Assembly: GCF_000970025.1 (NCBI RefSeq)
Contig: NZ_CP009528.1
Coordinates: 2,715,168 to 2,779,167 of the forward strand
Direction of reading: 5' to 3'
From: Methanosarcina barkeri MS
GTDB lineage: Archaea > Halobacteriota > Methanosarcinia > Methanosarcinales > Methanosarcinaceae
Length of the DNA stretch: 64,000 nucleotides
The position numbers and the translations under genes were made by a program. Each line of letters starts with the position of its first letter. The first letter of the stretch is position 1. The notes beneath the pieces were generated by a model. It was not told where the DNA came from and searched no databases. It saw only the letters and a list, made by a program, of their open reading frames with translations. This document shows positions 1 through 64,000 of the stretch, piece by piece.

Positions 1-879
1 AAAATAACCACCCAGGCATTCTTCAAAAATCTCTGCAGTATGTTCAAGTCCGTCCTCAATCAAGAGTCTGTGCGGACAAAAAGATGGGGGACTATCTGTC
101 CCGTGCAAAGCCCGATAGCAGATTAACCCTATACACTCTTCTGGTTTCAACCCTAATCTTGCCGCCATTGCCTTGTTTGCACGAACAATCTTGTATTTAT
201 CGTCGAGTATGGCTATCAGGTCTGGCATGGAATCAAAGGTAGACCCCCAGTACTGTGTGACTTGAAAAGCTTTCTCTTCTTCCTTTTTGCGTCTGGAACT
301 CTCGAATTGTGTCCATTTATCTTCTTTTTTAACCAGGGCAAATTGATGGTTGATAACTACATCAATAATTTCGGTTGCACTGCACCTATCAAGGCAATAT
401 GTGCACAGGGCTATCATGGAATAGTTGCCAATGATGCTGTCGATTTCTTTTTCATAATCAACAAAATTGTTCCAGTCTTTTTTTTCCAGCCAGAAAGTGT
501 TTCCGCTCAACCTTAAACCGTCGTAGCCATTATCAAGAGCTTGATTGAGTTTTTCTATCCAGCCGTTAAGCACTTTTTGCGAATCGAAAATTCCCTCTTT
601 GACATACAAGTAAGTGTAAGGAATAATCTCAATTTGTTCTTTTTCCAGATAAACATCAATCTCAGGAATAGCTTTTCTAAGAGCTCTTTTTGCTTCTTCC
701 ACACCAAAGGGCTTTGATGTAACCCACATACAGAATTCGTTATTTTCCAGGCCGGCTTTAAAATAAGGAACAAGTATGTCAATTAAATCCTGTTTTGTCT
801 GGTAAAATTGACAGAAATGTGTTCCCCAGGGCACCTCTCCAATAATGTCAATCCCAGATTTTCTCAAACTTTTTTCCAT
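1..879 (-). CDS. MEDS/PAS sensory protein, probably a histidine kinase, 3' end outside window
   Basis: An open frame of 293 codons runs from an ATG at 879 off the left edge of the window without a stop. The N-terminal ~190 residues (starting MEKSLRKSGIDIIGEVPWGT) look like a MEDS domain (methanogen/methylotroph DcmR-type sensory domain), with the 'WGTHFCQFYQTKQDL' opening and a 'LCTYCLDRC' segment. A PAS domain follows ('STFDSMPDLIAILDDKYKIV', then a CPHRLL segment). In methanogens this pair normally precedes further PAS and histidine kinase domains, so a kinase is inferred for the missing part. It is a soluble sensor with no membrane segment in the visible part. The next gene lies about 860 bp away, so it starts its own transcript. 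Confidence 0.8.
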   Translation of the reverse strand, partial: MEKSLRKSGIDIIGEVPWGTHFCQFYQTKQDLIDILVPYFKAGLENNEFCMWVTSKPFGVEEAKRALRKAIPEIDVYLEKEQIEIIPYTYLYVKEGIFDSQKVLNGWIEKLNQALDNGYDGLRLSGNTFWLEKKDWNNFVDYEKEIDSIIGNYSMIALCTYCLDRCSATEIIDVVINHQFALVKKEDKWTQFESSRRKKEEEKAFQVTQYWGSTFDSMPDLIAILDDKYKIVRANKAMAARLGLKPEECIGLICYRALHGTDSPPSFCPHRLLIEDGLEHTAEIFEECLGGYF

Positions 880-1738
880 TTCAACCCTTTCCGAATTCAA
901 AGGTGATTTAAAGCTAGTGTTTAATCAGGTGCAAGGAATTCGTCACATGTGTGTAATTTGTCACCCGTAAGATCAGGCAATTTTTCTAAAATTCTGCCAT
1001 ATCAATCAGTTTATTCATTATCCATTTGCCAGGACTTTCAAAACCCAGAACCTGACAGTAAAACGTTTGATGCAATTGTTCAATTTAATCGTTTGATGTT
1101 TAACGCTCAATTTTTAACCCACTTTCTGTAAAGTTTTTAGACTCTCGATGTTTTCTCATACGCCAGGTATTCATTATTTCCCAACATATGTTGATCAATA
1201 GTTTATAACCAGGATTTCAAGAGTGCTTTACAGTTATTATTGTTATCGATTTCACGTAAACATTCCTTATTAAAAGTGAGTTTAAATGTTTTTATAAAAA
1301 GTAATAAATATTTTAGTTTTACTAAAGGCAGTTGTAAATAAATTATACATTCGTTATGTCCTTTACGAGTTATTAGTTATAAAACTGTCTATGATAAATA
1401 TCAAAATATGCATCTTTTGTCAAAAATTATTAAAAAATAAGTGCAGTCACGATTACAAAGTATGAAAATATATATAATGTAGGATAATACTTATGAAGTA
1501 AAGTAATTTTTAAAAAGTAAAATTAATTATACGGTTGGGTTAAATTTTTACAGTACACATTAATTCATTACAGAGTATATTAGCTTATATAAGTGTCGTA
1601 AAGATTCTGAAATACAGCAAATGTTATCACCTTATGAAAATGAAACACAATCAAAAATTAAAATCTATAATATTCGCTGCATTTCTAAAATATCATAGTT
1701 TTTTGATTGTGGAAATTATTCTCTATTGCTTTTCTAAA
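880..1738. other. AT-rich intergenic region, no gene seen
   Basis: About 860 bp between the 5' end of the sensor gene and the 3' end of ahcY. Short open frames here lack ribosome sites and protein-like composition. A weak direct repeat (cgtttgatg) lies near 1068-1100. No RNA gene or clear terminator is visible. Confidence 0.5.
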
Positions 1739-2980
1739 TTATGTCCCGCACTCCCAGCCGCTCATGTAGCATTTCTGCGTCGGCGTGAGTTCGTCGATGG
1801 TTATGCCCATTGACTGAAGTTTCATTCTTGCCACAAAAGTATCAAGTTCCAGAGGTACCTTATGGACTCCATTAGGAAGCTTGTTTTCGGCAATATAACG
1901 CACACAGAGTGCCTGGTTTGCAAAACTCATATCCATGACTTCAGCCGGGTGGCCGTCACCGGCGGCAAGGTTGACCAGCCTGCCTTCTGCTATGACATTG
2001 ATGCGCCTGTCGCCGAGGTCGTATTCTTTTATGTTGTGTCTTACGGTCCGGACGGATTTTGCAAGAGATTCAAGGGCTTCCATATCGATTTCCACATTGA
2101 AGTGGCCGGAATTTGCAAGGATTGCTCCGTCAGGCATGGACTTGAAATTTTTGGCTGTGAGGATATCACGGTTTCCTGTGGTGGTCACGAAGATTTCACC
2201 TAATTTTGCAGCATCTGCCATCTTCATGACTCTGTACCCGTCCATCCTGGCTTCAAGAGCTCTTACAGGATCGACTTCGGTAACGATTACATTTGCTCCA
2301 AGGCCTGAAGCACGCATTGCAACTCCACGCCCACACCAGCCGTAGCCTGCAACAACAACGTTTTTGCCTGCTACCAAGAGGTTTGTGGTCCTGTTAATCC
2401 CGTCCCAGGCTGACTGTCCTGTCCCATAGCGGTTGTCAAAGAGGTATTTAGTCATTGCATCGTTCACTGCGATTACCGCCATTTTCAGGGCTCCTTCCTT
2501 TTCCATCGCATGAAGCCTGTGAACACCGGTTGTTGTTTCTTCGCAGCCGCCAAGGATATTCGGAAGCAGGTCGGTCCTTTCTTTATGTAATTTAAATATA
2601 AGGTCTGCCCCGTCATCGATTGTGATATCGGGTTTGATGTCCAGGACCCGGTCGATTGCTTCGTAATATTCCTGGCTCTCGACTCCATATCTTGCAAAAC
2701 AGCTTATGTTCTTGCGGGTGCCAAGAGCAAGGGACACGTCGTCCTGCGTACTGAGAGGATTGCAGCCGGTAATTGCTACCTCTGCACCGCCTGCAGCAAG
2801 AGTCTCTACAAGGACTGCAGTTTTTGCTTCCACATGTAGAGCCATTCCTACCTTCATCCCTTTAAGGGGTTTTTCCTCCTCAAATTTTTTTCTGACGATG
2901 GAAAGTACGGGCATATGGTTTCTTGCCCAGTCCATCTTCATATTTCCGGATTCTATGAGTTCTTTTTCGGTCATGTTCAT
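1739..2980 (-). CDS. ahcY: S-adenosylhomocysteine (or S-inosylhomocysteine) hydrolase
   Basis: 413 residues, the short archaeal/Thermotoga-like form that lacks the C-terminal tail ending in K-Y found in eukaryal enzymes. Visible motifs are DDGADLIF in the substrate domain, NRYGTGQS before the cofactor domain, the Rossmann loop VVVAGYGWCGRG (about residues 208-219) and a HP-containing C-terminal block (GDGHPAEVMDMSF). It splits the thioether product left by methyltransferases into homocysteine and a nucleoside, using tightly bound NAD. The deaminase gene directly upstream suggests the substrate may be S-inosyl-homocysteine, as reported for the Methanocaldococcus enzyme; that is inference. An ATG two codons downstream (2974) is an equally possible start. 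Confidence 0.95.
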   Translation of the reverse strand: MNMTEKELIESGNMKMDWARNHMPVLSIVRKKFEEEKPLKGMKVGMALHVEAKTAVLVETLAAGGAEVAITGCNPLSTQDDVSLALGTRKNISCFARYGVESQEYYEAIDRVLDIKPDITIDDGADLIFKLHKERTDLLPNILGGCEETTTGVHRLHAMEKEGALKMAVIAVNDAMTKYLFDNRYGTGQSAWDGINRTTNLLVAGKNVVVAGYGWCGRGVAMRASGLGANVIVTEVDPVRALEARMDGYRVMKMADAAKLGEIFVTTTGNRDILTAKNFKSMPDGAILANSGHFNVEIDMEALESLAKSVRTVRHNIKEYDLGDRRINVIAEGRLVNLAAGDGHPAEVMDMSFANQALCVRYIAENKLPNGVHKVPLELDTFVARMKLQSMGITIDELTPTQKCYMSGWECGT

Positions 2981-3135
2981 CCCGTAATATCAAATATGCG
3001 GTTGAGTTCGATCTTTATTCTAGCTTTAAACATAAGTGTTTATCCTTTACTCACTCAGATTACTAATTCAGGTTACTAATTTAGGTTCCACAGTGAGACA
3101 TTGTTGACATAAACTATTTGCAATGAGTAATGTTT

Positions 3136-4434
3136 TCAAGCGTTTACCCTTGCAACAAGCTCTTCTGCGGCTTTTTGAGTCTCTTCCATAACTTTCTGCT
3201 CATCCAGGACCAGCACTTTGTAATCATCCATAAGGACCTTTCCATTTACAATTGTTGTCCTGACATCGCTTCCTTTTGCAGAGTACACCAGGTGAGAGGG
3301 AACATTAAAACAGGGAGTAAGATGCGGTTTTTTCATATCTACCACGATAAGGTCCGCTTTCATTCCGACTTTCAACATACCGGTTTCTGTGCCAAGGGCT
3401 TTTGCACCGTTTACCGTACCCATTTGAAGCACCTGTCGCGCAGGAAGGGCAGTAGGGCTGAAGGTATTGACTTTATGAAGAAGAGCAGCCGTTTTCATCT
3501 CCTCAAAAAGGTCAAGGTTATTGTTTGAGGCACATCCGTCAGTGCCAAGGCTCACATTGACTCCTTTTTCTAGCATCTTGTGTACAGGTGCAATCCCTGA
3601 AGCTAGTTTCATATTACTTATGACATTATGAGAAACATTCACTCCTCTCTTTCCCAAAATTTCGATGTCGCCGTCGGAAAGCCAGACACAGTGAGCAGCA
3701 AGCACATCAGGCCCTAAAAACCCTATGTCTTCCAGAAGGTGCACAGAACATTTCCCGTACCTTTCTTTCATAGCCAGAAGTTCGGCTTCCGTTTCAAGGA
3801 GATGGATATGGATTCCTGCACCGTCCCTGTTGGCTTCTTCCCTTACCTTTGCAAGATATTCCTCAGAGCAGGTATTCGGGGCATGAGGCCCATACATTGT
3901 TTTTATTCTGCCGTCAGCCGCTCCCTGCCAGGCCCGGACAAAGCGCTTCCCTTCTTTGAGGTCTGTTGCTCCTTTTTCTTCGTTCCAGAGTTCTATAAGC
4001 CCATGACAAAGCGAGGCCCGAAGCCCTGATGCCTCAACAGCTTTTGCAGTCTCGTCCATATAAAAGTACATGTCCGCAAAAGAAGTAGTGCCTGACCTGA
4101 TCATTTCCAGGCAGGCAAGCAGACTGCCTTTATAGACATCATCTGCAGTCAGCTTTGCCTCGGCAGGCCAGATATGCCCTTCAAGCCAGTCTGCAAGCTG
4201 CAAATCGTCGGCATAACCTCGAAAAAGAGTCATTGCGGCATGAGTATGTGTATTTACAAGCCCTGGCATTACTACCGAGTGTTTTGCATCAATTACAGTA
4301 TCGGCACTTTCGCTGGTCTTTTCCCCTATCTCCGTAATCTTTCCGTCTTCGATGACAACAGTCCCGTTTTTGAGGTCTCCCGCATCAGGGTCCATCGTCA
4401 GAACGTAAGCATTTTTTACAATTATGTCAGCCAT
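3136..4434 (-). CDS. dadD: 5'-deoxyadenosine / SAH / MTA deaminase (amidohydrolase)
   Basis: 432-residue amidohydrolase of the MtaD/DadD group. The metal and substrate motifs are in order: HTHAAMTLFRGYADDL (HxH, near residue 62), a central HIHLLETEAE, LAAHCVWLSD, and LGTDGCASNNNLDLFEE with the catalytic Asp. Enzymes of this group deaminate 5'-deoxyadenosine, methylthioadenosine and S-adenosylhomocysteine, clearing products of radical SAM and methyltransferase reactions. The gene runs in the same direction as ahcY with a 155-bp gap, which fits consecutive steps of SAM recycling (SAH to SIH, then hydrolysis). The start is the first ATG, giving full family length. Confidence 0.92.
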   Translation of the reverse strand: MADIIVKNAYVLTMDPDAGDLKNGTVVIEDGKITEIGEKTSESADTVIDAKHSVVMPGLVNTHTHAAMTLFRGYADDLQLADWLEGHIWPAEAKLTADDVYKGSLLACLEMIRSGTTSFADMYFYMDETAKAVEASGLRASLCHGLIELWNEEKGATDLKEGKRFVRAWQGAADGRIKTMYGPHAPNTCSEEYLAKVREEANRDGAGIHIHLLETEAELLAMKERYGKCSVHLLEDIGFLGPDVLAAHCVWLSDGDIEILGKRGVNVSHNVISNMKLASGIAPVHKMLEKGVNVSLGTDGCASNNNLDLFEEMKTAALLHKVNTFSPTALPARQVLQMGTVNGAKALGTETGMLKVGMKADLIVVDMKKPHLTPCFNVPSHLVYSAKGSDVRTTIVNGKVLMDDYKVLVLDEQKVMEETQKAAEELVARVNA

Positions 4435-4945
4435 ATAATCAGATCCGTCAGGTAATGAACTGAAGCTGCTAGATTATTCTGAATTTAAGAATTCTATCCA
4501 AATTAAAGAAATACTGGACTTAACAGGTAACTGGAATTAAAAGGTATTGGAATTAAAAGGTTATCCTAAAAAAAGTTGTCCTGAAAATTATGCTAAAACC
4601 TGACTATAGGTAAATTTGAGAAAAGACAACATAGTCTCCTGTCTTCATATAAATTTCGAAGTCATCCATTTTTTATCGCCGCATTTACAGATTTTTTTTA
4701 CTTTCTCAATGAATTCTTCTGATACAATCTATTCTTTTGTCTTTATTCTTTTGTCTTCTGTTGGATGCGTACGTTGATCTCATATTTGTCAATTTTATGT
4801 ATCCTCTTCAAATTTTATGGGTAAAAGTAAATGACGAGATCAATAGTCAAAAAAAGGTAAGATGAAAAGTACTTTCATTTGCTTGTGTCTGTTATTCATA
4901 AAATATCATATCCGTTTAGGCTGAAACGAAGGATCTCTACAAAGC
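4435..4945. other. Intergenic region, no gene seen
   Basis: About 510 bp between the 5' end of the deaminase gene and the 3' end of the siroheme protein gene. It contains the solitary element end at 4799-4832, listed separately, and short repeats such as 'attcttttgtctt'. No gene or RNA is visible. Confidence 0.5.
4799..4832 (+). repeat. Solitary element end, 33/34 match to a MITE terminus at 46.4 kb
   Basis: A 34-bp stretch beginning GTATCCTCTTCAAATT matches the reverse complement of 46438-46471 with a single mismatch. Similarity stops abruptly on the right. No opposite end (AAGAGGATAC) is found before the next gene, so this looks like one surviving terminus of a decayed element. Confidence 0.6.
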
Positions 4946-5803
4946 TCAGGAAAGGACTTCTTCCTTATACTTATCAATACCGAGCCTATCAATGAGTTCT
5001 CCTAACCTTTCCCCATCAAGGCCTTCTCTTCTGTAATACTCAAAGGTTTTTTCAAGGACTGAGAAAAGCTGCTCTTCGTCTGCAAGCTCAAGAAGCTTTA
5101 TTCCCTGCATGGGCTGGCGCCCGGCTTTGCCTCCAACAAAGATCGTGCATCCGGTTTTTTCTGCCCTGAGGGCATCTTTACGGCAGGCTGCAATACATGC
5201 TCCGCAGAGAATGCATTTTTCAGTATCTATAGAGGCTTTATCATCCAGAACTTTTATTGCTCCCACCTTACAAGCCTTTTCACAACGCTTGCAACCGACA
5301 CAATTTTCCTCGACGGTTTTGGGCTTTACTGTTCCCATGATTCCAAAATCATTTTCCTGAGGCCTTACACAGGCTGAAGGGCAACCTGTTACTGCAATCT
5401 TGAGCTTTTTAGGGACAGCTTCCCCGAAGTATTTTTCATCGATCCTGCTTGCCAGACTCTCGCAGTTAATCAACCCGTTTTTGCATACCCTATCTCCCTG
5501 GCAGGCGACTACTGCTCTTACTCTTTTTCCGATAGAGCCTCCTGAAATGCCCTGCTTTTCAAGTTCGTTGTTTGCTGCTTCCGCATCTTCAAGTTTAACA
5601 AAAGGAACCTCAATCTGCTGCCTTGAGGTTATGTGAACATAGCCAGAGCCATACTTCTCGGCTGCATCTGCAATTGCTCGCAGTTTTTCGATATCCAGAT
5701 TCCCACTCACGACCTTCAGACGCATTGAAAACATGTTTTCCTGCCTCTGAGGCAGAAATCCTTTACTTTTTAGTAAAGACTCATCAATTTTTTTCTCATT
5801 CAT
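4946..5803 (-). CDS. Small Dsr-like siroheme protein with two ferredoxin clusters (Dsr-LP)
   Basis: 285 residues. The N-terminal half is a single nitrite/sulfite reductase ferredoxin-like half domain (HITSRQQIEVPF). It is followed by the siroheme-[4Fe-4S] ligand pattern C-x5-C (CQGDRVC) with C-x3-C (CPSAC). A 2x[4Fe-4S] ferredoxin insert then follows, with CVGCKRCEKAC and CILCGACIAACR. This is the layout of the methanogen dissimilatory sulfite reductase-like proteins, about half the length of true sulfite reductases. The role is unsettled (sulfite reduction or detoxification, or another siroheme redox step). It stands alone with no F420 partner beside it. Confidence 0.85.
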   Translation of the reverse strand: MNEKKIDESLLKSKGFLPQRQENMFSMRLKVVSGNLDIEKLRAIADAAEKYGSGYVHITSRQQIEVPFVKLEDAEAANNELEKQGISGGSIGKRVRAVVACQGDRVCKNGLINCESLASRIDEKYFGEAVPKKLKIAVTGCPSACVRPQENDFGIMGTVKPKTVEENCVGCKRCEKACKVGAIKVLDDKASIDTEKCILCGACIAACRKDALRAEKTGCTIFVGGKAGRQPMQGIKLLELADEEQLFSVLEKTFEYYRREGLDGERLGELIDRLGIDKYKEEVLS

Positions 5804-5993
5804 GTAAGGTCACTTATTACAAAGGCATTATTATGGATGCATATAAATATTTTTGTTTATTTTCAGTTGGCTTTTTTATAGATTCCGGCTTTTAACAAAT
5901 AGCAGATTTAACCGAGTCCCGGTATATGAAGAATTTGGAAACATGCATATACCAGAGAAAAATAGGAGATTTTTGCCAGAGAAAAGCGAGGAA

Positions 5994-6082
5994 CTGGATC
6001 AATGAAAGGCAAGATAACTGGATCAATGAAAGACAAGATAACTGGATCAATGAAAGACAAGATAACTGGATCAATGAAAGAC
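5994..6082. repeat. 24-bp tandem repeat, about 3.7 copies
   Basis: Units begin at 5994, 6018, 6042 and 6066 with core CTGGATCAATGAAAGACAAG. The array sits 12 bp past the azlD stop codon, between that gene and the 5' end of the siroheme protein gene. Confidence 0.9.
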
Positions 6083-6093
6083 AGAAGAAAAAG

Positions 6094-6432
6094 TCAGAGA
6101 AACGAAAAAACGTTGAACTGCACGAGTACCATATAAAGCGCCGTCCCTGTAAAGATGCTGAGCATGGCATTTCTTTTCCAGAAATGCAGCCCGGCAACGA
6201 CACATATGGTGAACAATTCCGGAATCCCGTAAGGAGCTGTAAGCCATTGAACATCTTTCAGGCAGTAGATGACAAGCAGCAGGAGAATCATAGGAGGCAG
6301 GTTTTTTTCAATAACTGCGAGCATTGCAGGGGGTTCCTTTGATCTAAAAAATATAAACGGAAGAGCTCTGGTTGTAAAGGTTACAAGCGCTATGACTGCA
6401 ATGGTAATGAACATTTGAAGAGCGTTCAGCAT
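6094..6432 (-). CDS. azlD: Branched-chain amino acid exporter small subunit AzlD
   Basis: 112-residue membrane protein with four predicted helices and the family signature FTTRALPFIFF near residue 20. AzlD is the small partner of AzlC; together they export branched-chain amino acids or analogues. It follows azlC in the same direction, but about 190 bp of repetitive DNA separates them instead of the usual overlap. The length is normal for the family (100-110 residues). Confidence 0.88.
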   Translation of the reverse strand: MLNALQMFITIAVIALVTFTTRALPFIFFRSKEPPAMLAVIEKNLPPMILLLLVIYCLKDVQWLTAPYGIPELFTICVVAGLHFWKRNAMLSIFTGTALYMVLVQFNVFSFL

Positions 6433-6534
6433 CAGTTTTCCTCCTTTATTTTGTCTTCAACAGACTGCATGGATGTATTAATTAACTGAATTTCCTTCTT
6501 TATTTGTGAATTTCCCTGCATTTTCTGTGTTTTC

Positions 6535-6640
6535 TCCGTTTCCTGTGTTTTCCAAGTTTTCTGTGTTTTCTGAGTTTCCTGTGTTTTCTAAGTTTTCTGT
6601 GTTTTCCGAGTTTCCTGTGTTTTCAGTGTTTCCTATATTC
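6535..6640. repeat. 18-bp tandem repeat between azlC and azlD
   Basis: Alternating 18-bp units (aagttttctgtgttttct / gagtttcctgtgttttct on the + strand) with degenerate copies on both sides. The array enters the last codons of azlC, giving that protein its Lys/Gln/Asn-rich end (KTQRKQNTQEYRKH). Unit length is a multiple of three, so unit changes would keep an open frame. Confidence 0.85.
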
Positions 6641-7378
6641 CTGTGTATTCTGCTTTCTTTGTGTTTTCTGCATTGACTTTTCCCTGCCAATCAAGATCAG
6701 GGTTCCAAGAACAATTGAGGCAAGCAACATATTGTCGGAGCTGAACAGAATAAGAGAAAGGGCTCCTGCACCAACTGCGGCTATGAAGGGAAAGCGTGTC
6801 TCTGAACTGAAATATTGCTCTATGGTCAGCACCACAAATAGCGCAGTCAGCACGAAACTCATACCCTCAATATTAAGATCCAGGACAGAGCCGAGTACAG
6901 CTCCCAGAACTGAACCTGCGATCCAGTATGAGTGGTCAAGGGCTGCAATATAGAAGTAAAACTTTGATTTTGAGCTGCCCTGCGGAACATCTGTTGTGGT
7001 CAGGAGAGCGTATGTCTCATCGGTTAGTGCAAAGATCAGGTAAGGTTTAATCTTGCCGATACCGGAAAACTTCTCAAGCAGGGACAAACCGTAAAAAGCA
7101 TGCCTGAAATTCAGAAGCAACGTGGCTATGGCAAACTCAGTTAGTCCTGCGCCGGCAGAAAGTAAAGCTACTGCCAGGAACTGGCCAGAGCCTGCATAGA
7201 CAAAGAGGCTCATAATAAAAGCATAAATCCAGTGATATCCTGCACCGTCAAGCAGAAATCCAAAAGCCATTCCGAGAGGAATATACCCGAGAAGCACAGG
7301 AATTGTGGTTTTGAAGGCGGTGGTGAAAAGATCTTTATTTTTTTCGCCTGTTTTTTTGTACTCCTCATTTCTGACCAT
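6623..7378 (-). CDS. azlC: Branched-chain amino acid exporter large subunit AzlC
   Basis: 251-residue inner-membrane protein with about six helices. The AzlC signatures are GYIPLGMAFGFLL (near residue 35), YAGSGQFLAVALL and LNFRHAFYGLSL. It forms an exporter with AzlD. The N-terminal 20 residues are charged and cytoplasmic. The last ~15 residues are encoded by the flanking 18-bp repeat and are unlike the family, suggesting the original stop was lost or the repeat grew into the gene. The gene starts an operon azlC-azlD. Confidence 0.9.
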   Translation of the reverse strand: MVRNEEYKKTGEKNKDLFTTAFKTTIPVLLGYIPLGMAFGFLLDGAGYHWIYAFIMSLFVYAGSGQFLAVALLSAGAGLTEFAIATLLLNFRHAFYGLSLLEKFSGIGKIKPYLIFALTDETYALLTTTDVPQGSSKSKFYFYIAALDHSYWIAGSVLGAVLGSVLDLNIEGMSFVLTALFVVLTIEQYFSSETRFPFIAAVGAGALSLILFSSDNMLLASIVLGTLILIGREKSMQKTQRKQNTQEYRKH

Positions 7379-7664
7379 GCTATCTATCTTCTGTTGCCTG
7401 TAACGTAATTCCTTTTGAAAAATGAGAAACAGAAATTATATTTATCATATATATCTTTTGTCAATATAGAATTACTATCGTGAGGAAGAATCGTCAGCCT
7501 GCTCACAGTTAAAAATCAAATTTGCACTGGTGCACCCCACTGCAAGTAACGAGAGATTTAACTGAAATAAATATTAGCTGTTGATAAATATACTAGATCA
7601 ACTAGACCAACTAGACCAGGATTATTTTTATATTCCATACAATATTATTATCTCTGGGGAATAA

Positions 7665-8075
7665 ATGTCTGGTATAGACAGTGATAGTTTCATGTTGATT
7701 TCTTTTGATTTGCAAAAAATAGCCTTGATACTTATCATTATTGGTTTCATCATAGTAAGGGTAGGGAAATTAAGTAAAGGAAATTTAAACAGACACGATA
7801 TGATATCCGCATTCGGATATTTGCTGGTCGTCTTATCTGTCCCTTATATGATTAATTTTACATACGACACCATAGTCTCGCAAACAGTTACTCCTGTAAT
7901 TTTAATTCATTCATTAATAGGAATTGTAATTTTACTCCTGGGATTTATTGTTGTGATTAACAGAAGAAGCTGGAAAATCAAAAGGAGATGGAAAACTAAA
8001 GTTAACATGCAAATTCTTTTAGTTTTATGGCTGGTAAATTTCATATTGGGGACATATATGGCTTTATTTACTTAA
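7665..8075 (+). CDS. Four-helix membrane protein of unknown function
   Basis: 136 residues with four hydrophobic helices (approximately 15-35, 48-66, 75-99 and 116-134) and basic loops, the longest being NRRSWKIKRRWKTK. The helix pattern with a His in helix 3 (ILIHSLIGIVILL) recalls DUF420/cytochrome b561-like small membrane proteins, but too few residues match to claim membership. A GGGGA-like ribosome site precedes the ATG. It is monocistronic, between azlC and the Mrp ATPase gene. Confidence 0.65.
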   Translation: MSGIDSDSFMLISFDLQKIALILIIIGFIIVRVGKLSKGNLNRHDMISAFGYLLVVLSVPYMINFTYDTIVSQTVTPVILIHSLIGIVILLLGFIVVINRRSWKIKRRWKTKVNMQILLVLWLVNFILGTYMALFT

Positions 8076-8161
8076 TTTTGAGTATAAAGAAAACCATTGT
8101 ATTAGTATTGAAAAATTTATAAAATATGGAAAATCTACAGATCTACCGAAATAGGTTTAAC

Positions 8162-8346
8162 GAATTAGCTTAAAACCCACCAAAATGAATTTTATCTCCA
8201 AATTAATAAAGTTTCAAACTATTCTTGTGGTCAGAATATCGACTGATTATTCAGAATCTGAGATTCAGAAAAATAATATTGAGTTCTGGTAATTCTGAGT
8301 TGTAATTCTGAGTTCTGGTAATTCTGAGTTTTGGGATCAGTTCCGT
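8162..8346. repeat. Degenerate copy of the interspersed repeat also seen at 29.45 kb
   Basis: The left part (AATTTTATCTCCAAATTAATAAA, then GGTCAGAATATCGACTGATT) and the right end (GAGTTTTGGGATCAG) match 29451-29580 in the same order. Inside, a 'ttctgagttctggtaa' segment is duplicated. It fills the leader region of the Mrp ATPase gene. It may be an IS or MITE relic. Confidence 0.5.
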
Positions 8347-8434
8347 GTCTAAAGATAATACATTATTAGTGAAGATGTTTCCATTAAAGAGCTAACTAAC
8401 GGAGAAAAAGGGAAAATTTAAACAGGCGATCAAA

Positions 8435-9277
8435 ATGACAGATAAGGTTCAACCACTTGTAAGCTTATCGAAAAAACCAACTGAACCCAAAATGGTAATT
8501 AACCTCAGACGCATCAAGCATAAGATCCTAATAATGAGTGGGAAAGGCGGAGTTGGGAAAAGCACAGTTGCAGCAAACCTGGCTAGCGGACTGGTTATGC
8601 ATGGATATAGAGTGGGACTTCTTGATTGTGATATTCACGGCCCGACTATTCCCACAATTTTCGGTATGGAATCTATGAAGCCAGAAGTTAGCGAAGAAGG
8701 CATAATGCCAGTTGAGGTTCTTCCCAATCTTTTGTTGATGTCCATAGGTTTTCTACTCGAAGATAAAGACTCTCCCATCATCTGGAGAGGGCCATTAAAA
8801 ATGGGGATCATCGAAAAGTTACTGGAAGATGTCGTATGGGGAGCTCTCGATTTTCTGATTATAGATCTGCCTCCGGGTACAGGAGACGAACCTTTGAGCC
8901 TGGCTTTGCTGATCCCAGATATTGATGGTTCGGTACTTGTAACAACTCCTCAGGACGTAGCTCTCGTCAGCGTCCGCAAATCAATCGGATTTTCTAAAGA
9001 ACTCAATGTTCCTATTATAGGTATTGTCGACAATATGCATGGGTTGATCTGTCCTCACTGCGGCAAGCCAATAGAAGTGTTTAAAAATGGAGGAGTGGAA
9101 AAAGCTTCAAAGGATTTCAATATCCCTATCCTTGCCAGACTTCCGATAGAGCCAAAAGTCGCAGAAATGGAAGATAAGGGCACAGTTGTCCAGGAAATGC
9201 TTAAACACGACACTGAATGGCAGAAGAACTTTGAAAATTTTGTGATTGCAGTAGAAAAAATCCTGCTGGAAAAGTAA
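8435..9277 (+). CDS. Mrp/Nbp35-family P-loop ATPase, iron-sulfur carrier
   Basis: 280 residues. Deviant Walker A motif GKGGVGKST at about residue 38, DCDIHGPT switch, DLPPGTGDEPLSL Walker B region and VTTPQDVAL. A C-terminal CPHC (about residue 208) is where members of this family bind a bridging [4Fe-4S] cluster between two subunits. It assembles or transfers Fe-S clusters in the cytoplasm. The N-terminal DUF59 domain of bacterial Mrp is absent, replaced by ~30 polar residues. A Cys-rich protein gene faces it across a repeat array. Confidence 0.9.
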   Translation: MTDKVQPLVSLSKKPTEPKMVINLRRIKHKILIMSGKGGVGKSTVAANLASGLVMHGYRVGLLDCDIHGPTIPTIFGMESMKPEVSEEGIMPVEVLPNLLLMSIGFLLEDKDSPIIWRGPLKMGIIEKLLEDVVWGALDFLIIDLPPGTGDEPLSLALLIPDIDGSVLVTTPQDVALVSVRKSIGFSKELNVPIIGIVDNMHGLICPHCGKPIEVFKNGGVEKASKDFNIPILARLPIEPKVAEMEDKGTVVQEMLKHDTEWQKNFENFVIAVEKILLEK

Positions 9278-9345
9278 GTGAGATAAGTAGTTGAAGAATT
9301 TAATGTAGTTCGGAATTATGCACTTGAGGTTCAAAATCAATTACT

Positions 9346-9450
9346 AAAATCAATTACACTAAAATCAATTACACTAAAATCAATTACACTAAAATCAATT
9401 ACACTAAAATCAATTACACTAAAATCAATTACACTAAAATCAATTACACT
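9346..9450. repeat. 15-bp tandem repeat, seven perfect copies
   Basis: Seven identical units AAAATCAATTACACT, preceded by one shortened unit at 9333-9345. The array lies between two convergent genes (Mrp ATPase and Cys-rich protein). Perfect identity indicates recent expansion. Confidence 0.95.
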
Positions 9451-9628
9451 AAATACCATGGTTTTAATTTGTATTTTGAACAGTTAAAGGTTTGAACAGC
9501 CGTTGATTTTTATCTCAACCGCGCAAGTTCTAATCAGTTATAGTCAATCACATTTTGAGCAGTTGAAGATTTAATACTTAGTTTTTTAAGTTCAACTACA
9601 CAGATTCTAAAAAGATAAAATAAGGGAA

Positions 9629-9955
9629 TTAAGCCTTACCGTTACCACAGTAATACTTAACTACGTTTGCATTCTCCAGATTGTGCTCTTTCCAGACAGG
9701 ACAAGTATAACAAATGCAGTCTTTGTTAGGATTTAGGTCTTTACAGATAGCTTCACCTGCCGAACAATAGACTCCAGGAACACTTTGCGGCGATGGAGCT
9801 TTACCTTCTCCTAAATTTTTCGCTTCACTTTTGAAGTTTCCCATTTTTTCCAGTGCACATGCACTCTCAGATTGTACAGGGCACTGAGAACACATACATC
9901 TTTCGAGATTTGATGCAATATATGGAACTTCTATGGATTTACTCATATTACTCAT
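9629..9955 (-). CDS. Cysteine-rich small protein, DUF2769-like
   Basis: 108 residues with ten cysteines, including CMCSQC near the N-terminus and CICYTC near the C-terminus, spaced as for two metal or Fe-S sites. There is no membrane segment or signal peptide. It resembles the methanogen DUF2769 group from memory; membership is not certain. The function is unknown. Its convergent neighbour is an Fe-S carrier ATPase, which may be coincidence. Confidence 0.75.
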   Translation of the reverse strand: MSNMSKSIEVPYIASNLERCMCSQCPVQSESACALEKMGNFKSEAKNLGEGKAPSPQSVPGVYCSAGEAICKDLNPNKDCICYTCPVWKEHNLENANVVKYYCGNGKA

Positions 9956-10114
9956 TTTACTCCCCCTATCTTATAATATTCGTGAGATAATATTCATTCC
10001 GTATTCTGAATTTATAGAATAAAATCGTTTTCAGTTTTCAGAATTATTATGACTTGGAGCCTATCCAAAATGCCAGTAATGATATTGAAAAGTTAAACCT
10101 GGCAGGTGAAGGAG

Positions 10115-10270
10115 ATGAGCCGCCAATTTTCCGAAAAAACCGAAGATCTCTTCAGGGCCTGGAAGCTTGACAAATGGAAAAAGATCCGCCAAGATGCCGG
10201 AAAAATGGAATCCTTTCCCAAGAGAAAAGCTTGTCAGGGATTACGTAGGCATAGAAAATGTAAGCTATGA
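10115..10270 (+). pseudogene. Short open frame, probably the start of a broken gene
   Basis: A 51-codon frame (MSRQFSEKTEDLFRAWKLDK...) has a ribosome site (AGGTGAAGGAG) right before its ATG. Protein-like sequence appears to continue in another frame (PREKLVRDYVGIENV, 10217-10285), then a third one (about 10284-10400). This suggests one gene broken by two frameshifts; no homologue is recognised. Confidence 0.3.
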
Positions 10271-10467
10271 AATTATTCGTAGTAGGGAAAGCAATTGATT
10301 ACTGCTGGAAATTTACTTATTGGGACTGCATGGTTATTGCTTTTCTTAACCCCGGATTCTCACCGGGCAAGCGACCGGCTTTTCCGAAAAAAAGAATGTA
10401 AAGACGCACACCCAAAAGAAGAAATAATTATTTATGGGACAATTACACTGAAGAATTCCGCTACATC

Positions 10468-10618
10468 TCAAAATGTGTTGTACGAAAGAATCCCCAGGTA
10501 ATCCAGAAGAGCAATAGTAAGTGCCACAAAGCTGAGGATCAAAGAAAGGGTTAGGTTCAGCTTCCCTTACAGGAGCTTCCTCTTCAGCATTTTTTCCTCC
10601 GGAATCCTCACTACTCAT
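10468..10618 (-). pseudogene. Frameshifted small membrane protein gene
   Basis: The ATG at 10618 opens a polar, Glu-rich start (MSSEDSGGKNAEEEAPVRE). From about 10565 the neighbouring frame encodes an excellent single transmembrane helix (LTLSLILSFVALTIALLDYL) followed by a TGA at 10468. One frameshift would join them into a ~50-residue single-helix protein. Its ATG overlaps the TGA of the preceding gene (ATGA), so the two were translationally coupled. Confidence 0.45.
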
Positions 10619-10750
10619 GTTTTCACTTCATATTCGAATTCTTTCTCGCAATTGGGGCAAGTGAGATCTATAAATAAGCTTTTAGCAGTTTTTCTCCTGA
10701 GTTTATCCTTAACATCAGTCTCCCAGGGCGGGAAAAATTTCAGCTTTCAT
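10615..10750 (-). pseudogene. Frameshifted small CPNC zinc-ribbon-like gene
   Basis: From ATG at 10750 the frame reads MKAEIFP. Removing one T from the TTTTT tract lets it continue as PPWETDVKDKLRRKTAKSLF..., with LTCPNCEKEFEYEVKT before the TGA at 10615. The product would be about 44 residues with one CxxC. The stop overlaps the next start (ATGA). With its neighbour this looks like a two-gene operon where both members carry a frameshift. Confidence 0.4.
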
Positions 10751-10774
10751 TCAATCAAAGCCGATTAGTTCCAG

Positions 10775-10790
10775 CCGCGCCTCAGCGCGG
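10775..10790. other. GC-rich hairpin
   Basis: CCGCGC-CTCA-GCGCGG, a perfect 6-bp GC stem with a 4-nt loop in otherwise AT-rich DNA. No T-run follows on either strand, so it is not a typical terminator. Confidence 0.5.
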
Positions 10791-10933
10791 GACAATAACG
10801 ACCTTGATACGCCTTTTTTGTTGCCTTGGAATAACATCAAGCGATTAACAGAGGAGCATCGAAAAAAGTAAAATCTGGAAAATCATCCGGAAAATCATCT
10901 GGAAAATCTGAAAATTTATCTCTTTTTATCGTT

Positions 10934-11089
10934 TTACTCCAGCTTTTCCTCTGGCATATAGCACCCGAAATAGGTATTTTGCTCGACTTTTTTCAGGATA
11001 TTGTTAATATTTTCGAGTGAAGTTTCCATCTTTTCCATTCTCTTCTCGATCTCCTGTAGTCTGGCAAGAATTTCCTAGTCTGTGGTCAT
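10934..11089 (-). CDS. 51-codon coiled-coil protein with in-frame UAG at codon 5
   Basis: Reading on the minus strand from ATG at 11089: MTTD, then UAG, then EILARLQEIEKRMEKMETSL and on to TAA at 10934. A ribosome site GGAG lies 8 nt upstream of the ATG. The body has clear heptad spacing of Leu/Ile/Met over ~32 residues, a coiled coil, and ends FGCYMPEEKLE. Methanosarcina reads some UAG codons as pyrrolysine, so a full-length product is possible. Alternatives are a simple nonsense mutation, or initiation at an internal ATG (codon 18) giving 34 residues. Confidence 0.5.
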
Positions 11090-11567
11090 AATTTCAACTC
11101 CATATTTAAAGACTATGAATATAAATCGCTCCAAATTATCCATCATCTTACGTGTTTATTCGCCACTAAACTACAGTTAGAGAATATATAATTCTAAATT
11201 TCATATGGATTAATTGAAATATCAGCTTACAAGACTGTAGAATTGTGTTCATTCTTTTTGATATATATTTGAATACGAGTTAAGGCAATTCGCTGATATA
11301 TATACTTTCTAACCAGATCATCAAACTATCAAACTCCAGGGAAAAATTGAGGATTCAAAGTGAGTGTGAAAATTACATATTTTGAAAGTCTGCACAGAAA
11401 ATTTATAAGTAGATAATAGAGAGGAATTTATGGAGTTCAAAAGTACTTTTCAGGATAGCTCAAACTTCATAGAATACATCTAAGCGGCATTGTGCATGTT
11501 AGCTTTTTGTATAATTTAAGACTGCCTGATTCTGCCTCCCAGGGAAAAATAACCAGGAGTTAGACGA

Positions 11568-13325
11568 ATGTTATTCAGTAAACTACGATTAACTAAGAAA
11601 CAGTTTGGAATGGGAACACTAATTTTAGCAATACTGCTGGTTGTTGTGGGGTTGTTACCAGCTGTTAGCGCAGAGGAAGAAGATAATTATTCTGTAACTG
11701 CGGAGAAAGCCTTTGAACACGCAAATGCGCACATAATAGATTTTATGTCATCCGACGTTCCAGACTTTGAAAACTGGACAGATGCATCTATTGATCCTGA
11801 ACCGCTTGAACTTTATGACATAAACGGTCAAAAATTATTTTATGAATTTTCAGCATATAAAAATAATACATTAGTAGGTAAAATTTACGTTGGTGCAAAT
11901 AAAACACTAGGGCCATCAGTCCAGGTTATTGAAACTACTACATACCTGTACAATACAACTGAAGCCTTAAAAAAATCAATCGAAGTTGCCAGAAGTGAAT
12001 ATCCGAATGGGGAAATAAAATCAACTAAGGTGGTTGAATATAGCTATCCCCGTATTGGGGCAATGACCGTAGTAAAAGACAAGACTTCAGGAGATGAACA
12101 CCGGATATTTGTAGATGTCTACAGTCTTGAGGTGGTACCTGATAGACCTGTAACTGAAACACAACTTGGCGTCTGGTCAATGTACGAACACAAAGTTAAG
12201 AATAGAGTAGGCGGAAATTTAATAGAGTGGGAGAAAAGCGAGAAATATACTAAATCTATAGAAAAAGATGTGGCTAATAAGGGAATTTGCATCAGTGTGC
12301 CAGTTATACTGGATAATTATTCAAATTATGAAACCAGCAATGTATACTATGGCTATTATCACTACTTTTTTGGTCTTAATTCATATGGGAATACTGTAAT
12401 TGCCAGGTATGGAAAACTTCCTGTACTAAAATCTGATGAACAAAAAGAAAACTGGAACTCTACTCTTGAAGAGCTTGGCAATAATATAAAAGACACAGTT
12501 ACCTCCAAATACATGTATCCTCATGGAGAAGTAGTAACATGTGGAACTAATTCTAAGGGATACTTTGTGATTTTATTCAAGTACGGTAATGTAAGTGAAT
12601 TGCTTATAAACGAGCTCTACTCTCTAATTGATAATTCTGCAAAGCAGATGGGTATACAAGATATTCCGGTAGAATTTGGATATGGTATATATAGAGAAGA
12701 AATTCCACTGGATTCGGAACAGGATATCTATCATTGGTTTGGGGATAGTACTGTGAATCTGTCCGAATCAGACATACATGCTCTTGAAGAATATATGAAG
12801 GAAAAACCAACCATACCAATGGATAAAACTGTTGTAGCTTATGGAAAAATTCCGTTATTAAAAGATCAAAATGAAATAATGACCTGGGCAGATAAACTTT
12901 CTGCGATTTCTGGTAACACCCAGGATAAAATCACTCCATATATGGAAAAAGGTCAGGTAATAGTATACGGAGCGGAGCTAACTAGACTGGATGTAGGAAT
13001 TAACGAAACGTTGCCTTCTGAAGAAAAGAATACCATAGTTAAGGAGATTTATCAAATTATTGATAAAGAGGCAAGAAAGCAGAATGTGACTGGTGTTCCA
13101 GTTATTTTTGACGAGGGAATATTTATTGATGAAATCGCGACTGAAGATGTAAGGATATATAAAGAAGAAAACAACGAAGAACTCAGTAATTCAAACAATA
13201 GCAATTCCAAATCTGATAATGGAAATAAATCAAGTGAACCGAGTGAAATTAGATCTACACCAGGTTTTGAACTTTTGGGAAGCTTGACCTGCCTGTATGG
13301 AGGATGGAAATTCAGAAAAAACTAA
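11568..13325 (+). CDS. Exported surface protein with signal peptide and PGF-type C-terminus
   Basis: 585 residues. A signal peptide (charged start, then ILAILLVVVGLLPAVSA, cut near residue 35) is followed by an extracellular body with several N-x-S/T sites. The body contains two similar ~125-residue blocks (about 285-390 and 410-520) sharing 'YGKIPLL/PVLK', 'YGxEV', 'VPVxF..GI' elements, so it is an internal duplication. A Ser/Asn-rich linker leads to PGFELLGSLTCLYGGW plus basic end, resembling a degenerate PGF-CTERM archaeosortase signal. A GGAG ribosome site precedes the ATG. The function is unknown. Confidence 0.8.
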   Translation: MLFSKLRLTKKQFGMGTLILAILLVVVGLLPAVSAEEEDNYSVTAEKAFEHANAHIIDFMSSDVPDFENWTDASIDPEPLELYDINGQKLFYEFSAYKNNTLVGKIYVGANKTLGPSVQVIETTTYLYNTTEALKKSIEVARSEYPNGEIKSTKVVEYSYPRIGAMTVVKDKTSGDEHRIFVDVYSLEVVPDRPVTETQLGVWSMYEHKVKNRVGGNLIEWEKSEKYTKSIEKDVANKGICISVPVILDNYSNYETSNVYYGYYHYFFGLNSYGNTVIARYGKLPVLKSDEQKENWNSTLEELGNNIKDTVTSKYMYPHGEVVTCGTNSKGYFVILFKYGNVSELLINELYSLIDNSAKQMGIQDIPVEFGYGIYREEIPLDSEQDIYHWFGDSTVNLSESDIHALEEYMKEKPTIPMDKTVVAYGKIPLLKDQNEIMTWADKLSAISGNTQDKITPYMEKGQVIVYGAELTRLDVGINETLPSEEKNTIVKEIYQIIDKEARKQNVTGVPVIFDEGIFIDEIATEDVRIYKEENNEELSNSNNSNSKSDNGNKSSEPSEIRSTPGFELLGSLTCLYGGWKFRKN

Positions 13326-13654
13326 TTCAGGAATTGGACTAATCTGATCGTCGGCGACTTTTAATTGTCCATTGCATATTAGGTGTCGTTTAAAATAACT
13401 GTATAATTCCTGACTGTATAATTTTTGATGGTCATACGTAAACCTGAGGGTAAGGAGATTGAGAGTTTTATTACTCTGCAACTTATCTAGCTTATATCCT
13501 GCAGTTATTTCGTTAAAGGGGAAAATCGAGATAATAGGGTGCAGTTTTAGAGGTGCGTGACTTCGAATATATAGATATGGAGAAGCGCGATTTTAGAGAT
13601 GTTAAAAAATAGTAAATGAACAAAAGATCGAAGCATAACTCAAAAAAATAAAAG
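13326..13654. other. Intergenic region, no complete gene
   Basis: About 330 bp. A short frame VRDFEYIDMEKRDFRDVKK (13553-13612) ends in TAG TAA and may be the 3' remnant of a gene; nothing else is seen. Confidence 0.4.
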
Positions 13655-14056
13655 ATGGATGAAAAAATGGACAAAACAAAAATTCTGGTTGTTGAAGACC
13701 AGACTATTGTGGCTCTGAACATTAAAAACCGATTAAAAAATTTAGGGTATGCTGTTCCGAATACTGTGGTTTCAGGGAAAGAAGCGATACGAGAAGCTGA
13801 GCTTACAAACGCTGATCTCGTTTTGATGGATATTATGCTAAAAGGAGATATGGATGGAATTGAAGCGGCACGAATTATTAAATCACGCTTTGGAATACCC
13901 ATAATTTACCTTACTGCCTGTACAGATTTTGAGAACTTCGAACGAGCAAAGCTAACAGATCCAGAGGGATATATTTTGAAACCTTTCAAAGAAGAAGACC
14001 TATGCAAAAATATAGAGATTGCTCTTCTGAAAAGCCGGTCAAAAAAGAAAAAATAA
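13655..14056 (+). CDS. Stand-alone CheY-like response regulator
   Basis: 133 residues forming one receiver domain only. Acidic pair ED at 14-15, phospho-acceptor Asp59 in LVLMDIML, Thr87 in YLTA and Lys109 in YILKPF are all present. It has no output domain; a very basic tail (KSRSKKKK) follows. Such receivers in methanogens relay from sensor kinases; the partner is unknown. The sensor gene at the left edge of the window is too far away to pair on position alone. A second ATG at 13667 is possible. Confidence 0.92.
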   Translation: MDEKMDKTKILVVEDQTIVALNIKNRLKNLGYAVPNTVVSGKEAIREAELTNADLVLMDIMLKGDMDGIEAARIIKSRFGIPIIYLTACTDFENFERAKLTDPEGYILKPFKEEDLCKNIEIALLKSRSKKKK

Positions 14057-14197
14057 GAGAGCTTTTAGAGCTCAAGTTAAGATTGTAACAAAGTAGTTGA
14101 AAGTGCTATAAATTAGTTGAAATGATTATACATTAATTGGAAGAGTCATAACTTAATTGAAAGTAATAATAATTAATTGGAAGAATCATCACTTTTT

Positions 14198-15508
14198 TCA
14201 GAGTTTAAGGACTTTTGCTGCTTTCATAGCATTGAAAACCATAGTCTTGATATCCATTTTTTGTTCTTCAGTTACTACAAGGTCGTAGTTTGCTCCTATT
14301 TCAGGCCGCTCAGGCACAGCAGTGCAACTGCCTGCGGGTCGACTGGAAATATCATAGGTTCCGATTTTGCGGGCAATGTCTATTATCTCTGTCTTATCAA
14401 AGGCAATCAAAGGATGGTAAATAGGGATAGCAAGCTGATAGATTTCAGCATACATATTGGCAGCAGTCTGGGAAGCTACCTGACCCAGGGAAGAACCGGT
14501 AATAATTCCGTTTGCACCTTCTTTTTTCATAACCTCATAGGCTTCCCTGTACATCATGCGTTTGCAGAGAAGACAGGTATTTTTTCGGTTGCAGATGTCG
14601 ATAAAGGTCCGAAGATTGGGACCGTGAGGAAGCTCATATGTCTTAAACTGATACCCTGGAGCCCATTTCTGGAGCTGGCGAATACATTCAAAAGCACGTT
14701 CTCTTGCGGCATTCTCGGCATAGGGTGAAGTATTGCAGTATACCGGAATAATCATAACTCCGCGTTTCATCATAAGCCAGGCTGCAACCGGAGAGTCAAG
14801 CCCGCCGGACATTAAAACAACCATACTTCCTTGCGTGCCGAGAGGAAGACCCCCTACTCCTTTGAATGTTTCCAGATAGACGTAAGCGAGATTTTGCCGC
14901 ATTTCGACGAAAACTTCCTTATCAGGAGAACTCAGGTCAACCTTAGGATGCCTTCCTTTTTTTTCCAGAGCACTCCAGACAGCATCTCCACAGGTTCTGC
15001 CTATGTCAACCGAAGAAAAAGGATGGTTTCCGCTTCTTCTAGCCCTGACCGCAAAAGATTCGCCTTCTAAAACCAGGTCCTTAGCCAGAGTAGCACATAC
15101 ACTGGCTGCACTCTCAAGAGTAGGCTCAGTTGTCAATGCAGGAGAAGTAGAGACAATTCCAAAAACGTCAGCAGCTGCTTCAGCCGCACGGAAATCCTTA
15201 GTCTCGATGAATATTCGGCCCCATTCCCTACGTATCTGGGAATATGGAATATCTCGAGAATCCAGCATTGCCGCAATATTCTTCATAAGAATTTTCTCAT
15301 ACCAGTTTCGAACTCCTGTACTTTTAAGGGCTAATTCGCCATACCGAACTATGACTACATTCGATGAAATTTCCGACTTTAAAGAAGAGGGGTCGGAACC
15401 AGGGTTATCTGGATTTCCGATGTAATCTTCCGGCGTATGCTTGTTTTCTCTCGAGGTATAGGCATCAGCCTTAGGCTTTGCTTCGATCTCATTGAAATTA
15501 TCTGTCAT
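14198..15508 (-). CDS. thiI: tRNA 4-thiouridine sulfurtransferase ThiI
   Basis: 436 residues. After an unusual ~50-residue polar N-terminal extension come the N-terminal ferredoxin-like and THUMP domains (from VVIVRYGELALKS). The PP-loop adenylation domain with SGGLDSPVAAW (about residue 235) follows, then NTCLLCKRMMYREAYE and GSSLGQVASQT. The CxxC in the PP-loop domain is the pair that carries persulfide chemistry in archaeal ThiI, which, as here, lacks a rhodanese domain. It makes s4U8 in tRNA. A later start would remove the extension, but no better ATG exists before the conserved part. Confidence 0.95.
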   Translation of the reverse strand: MTDNFNEIEAKPKADAYTSRENKHTPEDYIGNPDNPGSDPSSLKSEISSNVVIVRYGELALKSTGVRNWYEKILMKNIAAMLDSRDIPYSQIRREWGRIFIETKDFRAAEAAADVFGIVSTSPALTTEPTLESAASVCATLAKDLVLEGESFAVRARRSGNHPFSSVDIGRTCGDAVWSALEKKGRHPKVDLSSPDKEVFVEMRQNLAYVYLETFKGVGGLPLGTQGSMVVLMSGGLDSPVAAWLMMKRGVMIIPVYCNTSPYAENAARERAFECIRQLQKWAPGYQFKTYELPHGPNLRTFIDICNRKNTCLLCKRMMYREAYEVMKKEGANGIITGSSLGQVASQTAANMYAEIYQLAIPIYHPLIAFDKTEIIDIARKIGTYDISSRPAGSCTAVPERPEIGANYDLVVTEEQKMDIKTMVFNAMKAAKVLKL

Positions 15509-15587
15509 GGATGCTTACGGTTAGGATGGCATGAAGTTTAAAACTTTCAGGATAAAGAATTTTATTTGCAAAAGTAGGAGAATTAAT

Positions 15588-15735
15588 AAGCTAGAAGAAA
15601 TAGTTAATAAAAAGCTAACAAACTAAAAAAATAATAAACCAGAAGAAAAAAGTTAATAAAAAACTAACAAACTAAAAAAATAATAAACCGGAAGAAATAG
15701 TTAATAAAAAGCTAACAAACTAAAAAAATACCAAG
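15588..15735. repeat. 49-bp tandem repeat, about three copies
   Basis: Units built on 'gaagaaatagttaataaaaa' plus 'gctaacaaactaaaaaaata', period 49 bp, lie between the 3' end of the TPR gene and the 5' end of thiI. No gene occurs in 15509-15915. Confidence 0.85.
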
Positions 15736-15915
15736 CCAGAAAAAGTTAAAAACCAGAGCAGTAGCATAGTAAGAGATAGGCAAATCGTACCGGTACGTAT
15801 TTAGCTGCATACCGGAAAAGGTTTCTGATTTTCAATTTTCAGGAATTCGAGTTTTAGCCGAGCTCCGTAATACTCAATTCTTCACTGATACTCATTCTTC
15901 ACTGATATTTTTTCT

Positions 15916-18900
15916 TCACTCATCAGGTTCGGGAACATACCAGTAATCTGAATCCTCACTTTCCTGTTCATCATCAAGCTCAGAATCTTCACTTTCCTGT
16001 CCATTATCAAGTTCCGAATCTTCACTTTCCTGTTCATCATCAAGCTCCGTAAGATCCTCACTCTCCTGTCCATCAGCAAACTCCGTAGTATCATAATTAC
16101 TGCTATTATTTTCCAGACTGTCAGAGGGTTCAGTTATCTTTCCTGATTGAGAAGGTGCAGTCGTGTTTGTACTTACATTTCCTGAGACATTTTCTTCTCC
16201 TCCGTACCATCTTGAAGGCAAGGAGTAGTTCAGAATGCTATTATAATACTCAGGAAGGAAGAACTTAGTTCCTCTTTCCTGCAAAGCATCCACAAAACCA
16301 GGATCGATTTCATCTAATTTTGCCTTGCATGCAGCAGCCTCATCTAATTTCTTTAGAGTATAAAGTGCAAACCGTTTATTGTAAAGGGCCGAAGGTGAGT
16401 TCGGGTTAATTGCAAGGACATAGTCATAGCATGAAACTGCTTCTTCAGCTTCTCCCATCATGTTATGAATGTATCCTTTGTTATACCAGGCCGTGATACA
16501 ATCAGGTTTAAGCTGTACTGTTTTGTTGAAACAATTAAGGGCTGCTTTATTGCTGCTTAACGTGAGATAAGTGCATCCCTGGAAATACCAGGCTGTAACA
16601 TTATCTGGACTATATTCCAGAGCTTTACTGTAACAGTCAATAGCTTGCTGATATTTTTTCAGCTTATAGAGCACAAAGCCTTTGTTATTGTAGGCATCCA
16701 CATTTCCCGTGTCCAGCGCAAGAATTCTATCGTAACAGCCTACTGCCCCCTCAAAGTCTCCGCTGTTCCCCAGGGCTTTTCCCTGTTTGAAAATTATTTC
16801 CCTGTTGCCCGGTGAGATTTTAAGTATTCTCTCATAACATGCAGCACTTTCCTGATACCTGCCAAGTGCCTCAAGTAAAGAGGCTTTCTCAGCCAGGACC
16901 TGGGAATTTTCAGGTTGAAGCTTAATTATTCGATCGTAATCTGCCAGTGCGTCATTGGATTTATTGGATTTTGATAGAGCAAGAGCCCGACTTCTGAGAG
17001 CTTCAAGATTTTCAGGCTCAGATTTGAGAAGCGTAGTATAACAGGAAATTGCCTCCTCATACCTGCTCAGATTCGAGAGGGCAAAACCTTTTCCAAGAAT
17101 GGCATCTGAGTCGCTGGAGTTTAGAGCAAGCAATTGGTCATAGTAACTGACCGCTTCTTCAAGCTGTCCAAGACCACCTACATTAGAAGCGATCCCGTAA
17201 AGAGCTGTACTTGAATGTGGATCAAGATCCAGGGCTTTCCTGTAGCATTCCAGGGCTTCCTCACTTCTGCCTAGCCTATCAAGTATCGAGCCTTTTTCAT
17301 ACCAGACCCCAGCACGTGTAGGATTAATTGTAAGTGCCATATCATAAGAATTAAGTGCATCGTCGTACATTCCGAGTTTACTGTAGATTGAGGCCTTTCC
17401 ATACCATACAGCATCGTAACTGATCTCGGGACTAAACAGGTTCAAATCTTCGGAAGGCTCGGCATGGTCCTCTGGGCTTGCGTATTCATAGTTCAGAAGA
17501 TAAGCCCAGAAACCTCCAGAAAGAATCTGGGCAGGATTGGCATCTGCACTATTGTTTTTAACGTGCTCTGGTATTGGAGTTTCTGTTGAGTCTTCTGTTG
17601 AGTTCCGTTCCATATTTAACTTAAAGCGTGCAGCCGAATATTCGGGATCGATCAGGAGAGTCTGGTTATAGCATTCTGAAGCTTCTTCGTGCTTTCCGAG
17701 TTCATCAAGAACAAGCCCTTTATTATACCAGGCAACTGCACTGCTGGGCACAGCCCCAAGGACTTTGTTGTAACATGTGAGTGAACTTTCGTATTCTACA
17801 AGTTTTGCCAAGGCAAAAGCCTTACCAGCCCAGGAAAGGGTATAGTTTTCGTCAATCTCGAGAGCTTTATCATAGCTTTCGACTGCATCTTTATAGTCTT
17901 TGATTTTTGAAGAGTCCAAGCCTTTCTGGTACCAGACTTTAGCATACCTGGAATCCAGTTTCAGGGCTCGGTCATAGCATTCAATTGTCTCTTCATACCT
18001 GCCAAGCTTTTCAAGGTCCAGGCCTTTCATATACCAGACAACAGCATGTCCGGACTCAGTTTCAAGAACCTTGTCATAACATTCAATCGCAGATTCGTAT
18101 TTTTCAAGCTTATCAAAAGATAGGGCTTTCTCGTACCAGATCTTAACTGTAGATGACTTAAACTCAGGATTTTCAGGATAAGACGGAAGTGCAGCTTCGT
18201 AAATTCTTAGCTGTTCGAGTGAATCACTTCCGATTTCTTCAACCTGAATCCCTGTGTCCGGGTTAAGCGCCTTATCATAGCATTCTATTGCAGCGTCATA
18301 CTGACCGGTCTTATTAAGCAGAGAGCCTTTACTATACCAGACCTCGGAATTGTCAGGATTGTAGACCAGAACCTCGTCATAACATTGAAGAGCTTCATCA
18401 TTTCTCCCGAGCTTTTCAAGGCATACACCTTTTCTCTGTAAAACATCAAGATTTTCAGGCTCTGACAGAAGAACAAACTCGTAGCAAGTAAGCGCCTCAT
18501 CATAAATTTCCATCTTTTCAAGGTTAAAACCTTTATTATGCCAGGCACTTGCCATATCCGGATTAAAAGAAATTGCTTTATCATAACAGTCTATTGCAGT
18601 TTCGTCATCACCGGACTTATCAAGAACTACACCTTTTTGATACCAGAGTTCAGCGTTTTCAGGAGTGATATTAAGAGCGCTGTCAAAGCATTCAATTGCC
18701 TCAGGATACTTTTCAAGCCCGAGGTAAGCCATTCCCTGCATCTGCATAGAGCTGGAAGAATTGGAATTCAGTTCAATAGATTTGTCATAGGAGTTTAGAG
18801 TTTCCTGATTAAGCCCCAGCTGTTCAGAAGCAAGAGCTTTTCGGTACCACACTGTGGAGAGATAGGCATTGGCAGCAAAGCTTTTGTCATAGCAGTTGAT

Positions 18901-19371
18901 AGCCTCAACATATTTCTTTAGCTCAAGCTGTTTGTTACCCTTGTTATACCAGTTTTCGGAAGAGGCCGGAAAGGTAGAAAGAGCCTTTTCATAACAATTG
19001 ACTGCTTGTTCATTCTTTCCCAGTTCGGCCAGAGAACGTCCTTTTCCATACCAGGCCAATGAGGAATTAGGATCGATCTTAAGTGCATCATTATAGCAAT
19101 TTACAGAGAGTTGATATTTTTTAAGAGAGTATACCGCATTTCCCTTATCAATCAAGCCTTCTATAGAAGATGGGCGCTGTGCCATTATCTCATAAAGATC
19201 AGGAGCGACTTCAGTCTTTTTATGAGCTTCATTCCTCTCATTGTCTTCTACAACCAGTTCCTTACCTGTAACAGCTCCTGCTATAGATAAAAAACCTGAA
19301 AAGAAATATAATATCAATGCGAGGAGAATAAAAGAACCAACAATCAAATTATTTATCTTAACTGAGCTCAT
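15916..19371 (-). CDS. Giant membrane-anchored TPR-repeat protein
   Basis: 1151 residues. One N-terminal membrane helix (about 10-33, LIVGSFILLALILYFFSGFL) anchors a chain of about 25 tetratricopeptide repeats with consensus WYxKGxxLxxLGxYxEAIxCYDxAL. The chain is interrupted near residues 390-410 and by a ~60-residue linker near 595-650. The C-terminal ~80 residues are extremely acidic and repetitive (ELDDEQESEDSELDNGQES). TPR arrays are protein-binding scaffolds; this one probably faces outside as a surface scaffold, but its partners are unknown. Its 5' neighbour is divergent and unrelated. Confidence 0.88.
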   Translation of the reverse strand: MSSVKINNLIVGSFILLALILYFFSGFLSIAGAVTGKELVVEDNERNEAHKKTEVAPDLYEIMAQRPSSIEGLIDKGNAVYSLKKYQLSVNCYNDALKIDPNSSLAWYGKGRSLAELGKNEQAVNCYEKALSTFPASSENWYNKGNKQLELKKYVEAINCYDKSFAANAYLSTVWYRKALASEQLGLNQETLNSYDKSIELNSNSSSSMQMQGMAYLGLEKYPEAIECFDSALNITPENAELWYQKGVVLDKSGDDETAIDCYDKAISFNPDMASAWHNKGFNLEKMEIYDEALTCYEFVLLSEPENLDVLQRKGVCLEKLGRNDEALQCYDEVLVYNPDNSEVWYSKGSLLNKTGQYDAAIECYDKALNPDTGIQVEEIGSDSLEQLRIYEAALPSYPENPEFKSSTVKIWYEKALSFDKLEKYESAIECYDKVLETESGHAVVWYMKGLDLEKLGRYEETIECYDRALKLDSRYAKVWYQKGLDSSKIKDYKDAVESYDKALEIDENYTLSWAGKAFALAKLVEYESSLTCYNKVLGAVPSSAVAWYNKGLVLDELGKHEEASECYNQTLLIDPEYSAARFKLNMERNSTEDSTETPIPEHVKNNSADANPAQILSGGFWAYLLNYEYASPEDHAEPSEDLNLFSPEISYDAVWYGKASIYSKLGMYDDALNSYDMALTINPTRAGVWYEKGSILDRLGRSEEALECYRKALDLDPHSSTALYGIASNVGGLGQLEEAVSYYDQLLALNSSDSDAILGKGFALSNLSRYEEAISCYTTLLKSEPENLEALRSRALALSKSNKSNDALADYDRIIKLQPENSQVLAEKASLLEALGRYQESAACYERILKISPGNREIIFKQGKALGNSGDFEGAVGCYDRILALDTGNVDAYNNKGFVLYKLKKYQQAIDCYSKALEYSPDNVTAWYFQGCTYLTLSSNKAALNCFNKTVQLKPDCITAWYNKGYIHNMMGEAEEAVSCYDYVLAINPNSPSALYNKRFALYTLKKLDEAAACKAKLDEIDPGFVDALQERGTKFFLPEYYNSILNYSLPSRWYGGEENVSGNVSTNTTAPSQSGKITEPSDSLENNSSNYDTTEFADGQESEDLTELDDEQESEDSELDNGQESEDSELDDEQESEDSDYWYVPEPDE

Positions 19372-19933
19372 TAAATACCCCTGTTTATTCTAATGAGTTC
19401 TTATGAAGACTTTTCATGAAGAGTTTCAAACTATCATTACACTCACTATTCTGTACTGTCTCTATACTTGCGTAAGCGCGAACAATTAAAGAATAAAAGT
19501 AACTAGATAAAATCGTTTTGCCTTCTACATGAATAACTTACACAGTTTGAGAAATCTGCCTCATTCATTACCATTTAATTAAAGGAGTTTATCCATATAA
19601 AATTTATGGAGTTTAAAAAGACCTCCATAATCACCATATATATTTAACTCTAAGGCGTAAAGTCTCTTTCCTCGACAATTTCTGGCGAAAGCCGGAAAGT
19701 GGAAGGTGAAGGATGAATAAGGAACAGAATACAAATTTTATAAATAAAAAGTTCCAACCTACCATTAGACTATTATGTTTCATTACTCCCAGTAATTGTC
19801 GGACAGCCTGTAAAGAATGAGGTGCTTGTGACCCTCTGCGCTCCCGTTGTAATAAAATAAACGTTTATAATATATGAAAATTGTAGCCTAGTTAGGTAAC
19901 TCATAGCCCATAAAACTTCAAAACTGATCTTTC
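19372..19933. other. Divergent promoter region
   Basis: 560 bp between the divergent TPR and amidotransferase genes. A TATA-like TTTATAATATAT at about 19863-19874 suits the + strand gene. No RNA gene is recognised; a GC-richer segment (19800-19850) is unexplained. Confidence 0.35.
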
Positions 19934-20629
19934 ATGAAAGTCCATGTCCTCCAGCACTCTTCAATAAACACCCTCGGCACCATTGAAGAGTATACAAAAA
20001 CTAAAAATAACAGGCTTGAATCAACCCGTTTTTACGAAACGATAAGCCCTCCAGAGCTTGAATCATTTGACCTTCTTATCATCATGGGTGGCCCGATTGG
20101 AGTTTACGACTATAAAGATAATCCCTGGCTGAGAGATGAAAAAGCGTTTATCAAGCAGGCAATTGAAGCAGGAAAAACTATACTGGGAATCTGCCTTGGC
20201 GCACAATTACTTGCCGACATCCTCGGAGCCCGCGTGTATGAAAACAGGCACGTGGAAATGGGCTGGTTTCCTGTAAGGGCATCTGGAGGCGAGAATAAGC
20301 CGAAATTTTTTGAAGGGCTGCCGGACAAGATCATGTTTTTTCACTGGCATTCCAGGACATTTGACCTTCCTGCAGGGGCCGTTCAACTTTTTGAAAGCGA
20401 AGGCTGTAGGAATCAGGGGTTTATCTACAATGACAGAGTTATAGCGCTTCAGTTTCATCCTGAAGTAAATGAAGACAGAATTCTGAGTTTGATCAAGTGG
20501 TTTGGGGATGGGATGGAAAATGGACCGTTTGTACAGAAAAAAGAGGAAATGCTCGGGAAAAAAGAATATCTGGATGCCACAAAGAAATTTATGTTTTTGA
20601 TTCTGGATAAACTTAAAAAACTGATATAA
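19934..20629 (+). CDS. Class I glutamine amidotransferase (GMP synthase-like)
   Basis: 231 residues with the complete catalytic triad: Cys in GICLGAQLLA (about residue 85), and His-Glu in QFHPEVNE (about residue 175). An oxyanion turn IMGGPIGVYD lies upstream. It resembles the stand-alone GATase1 proteins related to the glutaminase part of GMP synthase. Its acceptor substrate is unknown and no synthetase is adjacent. A long octamer repeat starts 18 bp after the stop. Confidence 0.9.
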   Translation: MKVHVLQHSSINTLGTIEEYTKTKNNRLESTRFYETISPPELESFDLLIIMGGPIGVYDYKDNPWLRDEKAFIKQAIEAGKTILGICLGAQLLADILGARVYENRHVEMGWFPVRASGGENKPKFFEGLPDKIMFFHWHSRTFDLPAGAVQLFESEGCRNQGFIYNDRVIALQFHPEVNEDRILSLIKWFGDGMENGPFVQKKEEMLGKKEYLDATKKFMFLILDKLKKLI

Positions 20630-20647
20630 AAAGTGCTGAGCTAGTTA

Positions 20648-20927
20648 GCTATTCAGCTATTCAGCTATTCAGCTATTCAGCTATTCAGCTATTCAGCTAT
20701 TCAGCTATTCAGCTATTCAGCTATTCAGTTATTCAGTTATTCAGTTATTCAGTTATTCAGTTATTCAGTTATTCAGTTATTCAGTTATTCAGTTATTCAG
20801 TTATTCAGTTATTCAGTTATTCAGTTATTCAGTTATTCAGTTATTCAGTTATTCAGTTATTCAGTTATTCAGTTATTCAGTTATTCAGTTATTCAGTTAT
20901 TCAGTTATTCAGTTATTCAGTCATTCA
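20648..20927. repeat. Octanucleotide array, 35 units
   Basis: Ten copies of GCTATTCA (20648-20727) are followed by 24 copies of GTTATTCA (20728-20919) and one GTCATTCA, with no interruption. It separates the 3' ends of two convergent genes (amidotransferase and MprF-like). The block switch from C to T shows expansion from at least two founder units. Confidence 0.98.
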
Positions 20928-20948
20928 GCCACTCAACCGGCAGAAAAC

Positions 20949-23597
20949 TCAGGTGAGTTCTTCAGATGGCTTTTCAGACAGCTGCTGCTTTCCTCTACGG
21001 CTTGCTGGTCGCTTATTTTCTTTTGAGAAGATCCCTTTAACTCCTCCTGAGATCAGAGCTGCAATATCTTTTAAGGCAAGGCCCTGTTTGAACCCATTGG
21101 GAAGAGCAATATATTTCGGGCTCCAGACAGGATTGAACTTTTCCTTAAAATCCCGCAGTCCTTTATAATTATAAAAGTGTTCTCCATGAGTAAAGATTAA
21201 AGACCCGATTTTATGCCACATCGGAGCAAATTGCCGTGTTTCAAGCCCTGAAAGGGGAGCCATTCCGAGTGAAAAGCGCCTGTACCCGTTTTCTTTTCCC
21301 CAGAGCATGAGCTTGACAAAAAGATATTCCATCGTCCTGTCAGGGGCATCGGAACTGTGGCGCATGAGATCAACACTGATTTCTTCATTATCCGCGCCTG
21401 CCCAGATGTTTGCAAAAGCAACGATTTCGGACTCGTTCCTGACAATGGCAATAGGGAAATTGCTCAGGTATTTCTCGTCAAAGTAGCCAATTGAGAATCG
21501 CTTTTCTTTTCCTGCTTTCAACTTGAGCCAGGCATCCGAGATATTTCTTAGTTCAGGCATAAGGCTCTGAACCTCTTCTTCAGAGATAATTTCAAACCAG
21601 TATCCTTTTTTCTCCACATTCCTTACGGTATAACGGAAATCTTTGCTTGCACTTCCTTCCAGGGTAAAAGCCTCAAGGGGAACTTTCGCCTCTTCCCCGA
21701 TTTTTATAAGGGTCAGACCAAGGTCAAGATAAACCGGAATATATTTTTCGCTTACCTCATAGAAAGCAGCCCTTCCCTGGTGCAGCTTGCTCATTTCATA
21801 AAAGTCCCAGATCAGCTCTTTTGCATGATTACTGGTTCCAACGATATCTCCCATTGCAACCCAGGTCTTTCCGGAAACTCCATACATTAAAAAAGCCTGC
21901 TTTTCATCATCAAAAAACAGATATTTGTCCTCGGTAAATACCAGGTTTCCAGATGTTTCCTCACTCTGATTAACAATTTTTTTTGCAAGCTCCATCTCCT
22001 CTGCCCCTGGCATGTGAATGTCCCTGGAAAAGGGGCTAAGGATTTTTGCCATCCCAAGAACAAGAAGCAGAATGAAAGCTCCGACCGTAGCCCTTAAAAA
22101 ACTGGAGGCCTGGGAATTAATCCCGAACTGCCACCAGAGTTCGTTTGAATATTTCACGTTATGGTATGAAAAAAATCCAAGCCATACGAAGCTTACGAAG
22201 ACCAGGGTTATTGCAGTTACATTACTTTTGCTAAAAGACTGATGCATAAGAGAGGATTTTCTGTAAAAATATTTCCTGCAGGGAAGCAAAAAGAAAAACA
22301 GGATAAAAAGAATCGCAGCTTCATGGTAATCCAGGTCTTTCAGAAGGGCAAATATCCCGCCCATCAAAAGTACGGAAAGAGAAAGAACATAGGCTCCATC
22401 AATTCTTTTCCAGAGGCCGTTTGCCAGGAGTAGGAGTAATACTCCCATAATGCTTCCAAAAAGCCTGGAGGCTTCGATTAAAGGAAGAGGAATAATGTAA
22501 TTAAGGTCATGCAGGTACCTTGGATCTGAAGGTAGAGCTCCGGAAAAGAGAAGGGAAACTCCTCCAAGGAAAACAAGAATCGAAAAGACCTGAGGTGTTA
22601 GTTCGGATAGGCTTGAATACGTGGCTTTCTCAATTTTCCTCAGGAATTCGTCTCTCTCTTGATATTCATAGAACATAAGAGCCAGCAACCCAATAAGGAA
22701 TGGTACGAAATAGTAAATTGTCCTGAAAAGAAGAAGCGGTTTAATTATATCGACCGTGCCGAAATACGGTTCCAGCATAAACAGCATAAGGGTTTCAAAA
22801 ACCCCAAGCCCGCCCGGGACAGTACTTATCAGCCCTATAATCTGCGCCAGCGCAAAGAACACAAGGACATGAAGCAGGGTAAGATGTGGATTTGAAGGCA
22901 AAAGGAAATAGATAATGCTTCCCGAAAGCAGGTAATCTACTGACGATAAGCCAAGCTGCAAGAACGCTATTCTCGGTTCAGGGACCCTGATCTGGTATCC
23001 TTTTGCCCTAAAATTCAATCTCCTGAACGAGAAAATGAAATAAATAGCAACACTTAGCAGTAAAAGAATTCCAATAAGGTTTAACGGGATAGGGATCTCG
23101 GGTACGTAATCCGACAGTTTCACAGGATAGAATGTGAAAAGCAAACCGCCTACAAAGCAAAACCCAACCCAGAAGGTGAGTATGCAGAAAATAATAATTT
23201 CCCAGATCTGGCGCAGGTTCAGCCCGTTTCTTGAGTACAACCTGTATCTCAGGGAACTTCCTGTCAGGACGTTAAAACCAACACTATAACTTATGGACGT
23301 ACTGATAAAAGAAGCACTGACAGTCTGCTTATAAGGCATAGGGTGATTAATATGACGAACTGCCAAGTAATCATAACCTGTTAAAGTAAGATAACTCAAG
23401 AAAGTTAAAAAGAACGCAAGTTCTATATGGCTCAGTGGAATGCTGGTAATACTTCTGAGTACATACATCGATTGCAAGTGACGTATCTGTCTGTCCAGAG
23501 TCCACAAAGCCAGGGAAAATATAACCACTGGCAGAAGGTATCCTGCAAACTTCTCTATTTTGAGGGTTTTTTCTCTCATACTTCCTTTGTCTGTCAT
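20949..23597 (-). CDS. mprF: MprF-like flippase / aminoacyl-phosphatidylglycerol synthase
   Basis: 882 residues. The N-terminal ~530 residues hold about 13-14 membrane helices of the UPF0104/lysyl-PG flippase type (LISTVPGGLGVFETLML near residue 270). The C-terminal ~330 residues are a soluble DUF2156 GNAT-fold synthase domain (VAMGDIVG, FANIWAGAD, FSLGMAPLSGLE). Bacterial MprF adds Lys or Ala from tRNA to phosphatidylglycerol and flips the product. Archaeal lipids are ether-linked archaeols, so the acceptor here is presumably an archaetidylglycerol; that is inference. Full length, no obvious damage. Confidence 0.88.
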   Translation of the reverse strand: MTDKGSMREKTLKIEKFAGYLLPVVIFSLALWTLDRQIRHLQSMYVLRSITSIPLSHIELAFFLTFLSYLTLTGYDYLAVRHINHPMPYKQTVSASFISTSISYSVGFNVLTGSSLRYRLYSRNGLNLRQIWEIIIFCILTFWVGFCFVGGLLFTFYPVKLSDYVPEIPIPLNLIGILLLLSVAIYFIFSFRRLNFRAKGYQIRVPEPRIAFLQLGLSSVDYLLSGSIIYFLLPSNPHLTLLHVLVFFALAQIIGLISTVPGGLGVFETLMLFMLEPYFGTVDIIKPLLLFRTIYYFVPFLIGLLALMFYEYQERDEFLRKIEKATYSSLSELTPQVFSILVFLGGVSLLFSGALPSDPRYLHDLNYIIPLPLIEASRLFGSIMGVLLLLLANGLWKRIDGAYVLSLSVLLMGGIFALLKDLDYHEAAILFILFFFLLPCRKYFYRKSSLMHQSFSKSNVTAITLVFVSFVWLGFFSYHNVKYSNELWWQFGINSQASSFLRATVGAFILLLVLGMAKILSPFSRDIHMPGAEEMELAKKIVNQSEETSGNLVFTEDKYLFFDDEKQAFLMYGVSGKTWVAMGDIVGTSNHAKELIWDFYEMSKLHQGRAAFYEVSEKYIPVYLDLGLTLIKIGEEAKVPLEAFTLEGSASKDFRYTVRNVEKKGYWFEIISEEEVQSLMPELRNISDAWLKLKAGKEKRFSIGYFDEKYLSNFPIAIVRNESEIVAFANIWAGADNEEISVDLMRHSSDAPDRTMEYLFVKLMLWGKENGYRRFSLGMAPLSGLETRQFAPMWHKIGSLIFTHGEHFYNYKGLRDFKEKFNPVWSPKYIALPNGFKQGLALKDIAALISGGVKGIFSKENKRPASRRGKQQLSEKPSEELT

Positions 23598-24380
23598 TGA
23601 GATCAGCGTTTTTTCACTTTACTTTTTTTCACTTAATTCATTCTTAATTTCTAGCTAAACTCTTTCATAATTTCTAACTAAACTCTTTATTAATTTTTCA
23701 CTTAATTCTTTCTTAATTTCTAACTAAACTCTTTATTAATTTATCACTTAATTCTTTCTTAATTTTTAATTAAATTTTTAATTTAGACCTCTTTAAATTT
23801 TTCATTTAACTCTTTATTGATTTCTTATTTAAAGCTTTTTAAATTTTTGTGTTGTGTTTTTAAATCGCTTGGCAAATATTTTGAATTTCGTGCTTTAACA
23901 GACAAAGTAATTTCCTTAAAATATATACATATCGACTCTAATCTCAAGGAAAATTCTTAAAATATTTGTTTTGAGTTAAATGATATATTAAGTTGCCTGT
24001 TACAGAATAGTTAAAACAAAACTAAAGGAGAAGTAAAAGAAATATTAAATTATTAACAGCTTATTAACAGCACTGGAAAAACTAAGAACAAAAATAAAAA
24101 TACTGATTCCATACAATTCCAGTTTCCTTTATTTTATATTATTTAGTTTTTTTATTACTGGTTCTTCATTTTTGCTTTATTTTGTACCTATTAATTTTGA
24201 GATTTCTAACTTATTTTGATATATTTCCATTTTTAGCTAGATTCAATTTTTTATTTTTGACACCAGTGTTTTTTCCGCTTAAAAGTAAAGTATTTATTGA
24301 GAGAACTCTTTAATATTTTTTGCATTTGACTGGCTTATTAGTTGATTTACGTTTATATTCCTGTTTTTGGGGATAGGGTG
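23598..24380. other. AT-rich divergent intergenic region with 46-bp repeat
   Basis: About 780 bp. A 46-bp unit (taatttctaactaaactctt...) occurs at about 23670-23715 and 23716-23761, with degraded copies on both sides. The rest is very AT-rich with several TATA-like stretches. No gene is seen. Confidence 0.6.
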
Positions 24381-27300
24381 ATGGTCGGGAAATTCTCTAA
24401 TGATTTTTCATATTTCATTGAGGATAGCTGTGCCTATATACCCTATGCCGTGATCGGAATTTTCATTTTGCTTGCTGCTACCTTTACTTCAGTATATCTT
24501 ATGAGAATAGATAGCAAAGTCGCTGAGACCATTTATACGACCGAAAATAATGATCCCAGGCAGGATGCCATCAACCTTGCCTCGTTCGACCTTGCTCGCT
24601 GCCTCAATTATGCAGGAATGGAAGCCCTTGAATGGCAGGGAGAACACCCTGTAATACTGCCTGAAGGCAATGCCGTTAGCAGGTTTTCGGAAGATGGTTT
24701 TATGGTAATCCCAAAAAACCAGAACATCGAACGGGAGGACACACTTCAGATTTCTATAAACCTGCCTTCCGATATCTGGGGCAAGATCGAATCCCTATGG
24801 AAAAACCGGGATATTTTGCTAATTGTCACTGACTCTTCAGGCCGCGAAATCAAGAGTGTGAACTACGGCCAGGCAACCGGCTTTTTCCAAAAAGTTTCAC
24901 TTGAGGAAGCCGTGAAAATTCCGGATTCTGCAGCCTCGGGATATGCCTCAATCGAACTTTATTACGGGGACGAACTCAAAGCCTCTGACTGGTTCGTAAT
25001 TGAAGTAAGCCCGATAAAAGATATCACAGCAGACGCTTTTAACACGCTGCTTTCTACAAACTATCAGGGAAACAGCCACACTTTCAGGGAATACGCAATT
25101 AATGTGGAACCTGATATCGAACCAGAACAGATAAAAATAAGAAAAGTAACCGGAACTCTGCAACGTGAAATCTCACCTGCTGGCATTTCATCTACTGACA
25201 TTTCACCTGCTGACATTTCACCTGCTGACATTTCACCTGCTGGCGTTTCATCTACTGACAAAAATTACACTATTTATTATGTTTTTGAAATTCCTTCCCT
25301 GAACTATACCCTTGTTAACCTTGAATCAGGAGAAAGTTTCAATAGCAGTATGAAGCTTTCCACACTGATCACGTCAAGAGAGCCTCTTCTCGAAGAGCTT
25401 GTCAGGGAGTACGAAACAGAGCTTGGAAACACTTCGAGGCTTGACTCGACATCAAATTTAGTGCTGGGAGCAACAAACCTGAGGACTTTTATCTACGGCC
25501 CCTGGCAGCATTATGCAAACGGCCCTCTCAATATCCTGACAAATCCTGCCCTTTCAAGCTCGATTAACGGGGCTACACTTTATACCCAGAAGAGGATTTT
25601 TGATTCGGTTGACCCTCTGACCCTTACCTACACAAGCTACTATAATGGAAAAGTCCTCTACAAAGACATTTTCAATTCCAGAAGCGAGAAAACAGGTTTA
25701 AGCTCGAACTCCAGCCTGAACTCTACCGTTCTTAGTAACTCTACCAATCTTAATACCTCAGTTTCGGCTTACGAAGTGAATAGAGGCGTAAACCTGACAA
25801 CAACTTACGACTCACTTGCCCAGAATAAATCCTTCTCTCTGGATATTGAAAAAAGTATAGATGAATCCCTTAAAACGACAAATACCTCTTTTGAAGATCT
25901 CTCCGAAAGTTCGAAAATCGAACTTTCAGCCTCCGATTATACCGACGAAGTTCTTGACGGCTGGGTCTTCAACGACCACGCGTGGGCAGAGGAAAATCCT
26001 GATCTAATCCATTCGGTCACGGACAGCGTTTATACCGCATCAGTCCAGGGACAGATCCTGAGAGACGGCTTTGATTCTCCAGACACGATGAGCTCTCTAA
26101 TCACTACAAATTTTGACCCGGAATCAGTTTCGTTCAGCAGGCAAACCATTAGCTGGGATTCAAGATATTATGCATCAGGAACACACAGGGGATCTCTTGT
26201 GCCTTCTTATTCCTGGAGCTATCCAACCCAAATTTCTTACTTCGAATCCTTAAACCCTTCAATTGACCCTCCTAAAGGAGATGTAACCAGCTGGTCGGTC
26301 ACATCGACGTCTGTCAGCCTGACCTCGGCTGATATAACCGATGTGAACATTGAACCTCATTTCTCCTATGTAAGTAATGATACTCTTATGGTCGAAAACC
26401 GAAGTGAAGGCTACCTGGATAAGGAAGACCACATTTTTGATTGGAGAATCAGGTACGATATATCCTACAAAATAAGGACAAATTGGAAAATAGACTATGA
26501 TTACGATTATACCTATAGATGGAAAACCAGGGAAAAGCTACCTGACGGAAATTATACAACTGTGACGCATTCTGATACGGCAAGCGACTCGAATTCCCAA
26601 GCTGTAGGCAAAAACAATATTGTATCACTTTCCCATGCCGAAACCGAATCTGAAAACCTAACAATAATCTACCATAAATGTCCTCCAACAGGCGGCTATT
26701 CCGGTTTGTTGACTTATTCTGATCCGATAGAGCGGGAATACCGGGAAACAACTCTCTATTTGAACAACACAGACAGCATAGGCAGTGCCGAAGATGTAGA
26801 TAACGGTACAGACAACAGCAAAGACAACAGCAAAAACAGCATCATAGACAACAGCACAACTAAAACCGAAAGGTTTGACCCATGCTGTTCCGACGCTGCC
26901 GACAAATACAAGGATGCGTATGTGGATTTAAGGACAATAGAAAGCATGTTCTGGGCCTATCCTGATGGAAAATATTTGCCCAAGAATGCTGTTAATTGCG
27001 ATATTCCACTCTGGCTGCACCGAATTATGGCAGAAGAAGTGCTGGAAATGCTGGATTCGGTGAAAAAGGACAATCCGTCCTTCAATTATTCTCTTCTTGA
27101 TTCTCCTGGCCAGAACCCAACAGCCCTTCAGGTGGAAACTGCGGAAAAACTTATTATGGAACTGGAAAAAGACCGGGAAGCTTACGTAAATAAAAAACAG
27201 TACCTTACGCCTTCAGGAACAATGTACGCTTCAAGTGACTCGGCCCGGTACATTGCAAAAAATGAAGCGTACAGCAAGCTGCTTGAAGATATTGACCAGA

Positions 27301-28661
27301 AAAACCGTAAACTGGATTCTGACCTCAACTCCTATGTTCTCAAGGCCCTGGAGAAAAAAGGCCTTGATACCGGTCTGCTTGACAGCGTGACCTCAGGCCC
27401 TATGACCCTTTTTAACAATCCTGCAATCGAGAAGGCAGCTTCGGCTCTGGGGGAGGACATGGGTATAATCTCAACAATGACCGTCACCGGCCAGCCGGAA
27501 AGCAAATACAACTGGACAGAAAACCTGACCCTGATCGTTGACCAGAAACCGAACTATCTATACCATGATCCTGATTTTGACCTTAGAGAGGAATACGAAT
27601 GGGCTGACACCATGAGCGGAAAAACGATTTATCCCCTGGGTGTCCGGAACACCTGCATTTTCACAACCGGCATTTCCGAGGAAATTGGAGATATTATCGC
27701 CTCAAGCGATGAGTACGTAAAAACTGAAATGGCACAGCAGATCAGCCAGAGTATTTCCAACCTGAACGCAGAAGTTTTCCTGCTTGAACAGAACCTCAGC
27801 GAGCAGAATATTTCGCTGGATACAACTTGTCTTGACACGGAAGTTTACAACCTGAAACACATGTATGCACAGGAAATGAGGTCTCAGATTCTTGAAAATG
27901 TAGTTCAAGAGGTTAGCTCAAACCCTGTTATTTCCGACTGCATAGAGGATAGTCGAATCAGGGAAGTCACGACAACTTACCTTAACGGGCTTTCGGACAA
28001 TGAAATTCTCGAAAAATCTACAACGGATGAACTGGCAGTTGAACTTGCTTCTATAATGAAAACGGAAATTCGAAATTCAAACCCTCCTGTTGAACCTGAT
28101 GAGCTTGAAGCTATTCTGAATAGGGTGGATACTGACATCAAAATAGGAGTTGCAAATGGGGTCTGTGCAGTTACAATAAACAAAGGTGAAGTTATTGATG
28201 CCGGTTTTGGGAAAATCGATAATGAGCTGAAAAACTTGGCAAATGAAACTGCTGACAAGTATTCCGGTGAAATAGAAGACAAAATTTCAAAAAAACTGGA
28301 TGGGACGATGGCAGCTGTTCCCTGCGGGTTGCCAGTATTGCCGCCACACTGGATTTTTACGGTTAATGTGTGGTCATATGAGGCAGTTGGAATGTATAAC
28401 GAATTTAAAGTCAACGATAACGATAATGAAGTTATTCCTAAACCTTACTTTGGGCATAAAGGACAGATGTACATCAGAAAAGATGATTCAATCTTACACA
28501 ATGGAAAATACATTGGAGATAACGTTCCACTAACATTTCAATTTGTTGGGTACTCTACTACTATAGTTGGGCCTGGTCCAAAAGGAGTTGGAGATAAAAC
28601 AGGTGGTTCTACTGAAAAATCAGCTGGATATGAAACTCTTGTTGCACAATTTGGTGAATAA
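24381..28661 (+). CDS. Giant membrane-anchored extracytoplasmic protein, family not recognised
   Basis: About 1426 residues from ATG 24381. That start is preferred over an upstream TTG (24342) because a GGGGATAGGG ribosome site precedes it. An N-terminal helix (IPYAVIGIFILLAATFTSVYLM) is followed by an extracellular body rich in N-x-S/T sites. The start resembles archaeal pilus-locus proteins with one N-terminal helix, but I cannot assign a family. Residues ~275-305 are a 5-residue repeat (ISPAD/ISPAG/ISSTD). The middle is beta-rich; the C-terminal third is helical with coiled-coil stretches. It overlaps functionally with the next gene, 2 bp downstream. Confidence 0.75.
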   Translation: MVGKFSNDFSYFIEDSCAYIPYAVIGIFILLAATFTSVYLMRIDSKVAETIYTTENNDPRQDAINLASFDLARCLNYAGMEALEWQGEHPVILPEGNAVSRFSEDGFMVIPKNQNIEREDTLQISINLPSDIWGKIESLWKNRDILLIVTDSSGREIKSVNYGQATGFFQKVSLEEAVKIPDSAASGYASIELYYGDELKASDWFVIEVSPIKDITADAFNTLLSTNYQGNSHTFREYAINVEPDIEPEQIKIRKVTGTLQREISPAGISSTDISPADISPADISPAGVSSTDKNYTIYYVFEIPSLNYTLVNLESGESFNSSMKLSTLITSREPLLEELVREYETELGNTSRLDSTSNLVLGATNLRTFIYGPWQHYANGPLNILTNPALSSSINGATLYTQKRIFDSVDPLTLTYTSYYNGKVLYKDIFNSRSEKTGLSSNSSLNSTVLSNSTNLNTSVSAYEVNRGVNLTTTYDSLAQNKSFSLDIEKSIDESLKTTNTSFEDLSESSKIELSASDYTDEVLDGWVFNDHAWAEENPDLIHSVTDSVYTASVQGQILRDGFDSPDTMSSLITTNFDPESVSFSRQTISWDSRYYASGTHRGSLVPSYSWSYPTQISYFESLNPSIDPPKGDVTSWSVTSTSVSLTSADITDVNIEPHFSYVSNDTLMVENRSEGYLDKEDHIFDWRIRYDISYKIRTNWKIDYDYDYTYRWKTREKLPDGNYTTVTHSDTASDSNSQAVGKNNIVSLSHAETESENLTIIYHKCPPTGGYSGLLTYSDPIEREYRETTLYLNNTDSIGSAEDVDNGTDNSKDNSKNSIIDNSTTKTERFDPCCSDAADKYKDAYVDLRTIESMFWAYPDGKYLPKNAVNCDIPLWLHRIMAEEVLEMLDSVKKDNPSFNYSLLDSPGQNPTALQVETAEKLIMELEKDREAYVNKKQYLTPSGTMYASSDSARYIAKNEAYSKLLEDIDQKNRKLDSDLNSYVLKALEKKGLDTGLLDSVTSGPMTLFNNPAIEKAASALGEDMGIISTMTVTGQPESKYNWTENLTLIVDQKPNYLYHDPDFDLREEYEWADTMSGKTIYPLGVRNTCIFTTGISEEIGDIIASSDEYVKTEMAQQISQSISNLNAEVFLLEQNLSEQNISLDTTCLDTEVYNLKHMYAQEMRSQILENVVQEVSSNPVISDCIEDSRIREVTTTYLNGLSDNEILEKSTTDELAVELASIMKTEIRNSNPPVEPDELEAILNRVDTDIKIGVANGVCAVTINKGEVIDAGFGKIDNELKNLANETADKYSGEIEDKISKKLDGTMAAVPCGLPVLPPHWIFTVNVWSYEAVGMYNEFKVNDNDNEVIPKPYFGHKGQMYIRKDDSILHNGKYIGDNVPLTFQFVGYSTTIVGPGPKGVGDKTGGSTEKSAGYETLVAQFGE

Positions 28662-28663
28662 TC

Positions 28664-29290
28664 ATGAAATTTAGAATTTTTATACTTGGAATGGTACTTC
28701 TTTTGTTGACAAATATAGTTTCAGCAGGTTCTCAATATGGTACTATAGATGTTTACTATAATGATCAGCTTTTACCGGGAAAAGAAGTAGTTAAACCTAC
28801 ACTGAAGATAGGAGAACCGTTTAAAATAAAAATTGATCTAAAATTAAACCAGACATCGATATTATTTGTAAAAATTTGTAGTTTAAGGGTGGGAACACCT
28901 TATGAAGTTATAACTGGTCCTTCAGAGTTTGATAAAAAGTTATATTTTGAATCCTTAGATCCTGGAACATATACTTACGAATGGACACTAAAACCAACTG
29001 GAGAATGGGAAGGTGGAACAATGCCTGTGAATATTTGGTATCAAATACATAATGTCGGTGAAGATAAACCTCTGGTTCAAGGTGAATTCACAGTAGCTTA
29101 TCCTTATATCTCCAACGAACATTACCAAGGCGAAACTCCTACTTCTGAGCAGCCTGCATCCGAAAATCAATCCACTTCAAAAAAGCCATCTTCAGAAAAT
29201 TTATCTTCACCAGCATCTGCACCAGCTTTCAGTTTATTAACTGGTATTCTGGCGCTTGTGGTTATATTCCTAAAATTATCTCGTCACTGA
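28664..29290 (+). CDS. Sarcinarray-like exported protein
   Basis: 208 residues: signal peptide (IFILGMVLLLLTNIVSA), a beta-rich domain beginning YGTIDVYYNDQLLPGKEV, a Ser/Thr/Pro-rich linker and a C-terminal helix (APAFSLLTGILALVVIFLK) with a basic end. The opening and the central 'WTLKPTGEWEGGTMPVNIWYQI' recall the Methanosarcina 'sarcinarray' family, which sits in tandem with large surface proteins; assigned from memory. Its ATG lies 2 bp after the giant gene's stop, so the pair is co-transcribed and probably acts together at the surface. Confidence 0.75.
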   Translation: MKFRIFILGMVLLLLTNIVSAGSQYGTIDVYYNDQLLPGKEVVKPTLKIGEPFKIKIDLKLNQTSILFVKICSLRVGTPYEVITGPSEFDKKLYFESLDPGTYTYEWTLKPTGEWEGGTMPVNIWYQIHNVGEDKPLVQGEFTVAYPYISNEHYQGETPTSEQPASENQSTSKKPSSENLSSPASAPAFSLLTGILALVVIFLKLSRH

Positions 29291-29450
29291 ATATAACCCT
29301 GCAGATAAGATTTAATGTTGTATCCAGAAATGATTTCGCAGATTCAAAATCATTTGAAAGTTCAACACCCGCTGCAACAGCAGGCAACGCAAAAAGTTAG
29401 ACACTGAGTAAATTCCAATTCTATTTTGATATATTGGAATGATTATGTAA

Positions 29451-29580
29451 GAGCCCATCTCAAAACCAATTTTATTTCCACGCCAATAAAAAGTTCATAA
29501 GTGTGCTCATTGTCAGAGGATTGAGTGATTATTCCAAATTTGATATAATAGAAGGAAATTTAGAGTTTTGAGATCAGCTC
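29451..29580. repeat. 130-bp repeat with inverted ends, second copy at 8.2 kb
   Basis: Left end GAGCCCATCTCAAAACC and right end GAGTTTTGAGATCAGCTC are imperfect inverted copies of one another (about 14 of 17). The interior matches 8162-8346 in order. Some similarity continues to about 29610, so the boundary is not certain. It is MITE-like or an IS relic. No gene is seen in the rest of 29291-29808. Confidence 0.5.
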
Positions 29581-29808
29581 GATATTAACACATTAGCAGA
29601 AGAAGTATACGATGTCTACAAAAATTTTGATAATTATCAATTCAAGGTTAACCTCTAAACATTTGCTTTTCTTATTTTCCTTTTCAAATTCTGTATTGGT
29701 ATGGTAAAATGCTATGAAATAGCTGCGATTGCATGTATCCTGTACCTGCACGAACCTAGGGGAATTACCTAGCTAGTCACAGACCCAAAAATATGGTTGT
29801 AATATAAG

Positions 29809-31188
29809 TTACATTTTCCTCAAAACACGAAAACCTGCACAAAATCCAGATTCGGCGGCTGCTAGATCTGAGTACGCTGACTGACATACAAAGTCTCCAC
29901 TAACATAATTACCTCCTCTTAAGATACGTACTGAGTTATCGCCATCTTCCCATGCGCTGCCATCTGATGGTGCACCAACATAATTAGAACGACGACTATC
30001 CTGAACCCACTCCCAGATATTCCCATGCATATCATAAAGACCCCAAAAATTTGGCATTTTTTGAGCAACTGGATGTGTTGTATCCCTTGAGTTCCTACAA
30101 TACCAAGCATAATTCCTAAGTTCTGACGCGTCATCTCCAAAATAATATTTTGTTTGTGTACCAGATCTGCAGGCGTACTCCCACTCAGCTTCGGAAGGAA
30201 GACGATACTTATCAGTGTCTTCATTTTCATTCAGTTTTTTGATGAACTCTTGTGCATCATTCCATGACACATGTTCTACAGGTAGGTCATTACCTTTGAC
30301 GTGAGAAGGATTATTATTCATTATAGCAGTCCATTGCTTCTGAGTTACAGGATATATCCCCATGTAAAAAGAATTCTTAATTGTAACTTTATGAACAGGT
30401 TTTCCAGCTGCAACTTTCATTGATCCCATCATAAATTCGCCTGCAGGGATCAAAACAAATTCCATGCCTGTAGAAGGGCTGGTGAAAGTTTCATGAATCT
30501 TTGAACTCTGAGGCTCAGTAGTTATTTTTCTTAATTCCCCAATCATAGGTTTCTGATGACTCTCGACTATACCTCCTTTTTTCTTTTGTGTGCTTACGGA
30601 TGCTGAGCAATATTTTGATGTTATAGGTCTTAATTTCCCAATGTCTGGCTTTATGACAAGTTTTTGGTATGTAAGACGGGCATAGAGTTCATCATAAATT
30701 TCATCATTAATTTCCTCCATGTTAAGCACATAATAGGTGGCACTTTTAAGAATAGAAGGAATATATTCTGAATCTTGAGGAGAAAACACAATAGGAATAC
30801 ACTTATTGTTAGCTCCGGAGTAGTATAGTTCTTGTGTTATAATTGCACCTTCCCACTTTGCACCCATACCTTTTCCAACTTCATCTTTTCCTTTAAATCG
30901 CTTTTCATAATTTTCCGTACAGACGATAAGAACAAAATCAGCTTCTTCAATTTGATTGCTCATCCAACAAAACCATCCTTCAGGAGGAGAGGTTTCGTAC
31001 TGATCGATATTACAATCGATTCCTTCTCTACGCAAGCGGTTTGAAAGCAGCAACACACTTTTTTTATGTTTATTAGAATCGTGACTGTAACTTATGAAAA
31101 CCCTAGAACTTTTTGGAACATTATTATAATGAATCTCATTTAAACTAGGATCTGTTATAGGAAACTCTTGTTCTTTCAATGTACTCAT
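29809..31188 (-). CDS. SEFIR domain fused to FGE-sulfatase domain
   Basis: 459 residues. Residues ~28-165 form a SEFIR/TIR-like domain (SRVFISYSHDSNKHKKSVLL, DQYETSPPEGWFCW, ADFVLIVCTENY). A ~65-residue linker leads to a formylglycine-generating-enzyme fold (about 235-459: FVLIPAGEFMMGS, PVTQKQW, YRLPSEAEWEYACRSG, GLYDMHGNIWEWVQD, RGGNY, GFRVLRKM). The FGE part is likely a C-type-lectin-like ligand binder rather than an enzyme. SEFIR domains in bacterial defence act as NAD-consuming effectors. The context, a divergent small membrane protein, fits an immune locus. Confidence 0.85.
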   Translation of the reverse strand: MSTLKEQEFPITDPSLNEIHYNNVPKSSRVFISYSHDSNKHKKSVLLLSNRLRREGIDCNIDQYETSPPEGWFCWMSNQIEEADFVLIVCTENYEKRFKGKDEVGKGMGAKWEGAIITQELYYSGANNKCIPIVFSPQDSEYIPSILKSATYYVLNMEEINDEIYDELYARLTYQKLVIKPDIGKLRPITSKYCSASVSTQKKKGGIVESHQKPMIGELRKITTEPQSSKIHETFTSPSTGMEFVLIPAGEFMMGSMKVAAGKPVHKVTIKNSFYMGIYPVTQKQWTAIMNNNPSHVKGNDLPVEHVSWNDAQEFIKKLNENEDTDKYRLPSEAEWEYACRSGTQTKYYFGDDASELRNYAWYCRNSRDTTHPVAQKMPNFWGLYDMHGNIWEWVQDSRRSNYVGAPSDGSAWEDGDNSVRILRGGNYVSGDFVCQSAYSDLAAAESGFCAGFRVLRKM

Positions 31189-31346
31189 GTTCTTCTCTCA
31201 TCGCTTTTAACTTCAACTGGATGACAGTGACTTTTTAATAAATCTAATGCAAATTATGATATAAGTTAAATACTATTTTACATATTAAATTTATTGTTAG
31301 TAATGTTTGCTATAACATCTGTAACACACCAACTCTCAGGACTAAA

Positions 31347-31898
31347 ATGATGTGTATAAAATCTCAAAGTGATATTAATCAAAGTGACGAAGAATGTGAG
31401 AAGCTAATATATGAGTCAGTAGTTGATATGTGTAACACCGAATGGCAAAAAACTCGTGATATTGAAAATAAGGCGACTGGTATCGTTGGGTTTGTGGGTG
31501 TAATTTTTAGTTTAACTGTGGCTTCTCTATCTACATTAATAGCATCGGCAGATGCCGTAACTAAAGAGAAAATATTCTCTGCTACATTTCTACTTATTTT
31601 AATTTTCTTAATATTAGTATTTTTTACATCATCTATTTTGTGTGGGTTAATTGCTCTCAATGTTAGAGATTGGTGGTTTTTGAAAGCCGACGATTTTACT
31701 AAATATTGTGTAGAAAATAAACCAGCAAAAAAGGAAATCTATAAAAAGATGACCGAGGATATTACAGGCAATATTGTCAAAAATCGCGACCAAAATGAGC
31801 AAATTGCTAAATGGTTAAACAGATCATACTTATTGTTTATGATAAGTGTACTTGTGTTAATAGTTTACTTTATTCTTCTGTTAAGTATATTGAAATAA
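31347..31898 (+). CDS. Three-helix membrane protein, possible SLATT/Pycsar-like effector
   Basis: 183 residues. A soluble N-terminal ~45 residues (YESVVDMCNTEWQKTRDIENKAT) leads into two hydrophobic helices (about 46-70 and 78-105), a charged soluble segment of ~55 residues, and a C-terminal helix (LLFMISVLVLIVYFILLLSI). This layout is seen in membrane-perforating effectors of conflict systems, but no signature residues allow assignment. It is divergent from the SEFIR-FGE gene (158 bp apart) and is followed 11 bp later by a 44-residue gene. Confidence 0.7.
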   Translation: MMCIKSQSDINQSDEECEKLIYESVVDMCNTEWQKTRDIENKATGIVGFVGVIFSLTVASLSTLIASADAVTKEKIFSATFLLILIFLILVFFTSSILCGLIALNVRDWWFLKADDFTKYCVENKPAKKEIYKKMTEDITGNIVKNRDQNEQIAKWLNRSYLLFMISVLVLIVYFILLLSILK

Positions 31899-31909
31899 GG
31901 AGAACTATT

Positions 31910-32044
31910 ATGGCAGATGGAGGAAGTCATTTTTCTGGTACAGGGAAAAGAGTAGAGAAGGATGTAGCACTTGGCAGTAAACAACAACATCAATTTACAA
32001 ATAAGAAAAAAGAAACACCAGAGAAAGATGAAAAATCCAAATAA
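31910..32044 (+). CDS. 44-residue polar peptide gene
   Basis: The ATG at 31910 has a GGAG ribosome site 7-8 nt upstream and starts 11 bp after the stop of the membrane protein gene. The product is MADGGSHFSGTGKRVEKDVA... ending in a Lys/Glu-rich tail; hydrophilic, probably disordered, no cysteine. Spacing implies co-translation with the membrane protein. A role as regulator or antidote is possible but not shown. Confidence 0.6.
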   Translation: MADGGSHFSGTGKRVEKDVALGSKQQHQFTNKKKETPEKDEKSK

Positions 32045-32066
32045 TGAAGTTTGGTCTGTAATCATA

Positions 32067-32133
32067 AGGGGCAGGTCTTATTCTTTCCCTGCCCCTCACA
32101 AACCCGTTGGCGGAGTTGTTCTTTCCCGCCGAC
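32067..32133 (+). terminator. Twin hairpins with matching 12-nt loops
   Basis: Hairpin 1: 9-bp perfect stem AGGGGCAGG (32067-32075) with CCTGCCCCT (32088-32096). Hairpin 2: 8-bp stem (one G-T) GTTGGCGG (32106-32113) with CCGCCGAC (32126-32133). Stems differ, but both loops are 12 nt and end TTCTTTC. A T-rich tract (TTGTTTTTG) follows by 32147. It lies 22 bp after the 44-residue gene. Terminator is the simplest reading, though the loop conservation hints at a structured RNA. Confidence 0.65.
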
Positions 32134-32516
32134 TTACATCTTGTTTTTGAGTAGAATTTTAGAATAAGTTTGTAGAGCCAGTTAAGTAATTATAAACAAG
32201 CTCAATATAAAATATAAGTAATTTGACACTAATACAATATTGCTCTCGTCACGATCCTCTGATTTCCGCAAACATCGACGAGTATATTAAAAATATGTTT
32301 TTTCTCCAGACTACGAGTGCCTTTTGCTTCTTCTGACCACCTAACTCTATTACACCTTGAGCCACTTGTCAGTGATTCCGATTAGTTTTATGAGTAAAAT
32401 TTACACAATTATTGCATCAATGCTATTATATTTCTCAATAGCAAAAATCAAAATATATAGAATATATCCAAAAACTATATAACAAATTTGGTTTATTTAT
32501 ATTTTGGAGGTATCAA

Positions 32517-32681
32517 GTGATTCGATTCAAAAAAATATTCCAGGATCCATACAACTCTTATTTTCAACAAAAAAGCTTCGTCTCGGAAGTAACCTCTTTC
32601 TCAATCGATACACTGATACCCCGGACAGATCTCCTTATGGGCTGCAGATTGTTCTTGTCTGCAGCTTATAAGATCAAATAG
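32517..32681 (+). CDS. 54-codon ORF with strong ribosome site, ends in UAG
   Basis: GTG start at 32517 preceded by a perfect GGAGGT 5 nt upstream. The product VIRFKKIFQDPYNSYFQQKS... continues to ...LIPRTDLLMGCRLFLSAAYK and ends at UAG; reading through adds 13 codons to a TGA. It has globular-type composition, no helix and no recognised family. It could be the 5' remnant of a longer gene. Confidence 0.4.
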   Translation: MIRFKKIFQDPYNSYFQQKSFVSEVTSFSIDTLIPRTDLLMGCRLFLSAAYKIK

Positions 32682-32889
32682 CACATCAACAATTCCATAA
32701 TACGTTATGGCAATTTTCAGTGATCTCAGCTTAATTCTTCTCCTTTTGTTTCATCCCTGTCAACTTTCACAAAAACCGGATTTTTACGTGCAAACGGAGG
32801 CAAGAAATCACAGGAATCGACTTACTTTCAGAGGTATAAAAGGCAAGAAGTGTAAGTATGACTACCCAGATAGGTGACTCTCAAATGAC

Positions 32890-33003
32890 ATGCTAGTTAT
32901 GCCTGCTGACGTGCTTAAAACAATTTTATTGCACGGAATTTTGTGGCTTGCACAAGATGATGGGAACTATGTGGAAATTGTCGGGCCGAGGTTGCCAGGA
33001 TGA
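32890..33003 (+). CDS. 37-codon ORF, weak candidate
   Basis: MLVMPADVLKTILLHGILWL then AQDDGNYVEIVGPRLPG and TGA. The composition is protein-like, and a GGTGA lies upstream but is spaced for an earlier ATG in another frame that stops after three codons. Possibly a remnant. Confidence 0.25.
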   Translation: MLVMPADVLKTILLHGILWLAQDDGNYVEIVGPRLPG

Positions 33004-34119
33004 TCACATCCCAAGCCGAAGCCATCTGATGTCCGCTTGAATACTTGGTCACCTCTTCTATTGCTTGAATACTTTCTCGTACAATTTTGTTTCATTATCA
33101 TTCGTAACAACTGAGCAGTAACGGGCTTATCCGTCAAAAAGCCCTTTTTCTTCGAAAAACGTCTTTACACACTTTTTCCTTCCATTATTTCAGTTTTCTC
33201 TGTAAAATTTATAATTTCATATTCAGAGCTTCCTTCTATCGTTTATACATAGTTTTTGATACAGAACCTGTGCATAAGTAAAAAATTCTGTGTTTTGCAG
33301 TGAAGAAAAAATACAGAACCTAAAAAATAATAATTAATATTCAAATGTTGTTTGCTAAAAAAACATTTTATGCGTGAATATTATTTGCTTGGAACCAATT
33401 TTTCATATAATTTATTTTAAATAAGTTTGGGAATAATTATAGCTTGGAACCCCACGAGAATAAGAGAACAGATCCAACCTCATGAGAATAAGAGAACAAA
33501 CCCAAACAAACGGATAAAAACGGAGTGGATAGACCACTAAGACAAAAACAAAGGGGTCAAAACAAAGAGGTCAACACAAAGGGGAAACGACTGGATGGTA
33601 TGTGAGTAAAGAATTGCCTGGAAGATATTTTAATCCAAAGAATATATTGAGGGAATATTTTTTGGGTTACTTTGTCGGGGGATAGGTAAGAGGAACAAAA
33701 AAGCTTCCAGGTTTTTCTAATCTTTTTAAAGTGTTTTTGTTACAGTCGTCATTGGTAATGCTTTCAAAACAACTACCTTCAAGACGACAAAAATTAACAA
33801 TAAGATAATTATTAATTTTGTACTAATTTGTGAGAGATCATAGCTATCTAGCCAAAAAAAGGTATAGGGTAATTAAGGTCTCATCTTCGCTGCCATTACT
33901 ATTTTCCAACTTTCAAAAGTAATATAATGAATATTTGAATCTCAACAATCATAAGAGGCTGACAACCGAAGAAATTGAGAGTAACAAAAAGTTCATTCTC
34001 ACGAGAATAACTTCTTTTCAGAAACTTAATTTCCAAAAATATATCCCTTTTTTTATCCGTTTTATCTTTTATTTAATAAAAAACAATTAGATAAAAATAA
34101 ACCGATAAAGGGGATAGTA
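33004..34119. other. AT-rich gene-poor region with short direct repeat
   Basis: No coding frame is supported. Two copies of a ~20-bp segment (GAGAATAAGAGAACA core) occur at about 33455-33475 and 33485-33505. Several Lys-codon-like A-rich tracts give no start with a ribosome site. The promoter of the first SDR gene must lie at the right end. Confidence 0.45.
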
Positions 34120-34830
34120 ATGAGTTTAGCAGGTCAAACAGCTCTTGTAACCGGGGGGAGCAAAGGGATAGGAAAAGCTATCTGCCTTGCTCTGGCAAAA
34201 GAGGGAGCAAACGTCGTTATTGCAGCAAGGAATGAGAGTAAAATCAAAGAGATGGTAAATAAATTAAAAGCAATGGGCAGTAAAGCCATGGCTGTCCAGG
34301 CTGACGTGCAGAATGAGGAGGACGTAAGACGCCTGATTTCAATGACAATTGACAAATGCGGCAGGCTTGATATTCTTATCAACAACGCAGGTGTGGCCTA
34401 CAAAAAGAAGCTGGAAGATACCACCCTGGAAGAGTACGAAAAAATGATGGATACCAACTTAAAAGGAGTTTTTCTCTGCACAAAGTATGCGATTCCATAC
34501 ATCAGAGAGAGCAATAATGGGAAAATCATCAATATATCCTCAGTAGGAGGATTACACGGGCTTCCGGATTTATCTGTATACTGTGCTTCGAAGTTTGGAG
34601 TAAACGGCATAACAAAGTCCGTTGCTGCCGAGCTGGAAGGAGAAATAAAAGTCTATGCAATCTGCCCGGGCGGTGTGGATACGGATATGTACAGGTCACT
34701 CTTTTCGGACAGACCTTCACTCAAACCAGAGCACATCGCAGAAAAGGTGCTGGAACTTGCTTCGCCTGATTCAAAAGTTACATCCGGGAAGATAATCGAG
34801 ATACAGGCTCTTCCAGTCCCCCAGCTTTAA
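34120..34830 (+). CDS. Short-chain dehydrogenase/reductase (first of two)
   Basis: 236 residues. Rossmann loop VTGGSKGIGKA (about 10-20), NNAG in the central strand (about 88-91), catalytic Ser in INISS, and Tyr-x3-Lys in SVYCASKFG (about 149-153). It ends 'PGGVDTDMYRSLF', typical of FabG-like SDRs. NAD(P)-dependent oxidoreductase of unknown substrate. A close paralogue follows 315 bp downstream. Confidence 0.9.
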   Translation: MSLAGQTALVTGGSKGIGKAICLALAKEGANVVIAARNESKIKEMVNKLKAMGSKAMAVQADVQNEEDVRRLISMTIDKCGRLDILINNAGVAYKKKLEDTTLEEYEKMMDTNLKGVFLCTKYAIPYIRESNNGKIINISSVGGLHGLPDLSVYCASKFGVNGITKSVAAELEGEIKVYAICPGGVDTDMYRSLFSDRPSLKPEHIAEKVLELASPDSKVTSGKIIEIQALPVPQL

Positions 34831-35145
34831 TGGCTGAAACTTAAAGGGTAGACTTCCGGCAATTCTGGGCAATAATTTCAGAAAGTTTGTAGTAGATAGT
34901 TCTGTTAGACTTCTAATAGGTAGCTCTGGCAGACTTCTATTAGGTAACTGACAGACTTTGTAGCAGGTGGCTCTGGCAGATTTATAATATATACATTATC
35001 TTTTTGCCAGGTCTTCTTGCATTCTTTTGCCGGAATCCCCTTTCCTTTTAAGAGAGAGTTCTTGATTGCAGTTCAGAAATATTGCTTCCAAAATTATATC
35101 CTTATCCTGCTTAATAATTAATTAAATGACTGTAGAGTGACTGCT

Positions 35146-35856
35146 ATGAGATTGAAAGGCCAGACAGCCATTGTAACCGGTGGGGGAAGAGGAATTGGAA
35201 GGGCTATCTGCCTGTCACTGGCAAGAGAAGGAGCCAATATTGTAATTGTCGCTAGAACCGAAAGAGAAATTAGAGAAACTGCCAGGTTGGTGGAAAGGGA
35301 AGGTAGAAAAGCTCTTGCGGTAAAGACCGACATTAGAAAAGAAGAGGAAGTCATTGACATGGTTTCAAAGGCAGTAAACGCTTTTGGAAAAATTGACATT
35401 CTCGTAAACGATGCAGGAGTAGCATACAGGAAATATCTTGTGGAGACTTCAACCGAAGAATATAATGAGATTATGGATACAAACGTGAAAGGCATGTTTT
35501 TCTGCACAAAGTACGCTCTTCCCTATCTGCTTAAACGGGGAGAAGGCAGGATTGTAAATATATCTTCAGGGGAAGGAAAGCATGGCATACCAAAGCTTTC
35601 GATATACTGCGCTTCAAAATTTGCAGCAATTGGTTTTACAGAGTCTCTTGCTTACGAAGTTGGAGGTGGGCTTCAGGTATATGCAGTCTGTCCTGCAGGT
35701 GTGGATACCGACATGTACCGCTCGCTTTTTTCAAATGAACCGGTTCTCAAGCCTGAAGATGTTGCAAACAAAGTTTTGGAACTTTGTTTACCAGAAACCA
35801 GTCTTCCTTCAGGCTCTTCAGTAGAAATTCACAGGCGGCCTATGAGGATATTTTGA
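35146..35856 (+). CDS. Short-chain dehydrogenase/reductase (second of two)
   Basis: 236 residues from ATG 35146; a GTG at 35137 is an alternative. It parallels the preceding SDR throughout: VTGGGRGIGRA, VNDAG (Asp replaces the second Asn of NNAG), SIYCASKFA with the catalytic Tyr and Lys, and PAGVDTDMYRSLF. The two arose by tandem duplication and have since diverged. The region between them holds a short imperfect repeat (ggcagacttctattaggt). Substrate unknown. Confidence 0.9.
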   Translation: MRLKGQTAIVTGGGRGIGRAICLSLAREGANIVIVARTEREIRETARLVEREGRKALAVKTDIRKEEEVIDMVSKAVNAFGKIDILVNDAGVAYRKYLVETSTEEYNEIMDTNVKGMFFCTKYALPYLLKRGEGRIVNISSGEGKHGIPKLSIYCASKFAAIGFTESLAYEVGGGLQVYAVCPAGVDTDMYRSLFSNEPVLKPEDVANKVLELCLPETSLPSGSSVEIHRRPMRIF

Positions 35857-35908
35857 TTTTAACATTTGTACGGAAAAGAGGCATAATTTTTGAATATAAG
35901 GTGGAAAC

Positions 35909-36577
35909 ATGTTCAAAAACCGTAAAGATGCAGGGGAAAAGCTTGCAAAAGCTCTTGAGAAATACAGGACTGAATATCCTATTATTCTTGCTATTCCACG
36001 CGGGGGAGTGGAAGTTGGACTGCAGGTTGCAGCGAAGCTGAATGCCGATTTATCTCTCATTATTGCAAGGAAAATGCCTTTCCCGGACAATCCTGAAGCC
36101 GGATTCGGGGCAATAGCCGAGAATGGGAGCATGTTTATTTTAGAAAACGCACATTACTGGCTTTCAGGGGAAACAATTGAACGGATAAAACAGGAGCAAA
36201 TCGCTGAGATTGAAAGGCGGATAAAAGCCCTTAGAGGAGGAAATCCCCTGCCTGAGCTTGCAGGAAGAACTGTAATTCTTATTGATGACGGCATTGCAAT
36301 GGGCTCTACAATGCGGGCAGCCATTGAGCTTTGTAAAAACAGAAAGGCTGGAAAAATAGTTGTTGCAGTGCCTGTAGCAGGAAGAGAGGTCGCAGAAGAG
36401 CTTCAGAAAATAGTAGATGAGCTTCTGGTGCTTGAGATTCCTGCCTATTTCAGGGCTGTTGCCCAGGCTTACGAAAGATGGTACGATGTTTCGGATGAAG
36501 AGGTGCTGGACCTGCTCAGAGATAATATCAGGAAAAAAGAACTAAGAGATCAGGAATTTCATGGGCTTGAAACTTGA
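35909..36577 (+). CDS. Phosphoribosyltransferase-family protein
   Basis: 222 residues with the PRPP-binding loop VILIDDGIAMGST (about residue 125) and an N-terminal segment PIILAIPRGGVEVG. This matches the 'predicted phosphoribosyltransferase' group found as stand-alone proteins or fused to hydrolases. It starts 52 bp after the second SDR in the same direction, so a shared transcript is likely. The accepted base is unknown. Confidence 0.87.
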   Translation: MFKNRKDAGEKLAKALEKYRTEYPIILAIPRGGVEVGLQVAAKLNADLSLIIARKMPFPDNPEAGFGAIAENGSMFILENAHYWLSGETIERIKQEQIAEIERRIKALRGGNPLPELAGRTVILIDDGIAMGSTMRAAIELCKNRKAGKIVVAVPVAGREVAEELQKIVDELLVLEIPAYFRAVAQAYERWYDVSDEEVLDLLRDNIRKKELRDQEFHGLET

Positions 36578-36730
36578 AAAAGATCTTCCTCTGTTGTTCT
36601 ATATTAAATAGTTTTTATTGTTAAATAACCTATACTGCTAAATGCTCAATGCTGTTAATTCAAAATTTCGTTTTAAGAACTTCTTTGAAAAGTCTCTTTA
36701 TGAAAACCAAGATCGTAGGCGCAAATAAAC

Positions 36731-36789
36731 CTTGAAAAGTATAAACAGATAATCAATAGTATAAGCAGATAATCAATAATCTTTTCAAG
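36731..36789. repeat. Inverted repeat enclosing a 20-bp direct repeat
   Basis: CTTGAAAAG (36731-36739) and CTTTTCAAG (36781-36789) bracket two copies of a 20-bp unit (agtataaacagataatcaat, 19/20). It lies about 150 bp past the phosphoribosyltransferase gene. Confidence 0.6.
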
Positions 36790-36985
36790 CATTTTTCTCC
36801 AGATTTTCCCTCAATCCTTCTTGCTTTTGAAACTCTTTTTTAATAATTATTGTTAAAGTTCCGAAAAGGCATATTCGAATAAAAACTTTACGTTAGCTTG
36901 AATAACGGAAAAGATTTGTTCTCTTAGAGTTTGCCTCTGTTACCTTCAGATTGAAGATTTAAAACCGCTAACCCTGAAGTAAAGA

Positions 36986-37012
36986 ATATGACTATACCAA
37001 AAATAGTCATAT
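36986..37012. promoter_or_regulatory. 10-bp dyad, operator-like
   Basis: ATATGACTAT (36986-36995), 7-nt spacer, ATAGTCATAT (37003-37012), perfectly symmetric. Without the IS insertion it would stand about 245 bp upstream of the phosphate transporter gene. A protein-binding site is plausible but unproven. Confidence 0.35.
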
Positions 37013-37198
37013 ATAGATCTATAGATTATATAGAGCGCTCGAAAATATATGGAAACTATAAAATATAATGAAATGGTCTGAAATACAATACAGACTCGAA
37101 ATCAAGAGAAGTGTTCAGGAATTAATGAAAATAATAAATCTTTGACTAATGAAATAGATAAACTTATTATAAAAACTAAAAATTGGAGTTTACAGACT

Positions 37199-38337
37199 TA
37201 GGAGTTACGCAGTTGGCTCCTAGCATATTGTTTTTTCCAAACTTTCAAATATTTGAATTAATTTAACGTGTATTGGGGATTCCTTAAGTATTCTGTCACT
37301 GCCACTCTTCTAATTTTCATAGCACTTTCAAACCAGGATATTCCACTTTTGATTCTTTGTAATTCCAGTCTAAGAAAAGCTCTTAATGAGAACATTATAT
37401 GTGCTCTTTGTGATTCTTCCTTTCTTGCCTGACATTTTTCGACACCACAGAACTGTTTTATTCCCCTATGATATTCCTCAATTTTCCATGACTTCTTTGC
37501 CAAATCTTCACGTTTTGCTTCATCCATCTCTTGCACATCTGTAACCCAGTGTTGCGTGTCTCCATTTTTTGAAACTATCCTAAACACCTTTACAAATCCA
37601 TATGCTTTGAGGTGAACCACACGTCCTTTTGGAGGAATATCTACTGTTTCAAGTGGCACATTTCCCTTGTTGTCAGGATTTACCAAACGATTATTTTTCA
37701 ATCTTGTAAGGAAATGCCACTCTTTCTGTCTAATGGCTTTAAGGTTTTTCACACTTGCATACCATGTATCAAATAAAACGAATTTGGGATTAAAACCACG
37801 TTCTTCGGCCTTGTCAAGCATATCACGGAAATGGTCATTCTTTGTTTTGTCGTCTACATCGATGTTATAAATTCGAAAATCGATAGGTATAACGGTTGTA
37901 CCGTCAGTCCAAACTAAAGTAACCAGGCCTATTCCCTTTACAGTACGATGATGTTTTCCACTCCACATACGACGAACAAAAGCAATTTCTTCTGCGTATG
38001 GTTTATCTAATGTTGAATCATCAACAATTAGGTATCCTCCCTTAAGCTTGACATAACTTTTTACTTCCTCCCATAGTGCTTCCGTGTCTGGAGGTTGCCT
38101 TTGAAGGCAACGAGTAAAAGCATCATGAGAAGGAGCATTAGCTATGTCTGGATAACATCTAGCAGCTTCAGTACAGCTAAAAACGTTAGAAGCCGCAATG
38201 AGAAAATTAATGTAGTCAATGTCGGTACACTTAGGTGGATTTATGTCCATAACTCCGTACGTTTTTAGAGAAACACTAAGCCATAAGTATATTTATAAAG
38301 ATATCAAGTTTTCGGCATTTTAACTGCGTAAGTCCTA
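37199..38337 (-). mobile_element. IS4/IS701-like insertion sequence, copy 1
   Basis: 1139 bp. The ends are TAGGAGTTACGCAGTT and, inverted, TAGGACTTACGCAGTT (15/16). A 5-bp direct repeat AGACT flanks it (37194-37198 and 38338-38342), the target duplication. One transposase gene reads leftwards. The right end lies 58 bp upstream of the phosphate transporter start, so the element has split that gene's control region. Confidence 0.95.
37258..38250 (-). CDS. IS4/IS701-like transposase, copy 1
   Basis: 330 residues, DDE type: Asp in YLIVDDSTLDKPY, Asp in KFVLFDTWYAS and Glu in WKIEEYHRGIKQFCG, the last followed by CQARKEESQRAHI, typical of this group. The protein is identical to that of the copy at 57 kb. 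Frame intact, so the element is probably active. Confidence 0.95.
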   Translation of the reverse strand: MDINPPKCTDIDYINFLIAASNVFSCTEAARCYPDIANAPSHDAFTRCLQRQPPDTEALWEEVKSYVKLKGGYLIVDDSTLDKPYAEEIAFVRRMWSGKHHRTVKGIGLVTLVWTDGTTVIPIDFRIYNIDVDDKTKNDHFRDMLDKAEERGFNPKFVLFDTWYASVKNLKAIRQKEWHFLTRLKNNRLVNPDNKGNVPLETVDIPPKGRVVHLKAYGFVKVFRIVSKNGDTQHWVTDVQEMDEAKREDLAKKSWKIEEYHRGIKQFCGVEKCQARKEESQRAHIMFSLRAFLRLELQRIKSGISWFESAMKIRRVAVTEYLRNPQYTLN

Positions 38338-38395
38338 AGACTATTACAGTTATTATAACAAGTTTGAAGTTTAAGATTTCTGGAGCAGAAAAAAA

Positions 38396-39430
38396 ATGGA
38401 TTTACTTATCATAGCGCTTATTTTAGCCGGCCTTTATATGGCCTGGAATATAGGGGCAAATGACCTCGCAAATGCTATGGGGACTTCAGTTGGAACAGGA
38501 TCTTTATCAATCAAGCAAGTGATTGTTATTGCTGCTGTCTTTGAACTTTTAGGCGCCGTATTATTCGGTGGACGAGTTACCTCTACAATTGCCAACGGGA
38601 TTGTCCCCATCGGCATCGTTGGCGAAGTTCACCCAAATATTGTGGCGGTGGGGATGTTGGCTGCAATTCTTGCGGCAAGTTTCTGGGTAACTCTTGCGAC
38701 TTTTTATAACCTTCCCGTTTCAACCAGCCATTCCATAGTTGGTTCCGTGCTCGGCTTCGGGCTGATTGCGGCTTACAATGGAACTATCTCTTATTCTGAC
38801 ATTCACTGGGGAGAACTTTTGAAAATTGTCGCTAGCTGGTTTATATCGCCAGTTCTTGGAGCAGTTTTTGCTTATTTGACCTTTTCCATAATAAGAAAGA
38901 TTTTCCTTCACAGAGCTATAGACCTGCCTTTTGTTGAGAAAAAATTCATATCCTTACAACTCATTACTGGTTGTTATATCGCATTTGCGCACGGGTCAAA
39001 CGATGTAGCAAACGCGATTGGTCCTCTCTGTGCAGCACTTAAGGTTATGGGAGTTTCAGGTACAGATGCCGGAATTCCGATATGGGTACTTTTGATGGGA
39101 GGCCTTGGAATGGTAATAGGAATGGCCACCTGGGGCTATAAAGTGGTTCAAACAATCGGCTCAAAGATTACGCAACTTACTCCTACACGTGGTTTTTCTG
39201 CCCAGTTCGCAACGGCGACAGTGGTTTTGCTTCACAGTTACAGTTCCCTTCCGATTTCGACTACACATACACTTGTCGGTTCGGTTATAGGGGTCGGACT
39301 CGCAGGCGGGATTGCAGCCGTTGACCTACGCGTGATCTGGAAAATTATTTCTTCCTGGGTAGCAACAGTTCCTATAGCCGCCCTTACATCGGCATTGATC
39401 TTTGTAGGATTAGAGGTGATCTTTTTATGA
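38396..39430 (+). CDS. pit: Inorganic phosphate transporter, PiT family
   Basis: 344 residues, about ten helices, with the two family repeats GANDLANAMGTSVGTG (near residue 21) and AHGSNDVANAIGPL (near residue 200). It imports phosphate with a cation. It overlaps the next gene (DUF47) by 4 bp, the standard pair. The control region is interrupted: an IS ends 58 bp upstream, so transcription may now come from the IS end or a rebuilt promoter. Confidence 0.95.
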   Translation: MDLLIIALILAGLYMAWNIGANDLANAMGTSVGTGSLSIKQVIVIAAVFELLGAVLFGGRVTSTIANGIVPIGIVGEVHPNIVAVGMLAAILAASFWVTLATFYNLPVSTSHSIVGSVLGFGLIAAYNGTISYSDIHWGELLKIVASWFISPVLGAVFAYLTFSIIRKIFLHRAIDLPFVEKKFISLQLITGCYIAFAHGSNDVANAIGPLCAALKVMGVSGTDAGIPIWVLLMGGLGMVIGMATWGYKVVQTIGSKITQLTPTRGFSAQFATATVVLLHSYSSLPISTTHTLVGSVIGVGLAGGIAAVDLRVIWKIISSWVATVPIAALTSALIFVGLEVIFL

Positions 39431-40116
39431 AAGACTACATCCGTTCTGTCCTTGACGTGGTTGCTGAATCTCCCTTTGTGCCTCTGGAAGCACACGCAAA
39501 AAAGGGAGTACTGGCAGTTGAAAAGCTGGCTGAAGCAATGGAAGCCTACTGTGCAGGAAACCAGTCTATTCTGGAGGAGAGAACAGATGAGATTGACACA
39601 CTGGAACATGAGGCTGATAAACTCAAACAGAAGATAAGGGCAAGCATTCCCTCATCAGTAAGATTGCCCGTGAATAAAAAAGACCTCCTTTCTTTTCTTA
39701 AGCAGCAGGACTCTATTGCGGATTATGCTCAGACGGCTGCCTACTGGATGACCCTTCGATCCTGTGAGGATATCCCCGAGGAAATCAAAGAAGGCTTTCT
39801 GGAACTGATGAATACCTCCCTGAAGACTGCAAGGCTTTACGATGAACTTGCGGGTGCACTTTACAAGCTTCTCGCAACTTCTTTCAGCAAGGAAGAAATC
39901 AAAGAAACTATGACCATCATCCCTGAAGTCGAAAGACTGGAACATGATGTGGATGTGCTTGAAACTTCTCTCTCAAAAAAGATCTTCGAAAACGAAGACA
40001 CTATAGGAGGTGCAGGTGTCTGCCACCTGATAGGACTTGTTGAAAGAGTAGGAGGCATTGCTGATAAGTCCGCAAGTGCTGCTGACCGTCTGAGAACTAT
40101 GATTCTCAGAAGATAA
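39427..40116 (+). CDS. DUF47 PhoU-like accessory protein of the phosphate transporter
   Basis: 229 residues, all-helical, with PhoU-like acidic metal motifs (ERTDEIDTLEHEADKLKQK and VERLEHDVDVLE). DUF47 proteins regulate PiT transporters and are nearly always encoded beside them. The ATG overlaps the transporter stop (ATGA), so translation is coupled. Confidence 0.94.
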   Translation: MKDYIRSVLDVVAESPFVPLEAHAKKGVLAVEKLAEAMEAYCAGNQSILEERTDEIDTLEHEADKLKQKIRASIPSSVRLPVNKKDLLSFLKQQDSIADYAQTAAYWMTLRSCEDIPEEIKEGFLELMNTSLKTARLYDELAGALYKLLATSFSKEEIKETMTIIPEVERLEHDVDVLETSLSKKIFENEDTIGGAGVCHLIGLVERVGGIADKSASAADRLRTMILRR

Positions 40117-40176
40117 GTGAGGTTTTGCCATTTTTCTTTAAATTATTTATTTTTTCCAAGTAATATAGTTCCTTAC

Positions 40177-40790
40177 TTAACAAATTATACTTTTTATTTG
40201 CTGATAGAAAGTTTCCATCCATCTCTTTGCAAATGACAATGAGTCTTCTACTCTAATAAACTCTTTTTTGATGATGTTTCTTAAATGTTGTTTAGATTGA
40301 ACAAATGTGACAGATACTTCTCTTTTTATTGTTTTCCATACATATTCTACAGGATTTAGATCTGGTGAATATGGTGGTAGAAACACAAGTATAATCCCTA
40401 ATTCTTTGGCTTTTGTTACTGTTTTTATTGAGTGATGTGTTTTTGGATTGTCAAGTATAAGCACAACTATTTTTCCTTTGTTTTCTTTCACTATTTTTTC
40501 CAGAAATTCACATACGTTTTCTGCCTTTGAACAATTCTTGAATTCAATAAGATTATTTCCATTAAGTGAATAAAAGGCAAATGAATTTGCCTTTATATAA
40601 TCAGTATATTATATCCTCAAAGATATTTTAAAAGGCCATAAACATTGTGTATTAGCTTTTGTTTGTGGTGAAGATTCATCCAGAAAACCTATGACAGATT
40701 GTTCATCTGGATCAATATGTTCTGAAATTGCTTCTGTTAACTTTTTGTAAAATGTCTTCTGCGTTCTGTGGTTTTTGGTAATCTAGAACA
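40177..40790 (-). pseudogene. IS630-family transposase remnant, frameshifted
   Basis: All three catalytic acids can be found but in two frames. GFLDESSPQ is in the upstream frame (about 40790-40612, ending at TAA). LILDNPKTHHS and LPPYSPDLNPVEYVWK are in the downstream frame (about 40605-40177). The break is inside the catalytic domain, unlike a programmed frameshift. The N-terminal DNA-binding part is missing, so the element is dead. Confidence 0.8.
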
Positions 40791-40904
40791 TAAGGTTTAG
40801 AATGATACATGTTAAAACTATGTTTCGAGCAAAATTAGCTTCTCTCTTTCGCAACATAATGAAAAACTGAAATCAGTTTAAACAAGCTTTTGTTCCTGTT
40901 TTCC

Positions 40905-41212
40905 TTTTATCCTGTGGGGTCTGCACCCTTGATGTAATACGCCTCAAACTGGTTACTTTGGCCCTGAATATTGACCTTTCTTTAAACCTGATTGTAACAA
41001 TTTCAGTCTTGACTTTCATTCTAGGAGCCCTACCATTAACTCCAGGAGGCCTCGGAATAATTGAAGGAGCCTGATCTCTTTACTTCTGTATTTTGGCTTG
41101 TCCCTCGCATCTGCAAGCAGTTTCGTTTTTTTAGAGCGTTTTATTTCTTACGGGCTCAGCAGCGTAATAGGATTTATTTACTTATCCTATTATGGAGGAT
41201 TTAAAATCTAGA
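40905..41212 (+). pseudogene. 3' remnant of a UPF0104 (lysyl-PG flippase-like) membrane protein gene
   Basis: Encodes VIRLKLVTLALNIDLSLNLI ... ALPLTPGGLGIIEGA. After one missing base at about 41071 it continues ISLLLYFGLSLASASSFVFL ... SYYGGFKI and TAG. The TPGGLGIIEG motif is the same family as the flippase half of the MprF-like protein at 21-23.6 kb. The 5' part is gone where the IS630 remnant lies, so the insertion probably destroyed it. Confidence 0.7.
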
Positions 41213-41511
41213 AAAAAATCAAAAGAAGAAAAATTACACTGAATGGAAAATTACACTGAATGAAAAATTACATTGATCTGCAAGTGACATTTTCTAGAGG
41301 TTGGCAAAGTTAACTACTCTATATATGTCTTTTTTAAATGCATGCCTCTGTTAAACATAAATTTGTGGAAATGGGTGTTCTGATGGGCAGACTGTGATCA
41401 TAAATCGCCCCCGGGGACTGGTATGGAAAGGTATTAATTGGAGAAGTATGAGTAGTAATATGTGGGTATTATAATTATTACTGAGCCCCTTGATAAAACC
41501 GTGAGGTGACA
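41213..41511. other. Intergenic region, no gene seen
   Basis: 300 bp between the flippase remnant and the zinc ribbon gene. A short 'gaaaaattacactgaatg' direct repeat lies at 41228-41270. A GC-rich cgcccccgggg occurs at 41407. Confidence 0.4.
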
Positions 41512-41667
41512 ATGATGTGTAGTGTTGGAGACTCGTTTGATCTGGATATGGAAGGAAATTTGCCGGTTAAAGACTATGTATGTAAAGACTGTGGGAACAG
41601 ATTCAAAGGCATTGGTAAAAATGTGAAGTGTCCTTCCTGCCAGTCTAAAAATGTAGTAGAATCCTGA
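41512..41667 (+). CDS. 51-residue zinc-ribbon protein
   Basis: A GAGGTGA ribosome site stands 3 nt before ATG 41512 (a second ATG follows at once). The product has one zinc ribbon, CKDCGNRFKG ... CPSCQSKN (C-x2-C, 12 residues, C-x2-C), preceded by an acidic stretch SFDLDMEGNLP. Such single ribbons may bind nucleic acid or partner proteins. It lies 34 bp upstream of the next gene, so an operon is likely. Confidence 0.7.
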   Translation: MMCSVGDSFDLDMEGNLPVKDYVCKDCGNRFKGIGKNVKCPSCQSKNVVES

Positions 41668-41701
41668 TAATCGACTGGATTTTTTAATACTTATTTTTAA
41701 C

Positions 41702-42187
41702 ATGAAAGAATCGACTTCTTCTAAAGACATTTCACTGAAGGAAAGTGAAATGCTTCTCCTGCGCGGCACGGCAGGAACAGTGGCTATTGTGAAAGCAGGT
41801 CCGAGTGGACAGTTTTTTCTGGAAACTGAGAACGAAGAGATTGTACTCGGGCTGGAACCCCATGACCTGATTGTTGCTTCCGCGCTGTCTGTGGATGAGA
41901 AAACCGAAAAAGGGCTTAAATGCGTTCTTTTTATGATTAGGGAAATTAGGTCACCATTAATAGTCCTTCCAAAGAACCACCCTGCATCCCCAAGGCTTCC
42001 AATTGTAGTATCGGTTGGGCACAAAACTGTTCTAAGCTGCAATATCACTCCTGGTACGCATCCGAATCAGGACGTACTTTGCGGTTCAAATGAGTTTAAT
42101 GGTCTTGAGATAACGGGAATACTGGATGGCGTACATATTGAAAATCTGTCAGAATGTGAGGTAGTAAAGGTTACCTTTGATATTTAA
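41702..42187 (+). CDS. Conserved archaeal protein, possibly DUF22-like
   Basis: 161 residues, mostly beta, no membrane segment or metal motif. Key pieces are AGTVAIVKAGPSGQFFLETE and IVLPKNHPASPRLPIVVSVG. The second recalls DUF22-like archaeal domains, from memory and not firm. Co-directional with the upstream zinc-ribbon gene (34 bp). Confidence 0.6.
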   Translation: MKESTSSKDISLKESEMLLLRGTAGTVAIVKAGPSGQFFLETENEEIVLGLEPHDLIVASALSVDEKTEKGLKCVLFMIREIRSPLIVLPKNHPASPRLPIVVSVGHKTVLSCNITPGTHPNQDVLCGSNEFNGLEITGILDGVHIENLSECEVVKVTFDI

Positions 42188-42969
42188 TCCACATATTTTC
42201 TGATCCACATATTTTTCAGAAACAAAAAATCAGGGGTTTTGGCGGCTCTCTGTCTTACTTACTAGGCTTTATCTGGTCTTGTACAATACTTGATCCAGCC
42301 TTAGATAATAAGCCTTAGATAATAGCAATTTTGATATGTAGAACGTTTAATTTTGATATGTAAAGAGCTTAATTAACTCTCATCACTCATTTTTTGTTAT
42401 AACTGGTGGTTCACTTACAAACCACAATGCTGTTATATTTCTCCCAATAATTTAATTGAGTGTTCTATATAGAAAGTGTCAGAATTTCCCTACCCTCATG
42501 ATTTCAAAACCCTGCTATTTTTACACCTTATAGGCTCAAATTTCGCCTACTAATGGAGTTTTTAATTTTAATTTTTTACAAATCTCTCAAATCTCCCCAT
42601 AAATTATAAACACACTGATTTTAGTTATCCTGTGACTTTTCATCGTATCAGGCTGAAATTTGCCCGTATACCGGATATTTTCCGTAAAATACCCAGATTT
42701 TAGAGTAAAACCCGTGAATTGTTTTGCTTCTAATGTTATTTTGGCTCTTCGCCATTCCCTATGGATAAGATGATTTTCAATTCGAGCCTGCATTGGTTTT
42801 TATGAATACATTACAAGGATCTCCACACCAAACAACGAAAAGCCGTTACTTTTTTAACACAATGTATGCTAATTTTATTAAACTTTGATAATATAAAAAG
42901 GTTTAACAATATAAAACAGATATAAATTATTGGCATTATATATAAAACTTAAATATAGGAATGCAAATC
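42188..42969. other. Intergenic region, no gene supported
   Basis: 780 bp. Short repeats (ccttagataata, aattttgatatgta) occur at 42300-42365. A minus-strand frame at 42587-42793 has unlikely composition and no ribosome site. A TATA-rich tract precedes the PKD gene. Confidence 0.4.
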
Positions 42970-44871
42970 ATGAAAATTAATAAGAAAATTGGTTTAATAT
43001 CGATAGTGCTGATTTTATGTTTAATCATTGTTTCATCTACTGCATCAGCCGCTACTATAAATGTAGGACCAAACGAAAAATACAAGACGATTCAAAAGGC
43101 TGTGGATGCCGCTCATAAAGGGGATACCATTATTGTTAATTCTGGAACCTACCCTGAGAACGTTCATATTACAAAAGATAACTTAACGATTCTTGGAAAA
43201 GGGTATCCAAAGGTTTCTGGATTCTATAATGCTGAGGAATCTAATGATGACTTCGGCAGAGAATATATTAATATCAATGGTTTCTCTATCACTAAAAACG
43301 GAATTGATTTAGTTGGCAGAGCAACACGTGGTCAAATAATAAAAAATAATTATTTTTATTCTTGTGGTGTTTCTTTTGATGGAGATATGGCTTCTGGTAC
43401 TATCGAAAGTAACTATTTCACAAATGGTGGGATTTCTTTAAGTCAAGCTGGAGTAAATATAATTGGAAATGAAATTAAGAATGCGGATATTGGAATTGGG
43501 TTATATCAAGGAGCCGGATCAGCAACATACGCATCAATTTCAAAAAATAAGATAACTGGGTGTAATGTAGGAATTGAGTTTTATCATGAAAGTAGTTCTC
43601 CTGGTATTTATAACAATTACTTTAGCAACAAAAATAACATAATATTCGATTCATCGTGGAACGGCGCTGTAAGCTGGAATACTACTAAAACCGCAGGTTC
43701 TAATATCGTTTCAGGACCTTACATTGCCGGGAACTTCTGGGGCTCCCCTGATGGCAAAGGTTTCTCTCAGACAGCTTCTGATAATGACTCTGATGGAATT
43801 GCAGATTCCCCCTATGTTCTAAATAGTAAAAATATTGACTACTTACCTCTGGTTGCTATTAAAACTCCGGTGAAAACTCCGGTAGCTTCTTTTAAAACGT
43901 CAAAATCAAGCGGGAAAGCACCATTAACCGTTAAATTTACTGATACAAGCACAGGGACACCTACTAAATGGAAATGGGACTTTGGAGACGGATCAAAGTC
44001 ATACCACCAGAATCCAGTTCACAAGTATTCAAAGGCAGGAGTATATACTGTTAGTTTAACAGCAAAGAATGCTCATGGCAGTAACACGGTAACAAAAACA
44101 GATTATGTAAAAGTGATAGCAAAACCAGTTGCTGTATTCTCTGCATCTCCTACCTCCGGAAAAACACCACTGAAGGTTCAGTTTACTGACACAAGCACTG
44201 GCACCCCAACTTCCTGGTTCTGGAAATTTGGAGATGGATCAAAGTCATACCTCCAGAATCCAACTCACAAATATTCAAAAGCAGGAACATATACTGTTAG
44301 CTTAATAGTAAAGAATGCGGCAGGACGTAACTCGGTAACAAAAACAAAATATATAAAAGTAGTAACAAAACCAGTTGCTGCCTTTTCAGCCTCTCCTACC
44401 TCCGGAAAAACACCATTAAAGGTTAAATTTACTGATACAAGCACAGGAACACCTACTGCATGGAAATGGGACTTTGGAGACGGGTCAAAGTCATACCACC
44501 AGAATCCGGTTCATAAGTATTCAAAAGCAGGAACATATACTGTTAGCTTAACAGTAAAGAATGCGGCAGGACGTAACTCGGTAACAAAAACAAAGTATAT
44601 AACCGTGACAGGAACTTCACAAGCTCCAACTGCAGATTTCTGGGGCTGGCCACTCTCAGGAAAAGCTCCACTAAAGGTAACATTTACGGAGACGAGCAAA
44701 GGATCACCAACTTCATGGAAATGGGATTTCGGAGATGGGAAATATTCAACAGAAAAGAGTCCAACACACACATATTCATCAGCAGGAATTTACACAGTTA
44801 AACTCACAGCAACAAATGCAGCAGGAAGTAGTACAAAATTAAAGTGGAAATATATAAAAGTGGCAAAGTGA
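42970..44871 (+). CDS. Exported beta-helix protein with four PKD domains
   Basis: 633 residues from ATG 42970 (AGGA 9 nt upstream favours it over 42961). Signal peptide IGLISIVLILCLIIVSSTASA, then a right-handed parallel beta-helix (about 30-300, starting INVGPNEKYKTIQKAVDAAH) of the NosD/carbohydrate-binding type, then four PKD domains with WDFGDGSKSYHQNP-like cores. PKD copies 2 and 3 are nearly identical in DNA, indicating recent duplication. It has no C-terminal anchor, so it is a secreted or S-layer-associated surface protein. Confidence 0.9.
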   Translation: MKINKKIGLISIVLILCLIIVSSTASAATINVGPNEKYKTIQKAVDAAHKGDTIIVNSGTYPENVHITKDNLTILGKGYPKVSGFYNAEESNDDFGREYININGFSITKNGIDLVGRATRGQIIKNNYFYSCGVSFDGDMASGTIESNYFTNGGISLSQAGVNIIGNEIKNADIGIGLYQGAGSATYASISKNKITGCNVGIEFYHESSSPGIYNNYFSNKNNIIFDSSWNGAVSWNTTKTAGSNIVSGPYIAGNFWGSPDGKGFSQTASDNDSDGIADSPYVLNSKNIDYLPLVAIKTPVKTPVASFKTSKSSGKAPLTVKFTDTSTGTPTKWKWDFGDGSKSYHQNPVHKYSKAGVYTVSLTAKNAHGSNTVTKTDYVKVIAKPVAVFSASPTSGKTPLKVQFTDTSTGTPTSWFWKFGDGSKSYLQNPTHKYSKAGTYTVSLIVKNAAGRNSVTKTKYIKVVTKPVAAFSASPTSGKTPLKVKFTDTSTGTPTAWKWDFGDGSKSYHQNPVHKYSKAGTYTVSLTVKNAAGRNSVTKTKYITVTGTSQAPTADFWGWPLSGKAPLKVTFTETSKGSPTSWKWDFGDGKYSTEKSPTHTYSSAGIYTVKLTATNAAGSSTKLKWKYIKVAK

Positions 44872-44963
44872 CTGCAACTTTGAAAACTTGGTTGTAAACC
44901 TCCTGGGATTTTTCAGTCTCAGGTAAAGATGCAAAAATGCAGTAATACAAAAACAAAAGTCAT

Positions 44964-45230
44964 TTGTGGATGTCACAGTATCTAAAATATGAAATCGCAA
45001 AACCTGTTGCTGCTTTTTCTGCATCTCCTACCTCCGGAAAAGCACCATTAAACGTTAAATTTACCGACAAACGTACAGGCTTACCAGAAAAATGGAAATG
45101 GAGTTTTGGAGATGGAACAGTTTTAAGAGAAAAGAATCCAGAACATCAGTGTTTTCAGGAAGGGAACTATAAGGTTACAATTACAGTTGTTAACGTTGTA
45201 GGCTACCTGTATGAAGCAACTGGTTTTTGA
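44964..45230 (+). pseudogene. Orphan PKD-domain fragment
   Basis: KPVAAFSASPTSGKAPLNVK ... WSFGDGTVLREKNP is one PKD domain, closest to those just upstream. It has no signal peptide or ribosome site. It is probably cut off from the PKD gene by an earlier rearrangement. Confidence 0.65.
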
Positions 45231-45319
45231 GATAATCTTTAGATTACCTTTTTTTATTTATTTAAGTTTCTTCTTTTCGGAAGTTTTTGCTATCTCTATT
45301 AGTCATTCCATTGCCTGCA

Positions 45320-45595
45320 ATGGCACGAGCACCTATAGCAGACTTCTATGCTGATACAACATATGGAAGTGCACTTTTGCATGTTCACTTTTAGAACACT
45401 GGCGTCACAGGCGACCCAACTAGCTACTTCCGGAAGTTTGAACATGAAACAAGTAGCGATTGGAATTCTCGTCACTTTGGAAGTGCTGTTCACACATTTA
45501 GATATCCAGGGGTTTATGATGTTAGTCTAACTGTATCAAATGCGGACAGGAGCACAACAAAAACGAAGTCAAGTTATATCACGGTTAGAGAGTAA
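45320..45595 (+). pseudogene. PKD-like fragment with in-frame UAG
   Basis: From ATG 45320: MARAPIADFYADTTYGSALL, HVHF, UAG, then NTGVTGDPTSYFRKFE ... TFRYPGVYDVSLTVSNADRS ... to TAA. The UAG sits where a PKD domain usually has Lys or Thr, one base from AAG, so a nonsense mutation is likely, although UAG may be read in this genus. Confidence 0.55.
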
Positions 45596-45652
45596 TTCTG
45601 TGATATTTGACACATACTATTTTGTGAATGTAAGTAAATAAGTAAAAAATAA

Positions 45653-46261
45653 ATGGATAAGGCACACATTACAATAGTTGGAACTTATCCTGTTTTCATG
45701 ACTCATACAAAAGGACTTGCTGGTGACTCTCCAGAACTTATCAACCATATTAAAGCTCTAAAGAATATGCATGCTGATCTGGCATTTTATTCTGCAGATG
45801 GTGGTTATGATTCATTCCTAAATCATTCTAATATCTGGTATCATCTGAATGCAAAACCGATTATTTCTTACTCTTCAAATGCAGTAATCAATCAAGAAGG
45901 TGAAGAGGAAAGGATCAATCACTGGGTAAATAAAAAGTGTAAACTCGGTGGAGACATTCATGCACCAATGGAAGACAAACTCAAATTTCTATATGAAATT
46001 GGAAGAAAAGAACAGGTAGGAATGTGCCTGAGAAATCAGAACATCAAGGATGAGACTTTTGATGATCAGTATAAAAAGAGAGCTGAATGTGAAAAGATAC
46101 ATGGACATATTAAGGGTACAGTAAAATTCGATATTAGAAGAGTAAGAAATCAGAGTAGAAAACTCTACTCTCTATTGAGTTTCATAGCATACCAACTAAT
46201 GGTGTTGACAGAATTGCAAAATAAAGTTGAAAGCAAAAATTCATTTGGGAGATACTTTTAA
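45653..46261 (+). pseudogene. C-terminal fragment of a DDE transposase
   Basis: 202 residues: AFYSADGGYDS with the second catalytic Asp, later RAECEKIHGHIKG with the Glu, then SRKLYSLLSFIAYQLMVLT. It lacks the N-terminal DNA-binding domain and first Asp. Family not certain (IS5/IS1182-like). It is 5' truncated; its relation to the MITE 33 bp downstream is unknown. Confidence 0.7.
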
Positions 46262-46294
46262 AAAAGTGGATATCAAATTAGATTAGAGATTTTA

Positions 46295-46471
46295 AGTATC
46301 CTCTTCAAATTCAATGGGGAATTTTCCAACTCGAAAAATATGCAACAATTTTATTATACAGTTATAAAGTTGAATGCATCTTTTGAAGTTGTTTCTTGGA
46401 CTTGGGTAATTTTTTAAATTTTCAGCAAATACATGAAATTTACTTTTACCCATACAATTTGAAGAGGATAC
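46295..46471. mobile_element. 177-bp MITE with 8-bp target duplication
   Basis: Ends are inverted copies starting GTATCCTCTTCAAATT (46295 onward, and inverted from 46471). GATTTTAA flanks it on both sides (46287-46294 and 46472-46479), a perfect 8-bp duplication. It contains no gene. One end recurs alone at 4799-4832. Confidence 0.88.
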
Positions 46472-46739
46472 GATTTTAAAAGCTAATTTGAGATCCTCTT
46501 TTAAGGCACGCTCTAAGGGCATAATATATTTATATGTTGTTTATATATAATATTAGGGGAGGTCTATTAATACGGTATTCTGGTTTAAAAATAAAAAATG
46601 ATCACTTTAGCTGTGTCAAATAGATGAGAGTTTACTCAGCGTTGCTATGATTTTTTTTCAGTAACTGACTTTTCAGACCTTCAAAATATAAAAACAGTTA
46701 CTAAATACGAAAACAAGCAATGATATAACAGGTGATTAT

Positions 46740-46916
46740 ATGGGAGAAACGGAAGCATCTAAAATAACGGAAGTATCTAAAGTTATTGAGGCGTTTGATC
46801 CACAGATCGTAGCTTCAGCAGTAACGGAGAATTTACCAGAAGTTAGTAGAGCGTTACGTGCCGCTACAAACAACAATAACAACAATAATAAGAAAGCTAT
46901 GGAGCAAGTAGAGTAA
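46740..46916 (+). CDS. 58-residue peptide, candidate RiPP precursor
   Basis: ATG 46740 with AGGTGA 4 nt upstream. MGETEASKITEVSKVIEAFD ... TENLPEVSRALRAAT, then seven consecutive Asn, then KKAMEQVE. The N-terminal ~40 residues look helical and leader-like. The low-complexity Asn7 segment is a possible modified core. It lies 317 bp before a radical SAM enzyme with a PqqD-like domain in the same direction. Role as substrate is inferred from context alone. Coding by AAC/AAT repeats allows length change. Confidence 0.6.
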   Translation: MGETEASKITEVSKVIEAFDPQIVASAVTENLPEVSRALRAATNNNNNNNKKAMEQVE

Positions 46917-47233
46917 AGAGTCTGAATATTATTCGCATGTTTAATAAGTTAGTGCCCATGAGTTATTGGTCAATTACGAAAAATCAAATACTTCCCGCGT
47001 GTTCGTGAAAATAAAGTGAGATCCTTAAGCTCACAGTTTTCAGTAACTCATATACGCTAGCTTAAACTGCGATTTATATTTTTTAATATTTTGGTTTTAA
47101 AATTGGATTTTATTCCAAAATGAAAGTATTAACTCTAAATTATTCGCAAAGCAATGAGTGTATTTAAATACACATTAAATATAGCACGATAATATATTAC
47201 AAACAGAATATAACAAATTTGGTTGCGGATTCC
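46917..47233. other. Spacer between peptide and radical SAM genes
   Basis: 317 bp, AT-rich. A weak dyad GTGAG/CTCAC (47016-47034) followed by AGTTTT could attenuate or end the peptide transcript. No gene is seen. Confidence 0.35.
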
Positions 47234-49411
47234 ATGAAAACTGTTCTTATTTTCCCACCACAATGGTCGCCATTACAACCTTATTTAAGTATACCATCCT
47301 TATCTGCTTATCTTGAAATGCATGGATATTCTGTAGTGCAAAAGGATTTGAATATAGAATCATATGACATTTTTTTGTCTCCTGAACACATTCTATCAAT
47401 GAAACAAAAAATTAAGGAAAGATTTGAATTATTAGATAACAAGGAACGACTATCTGTAAAAGAGCAAGAAAAGTTTGTTGCTTTTTTTATGGGTATGTCC
47501 AAGGCGTCTCGTATTCACGAATGTATATCAGAAGCAATGACATTAATTAAAAATGAAGATAATTTCTATAATATTAATGACTACAACAAAAGTATGAATA
47601 CAATCAATGAGGCGCTTTCAATAACCTCACTTGCGTATTTTCCGACAAATCTCTCTCTATTTTCTTTTACTATTGATAATTTTGATTATTCAATATCGGA
47701 ATTATTTAAGGCAACAATAGACGAGGAAATTAATCCATATATTCAAATTTATAAAGATAATCTTCTAAAACCAATAGTAAACCTAAAACCTGATCTGGTT
47801 TGTATCTCGATTATAGGTACAGAACAAATAATTCCAGGGTTAACTATTGCACGTTTATTGAAATTAGAAACAGATTCCCACATTAATATTGGTGGAAGTA
47901 TCTTTAGTCGTCTAGTGGATGTTTTACTTTCAAGAAAAGAATTATTTACAACATTTTTTGATAGCGTAATAACATTGGAGGGTGAAAAACCTCTTCTTGA
48001 ACTTGTAAAACATATAGAAAACAAGAAAGATCTTAAATCGGTTCCAAATTTAATTTTTTTGGATGGAGAAAGCGTATGTAAGACAGACATAAGTAGGCCA
48101 GAAAGAATTGATAACTTACCTACGCCTAGCTTTGAAGGATTCCCTTTGGATAAATATTTATCTCCTCTTCTGGTTTTACCATATCTGTCAAGTAGAGGCT
48201 GTTATTTTAATAAATGTGCTTTCTGTGATCACTCATATATTTATGGAAATCGTTATGATCCCAGAGACATTAAAAAAGTTGTAGATGATCTAAACAAATT
48301 AACAAATAAATATGGATGTCATCACTTTACATTCTCTGATGAATGTATCTCGCCATCTAGGTTTGATAAATTGTCAGATGAACTTATAAACACTAAATCC
48401 ACAATTTTTGCGAATGCTGACATAAGGTTCGAAAAAGGATTTACATCCGAATTATGTAATAAAATATACAATTCTGGATTTAGGGTTTTCTATATCGGCA
48501 TGGAATCCGCCAATAATAGAGTTCTTAGTTTCATGAATAAGGGAATAGATAAAGATTCGATTCTTAATATAATTTCAAATAGCTCTAGTGCAGGTATTTG
48601 GAATCATGTTTTTTATTTCTTAGGATTCCCTACAGAAACCGAAACTGAAGCAGAAGAAACTCTAGATATATTGATTTCTAAAAAAGATCAAATCCACTCA
48701 TCTGGTGGTTCAACTTTTCTATTAGGGAAAGATTCCAAAGTTGCACACAATCCCAAAAAATATTCAGTCAAAAATATTAAGATTGACCAAAAAAAAGATC
48801 TCGAATTATGGTACAATTACGACATTGATGTAGGCCTATCAAATGAAATGGCTCAAAGATTATTATCCAGCTTCAAGGAGCAAATCGAAAAAGATAATTG
48901 CGATTATTGTTGGAGTTCTATTCCACGTGAACATTTGCTAATCTATTTGTCACGATATAGAGTTTCAGATCTGAAAGATATGATTAAGATTCCATATATT
49001 AAACAAGACCCTAGAATATATTATAATGACTATTTGAATGATAATGCGATATTATATATGCATAAACATTTAGCAGTTCATACTATTAATTTTGATATAA
49101 CAGAATTAATAAACAATAAATTTAACTCGCCAATAGTATCGGAACTTACAAATGTTGTATACAATGAAAAAAGTAAAAAAATTTTTAAAATAAATAATTC
49201 CGCAAAAAAAGTGATTGATTTACTTGATAACGTAAATACTGTGGGAGATGTAATAAACAAAATAGCTATAAATTATGGAATTTCTCTTAAAGAGGCTAGA
49301 ATAAAATGTAACAGATTATTTACAGAATTGTTAAACAATGATATAGTTGGAATTGCGAATTCTACCGGCTCGATTCCAAGGCTCGATCCTACTTTCGGCA
49401 GGTCTACATAA
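47234..49411 (+). CDS. B12-binding radical SAM enzyme with C-terminal PqqD-like domain
   Basis: 725 residues from ATG 47234; the frame is open to a TTG at 47219. Cobalamin-binding-like N-terminal domain (TVLIFPPQWSPLQPYLSIPS; PDLVCISIIG; INIGGS). Radical SAM core with CYFNKCAFC (about 323-331), FSDE and FYIGMESANNRVL. A helical linker follows, then a PqqD/RRE-like winged helix at about 640-707 (KIFKINNSAKKVIDLLDNVN, then TVGDVINKIA, and LFTELLNNDIV). RRE domains bind RiPP leader peptides, so it probably modifies a peptide, plausibly the one encoded upstream. The last ~9 codons lie in an inverted-repeat arm, so the original C-terminus may be lost. Confidence 0.85.
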   Translation: MKTVLIFPPQWSPLQPYLSIPSLSAYLEMHGYSVVQKDLNIESYDIFLSPEHILSMKQKIKERFELLDNKERLSVKEQEKFVAFFMGMSKASRIHECISEAMTLIKNEDNFYNINDYNKSMNTINEALSITSLAYFPTNLSLFSFTIDNFDYSISELFKATIDEEINPYIQIYKDNLLKPIVNLKPDLVCISIIGTEQIIPGLTIARLLKLETDSHINIGGSIFSRLVDVLLSRKELFTTFFDSVITLEGEKPLLELVKHIENKKDLKSVPNLIFLDGESVCKTDISRPERIDNLPTPSFEGFPLDKYLSPLLVLPYLSSRGCYFNKCAFCDHSYIYGNRYDPRDIKKVVDDLNKLTNKYGCHHFTFSDECISPSRFDKLSDELINTKSTIFANADIRFEKGFTSELCNKIYNSGFRVFYIGMESANNRVLSFMNKGIDKDSILNIISNSSSAGIWNHVFYFLGFPTETETEAEETLDILISKKDQIHSSGGSTFLLGKDSKVAHNPKKYSVKNIKIDQKKDLELWYNYDIDVGLSNEMAQRLLSSFKEQIEKDNCDYCWSSIPREHLLIYLSRYRVSDLKDMIKIPYIKQDPRIYYNDYLNDNAILYMHKHLAVHTINFDITELINNKFNSPIVSELTNVVYNEKSKKIFKINNSAKKVIDLLDNVNTVGDVINKIAINYGISLKEARIKCNRLFTELLNNDIVGIANSTGSIPRLDPTFGRST

Positions 49412-49745
49412 GGGATTTAAATATTTTTTCTGATATCGTTTTTGAACATTTGATAAATACGCGTTAGAGTTAAAGCTGGTTAACTTCTGGCTCAATTCCC
49501 ATGACATATATATAGTCACGCCTACAATTATTGCAACAAAAACTCATTGTACCTTATTGAGTAGTTGCATTATTTATCCTCGTGACTATAAATACTGAAT
49601 CATTTTTCTATTAAAGGTTAGTATGAGAGATTATGTTTGGATCATATGTAAACCTAATAACTACACACAATAAGGAAATATCATTTTAAAATCGCCATCA
49701 GCAAAAATGATCGAAAATGAAATGTCGACCTGCCGAATGTAGGAT
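49386..49745. mobile_element. 360-bp block bounded by 24-bp inverted repeats
   Basis: ATCCTACTTTCGGCAGGTC plus five bases (49386-49409) recurs inverted at 49722-49745 with 22 of 24 matches. The left arm contains the end of the radical SAM gene. The interior has no gene but contains the nested hairpin at 49511-49590. It looks like a MITE or IS remnant; no target duplication is visible. Confidence 0.55.
49511..49590. other. 80-nt nested hairpin, possible structured RNA
   Basis: Outer stem TATAGTCACG (49511-49520) with CGTGACTATA (49581-49590). An 11/11-nt internal loop leads to TGCAAC (49532-49537) with GTTGCA (49564-49569), then ACTCA (49542-49546) with TGAGT (49558-49562). Three stems in register over 80 nt are unlikely by chance. 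It lies 100 bp past the radical SAM gene. Confidence 0.5.
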
Positions 49746-49877
49746 ATATACAAACCTTACTTGCGTAAATACCTAAGGTTTTTACTTAAAATCATTACTG
49801 TTTGTAATTTGAGATCCCAAAAAGGAAAGAGAAGTGGAAAGGTTATTCCCCATCACTTATAAACAAAAACATGTATG

Positions 49878-49914
49878 CCACGCTTGGCACTTTTCGGCAC
49901 TGTGCCAAGCGTGG
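49878..49914 (-). terminator. Strong hairpin terminator
   Basis: A perfect 13-bp stem, CCACGCTTGGCAC (49878-49890) with GTGCCAAGCGTGG (49902-49914), and an 11-nt loop. On the minus strand it lies 25 bp after the small gene's stop and is followed by ATGTTTTTG. GC-rich in an AT-rich setting. Confidence 0.6.
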
Positions 49915-49939
49915 TCTAGTAAAAAAAGTAAGAAGGCAG

Positions 49940-50116
49940 TTAAAAAGTTTCTTTGCCCTCTTCATAAAATACTCTACCGTTGCCGTCTCGGAATTCAAAT
50001 CTCATATTATCTTTATCACATGGAACCATTTCCCCACCGACGGGGCAGGTCGTAAGGTTATCACTTGTGAATGCATTGAGATATGCTTGCGGTGTGCCGA
50101 AGTAAATATTTGGCAT
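49940..50116 (-). CDS. 58-residue hypothetical protein
   Basis: ATG 50116: MPNIYFGTPQAYLNAFTSDN, then CPVGGEMVPCDKDN and RFEFRDGNGRVFYEEGKETF. Protein-like composition, two Cys in C-x8-C, no known family. A GGAG at about 50150-50153 suits an ATG at 50138, 23 nt upstream in another frame, so the start may be damaged or internal. It is bracketed by a terminator-like hairpin and a long palindrome. Confidence 0.45.
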   Translation of the reverse strand: MPNIYFGTPQAYLNAFTSDNLTTCPVGGEMVPCDKDNMRFEFRDGNGRVFYEEGKETF

Positions 50117-50156
50117 TTAATGAATTTTTGTTCTGTCATTAAATTAAATTCTCCTT

Positions 50157-50212
50157 ATTTATTTCAGATGTATACAATATAAAATCTTATATTGTATACA
50201 TCTAAAATAAAT
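50157..50212. repeat. 56-nt palindrome, 26-bp arms
   Basis: Arms ATTTATTTCAGATGTATACA+ATATAA (50157-50182) and its complement (50187-50212) match at 25 of 26 positions around a 4-nt AATC loop. It stands 41 bp upstream of the start of the small minus-strand gene, so it could be an operator, a terminator or an element end. Confidence 0.85.
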
Positions 50213-50777
50213 GTAACCGTTAATATATAAACTTTTGGATGTTACACTGTAATGTATAGAGATTTTTAGTATTTCCATATATCAGCGATAGCAACTTTAG
50301 CTAAAACTGAATGATTTTTTAGATGTTAAAACCCCTTGGTTCTTGAGTGGTTAGTTTTCCTATTCTTCTGTTTCGTTGTCTGGTTTTTCGTCGTGATCGT
50401 AACCTGTGGGAATTGCTGCGCCTGCTGTTATCCCTACTTCTCGCCTCCACTGTTCTTTTTTCCTGTTATTCAGGAGATCTGAAGTAAAGATCTATCCAAG
50501 GTGAGGTATGAGGGGGACTTGCAAAGAAATGGTAAGCCTCTTAACCGGGATATTTTATTCTTGTGTTATAGAGTCCTTTTTTGCTGTCTCTATGTTGGTT
50601 TAGGTCTGCTTGCCAGTTTAAAGCCCCTTGAAAATTTGAGATAAGCTTTTGTAATCTCATAATTTAGAGAGCTTGCAGGCTTGAAAGAGACATCCTGCTT
50701 TTCAGGTTTTACAGCTTTTTCTTGCAGCATTCCAAAAATCTAATTTAGGAAATCCCCGTATTCTAATACGGTTCTAT
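50213..50777. other. Intergenic region with a possible gene remnant
   Basis: On the minus strand, 50488-50361 reads FTSDLLNNRKKEQWRREVGI then TAGAAIPTGYDHDEKPDNET and ends EE-UAG; an upstream in-frame UAG and no start suggest a 3' remnant. The rest shows no gene. Confidence 0.35.
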
Positions 50778-51251
50778 ATGGAAGCTATTAATTTTAAGAA
50801 AATAATGGTTGCAACCGACGGCTCGCCCTGCTCCGGGCTGGTTGCTGAAAAAGGGATTGAGCTTGCTCGGTTGAGTGGAGGAATGGTTTATGCAGTCTAT
50901 GTGGTATCAACGGCCTACCTGGCTCCTATCAATGGAGATTCCTTTCCTATGAGTGTGGATCCTTACTGGGAATCTATACATGAGGCATGGGATAAACAGG
51001 GACATGAGGCTGTAAATTATGTAAAAAGCCTGGGAGATATGAAAGGAATCAATGTTGAGCCCGTTCTTCTTGAAGGCAATCCCGCAGAAGAACTGATCCG
51101 GTATGCCGAAGAGGAAAAAATGGATATTGTTGTTATGGGCACTCTTGGAAAAACAGGACTGGACAGGTTGCTTCTTGGCAGTGTCGCAGAAAATCTGGTC
51201 CGTCACTCGAAGGTTCCGGTTATGGTTGTAAGAGATAAGTGTGACATATGA
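50778..51251 (+). CDS. Universal stress protein, UspA family
   Basis: 157 residues, single Usp domain. N-terminal IMVATDGSPCSG and the ATP-binding G-x2-G-x9-G-S/T motif in GTLGKTGLDRLLLGSVAENL (about 120-139) are both intact, so it belongs to the nucleotide-binding class. It ends VPVMVVRDKC. Cytoplasmic, stress-related, precise role unknown. Convergent with eno, 61 bp apart. Confidence 0.93.
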   Translation: MEAINFKKIMVATDGSPCSGLVAEKGIELARLSGGMVYAVYVVSTAYLAPINGDSFPMSVDPYWESIHEAWDKQGHEAVNYVKSLGDMKGINVEPVLLEGNPAEELIRYAEEEKMDIVVMGTLGKTGLDRLLLGSVAENLVRHSKVPVMVVRDKCDI

Positions 51252-51312
51252 AACTGAATTGTTAAAACGAAAAAAGAAAGCTAAAACTATTTAAAATGAA
51301 AAATTAAAAGGG

Positions 51313-52599
51313 TTAGAGTTGCACGTAATGTGCAACCTCACCCAGGTCTTCCTCGATTCTGAGAAGCTGGTTATATTTAGCTGTTCTTTCTCCACGGGCC
51401 GGGGCTCCGGTCTTGATCATTTCTGCCCCGATAGCTACCGAGATATCCGCAATTGTTGTGTCTTCGGTTTCGGCAGAGCGGTGGCTTACTATTACTGTAT
51501 AGCCATTTCTGGAAGCCATATTTGCAGCATCAAAAGCTTCGGAAATAGTTCCGATCTGGTTGACCTTTAAGAGAAGTGCATTTGCTGCTCCCATGTCAAC
51601 ACCTTTTGAAAGTCTCTCAATGTTTGTGACAAAAAGGTCGTCACCAACAATAATTGTGTCCCAGAGTTCATTGGTCAGAGCTTCGAAGTCCTCAAAGGCT
51701 TCCTCATAGAAGGGGTCTTCAATGGAAAGGATTGGATATGAGTTCACAAGTTCGACATAGTAGTCCATCAGCTCGGGAGCAGAGCGTTTCTTTCCGTCGA
51801 TTGAGTAGGCCTCATCTTCGTAAAACTCGGAGGCTGCAGCATCAAGCCCGATTGTAACCTCGGTGTCAGTGTAGCCTGCTTCTTCAATAGCCTGGGCAAG
51901 AGCATCAAGGGCTTCGGTTGACTCACTCATCTTGGGAGCATATCCTCCTTCATAGCCCACGTTGGTAGAAGAACGACCGTATTTCTTTTCCAGTATTTTA
52001 CCAAGAACGTGATAGATTTCGGCTCCCATCTGGAGAGCTTCGTAAAAGGTTTCTGCGCCTTTGGGCTGAATCATGAACTCCTGAATTGCAAGATCATTGC
52101 CTGCATGCTTGCCCCCGTTAAGGACATTCATCGTGGGCACTGGAAGAGTAAATGCATTTGAGCCTCCCAAATAGCGGTAGAGAGGAACATTCAGGGAATC
52201 TGCAGCAGCTCTTGCAACAGCCATGGATACCCCAAGAATTGCATTTGCCCCAAGGTTTGATTTGTTATCGGTCTCATCGAGCTCAATCATCAGCTCATCG
52301 ATTTCCCGCTGGTTTCGCACATCAAGCCCCAGCAATTCCTTCTGGATGATGGTATTCACATTCTTTACTGCAGTGAGAACTCCTTTTCCTCCATATCTAT
52401 TAGGGTCTGCATCCCGCAGTTCAAGGGCCTCGTTCGTACCAGTAGAAGCCCCTGAAGGAACACCGGCTCTGCCAAATCCCTTTGGCGTAAACACATCAAC
52501 TTCAACTGTGGGATTTCCCCTTGAATCCAGGATCTCCCGAGCATGTATCTTTTGGATTTTATATTCTCCAGAATCCTGCTGTAGACCGATATACGACAT
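51313..52599 (-). CDS. eno: Enolase
   Basis: 428 residues, normal length. Interconverts 2-phosphoglycerate and phosphoenolpyruvate in glycolysis/gluconeogenesis. Signature pieces: [31 protein letters not shown], the Mg ligands in [16 protein letters not shown] and VGDDLFVTN, and catalytic Lys in [10 protein letters not shown], then [10 protein letters not shown]. Single gene; its upstream region is filled by a 19-bp tandem array. Confidence 0.98.
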
Positions 52600-52651
52600 T
52601 ATTTCACCCTTTTTAATCTCTGATCTATCTATTAGATATATTCTGTTATTT

Positions 52652-52843
52652 GAAGCTTAACCTTAATTCAAAGCTTATCCTTAATTTTGAAGCTTATCCT
52701 TAATTCAAAGCTTATCCTTAATTTTGAAGCTTACTCTTAATTTTGAAGCTTACTCTTAATTTTGAAGCTTACTCTTAATTTTGAAGCTTACTCTTAATTT
52801 TGAAGCTTACTCTTAATTTTGAAGCTTACTCTTAATTTGAGAC
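52652..52843. repeat. 19-bp tandem repeat upstream of eno, about ten copies
   Basis: Unit GAAGCTTACTCTTAATTTT repeats exactly from 52745 (52745, 52764, 52783, 52802, 52821), with variant units (ccttaattcaaagctt) back to 52652. It starts 53 bp upstream of the eno start codon, in the expected promoter zone. The rest of 52600-53349 has no gene. Confidence 0.92.
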
Positions 52844-53315
52844 TTAATCTTAACTTAACCGTTAGATGTCCGAATTGTATTTAATTCTTTATCCGGTTAA
52901 CGGAAATAATTTTAATTAAGTTTTACGCTATTGTCTCATAAGAAACCCTATTAACAAATGAAGGCTATATGTTGAATTTCCAAATTCAAAAATACTTTTG
53001 CTCAGGTATCTGCATCCTTAGCTGTATAAATTCAGGAATATTATCCTTCGAGCATTTGCAAGAGATTTTCTTATTTTGCAAACCTTAACTCAGGCTTCCT
53101 GAGTTTTAGGAATCTTTATTTTCCTCAGGCACTAGCTTTAAAGGTTTTGGTCAGGATCACAAAGCCAGTTTTTACAAAACCGATTTTTTTCCGGAGATTT
53201 ACTAATATTAGGTTTTATATTAAAACTTTCCAAAAAAAGGCATTAACAGGGTTTGATAGCTATTATACTTCTTAACAATACTCAATTTATTTAAAAAAAC
53301 AATTTTATCTACATA

Positions 53316-53325
53316 AAATATATAA
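53316..53325 (+). promoter_or_regulatory. TATA box of the HTH regulator gene
   Basis: AAATATATAA centred about 29 bp before the ATG at 53350. Archaeal initiation falls about 25 bp from the TATA box, and no ribosome site precedes the ATG, so the mRNA is probably leaderless. Confidence 0.5.
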
Positions 53326-53349
53326 ACCTGAAAGTATTATTCACTTCCG

Positions 53350-53739
53350 ATGACCGACGATTCTCCAGTTAATTTAACCGATAAAGAGTATTCAATCATT
53401 GACATGCTCCAGAGCCTGGGACTCCCGAGAACAGAGGCTACCGCAATCGTATGTCTGAAAGACTGCAGTGAACTCAGGTCTCTTCATATTGAACTTGTAT
53501 CAGGGCTTAGACAACCGGAAGTAAGTGTAGCCATGCGCCCCCTGCGGGAAAGAGGTTGGGTGGAAGAAAGGTCTGAAAAAAAGAATAAAGGAAAAGGCAG
53601 GCCTGTGAAGTACTATCAGTTAACTTTGCCCTTCTCACAAATTGTAAAGACCCTTGAAGAAGAATTTTTAAAAGATAATGAAGAAAAAATGATTGCACTC
53701 GAAAGGCTTCGAGAACTGGAAACAACATTGCAAAATTGA
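53350..53739 (+). CDS. HTH transcriptional regulator, TrmB/ArsR-like
   Basis: 129 residues. Winged-helix core: MLQSLGLPRTEATAIVCLKD, then RQPEVSVAMRPLRERGWVEE, with a basic wing (KKNKGKGRPVKYY). A C-terminal coiled coil (EEEFLKDNEEKMIALERLRE) probably dimerises it. No ligand domain. Targets unknown; the gene stands alone, with a predicted leaderless start. Confidence 0.85.
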   Translation: MTDDSPVNLTDKEYSIIDMLQSLGLPRTEATAIVCLKDCSELRSLHIELVSGLRQPEVSVAMRPLRERGWVEERSEKKNKGKGRPVKYYQLTLPFSQIVKTLEEEFLKDNEEKMIALERLRELETTLQN

Positions 53740-53839
53740 ATTTGAAGAAGGCTGCCAGACAATTTTGCAGGATTATATTTAACTTCTTGCTTTCATACTC
53801 AAACTTTTGAGCCCTGATTATAACTGTTCTACTTGAACG

Positions 53840-54295
53840 TCATTTCATATCTAAAACTCGTTCAAAACATACAGGGGCAAAGCCCTGTTCCTTATCTTCA
53901 ATTCTTCTAGCAGAAAATCCATCAAGTTCGAGGACAAAAGCCTCAACTACCATAAAAACTTCGCTTTCTCCTCTCAAACACCCGAGTTTTACATTGTCTC
54001 CCCTGCCTGCGCTTGCATGCAGATGGATCTTAGGCTTTCCTTCCATTAAAAAAATGTCTCCAATTCCCAGAATCTCATGTGCATCATTAAAGACGGACCA
54101 TACAGGTTCTGGAGGAATTATACTTTTTTTAGGGCCTGTGACAAGCTGTGCCTCTTTTAATGCGCCAAGCAATACAAAAACAGCAGATTCGATGCGCTCC
54201 AGTTCAGCAAGTTTAATCAGTTCCAGAATCAAGTCTTCTCCAGAATCGATCCTTACGGTAAATACTCTACCTATTTTTCCTGTTGCATATTCCAT
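53840..54295 (-). CDS. PPC/DUF296-domain protein
   Basis: 151 residues from ATG 54295, which has a GAGG site upstream; a longer frame begins inside the ABC gene and is rejected. The PPC (DUF296) fold covers most of it: GRVFTVRIDSGEDLILEL, FVLLGALKEAQLV, IHLHASAGRGDN with the paired His that bind a metal in some members, then EVFMVVEAFVLEL. In archaea these are stand-alone trimers of unknown function. Starts 10 bp after the ABC ATPase stop: an operon. Confidence 0.88.
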   Translation of the reverse strand: MEYATGKIGRVFTVRIDSGEDLILELIKLAELERIESAVFVLLGALKEAQLVTGPKKSIIPPEPVWSVFNDAHEILGIGDIFLMEGKPKIHLHASAGRGDNVKLGCLRGESEVFMVVEAFVLELDGFSARRIEDKEQGFAPVCFERVLDMK

Positions 54296-54305
54296 CTTTC
54301 TATCC

Positions 54306-54989
54306 TCACTGATCTGTAATTTTTCCGTCCACAAGCCTGATAATCCTGTCAGCTTTTGATGCCAGGTTTTCATTATGAGTAACCACGATAAAAGTCTGAT
54401 TATGCTCTCTGTTCAGCCGTCTGAGCAGTTCATAGATCAGGTCACCCGTTTTTGTATCAAGGTTGCCTGTAGGCTCGTCTCCGAGCACGATTGCAGGAGA
54501 ACAGCTAAGTGCCCTTGCTACTGCAACCCTCTGGTTTTGCCCTCCTGAAAGTTCACCGGGCCTGTGATCCATCCGGTCTTCAAGTCCTACCTCTTTAAGG
54601 AGGTTTTCAGCAATTGCCTGTGCTTCTTTCCTGCTTTTTCCCGTAATCAAGAGCGGCATTATTACATTTTCCAAGGCCGTAAAGTCCGGGAGCAGGTGAT
54701 GGTACTGGAAAACAAAACCAAGCATTCTGTTTCGCATCTCAGAACGTTCCTTATCCGACATATTTGTTACGTCTCTACCGTCTATCATGAGCGTCCCAGA
54801 ACTTGGGGTGTCCAGCAGGCCTATCATGTGCATAAGTGTGCTTTTTCCAGAACCAGATGGTCCGACGATTGCAACGAATTCTCCTTTCTTAATTTTTAAG
54901 TTTGCATTGTCGAGCGCGCGAAATTTCATTCCGTTTTTATATATTTTTGTCAGGTTTTTAAGCTCGATAATTGGGCGTTCTTCAGTCAT
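54306..54989 (-). CDS. ABC transporter ATPase, LolD/MacB type, no permease adjacent
   Basis: 227 residues. Walker A GPSGSGKST (about 40), Q-loop FVFQYHHLLPDF, signature LSGGQNQRVAVARAL (about 140), Walker B IVLGDEPTGNLD and His switch VVTHN. The LolD/MacB/FtsE subfamily normally works with a FtsX-type permease. None is in the window; the operon partner is instead a PPC-domain protein. Confidence 0.93.
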   Translation of the reverse strand: MTEERPIIELKNLTKIYKNGMKFRALDNANLKIKKGEFVAIVGPSGSGKSTLMHMIGLLDTPSSGTLMIDGRDVTNMSDKERSEMRNRMLGFVFQYHHLLPDFTALENVIMPLLITGKSRKEAQAIAENLLKEVGLEDRMDHRPGELSGGQNQRVAVARALSCSPAIVLGDEPTGNLDTKTGDLIYELLRRLNREHNQTFIVVTHNENLASKADRIIRLVDGKITDQ

Positions 54990-55147
54990 GCTTTTCCTGC
55001 TTTTTCAAAACCATTATAACAAAAAAAGAGGAGCTTTTAACTAAAGAGCTTTTGGGCAGAACACAGGGTCCCACAGAAAACCTCTATTTTAAGACTGCTC
55101 TCCTTTTTTTTTGAGAAGGGAATTCTGCAAAGAGGGACATATAGAAG

Positions 55148-55217
55148 AAGAAACTTCTACAAGAAAAGACCTTTCAATAAGAAACTTCTACAAGAGGAAA
55201 CTTCTACAAGAAGATAA
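55148..55217. repeat. Short repeat of GAAACTTCTACAAGA
   Basis: Three copies of gaaacttctacaaga at irregular spacing, in the 265-bp gap between the ABC ATPase start and the EamA gene's 3' end. Confidence 0.75.
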
Positions 55218-55254
55218 TAATTCCACAAAGAGAAGATTTCTATATTCTGTACTT

Positions 55255-56139
55255 CTATTTCAGGCCTACCTTATCCCTTTTACTTATAACATAGGCTGCT
55301 GTAAGAATAAAAACGCAACCAAGAAAAGTCGATATATAGAGCGGATTTTTCAAGACAGTAACGTCAAAGAAAATTCCGGAAACAGGCTCGACCAGGGCAA
55401 GAATACTTCCTGTCTGAGCCCTGATTCCTGAGATACCTATCAGATAGATTATGGCAGCGAACGTTATAGTTAAGCTGAAGAGGAGCAGGATATCAAGATT
55501 TTTAACGAAAACAGTAGTTGGAGTGGAGAGTGCGGCCGGCAGCATAAAAAGAAGGCTTATTCCAGTCAGCCAGAAGGTTTGTGCTATTCCTGAGTAATCA
55601 TCTCTCAAATATCGAATCGTTATTATATTCGCACCGAATGACAGCCCTGACAGTAACCCGAAAAGAAGGCCTTTCTGAGATTCAGGACCTGCATGTCCAA
55701 GAATTTCACCCGGACGTGCAATCAGTAAAACTCCTGTTATTGCAAGCAAAAGAGGGAGAACGCTGTTACTATTACTGTGTTCTCCGAGAATCGAAGGAGC
55801 AAACAGATTAACATATACCGGGGCTGTATAGAGCAGAAGGACAGCCACCGAAACCCCACTATACCTAATAGATGAAAAGTAACAAATCCCTGTTATCGCA
55901 TTTAGAAGGCCCAGGAGGAGAAGGTATCTTTTTTTTCTATGGGGTTTAAGCTGTCCGAGCCCTCGATTGAGTAGCAGATAAACAAAAATCATGCAGAGAC
56001 CAAAGAAGAGCCTGGAGAAAAGGATCGATCCGGTTGACATATTCTGAATTTTATCCAGAAAAACTCCGATAGTGCCGTAAATTATGCTGCCAGTTACAAC
56101 TTCCAAATATGGATTTAAAGAGTTTTTCTGCACTGGCAT
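55255..56139 (-). CDS. EamA-family (DMT) transporter
   Basis: 294 residues, ten helices in two EamA repeats; each repeat ends in a typical motif (YSGVSVAVLLLYTAPVYVNL in the first, QTGSILALVEPVSGIFFD in the second). Drug/metabolite exporters of this kind move amino acids or other small metabolites; substrate not predictable. Single gene with a tandem array immediately upstream. Confidence 0.92.
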   Translation of the reverse strand: MPVQKNSLNPYLEVVTGSIIYGTIGVFLDKIQNMSTGSILFSRLFFGLCMIFVYLLLNRGLGQLKPHRKKRYLLLLGLLNAITGICYFSSIRYSGVSVAVLLLYTAPVYVNLFAPSILGEHSNSNSVLPLLLAITGVLLIARPGEILGHAGPESQKGLLFGLLSGLSFGANIITIRYLRDDYSGIAQTFWLTGISLLFMLPAALSTPTTVFVKNLDILLLFSLTITFAAIIYLIGISGIRAQTGSILALVEPVSGIFFDVTVLKNPLYISTFLGCVFILTAAYVISKRDKVGLK

Positions 56140-56247
56140 GTTCGAGAATTAAAAGCTTGCAGATATATATTTTTTGGGCGTAGAAAAATACCGGACCACA
56201 GGCTTTAAGGCAAACTTTAAAAAAGGACAGAAAAAAGGAAGAAAAGA

Positions 56248-56440
56248 GTATGTGAAAAGTATATGTGAAAAGTATATGTGAAAAGTATATGTGAAAAGTA
56301 TATGTGAAAAGTATATGTGAAAAGTATATGAAAAGTATATGTGAAAAGTATATGTGAAAGTATATGTGAAAAGTATATGTGAAAAGTATATGTGAAAAGT
56401 ATATGTGAAAAGTATATGTGAAAAGTATATGTGAAAAGTA
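56248..56440. repeat. 13-bp tandem repeat, about 15 copies
   Basis: Unit AGTATATGTGAAA, mostly perfect, with one 3-bp and one 1-bp deletion unit. It lies about 110 bp upstream of the EamA start. Because 13 is not a multiple of three, the open frame on the minus strand is a repeat artefact, not a gene. Confidence 0.93.
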
Positions 56441-56447
56441 TTATTCT

Positions 56448-56564
56448 CGTGTACTTTCATGCCAAGAAGAAGGATTTTCTCCTAAATTTGAAAGTTTAGC
56501 TGAAGCAACAGGTACAAAAAGAGTTTTGACCTGTAGCTTCGATGAAGTAGCTTATTACTTTTAG
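56448..56564 (+). pseudogene. Possible 3' gene fragment
   Basis: The frame reads SRVLSCQEEGFSPKFESLAE then ATGTKRVLTCSFDEVAYYF and TAG. Protein-like, but without start or ribosome site, directly beside the 13-bp array, which may have replaced its 5' part. No family recognised. Confidence 0.25.
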
Positions 56565-56649
56565 CAGTAAACTGTTTCTAATAGTTTATTGCTTTTAATA
56601 GTTTATTGCTTTTAATAGTTTATTGCTTTTTGTTACCTTCTCAGTTTTG

Positions 56650-56847
56650 TTACCTTCTCAGTGTTCTCCACATTGCAGCGATTCTCTCAATATCGATATG
56701 TGTATAGCCTTCTTCTTTTATGGTCCACTTAAGGCTGAGGACTCCGTCTTTGCACTCGGCAGCAATCCCTCTGTATGTGGTATTTCCCCCAATGTCAATT
56801 TCAACTTCTTTGCCCAAATAGTATTTCTCAATGAACTCCTGCTTCAT
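56650..56847 (-). CDS. 65-residue Sm-like small protein
   Basis: ATG 56847 has a GGGAG site upstream. MKQEFIEKYYLGKEVEIDIG then a beta-rich run (YRGIAAECKDGVLSLKW) and a helix end (YTHIDIERIAAMWRTLRR). The pattern of five short strands resembles an Sm-like barrel seen in small methanogen proteins. Function unknown. Confidence 0.7.
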   Translation of the reverse strand: MKQEFIEKYYLGKEVEIDIGGNTTYRGIAAECKDGVLSLKWTIKEEGYTHIDIERIAAMWRTLRR

Positions 56848-56946
56848 AATTCCCAACTCCCAATTTGTACTTTTCCGGATAAGGTCCGGAGAGATAATTT
56901 TCAGGATATAGTTAATTTCAGTAATTATTGGGTTTGGTGATAGTTA

Positions 56947-58085
56947 TAGGACTTACGCAGTTAAAATGCCGAAAACTTGATATCTTTATAAATATACTTA
57001 TGGCTTAGTGTTTCTCTAAAAACGTACGGAGTTATGGACATAAATCCACCTAAGTGTACCGACATTGACTACATTAATTTTCTCATTGCGGCTTCTAACG
57101 TTTTTAGCTGTACTGAAGCTGCTAGATGTTATCCAGACATAGCTAATGCTCCTTCTCATGATGCTTTTACTCGTTGCCTTCAAAGGCAACCTCCAGACAC
57201 GGAAGCACTATGGGAGGAAGTAAAAAGTTATGTCAAGCTTAAGGGAGGATACCTAATTGTTGATGATTCAACATTAGATAAACCATACGCAGAAGAAATT
57301 GCTTTTGTTCGTCGTATGTGGAGTGGAAAACATCATCGTACTGTAAAGGGAATAGGCCTGGTTACCTTAGTTTGGACTGACGGTACAACCGTTATACCTA
57401 TCGATTTTCGAATTTATAACATCGATGTAGACGACAAAACAAAGAATGACCATTTCCGTGATATGCTTGACAAGGCCGAAGAACGTGGTTTTAATCCCAA
57501 ATTCGTTTTATTTGATACATGGTATGCAAGTGTGAAAAACCTTAAAGCCATTAGACAGAAAGAGTGGCATTTCCTTACAAGATTGAAAAATAATCGTTTG
57601 GTAAATCCTGACAACAAGGGAAATGTGCCACTTGAAACAGTAGATATTCCTCCAAAAGGACGTGTGGTTCACCTCAAAGCATATGGATTTGTAAAGGTGT
57701 TTAGGATAGTTTCAAAAAATGGAGACACGCAACACTGGGTTACAGATGTGCAAGAGATGGATGAAGCAAAACGTGAAGATTTGGCAAAGAAGTCATGGAA
57801 AATTGAGGAATATCATAGGGGAATAAAACAGTTCTGTGGTGTCGAAAAATGTCAGGCAAGAAAGGAAGAATCACAAAGAGCACATATAATGTTCTCATTA
57901 AGAGCTTTTCTTAGACTGGAATTACAAAGAATCAAAAGTGGAATATCCTGGTTTGAAAGTGCTATGAAAATTAGAAGAGTGGCAGTGACAGAATACTTAA
58001 GGAATCCCCAATACACGTTAAATTAATTCAAATATTTGAAAGTTTGGAAAAAACAATATGCTAGGAGCCAACTGCGTAACTCCTA
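56947..58085 (+). mobile_element. IS4/IS701-like insertion sequence, copy 2
   Basis: 1139 bp, same length, ends and transposase as copy 1 but in reverse orientation. Target duplication AGTTA (56942-56946 and 58086-58090), different from copy 1, so each arose by its own insertion. Confidence 0.95.
57034..58026 (+). CDS. IS4/IS701-like transposase, copy 2
   Basis: 330 residues, identical to the transposase at 37258-38250, with the same DDE residues (VDDSTL, LFDTWY, IEEYHRG). Intact, hence a likely source or product of recent transposition. Confidence 0.95.
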   Translation: MDINPPKCTDIDYINFLIAASNVFSCTEAARCYPDIANAPSHDAFTRCLQRQPPDTEALWEEVKSYVKLKGGYLIVDDSTLDKPYAEEIAFVRRMWSGKHHRTVKGIGLVTLVWTDGTTVIPIDFRIYNIDVDDKTKNDHFRDMLDKAEERGFNPKFVLFDTWYASVKNLKAIRQKEWHFLTRLKNNRLVNPDNKGNVPLETVDIPPKGRVVHLKAYGFVKVFRIVSKNGDTQHWVTDVQEMDEAKREDLAKKSWKIEEYHRGIKQFCGVEKCQARKEESQRAHIMFSLRAFLRLELQRIKSGISWFESAMKIRRVAVTEYLRNPQYTLN

Positions 58086-58432
58086 AGTTATTTTTTTCGT
58101 TGAATTTCAAAAGCAGAGGAGTGAATAAATAATTTTATAAATTGCCAGTAAGAGAGGTTTTTAAAGCGATTTTTCTTTATGTTAGTGAATTCTCTCATAC
58201 TTTTCTATTTTTGCTTCTATGAACTTCTCTGTGACTTCTGTCTTCAGTCTCTCCAGGGCCCTCTAGGTTGGTGATGCCCATAGTCTCTAGTAGCTTAGTT
58301 TATCCTTTAAGGCTTAAAACTCACTGTTCTGATTTTTTTAATTTACTTGGCCAACTTTTTATATACAGCAAAACATTGTAAAAATAACCGCAGTGTAAAT
58401 GCGGAGACGTAAAATCAAGTGGGGAGTTTAGA
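58086..58432. other. Intergenic region with a possible 3' gene remnant
   Basis: On the minus strand about 58255-58180 reads RALERLKTEVTEKFIEAKIE then KYERIH and stop, a helical tail with an upstream in-frame UAG and no start. A small CCGCA/TGCGG hairpin lies near 58388-58404, before the zinc-ribbon gene. Confidence 0.3.
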
Positions 58433-58582
58433 ATGAAATGTAAAAATTGCGGAAATGATATGTATCTTGCATTCACAGAAGAATGGATTTGTAGAGACTG
58501 TGGAATTAAAAGGGATGAAAATGGAAAATTCATTTCAAGAGATGTTAAGAGTCGAAGTCAAATACCTTTTATGAACCTCTAA
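58433..58582 (+). CDS. 49-residue zinc-ribbon protein
   Basis: GGGGAG site 6 nt before ATG 58433. One zinc ribbon: CKNCGNDM and, 14 residues later, CRDCGIKR, then a basic tail. Similar in size to the ribbon protein at 41.5 kb but not a close copy. Function unknown. Confidence 0.65.
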   Translation: MKCKNCGNDMYLAFTEEWICRDCGIKRDENGKFISRDVKSRSQIPFMNL

Positions 58583-58774
58583 GAGTTTCTAGGAGAGTAT
58601 ATTAAGAAAGGTGGTATAAACTTCTATTCTTTAATTTATTTTTGTTTTTCATAGCCGCTTCGTCTGTATAGTCTTTCTCTTTATCTCAAGTTTTTAACTT
58701 TATTGTTATTGTTTTCCGCTTTTTTCAAATTATGTAAAAGCGAAGAAAAGCGGAAAAATGTTGCTGAATAGACA
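58583..58774. other. Gap between two small genes, no gene seen
   Basis: 190 bp, T-rich. A direct repeat cgcttttt/gcggaaaa-type element near 58718-58757 (ccgctttttt ... aaaagcggaaaa) could form a weak hairpin. Confidence 0.3.
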
Positions 58775-58972
58775 TTAACACATAGTTTTTATCAGAGCTT
58801 CCAGTTGTAAAAACTCAATTTTTTGTGCCTGATATTCCTGAAAGAATTCCTCTTCCTTTGCCTTGGTAGCTTCCTCAGAAATAGGACCTATAAATTTTTT
58901 GTAGACATCAAAGTCATGTACTCCAATAAAAAAAATAAAATGTCCAATGTGGATTTTCAGTTTCTTTATCAT
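58775..58972 (-). CDS. 65-codon hypothetical, possibly a fragment
   Basis: MIKKLKIHIGHFIFFIGVHD then FDVYKKFIGPISEEATKAKE and a Glu/Gln-rich helix ending in MC. The N-terminal part (with the 8-T run) is less protein-like than the rest. No ribosome site is clear. It may be the 3' end of a frameshifted gene. Confidence 0.35.
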   Translation of the reverse strand: MIKKLKIHIGHFIFFIGVHDFDVYKKFIGPISEEATKAKEEEFFQEYQAQKIEFLQLEALIKTMC

Positions 58973-59157
58973 GGAGTTAAGATGTACCCGCTATTAGATT
59001 CAGTTTAAACTTGATCAGAATATTTGGAAAAATAGGCTAGAACAATGGCCCAGAGCCCTGAGCTCTTCCCATCTGGGTAAAACAAGCTCAGAGCCCTGAA
59101 CTTTTCCTCTTCGTTCAGAAACTTAGCTCAATATCCTGAACTTTCTTTCTTTTTAGC

Positions 59158-60240
59158 TCAAAAAGTCGGCTCAGGTTCATCAACCTTAACTTTAGGTTCC
59201 GGAGCAGGAGTATCAAAGAAAGGAATTTCTGCGTCTTCATACCAGGCTTCAAGAAAACTTAACATATGATATTTAAGGAAAACGGAGAGAGGTACACCGA
59301 GGAAAAACAGAATTCCCAGGATCAAAATCAGCTCTATAACGATAAACGGAATAAGGAGTAACCAGAGAAGAAGTTCTGATAACAGGGACGAAAAGAGGAA
59401 GTACAGAGCCACATCAAAAATAAGGAAAGTAAGCCCTAAAACCAGTGCCACACCTACAAAAAGGAAAATTGCAAGAACGGCTACTCCTATATAGAGCAAT
59501 AGCCTGACAAACCAGTAAACCACAACTTCGCGCCAGTTTTTCCTGAAATTTCCGAGAACAAGCTTGAAAGCCGAAAGAATTCCTTTATTCCGGTAAATGG
59601 CAAGTGGAATTGCAAGGCTTAAAAGGGAATCTATTGCAAGTGCGAGCAGAATTAACAAAATAATTACGCCGACAACCCAAAGAATTCCTCCGAGACTGGC
59701 AGACAAAGAAAAGTCTGAGGATACCTCACGAATAAGGGGTATAAGAGGAAGAAGGAATATTCCGAAGAGCGCGAGAAGTACCAGACCAATCGCTAAGCGC
59801 ACAAGCAAGAGGCGGAATCCTTTTCCCAGAAACCTCCTTGAATAAGCCCAGAATTTTACTTCGTTTCGTACAAGGGATTCCACAAAAACAAACTCCATAA
59901 TACTGGAAATGTACGAAAAAATAAAAATTAGGAGAATAAGGGAAGCTATTATTGCGGTTACAGTTGCCAGGTTTGGCACCTGATAAATATAACTGAAAGC
60001 AATATTATGCATGTCAAAAGGAAGATCAGGCATCTTGCCAGGCTCAATAATAGGAAAATTGTTTTTTAAGTCTTCTGAACCTATATTGTATCCGCTCGAA
60101 TTTCCATAACTCGAAACCCCGCCTAACAGAAAAACAATGATTGCGAGTTTTACCCATTTCCAGAAATCAAAAGGCTCAAGAAGAGCTTCTCTTGTTCTTG
60201 AGAGAGCTCTGTCTACTGCACCTATCGCGTACCAACTCAT
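59158..60240 (-). CDS. DUF7544-like multi-helix membrane protein
   Basis: 360 residues, about six to seven helices, starting MSWYAIGAVDRALSRTREAL and LLEPFDFWKWVKLAIIVFLL. It has the pattern of the archaeal GDPDase-membrane-like/DUF7544 proteins (central NFRKNWREVVVYWFVRLLL). The C-terminal tail is acidic and Pro-rich (PAPEPKVKVDEPEPTF). Function unknown. Confidence 0.75.
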   Translation of the reverse strand: MSWYAIGAVDRALSRTREALLEPFDFWKWVKLAIIVFLLGGVSSYGNSSGYNIGSEDLKNNFPIIEPGKMPDLPFDMHNIAFSYIYQVPNLATVTAIIASLILLIFIFSYISSIMEFVFVESLVRNEVKFWAYSRRFLGKGFRLLLVRLAIGLVLLALFGIFLLPLIPLIREVSSDFSLSASLGGILWVVGVIILLILLALAIDSLLSLAIPLAIYRNKGILSAFKLVLGNFRKNWREVVVYWFVRLLLYIGVAVLAIFLFVGVALVLGLTFLIFDVALYFLFSSLLSELLLWLLLIPFIVIELILILGILFFLGVPLSVFLKYHMLSFLEAWYEDAEIPFFDTPAPEPKVKVDEPEPTF

Positions 60241-60418
60241 AATATATAATTTTTTTAAGAAAATAAATAATTATCTAAATAGTTAAATTTGAAATTTTCC
60301 AGACAGACTCCTAGATATCTTAGAAAAACTTGAGATTTTTCAGACCTAAAAACTCTTTTATTCAACAATTATTTCCTGAAATGTCACAATGGTCTTCTCT
60401 TAATATAACGGCTTTCCT

Positions 60419-60506
60419 TTATTTCACAAGTCTCCCTTATTTCACAAGTTTTTCTTATTTCACAAGTTTTTCTTATTTCACAAGTCTCTCTTATTTCACA
60501 AATCTC
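60419..60506. repeat. 18-bp tandem repeat, five copies
   Basis: Unit TTTCACAAGTTTTTCTTA begins at 60422, 60440, 60458, 60476 and 60494. It lies between the 3' end of atpG and the 5' end of the membrane protein gene. Confidence 0.92.
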
Positions 60507-60598
60507 TTCCCGTTTCAGCCTCTCAAAAACTTCTCAATAAAACTCATTTTTCGGATTCATCATTTTTGTCTGGACCATTGCCGACTCACGCTGCTTTT

Positions 60599-61504
60599 TC
60601 ACCGGCGAGAGCTACGGGCCCTGGACAGAGCTTCAAAACCTGAAACAACTTCAAACAACTCCTCATCAATGCCGCTCTGGCGCACACGGTAGTATTCTCC
60701 ACTGAGATTACTAAGCAGCTCCTCAATGTTTTTATCGGCACGCTGCATTGCTGCCAGTCGACTAGAGTTTTCACTTGCAAGGGACTCAGCGCATGCCCTG
60801 AAAAGCGAAACGAAAAGGTACTCGCGGATGAGTGCCCGTAAGGTTTCTGTGATATTGCCCATTACCTCAGGCAGCAAGTTTTTGGTTGGCCAGGAAAGTT
60901 TAGTCAGGTCGTCTCTCCAGGTTTCATCAAATGGCAGCAGTCGCTGGCTGACTGGCTCATAGGTAACTCTGGTTTTGTGGCGGTTGTAATAGAGATGAAG
61001 TTCGGCATCTTCATCCTGGCTGCGTAATTTTTCATTTTCCACAAGAATTTGCGCTATAAGCGGGGTAATTGCCTTAACCGAATTTGGCACATTATAAAGT
61101 CCAATAAGCGGCAAGCCTTCATCTTCCAGGCGTGAATAAACAAGCTCCCCTACAGCCCATACCTGAGCTTTACCTGGCAAAGCTTTCAGTTCCCTGACCG
61201 CATAATCGGTAATTATATCATTAAACTGACCCACAAGCCCCTGATCTGAACCGAAAACGACAGCTCCGATAAGACGTGTATTCTTTTGCGCTTTTCCTTC
61301 CTGTGGAGCTGGCATGAATGCAATTTTCCTGAAACATAAGCCCAAACCCAGTTCCACTGTATAATAGTAGTCAGACAACGCACTCACTGATTTTTCATAT
61401 TGCCCTATGTTCGAGGCTGCCAGGGCTTTCATCGTGCGGACGACAGACTGAAGATCTTTTGCTCTATCAATCTTTGTGCGCAAACTCTGAGTGGTTTCGG
61501 TCAT
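60599..61504 (-). CDS. atpG: Alternate F1F0 (N-type) ATPase subunit gamma
   Basis: 301 residues: N-terminal helix (LRTKIDRAKDLQSVVRTMKA), central VFGSDQGLVGQFND, and C-terminal helix (AMQRADKNIEELLSNL). These are the gamma-subunit features; the divergent sequence fits the N-ATPase type. The last gene of the usual N-ATPase order, here following the b/delta and alpha genes. Ion preference (Na+) cannot be read without the c subunit. Confidence 0.92.
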   Translation of the reverse strand: MTETTQSLRTKIDRAKDLQSVVRTMKALAASNIGQYEKSVSALSDYYYTVELGLGLCFRKIAFMPAPQEGKAQKNTRLIGAVVFGSDQGLVGQFNDIITDYAVRELKALPGKAQVWAVGELVYSRLEDEGLPLIGLYNVPNSVKAITPLIAQILVENEKLRSQDEDAELHLYYNRHKTRVTYEPVSQRLLPFDETWRDDLTKLSWPTKNLLPEVMGNITETLRALIREYLFVSLFRACAESLASENSSRLAAMQRADKNIEELLSNLSGEYYRVRQSGIDEELFEVVSGFEALSRARSSRR

Positions 61505-61559
61505 GATTTTTCCTTTGTCTCCGGCTCAGACTCGCCTTTAGTCTGGGCTTTTGATTTAC

Positions 61560-63326
61560 TTATTTTTCTTCCGTTCGGGTTCCGAACTCAGGTTTTTCCT
61601 CAGTTTTAGTTTCTGTCTCAGGCTTACCCTTAGTCTGAGTCTCTGATTTCGCCACTTTTTCTTCAGTTTTAGCTTCTGACTCAGATTTGTCCTCAGTTTG
61701 GGTTTCTGACTCCGCGTTTTCCTCCGTTTTAGCTTCCGGCTTAGATTCGGATTCAGGCTTTGGCTGGTAAGGTTCCAGTGCTTTGCGGGCGATATTGAGG
61801 ATAGTTTCACGGTCCTTATCGCTCAATTCTTTATCGCCTTTGAACCTCTCGCGCACATCTTCAGGAATATCTGGCAATGCCTTACGTAGGGAGTTTTCAG
61901 CCTCTACCATTTTGTCAAGCGGCACATTATCGAAGAGTTTTGCGTTCAATGCAACAAGGATAACAATCTGATCAGGTACGGGTACCGGAGAATTATGAGG
62001 CTGCTTCAGGAGGGCACGGATCCGCCTCCCATGTTCTATGAGTCTTCGTGTATTTTCATCTAGCTTTGCGCCGAATCGGGTAAACGTTTCCAGCTCTTCA
62101 AATTGTGAATAGGCAAGCTTGAGATCTCCAGCCACTTCTCGATAGGCAGCAAGCTGTGCTTTACCGCCTACACGAGAGACGGATTTGCCGACATCAACTG
62201 CAGGCAGCACACCAAGCTCAAAAAGCGAAGGTGAAAGGTAAATCTGCCCGTCCGTAATTGAAATCAGATTAGTTGGAATATAAGCGGAAATATTCTGCGC
62301 TTCGGTTTCGATAATAGGAAGAGCAGTTAGTGATCCGCCACCAAATTCTTTGAGCAGGTGCGTAGACCGCTCCAGTAGTCGTGAGTGAATATAAAAGATG
62401 TCACCCGGATACGCTTCCCTTCCAGGAGGCCGACGAAGTAAAAGGGAAAGTTCTCGATAGGCACGTGCATGATTGGTCAGGTCATCGTAAACAATTAGCA
62501 CGTCTCGACCTGATTCCATAAAATACTCTGCAATGCTGGTCGCAGCATAAGGAGTAATATAGATTAGCCCTGATGGGTCATTGCCTTCAGTTACAACAAC
62601 AATCGTGTAATCCATTGCGCCTCTTTCCCGTAAGTTTGCCACTGCTCTGGCAACTGCGGATGCACGCTGACCAATGGCACAATAAACGCACAGGACATTA
62701 AAATTCCGCTGATTAAGGATAGTATCAATCGCAATTGCAGTTTTGCCAGTCTGGCGGTCCCCTAAAATCAATTCTCTCTGACCGCGTCCTATTGGTATTA
62801 ACGCATCAATAACTTTGACACCGGTCTGAAGAGGCACGGTAACAGGAGCTCGATCCATAATTGCCGGACTGGGCCGTTCAATAGGCAAGCGTTTACTGGA
62901 AACTATTGGTCCTTTGTTATCAAGTGGACGACCTAGTGGGTCAATAACTCGTCCAAGCAATTCTTCGCCTACGGCAACATCCATAACCCGTCTAGTGCGT
63001 TCAACCTGATCTCCAGCATGCAGGTGTGAGTATTCACCCAGTAGAACGGTACCTATTTCTTTTTCATCAACATTAAATGCGATCCCAAACAAATCCCCTG
63101 GAAACTTTATAAGTTCATCAAAACCTACAGTAGGAAGGCCAGATACGTTTGCGATACCTGTAGAAACTGTCAAAATTCTGCCTACCTCCTTCGGGGTAAG
63201 CGTCGGGGTCACTGATTCCCTGACCTGATGTATTTCGGTGAAAACTTTATCGAAAACGTCTTTAAGACTTTTAGTTTCCATGTTCACTGGCTCTTTATGT
63301 GGGCTCTGGTTTGGGATTAATCTCAT
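61560..63326 (-). CDS. atpA: Alternate F1F0 (N-type) ATPase subunit alpha
   Basis: 588 residues from ATG 63326, whose ATGA overlaps the stop of the b/delta gene; ATG 63281 is an alternative. Walker [14 protein letters not shown] (about 170), [13 protein letters not shown], and the alpha signature [17 protein letters not shown]. The catalytic core ends near residue 510; then ~75 residues of Glu/Lys/Thr-rich repeats ([18 protein letters not shown]) that alpha subunits normally lack. Methanosarcina use an A-type ATP synthase too; the N-type is thought to pump Na+. Confidence 0.95.
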
Positions 63327-64000
63327 CTTGGCCACAGATTAGGACTATTTCCAGATTGCTGTTTAACCTCTGACTCTTGCTTAGCCTCTGACCCTTGTTT
63401 TGCATCAGGCATTTGTTCAGCTTCAGATTTTTGTTTAGCCTCTGACTCTTGTTTTGCATCAGGCTCTTGTCTAGCCTCAGACTCTTGTTTTGCATCAAAC
63501 TCTTGTTCGGTCTCTAGCTCTTTTTTCGATCTGGGATTATTATACTCAGTTGCAGGCCTGGTTTTAACTTCTGACTCAGTTTTCGGTCTGGGTTCATTAG
63601 TTTCAGCTTCAAGCTCCTGTTCAGCCTCTGGTTCGTTTTCAAACCTGGGTTTGTTATTTTTGGTTTGAGGTTCGGTTTTAGCTTTATTATTTTTGGTTTG
63701 AGGCTCAGATTTGGATTTGCTCTCAGGCTGCTCGTTCAGCAATTCGTCGATACTTTTTTGCATCGATGTAAGATAATCTGCAATGCTCCACGCAACTTTT
63801 TGTCCGTCTGTATTTAATTCAATACCACTGACAAGGTCTGGTAAAGTCTCAAACCTGGGTTGAGTTTCGATATCAAGAGTTTCTTTAATCGCCTTTTTAA
63901 TAGAATCACGCTGCGTTTGTGGAAGATCAAATGCAGTACGGATGAGCACCTGACCTGGTGATGTACTAAGCGCTGAGGCTAACTGCTTCTTTTCATTATC
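63323..64000 (-). CDS. atpF: Alternate F1F0 (N-type) ATPase subunit b/delta, 5' end outside window
   Basis: The frame is open to the right edge. The visible start ([20 protein letters not shown]) and '[20 protein letters not shown]' are the delta-like C-terminal part of the fused b subunit used in N-ATPases. Conserved sequence ends at about 63730; then ~130 residues of charged, repetitive sequence ([20 protein letters not shown]) up to WPR. The stop overlaps the atpA ATG. The order b/delta-alpha-gamma matches known N-ATPase operons. Confidence 0.9.

Follow-up and report, generated by a model that had tools for sequence, protein, structure and literature searches.

An asparagine-rich peptide gene beside a B12-type radical SAM enzyme with a C-terminal RRE/PqqD domain: a candidate minimal RiPP-type locus in Methanosarcina barkeri MS

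The locus described here lies in a stretch of 64,000 nucleotides of Methanosarcina barkeri MS (contig NZ_CP009528.1; hereafter the window), and all positions are those of the window unless another locus is named. It consists of a small peptide gene followed, in the same direction, by the gene of a large radical SAM enzyme. The following features were assigned:

46680..46695, + strand: BRE/TATA-like, A/T-rich putative promoter element ttcaaaatataaaaac, matched by eye
46729..46736, + strand: ribosome-binding site of the peptide gene, around AGGTGATT, from the anti-SD duplex
46740..46916, + strand: candidate precursor peptide gene, 58 aa, MGETEASKITEVSKVIEAFDPQIVASAVTENLPEVSRALRAATNNNNNNNKKAMEQVE, from the ORF, ribosome site, codon score and a distant counterpart at the locus L039
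46869..46889, + strand: Asn7 stretch in mixed AAC/AAT codons, presumed core, judging from the sequence
47234..49411, + strand: B12-type radical SAM enzyme with C-terminal RRE/PqqD domain, 725 aa, from Pfam, NCBIfam, homologues, and AF2 with Foldseek
48200..48226, + strand: cluster motif CYFNKCAFC (CX4CX2C), residues 323-331, the Cys residues being invariant in two homologue alignments
49049..49357, + strand: RRE/PqqD winged-helix domain, residues 606-708, from PF05402, a separate model and PDB matches

The original prediction had described a 58-residue gene with a good ribosome site, and such a gene is present at 46740-46916. Its AGGTGAT site pairs with the anti-SD sequence at -8.8 kcal/mol, and the promoter-like element lies about 45-60 bases 5' of its start. 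Between 46200 and 50000, no other ORF of 20-130 aa on either strand is preceded by a strong ribosome site. The encoded peptide is composed of leader-like residues 1-43, the Asn7 run at residues 44-50 and the tail KKAMEQVE. Its codon score is within the range of the long genes of the window and is matched by 6 of the 232 mechanically listed ORFs of 40-80 aa. A chance ORF was considered as a reading of the 58-aa gene and was dropped in view of the ribosome site, the codon score and the L039 counterpart. Compared with precursor families, the peptide gave no Pfam match and no NCBIfam match above its cut-off, and a search with the peptide alone in 60 relatives returned nothing but the window peptide itself.

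The enzyme gene begins 317 bases 3' of the peptide gene, at a weak start region of its own. The best start is the ATG at 47234, which is in line with the N-termini of homologues; the mechanical list had the TTG at 47219. The codon score of the gene is lower than that of host genes. The Radical_SAM domain (PF04055) scored 51.7 bits against a cut-off of 29.5, and the CX4CX2C spacing of the cluster motif is common to this enzyme and OxsB. The B12-binding domain (PF02310) scored weakly, with 18.3 bits against 32.1; the homologue L043 reached 32.5 bits. The AF2 model of the full enzyme (pLDDT 78.5) was matched by Foldseek to TsrM, OxsB, MgmA and CysS. At the family level the enzyme is a B12 radical SAM enzyme, as first proposed, and its activity and use of cobalamin are predicted.

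The PqqD-like segment noted at the C-terminus was also confirmed. PF05402 matched residues 641-705 with 26.9 bits against a cut-off of 23.4, and the domain was above the Pfam cut-off in four of the five homologues tested, the highest score being that of L039 (39.0 bits); the copy in G021, a genome of the same genus, was below it. Modelled separately with AF2, the C-terminal domain gave a winged helix composed of a beta-sheet and three helices (pLDDT 84.5). Its top PDB matches were TbiB1 with leader peptide (TMt 0.80), TglHI, lasso B1 with leader, and PqqD, with a best E of 1.1e-3, and several of these RRE structures were solved with leader peptides. The modelled domain has the RRE fold, and leader binding by it is predicted. 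The same fold is found in stand-alone PqqD and in the lasso B1/TbiB1 RREs, whereas here it is fused to a B12 radical SAM core.

A transposase remnant lies 5' of the pair, and a Usp gene and an enolase gene lie 3'. The original prediction had seen no transporter or protease nearby. There is indeed neither an exporter nor a protease among the genes that flank the locus, and transporter-like genes (ABC ATPase, EamA) come no closer than about 5 kb, past the enolase gene and on the opposite strand. RiPP clusters can do without a dedicated exporter or protease. The region that bears the locus is flanked by an inverted pair of DDE_Tnp_1 insertion sequences at 37196-38337 and 56947-58088, the two copies being 1142 bp each and different at one base.

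The enzyme was compared with known B12 radical SAM families. ApyD of aminopyruvatide biosynthesis is an RRE-containing B12 radical SAM enzyme that carries out C-beta methylation of a precursor peptide (PMC11117315). The window enzyme likewise combines a B12 radical SAM core with an RRE domain and has a small peptide as its putative partner; however, it scored 81.9 bits against the cut-off of 750 for NF050148, and ApyD modifies Tyr and belongs to a bacterial multi-enzyme cluster. The rSAM_ocin_1 family (TIGR03975) consists of B12 radical SAM peptide C-methyltransferases, to which the window enzyme can be aligned over 317 residues, but with 82.4 bits against a cut-off of 281.85, and the peptide matches no precursor family tested. 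MgmA (TIGR04014, PDB 9ccb), the glutamine C-methyltransferase of MCR, is related in fold and sequence, but the score was 67.1 bits against 360, and MgmA is shorter (450 aa) and alignable with the core alone. Membership in rSAM_ocin_1, PhpK, ApyD and MgmA was dropped because all scores were far below the cut-offs. With ApyD there is already a known B12 radical SAM C-beta methylase that bears an RRE; what is unusual here is the presumed substrate and the host.

The contig search of genomes with the single enzyme sequence found no relatives, and the alignment-based search found 80 loci with enzyme homologues. The viral contigs searched held no close relatives, and the plasmids searched held only distant radical SAM proteins of less than 30% identity. 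The enzyme was found in 2 of 31 sampled genomes of the window's genus. This sporadic occurrence, together with the transposase remnant just upstream, suggests that the enzyme was gained horizontally by the host. In the tree of the enzyme, the PqqD-bearing proteins split into two branches, one with the Methanoperedens proteins and that of G021 (support 91/85), the other with the window enzyme, L039 and the Chloroflexota proteins (91/96). The window and G021 proteins form long branches.

In the Methanoperedenaceae, whose Candidatus Methanoperedens falls in the same order as the host, the homologue is linked to the genes of methyl-coenzyme M reductase (MCR). Upstream DNA of over 1.1 kb was available at 15 loci, and in 13 of these mcrA lies directly 5' of the homologue. 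The PqqD-bearing B12 radical SAM gene stands directly 3' of mcrG-mcrA at L050:4686-10160, at L051:4748-10157 and at 11 more Methanoperedenaceae loci. These enzymes share the B12 radical SAM/PqqD architecture and about 37% identity with the window enzyme; they differ in lying 3' of mcrGA without a peptide gene of this kind, and in belonging to another clade. In several Methanoperedens contigs (L057:10595-11123, L042:3970-4275, L086:10807-11109) we also observed small proteins with the shared start MVGxESxMxxAExAKKVKKPEV, encoded 3' of the enzyme in convergent orientation, either alone or fused to a desulforedoxin-like domain.

In MCR from two ANME-2d enrichments, His159 of the gamma chain is present as 3(S)-methylhistidine and methylglutamine is absent, whereas ANME-2c MCR carries methylglutamine instead; the study describes the methylhistidine as the first of its kind in a natural protein, and its authors expect chemistry like that of a radical SAM methylase and name no enzyme (PMC12413448). 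Strain BLZ2 is one of the two organisms examined there. In this strain the mcr-linked gene follows shortly after mcrG-mcrA (L050:8001-10160), and residue 159 of its McrG is His. The MgmA family had no match above its cut-off in the Methanoperedens genomes tested. The link to the mcr genes makes the Methanoperedens homologue a strong candidate for the C-beta methylation of His159, and on the basis of gene position and family we propose it as the methyltransferase concerned. The mcr-linked members also suggest that C-beta methylation is what the subfamily does by default.

In the Chloroflexota (the order of G425), most homologues lie a few kb from genes of 470-525 aa that have a Tat signal and are labelled rdhA-like on the basis of motif and size. 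PqqD-bearing B12 radical SAM genes near such genes were seen at L154, L156-L161 and L163-L165, and no peptide gene of the window's kind was seen at these loci. A single Chloroflexota genome can hold up to five copies of the enzyme gene (G687). Nitrospira, Nitrospina and anammox bacteria have shorter relatives without the PqqD domain, which stand in tandem pairs in several genomes, among them those of the Nitrospina and Nitrospira loci L065, L070, L085, L092 and L099. In a Melainabacteria genome, a 56-aa ORF with the end GNGNGNGNN (L088:5211-5381) lies about 2 kb 5' of another relative without the domain.

The closest relative of the enzyme found is that of L039, from a Dehalococcoidia bacterium, with 44% identity over the full length of 711 residues. 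Directly 5' of it is a co-directional gene for an Asn-rich peptide of 63 aa (L039:7667-7858) with a near-perfect ribosome site (-16.9 kcal/mol), the gene order being peptide, strong hairpin, enzyme. The L039 peptide, MVMRKRGVGSAEVRKAVEALKVFAPAVLKEAIGAIPGMEAMLAAANNINGGQNNILQPEKKEG, is built on the plan of the window peptide, its Asn-rich end AAANNINGGQNN standing beside AATNNNNNNN of the window. The similarity of the two peptides is weak (phmmer E 0.33); the match ranked 2nd among 11102 small ORFs, and 10th when the Asn run was masked. Equal Asn-richness was found in just 7 of the 11102 small ORFs across all loci. A peptide profile run against 156 Chloroflexota and 150 relatives returned the window and L039 peptides only, plus a weak match (E 0.0145) inside a 376-aa frame. 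The pairing of a precursor gene with an RRE-bearing enzyme thus held when a similar peptide was sought beside enzyme homologues, but it recurs in one further genome only. We conclude with moderate confidence that the window and L039 peptides belong to one precursor family.

A different arrangement was found in G021. Here the homologue is part of an operon, with the gene of a QhpD/SCIFF-like SPASM maturase on one side of it and a further B12 radical SAM gene on the other. Where the operon ends, the opposite strand encodes a precursor of the Os1348/NHLP clan (57.2 bits against a cut-off of 40). The region L035:6124-11662 is recognisable as an archaeal RiPP-type cluster, with the NHLP-clan precursor, two B12 radical SAM enzymes and the SPASM maturase.

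We propose, with a probability of about 0.6, that the window holds a minimal two-gene RiPP-type locus, in which the RRE domain would dock the peptide and the enzyme would modify its Asn-rich tail, most likely by C-methylation. The 58-aa peptide would be the precursor and its N-terminal two-thirds the leader, which the C-terminal RRE/PqqD domain would take up as an additional strand of its beta-sheet. Catalysis would then fall to the B12 radical SAM core, with the Asn-rich C-terminal tail as its target; the most likely reaction is methyl transfer from methylcobalamin onto an unactivated carbon. The C-beta of Asn is our first guess because of ApyD and the mcr-linked homologues. Genes for processing or export, if any, would lie elsewhere in the genome. 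This proposal is based on the RRE/PqqD domain, which exceeds its cut-off here as well as in four of the five homologues tested, the structural matches to RRE-leader complexes, the B12 radical SAM fold, the strong ribosome site and gene-like codons of the peptide gene, the L039 pair and the G021 cluster.

Several facts count against this proposal. The similarity to the L039 peptide is weak, and only two such peptides were seen in about 300 further genomes. The gap of 317 bases and the enzyme's own weak start region leave co-transcription putative. No exporter or protease is adjacent, and no modified product is known. Moreover, most PqqD-bearing relatives have mcrGA or rdhA-like genes as neighbours and no peptide of this kind, and for this reason the RRE domain alone is no proof of a RiPP. 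The RiPP reading of the original prediction is therefore supported in its parts, that is, the RRE domain, the B12 radical SAM core and the pairing, while a protein target is a possible alternative.

Such a target is the main rival explanation, and we consider it unlikely: the enzyme would act on a large protein, for example McrG, as its Methanoperedens relative probably does, and the 58-aa gene would be an unrelated neighbour. The host belongs to a methanogen order, mcrA is directly 5' of the homologue in 13 of 15 Methanoperedenaceae loci, and the C-beta-methylated His159 of ANME-2d MCR gamma has no known enzyme (PMC12413448). The window enzyme, however, clusters with the Chloroflexota enzymes (91/96, long branch) outside the mcr-linked clade, and its presence in 2 of 31 genomes of the genus is unlike a housekeeping MCR modifier. 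Its closest match comes with a peptide gene from a Dehalococcoidia bacterium, which should be without MCR. It is quite improbable that the pair is a decayed or transferred remnant, horizontally gained, whose product is no longer made. The sporadic distribution, the transposase remnant and insertion sequences nearby, the long branch, the low codon score of the enzyme and the lack of an adjacent exporter or protease would fit a remnant, but both frames are open, the cluster Cys residues and the RRE domain are intact, and the peptide gene has a good ribosome site and codon use.

It is also conceivable, if somewhat unlikely, that the peptide is the substrate but undergoes other chemistry (formation of a C-C or C-S bond, ring contraction, epimerisation) or is modified at a site other than Asn. 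Among enzymes of solved structure, the one closest in sequence is OxsB, which is not a methylase, and a literature search for methylasparagine together with radical SAM enzymes found nothing relevant and no precedent for modification of an Asn run. The nearest functional annotations (PhpK, rSAM_ocin_1, ApyD, MgmA), however, are mostly methyltransferases, and C-beta methylation is what the mcr-linked relatives suggest.

The enzyme subfamily is not confined to RiPPs. A two-gene RiPP-type locus of the kind proposed here, if correct, would add to the archaea a peptide-maturation system with an unseen substrate, the Asn run. It would also define a subfamily, with a B12 radical SAM core and a C-terminal RRE, whose members stand beside RiPP precursors, mcr genes and rdhA-like genes. 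In its broadest form, which is rather unlikely to hold in full, the proposal would be a new class of archaeal RiPPs whose Asn run is C-beta-methylated by an RRE-fused B12 radical SAM enzyme, while the same subfamily acts on MCR gamma His159 in anaerobic methanotrophs, one lineage having moved between the maturation of peptide products and that of a core metabolic enzyme. The mcr-linked members are a testable candidate for the enzyme behind the 3(S)-methylhistidine of ANME-2d MCR.
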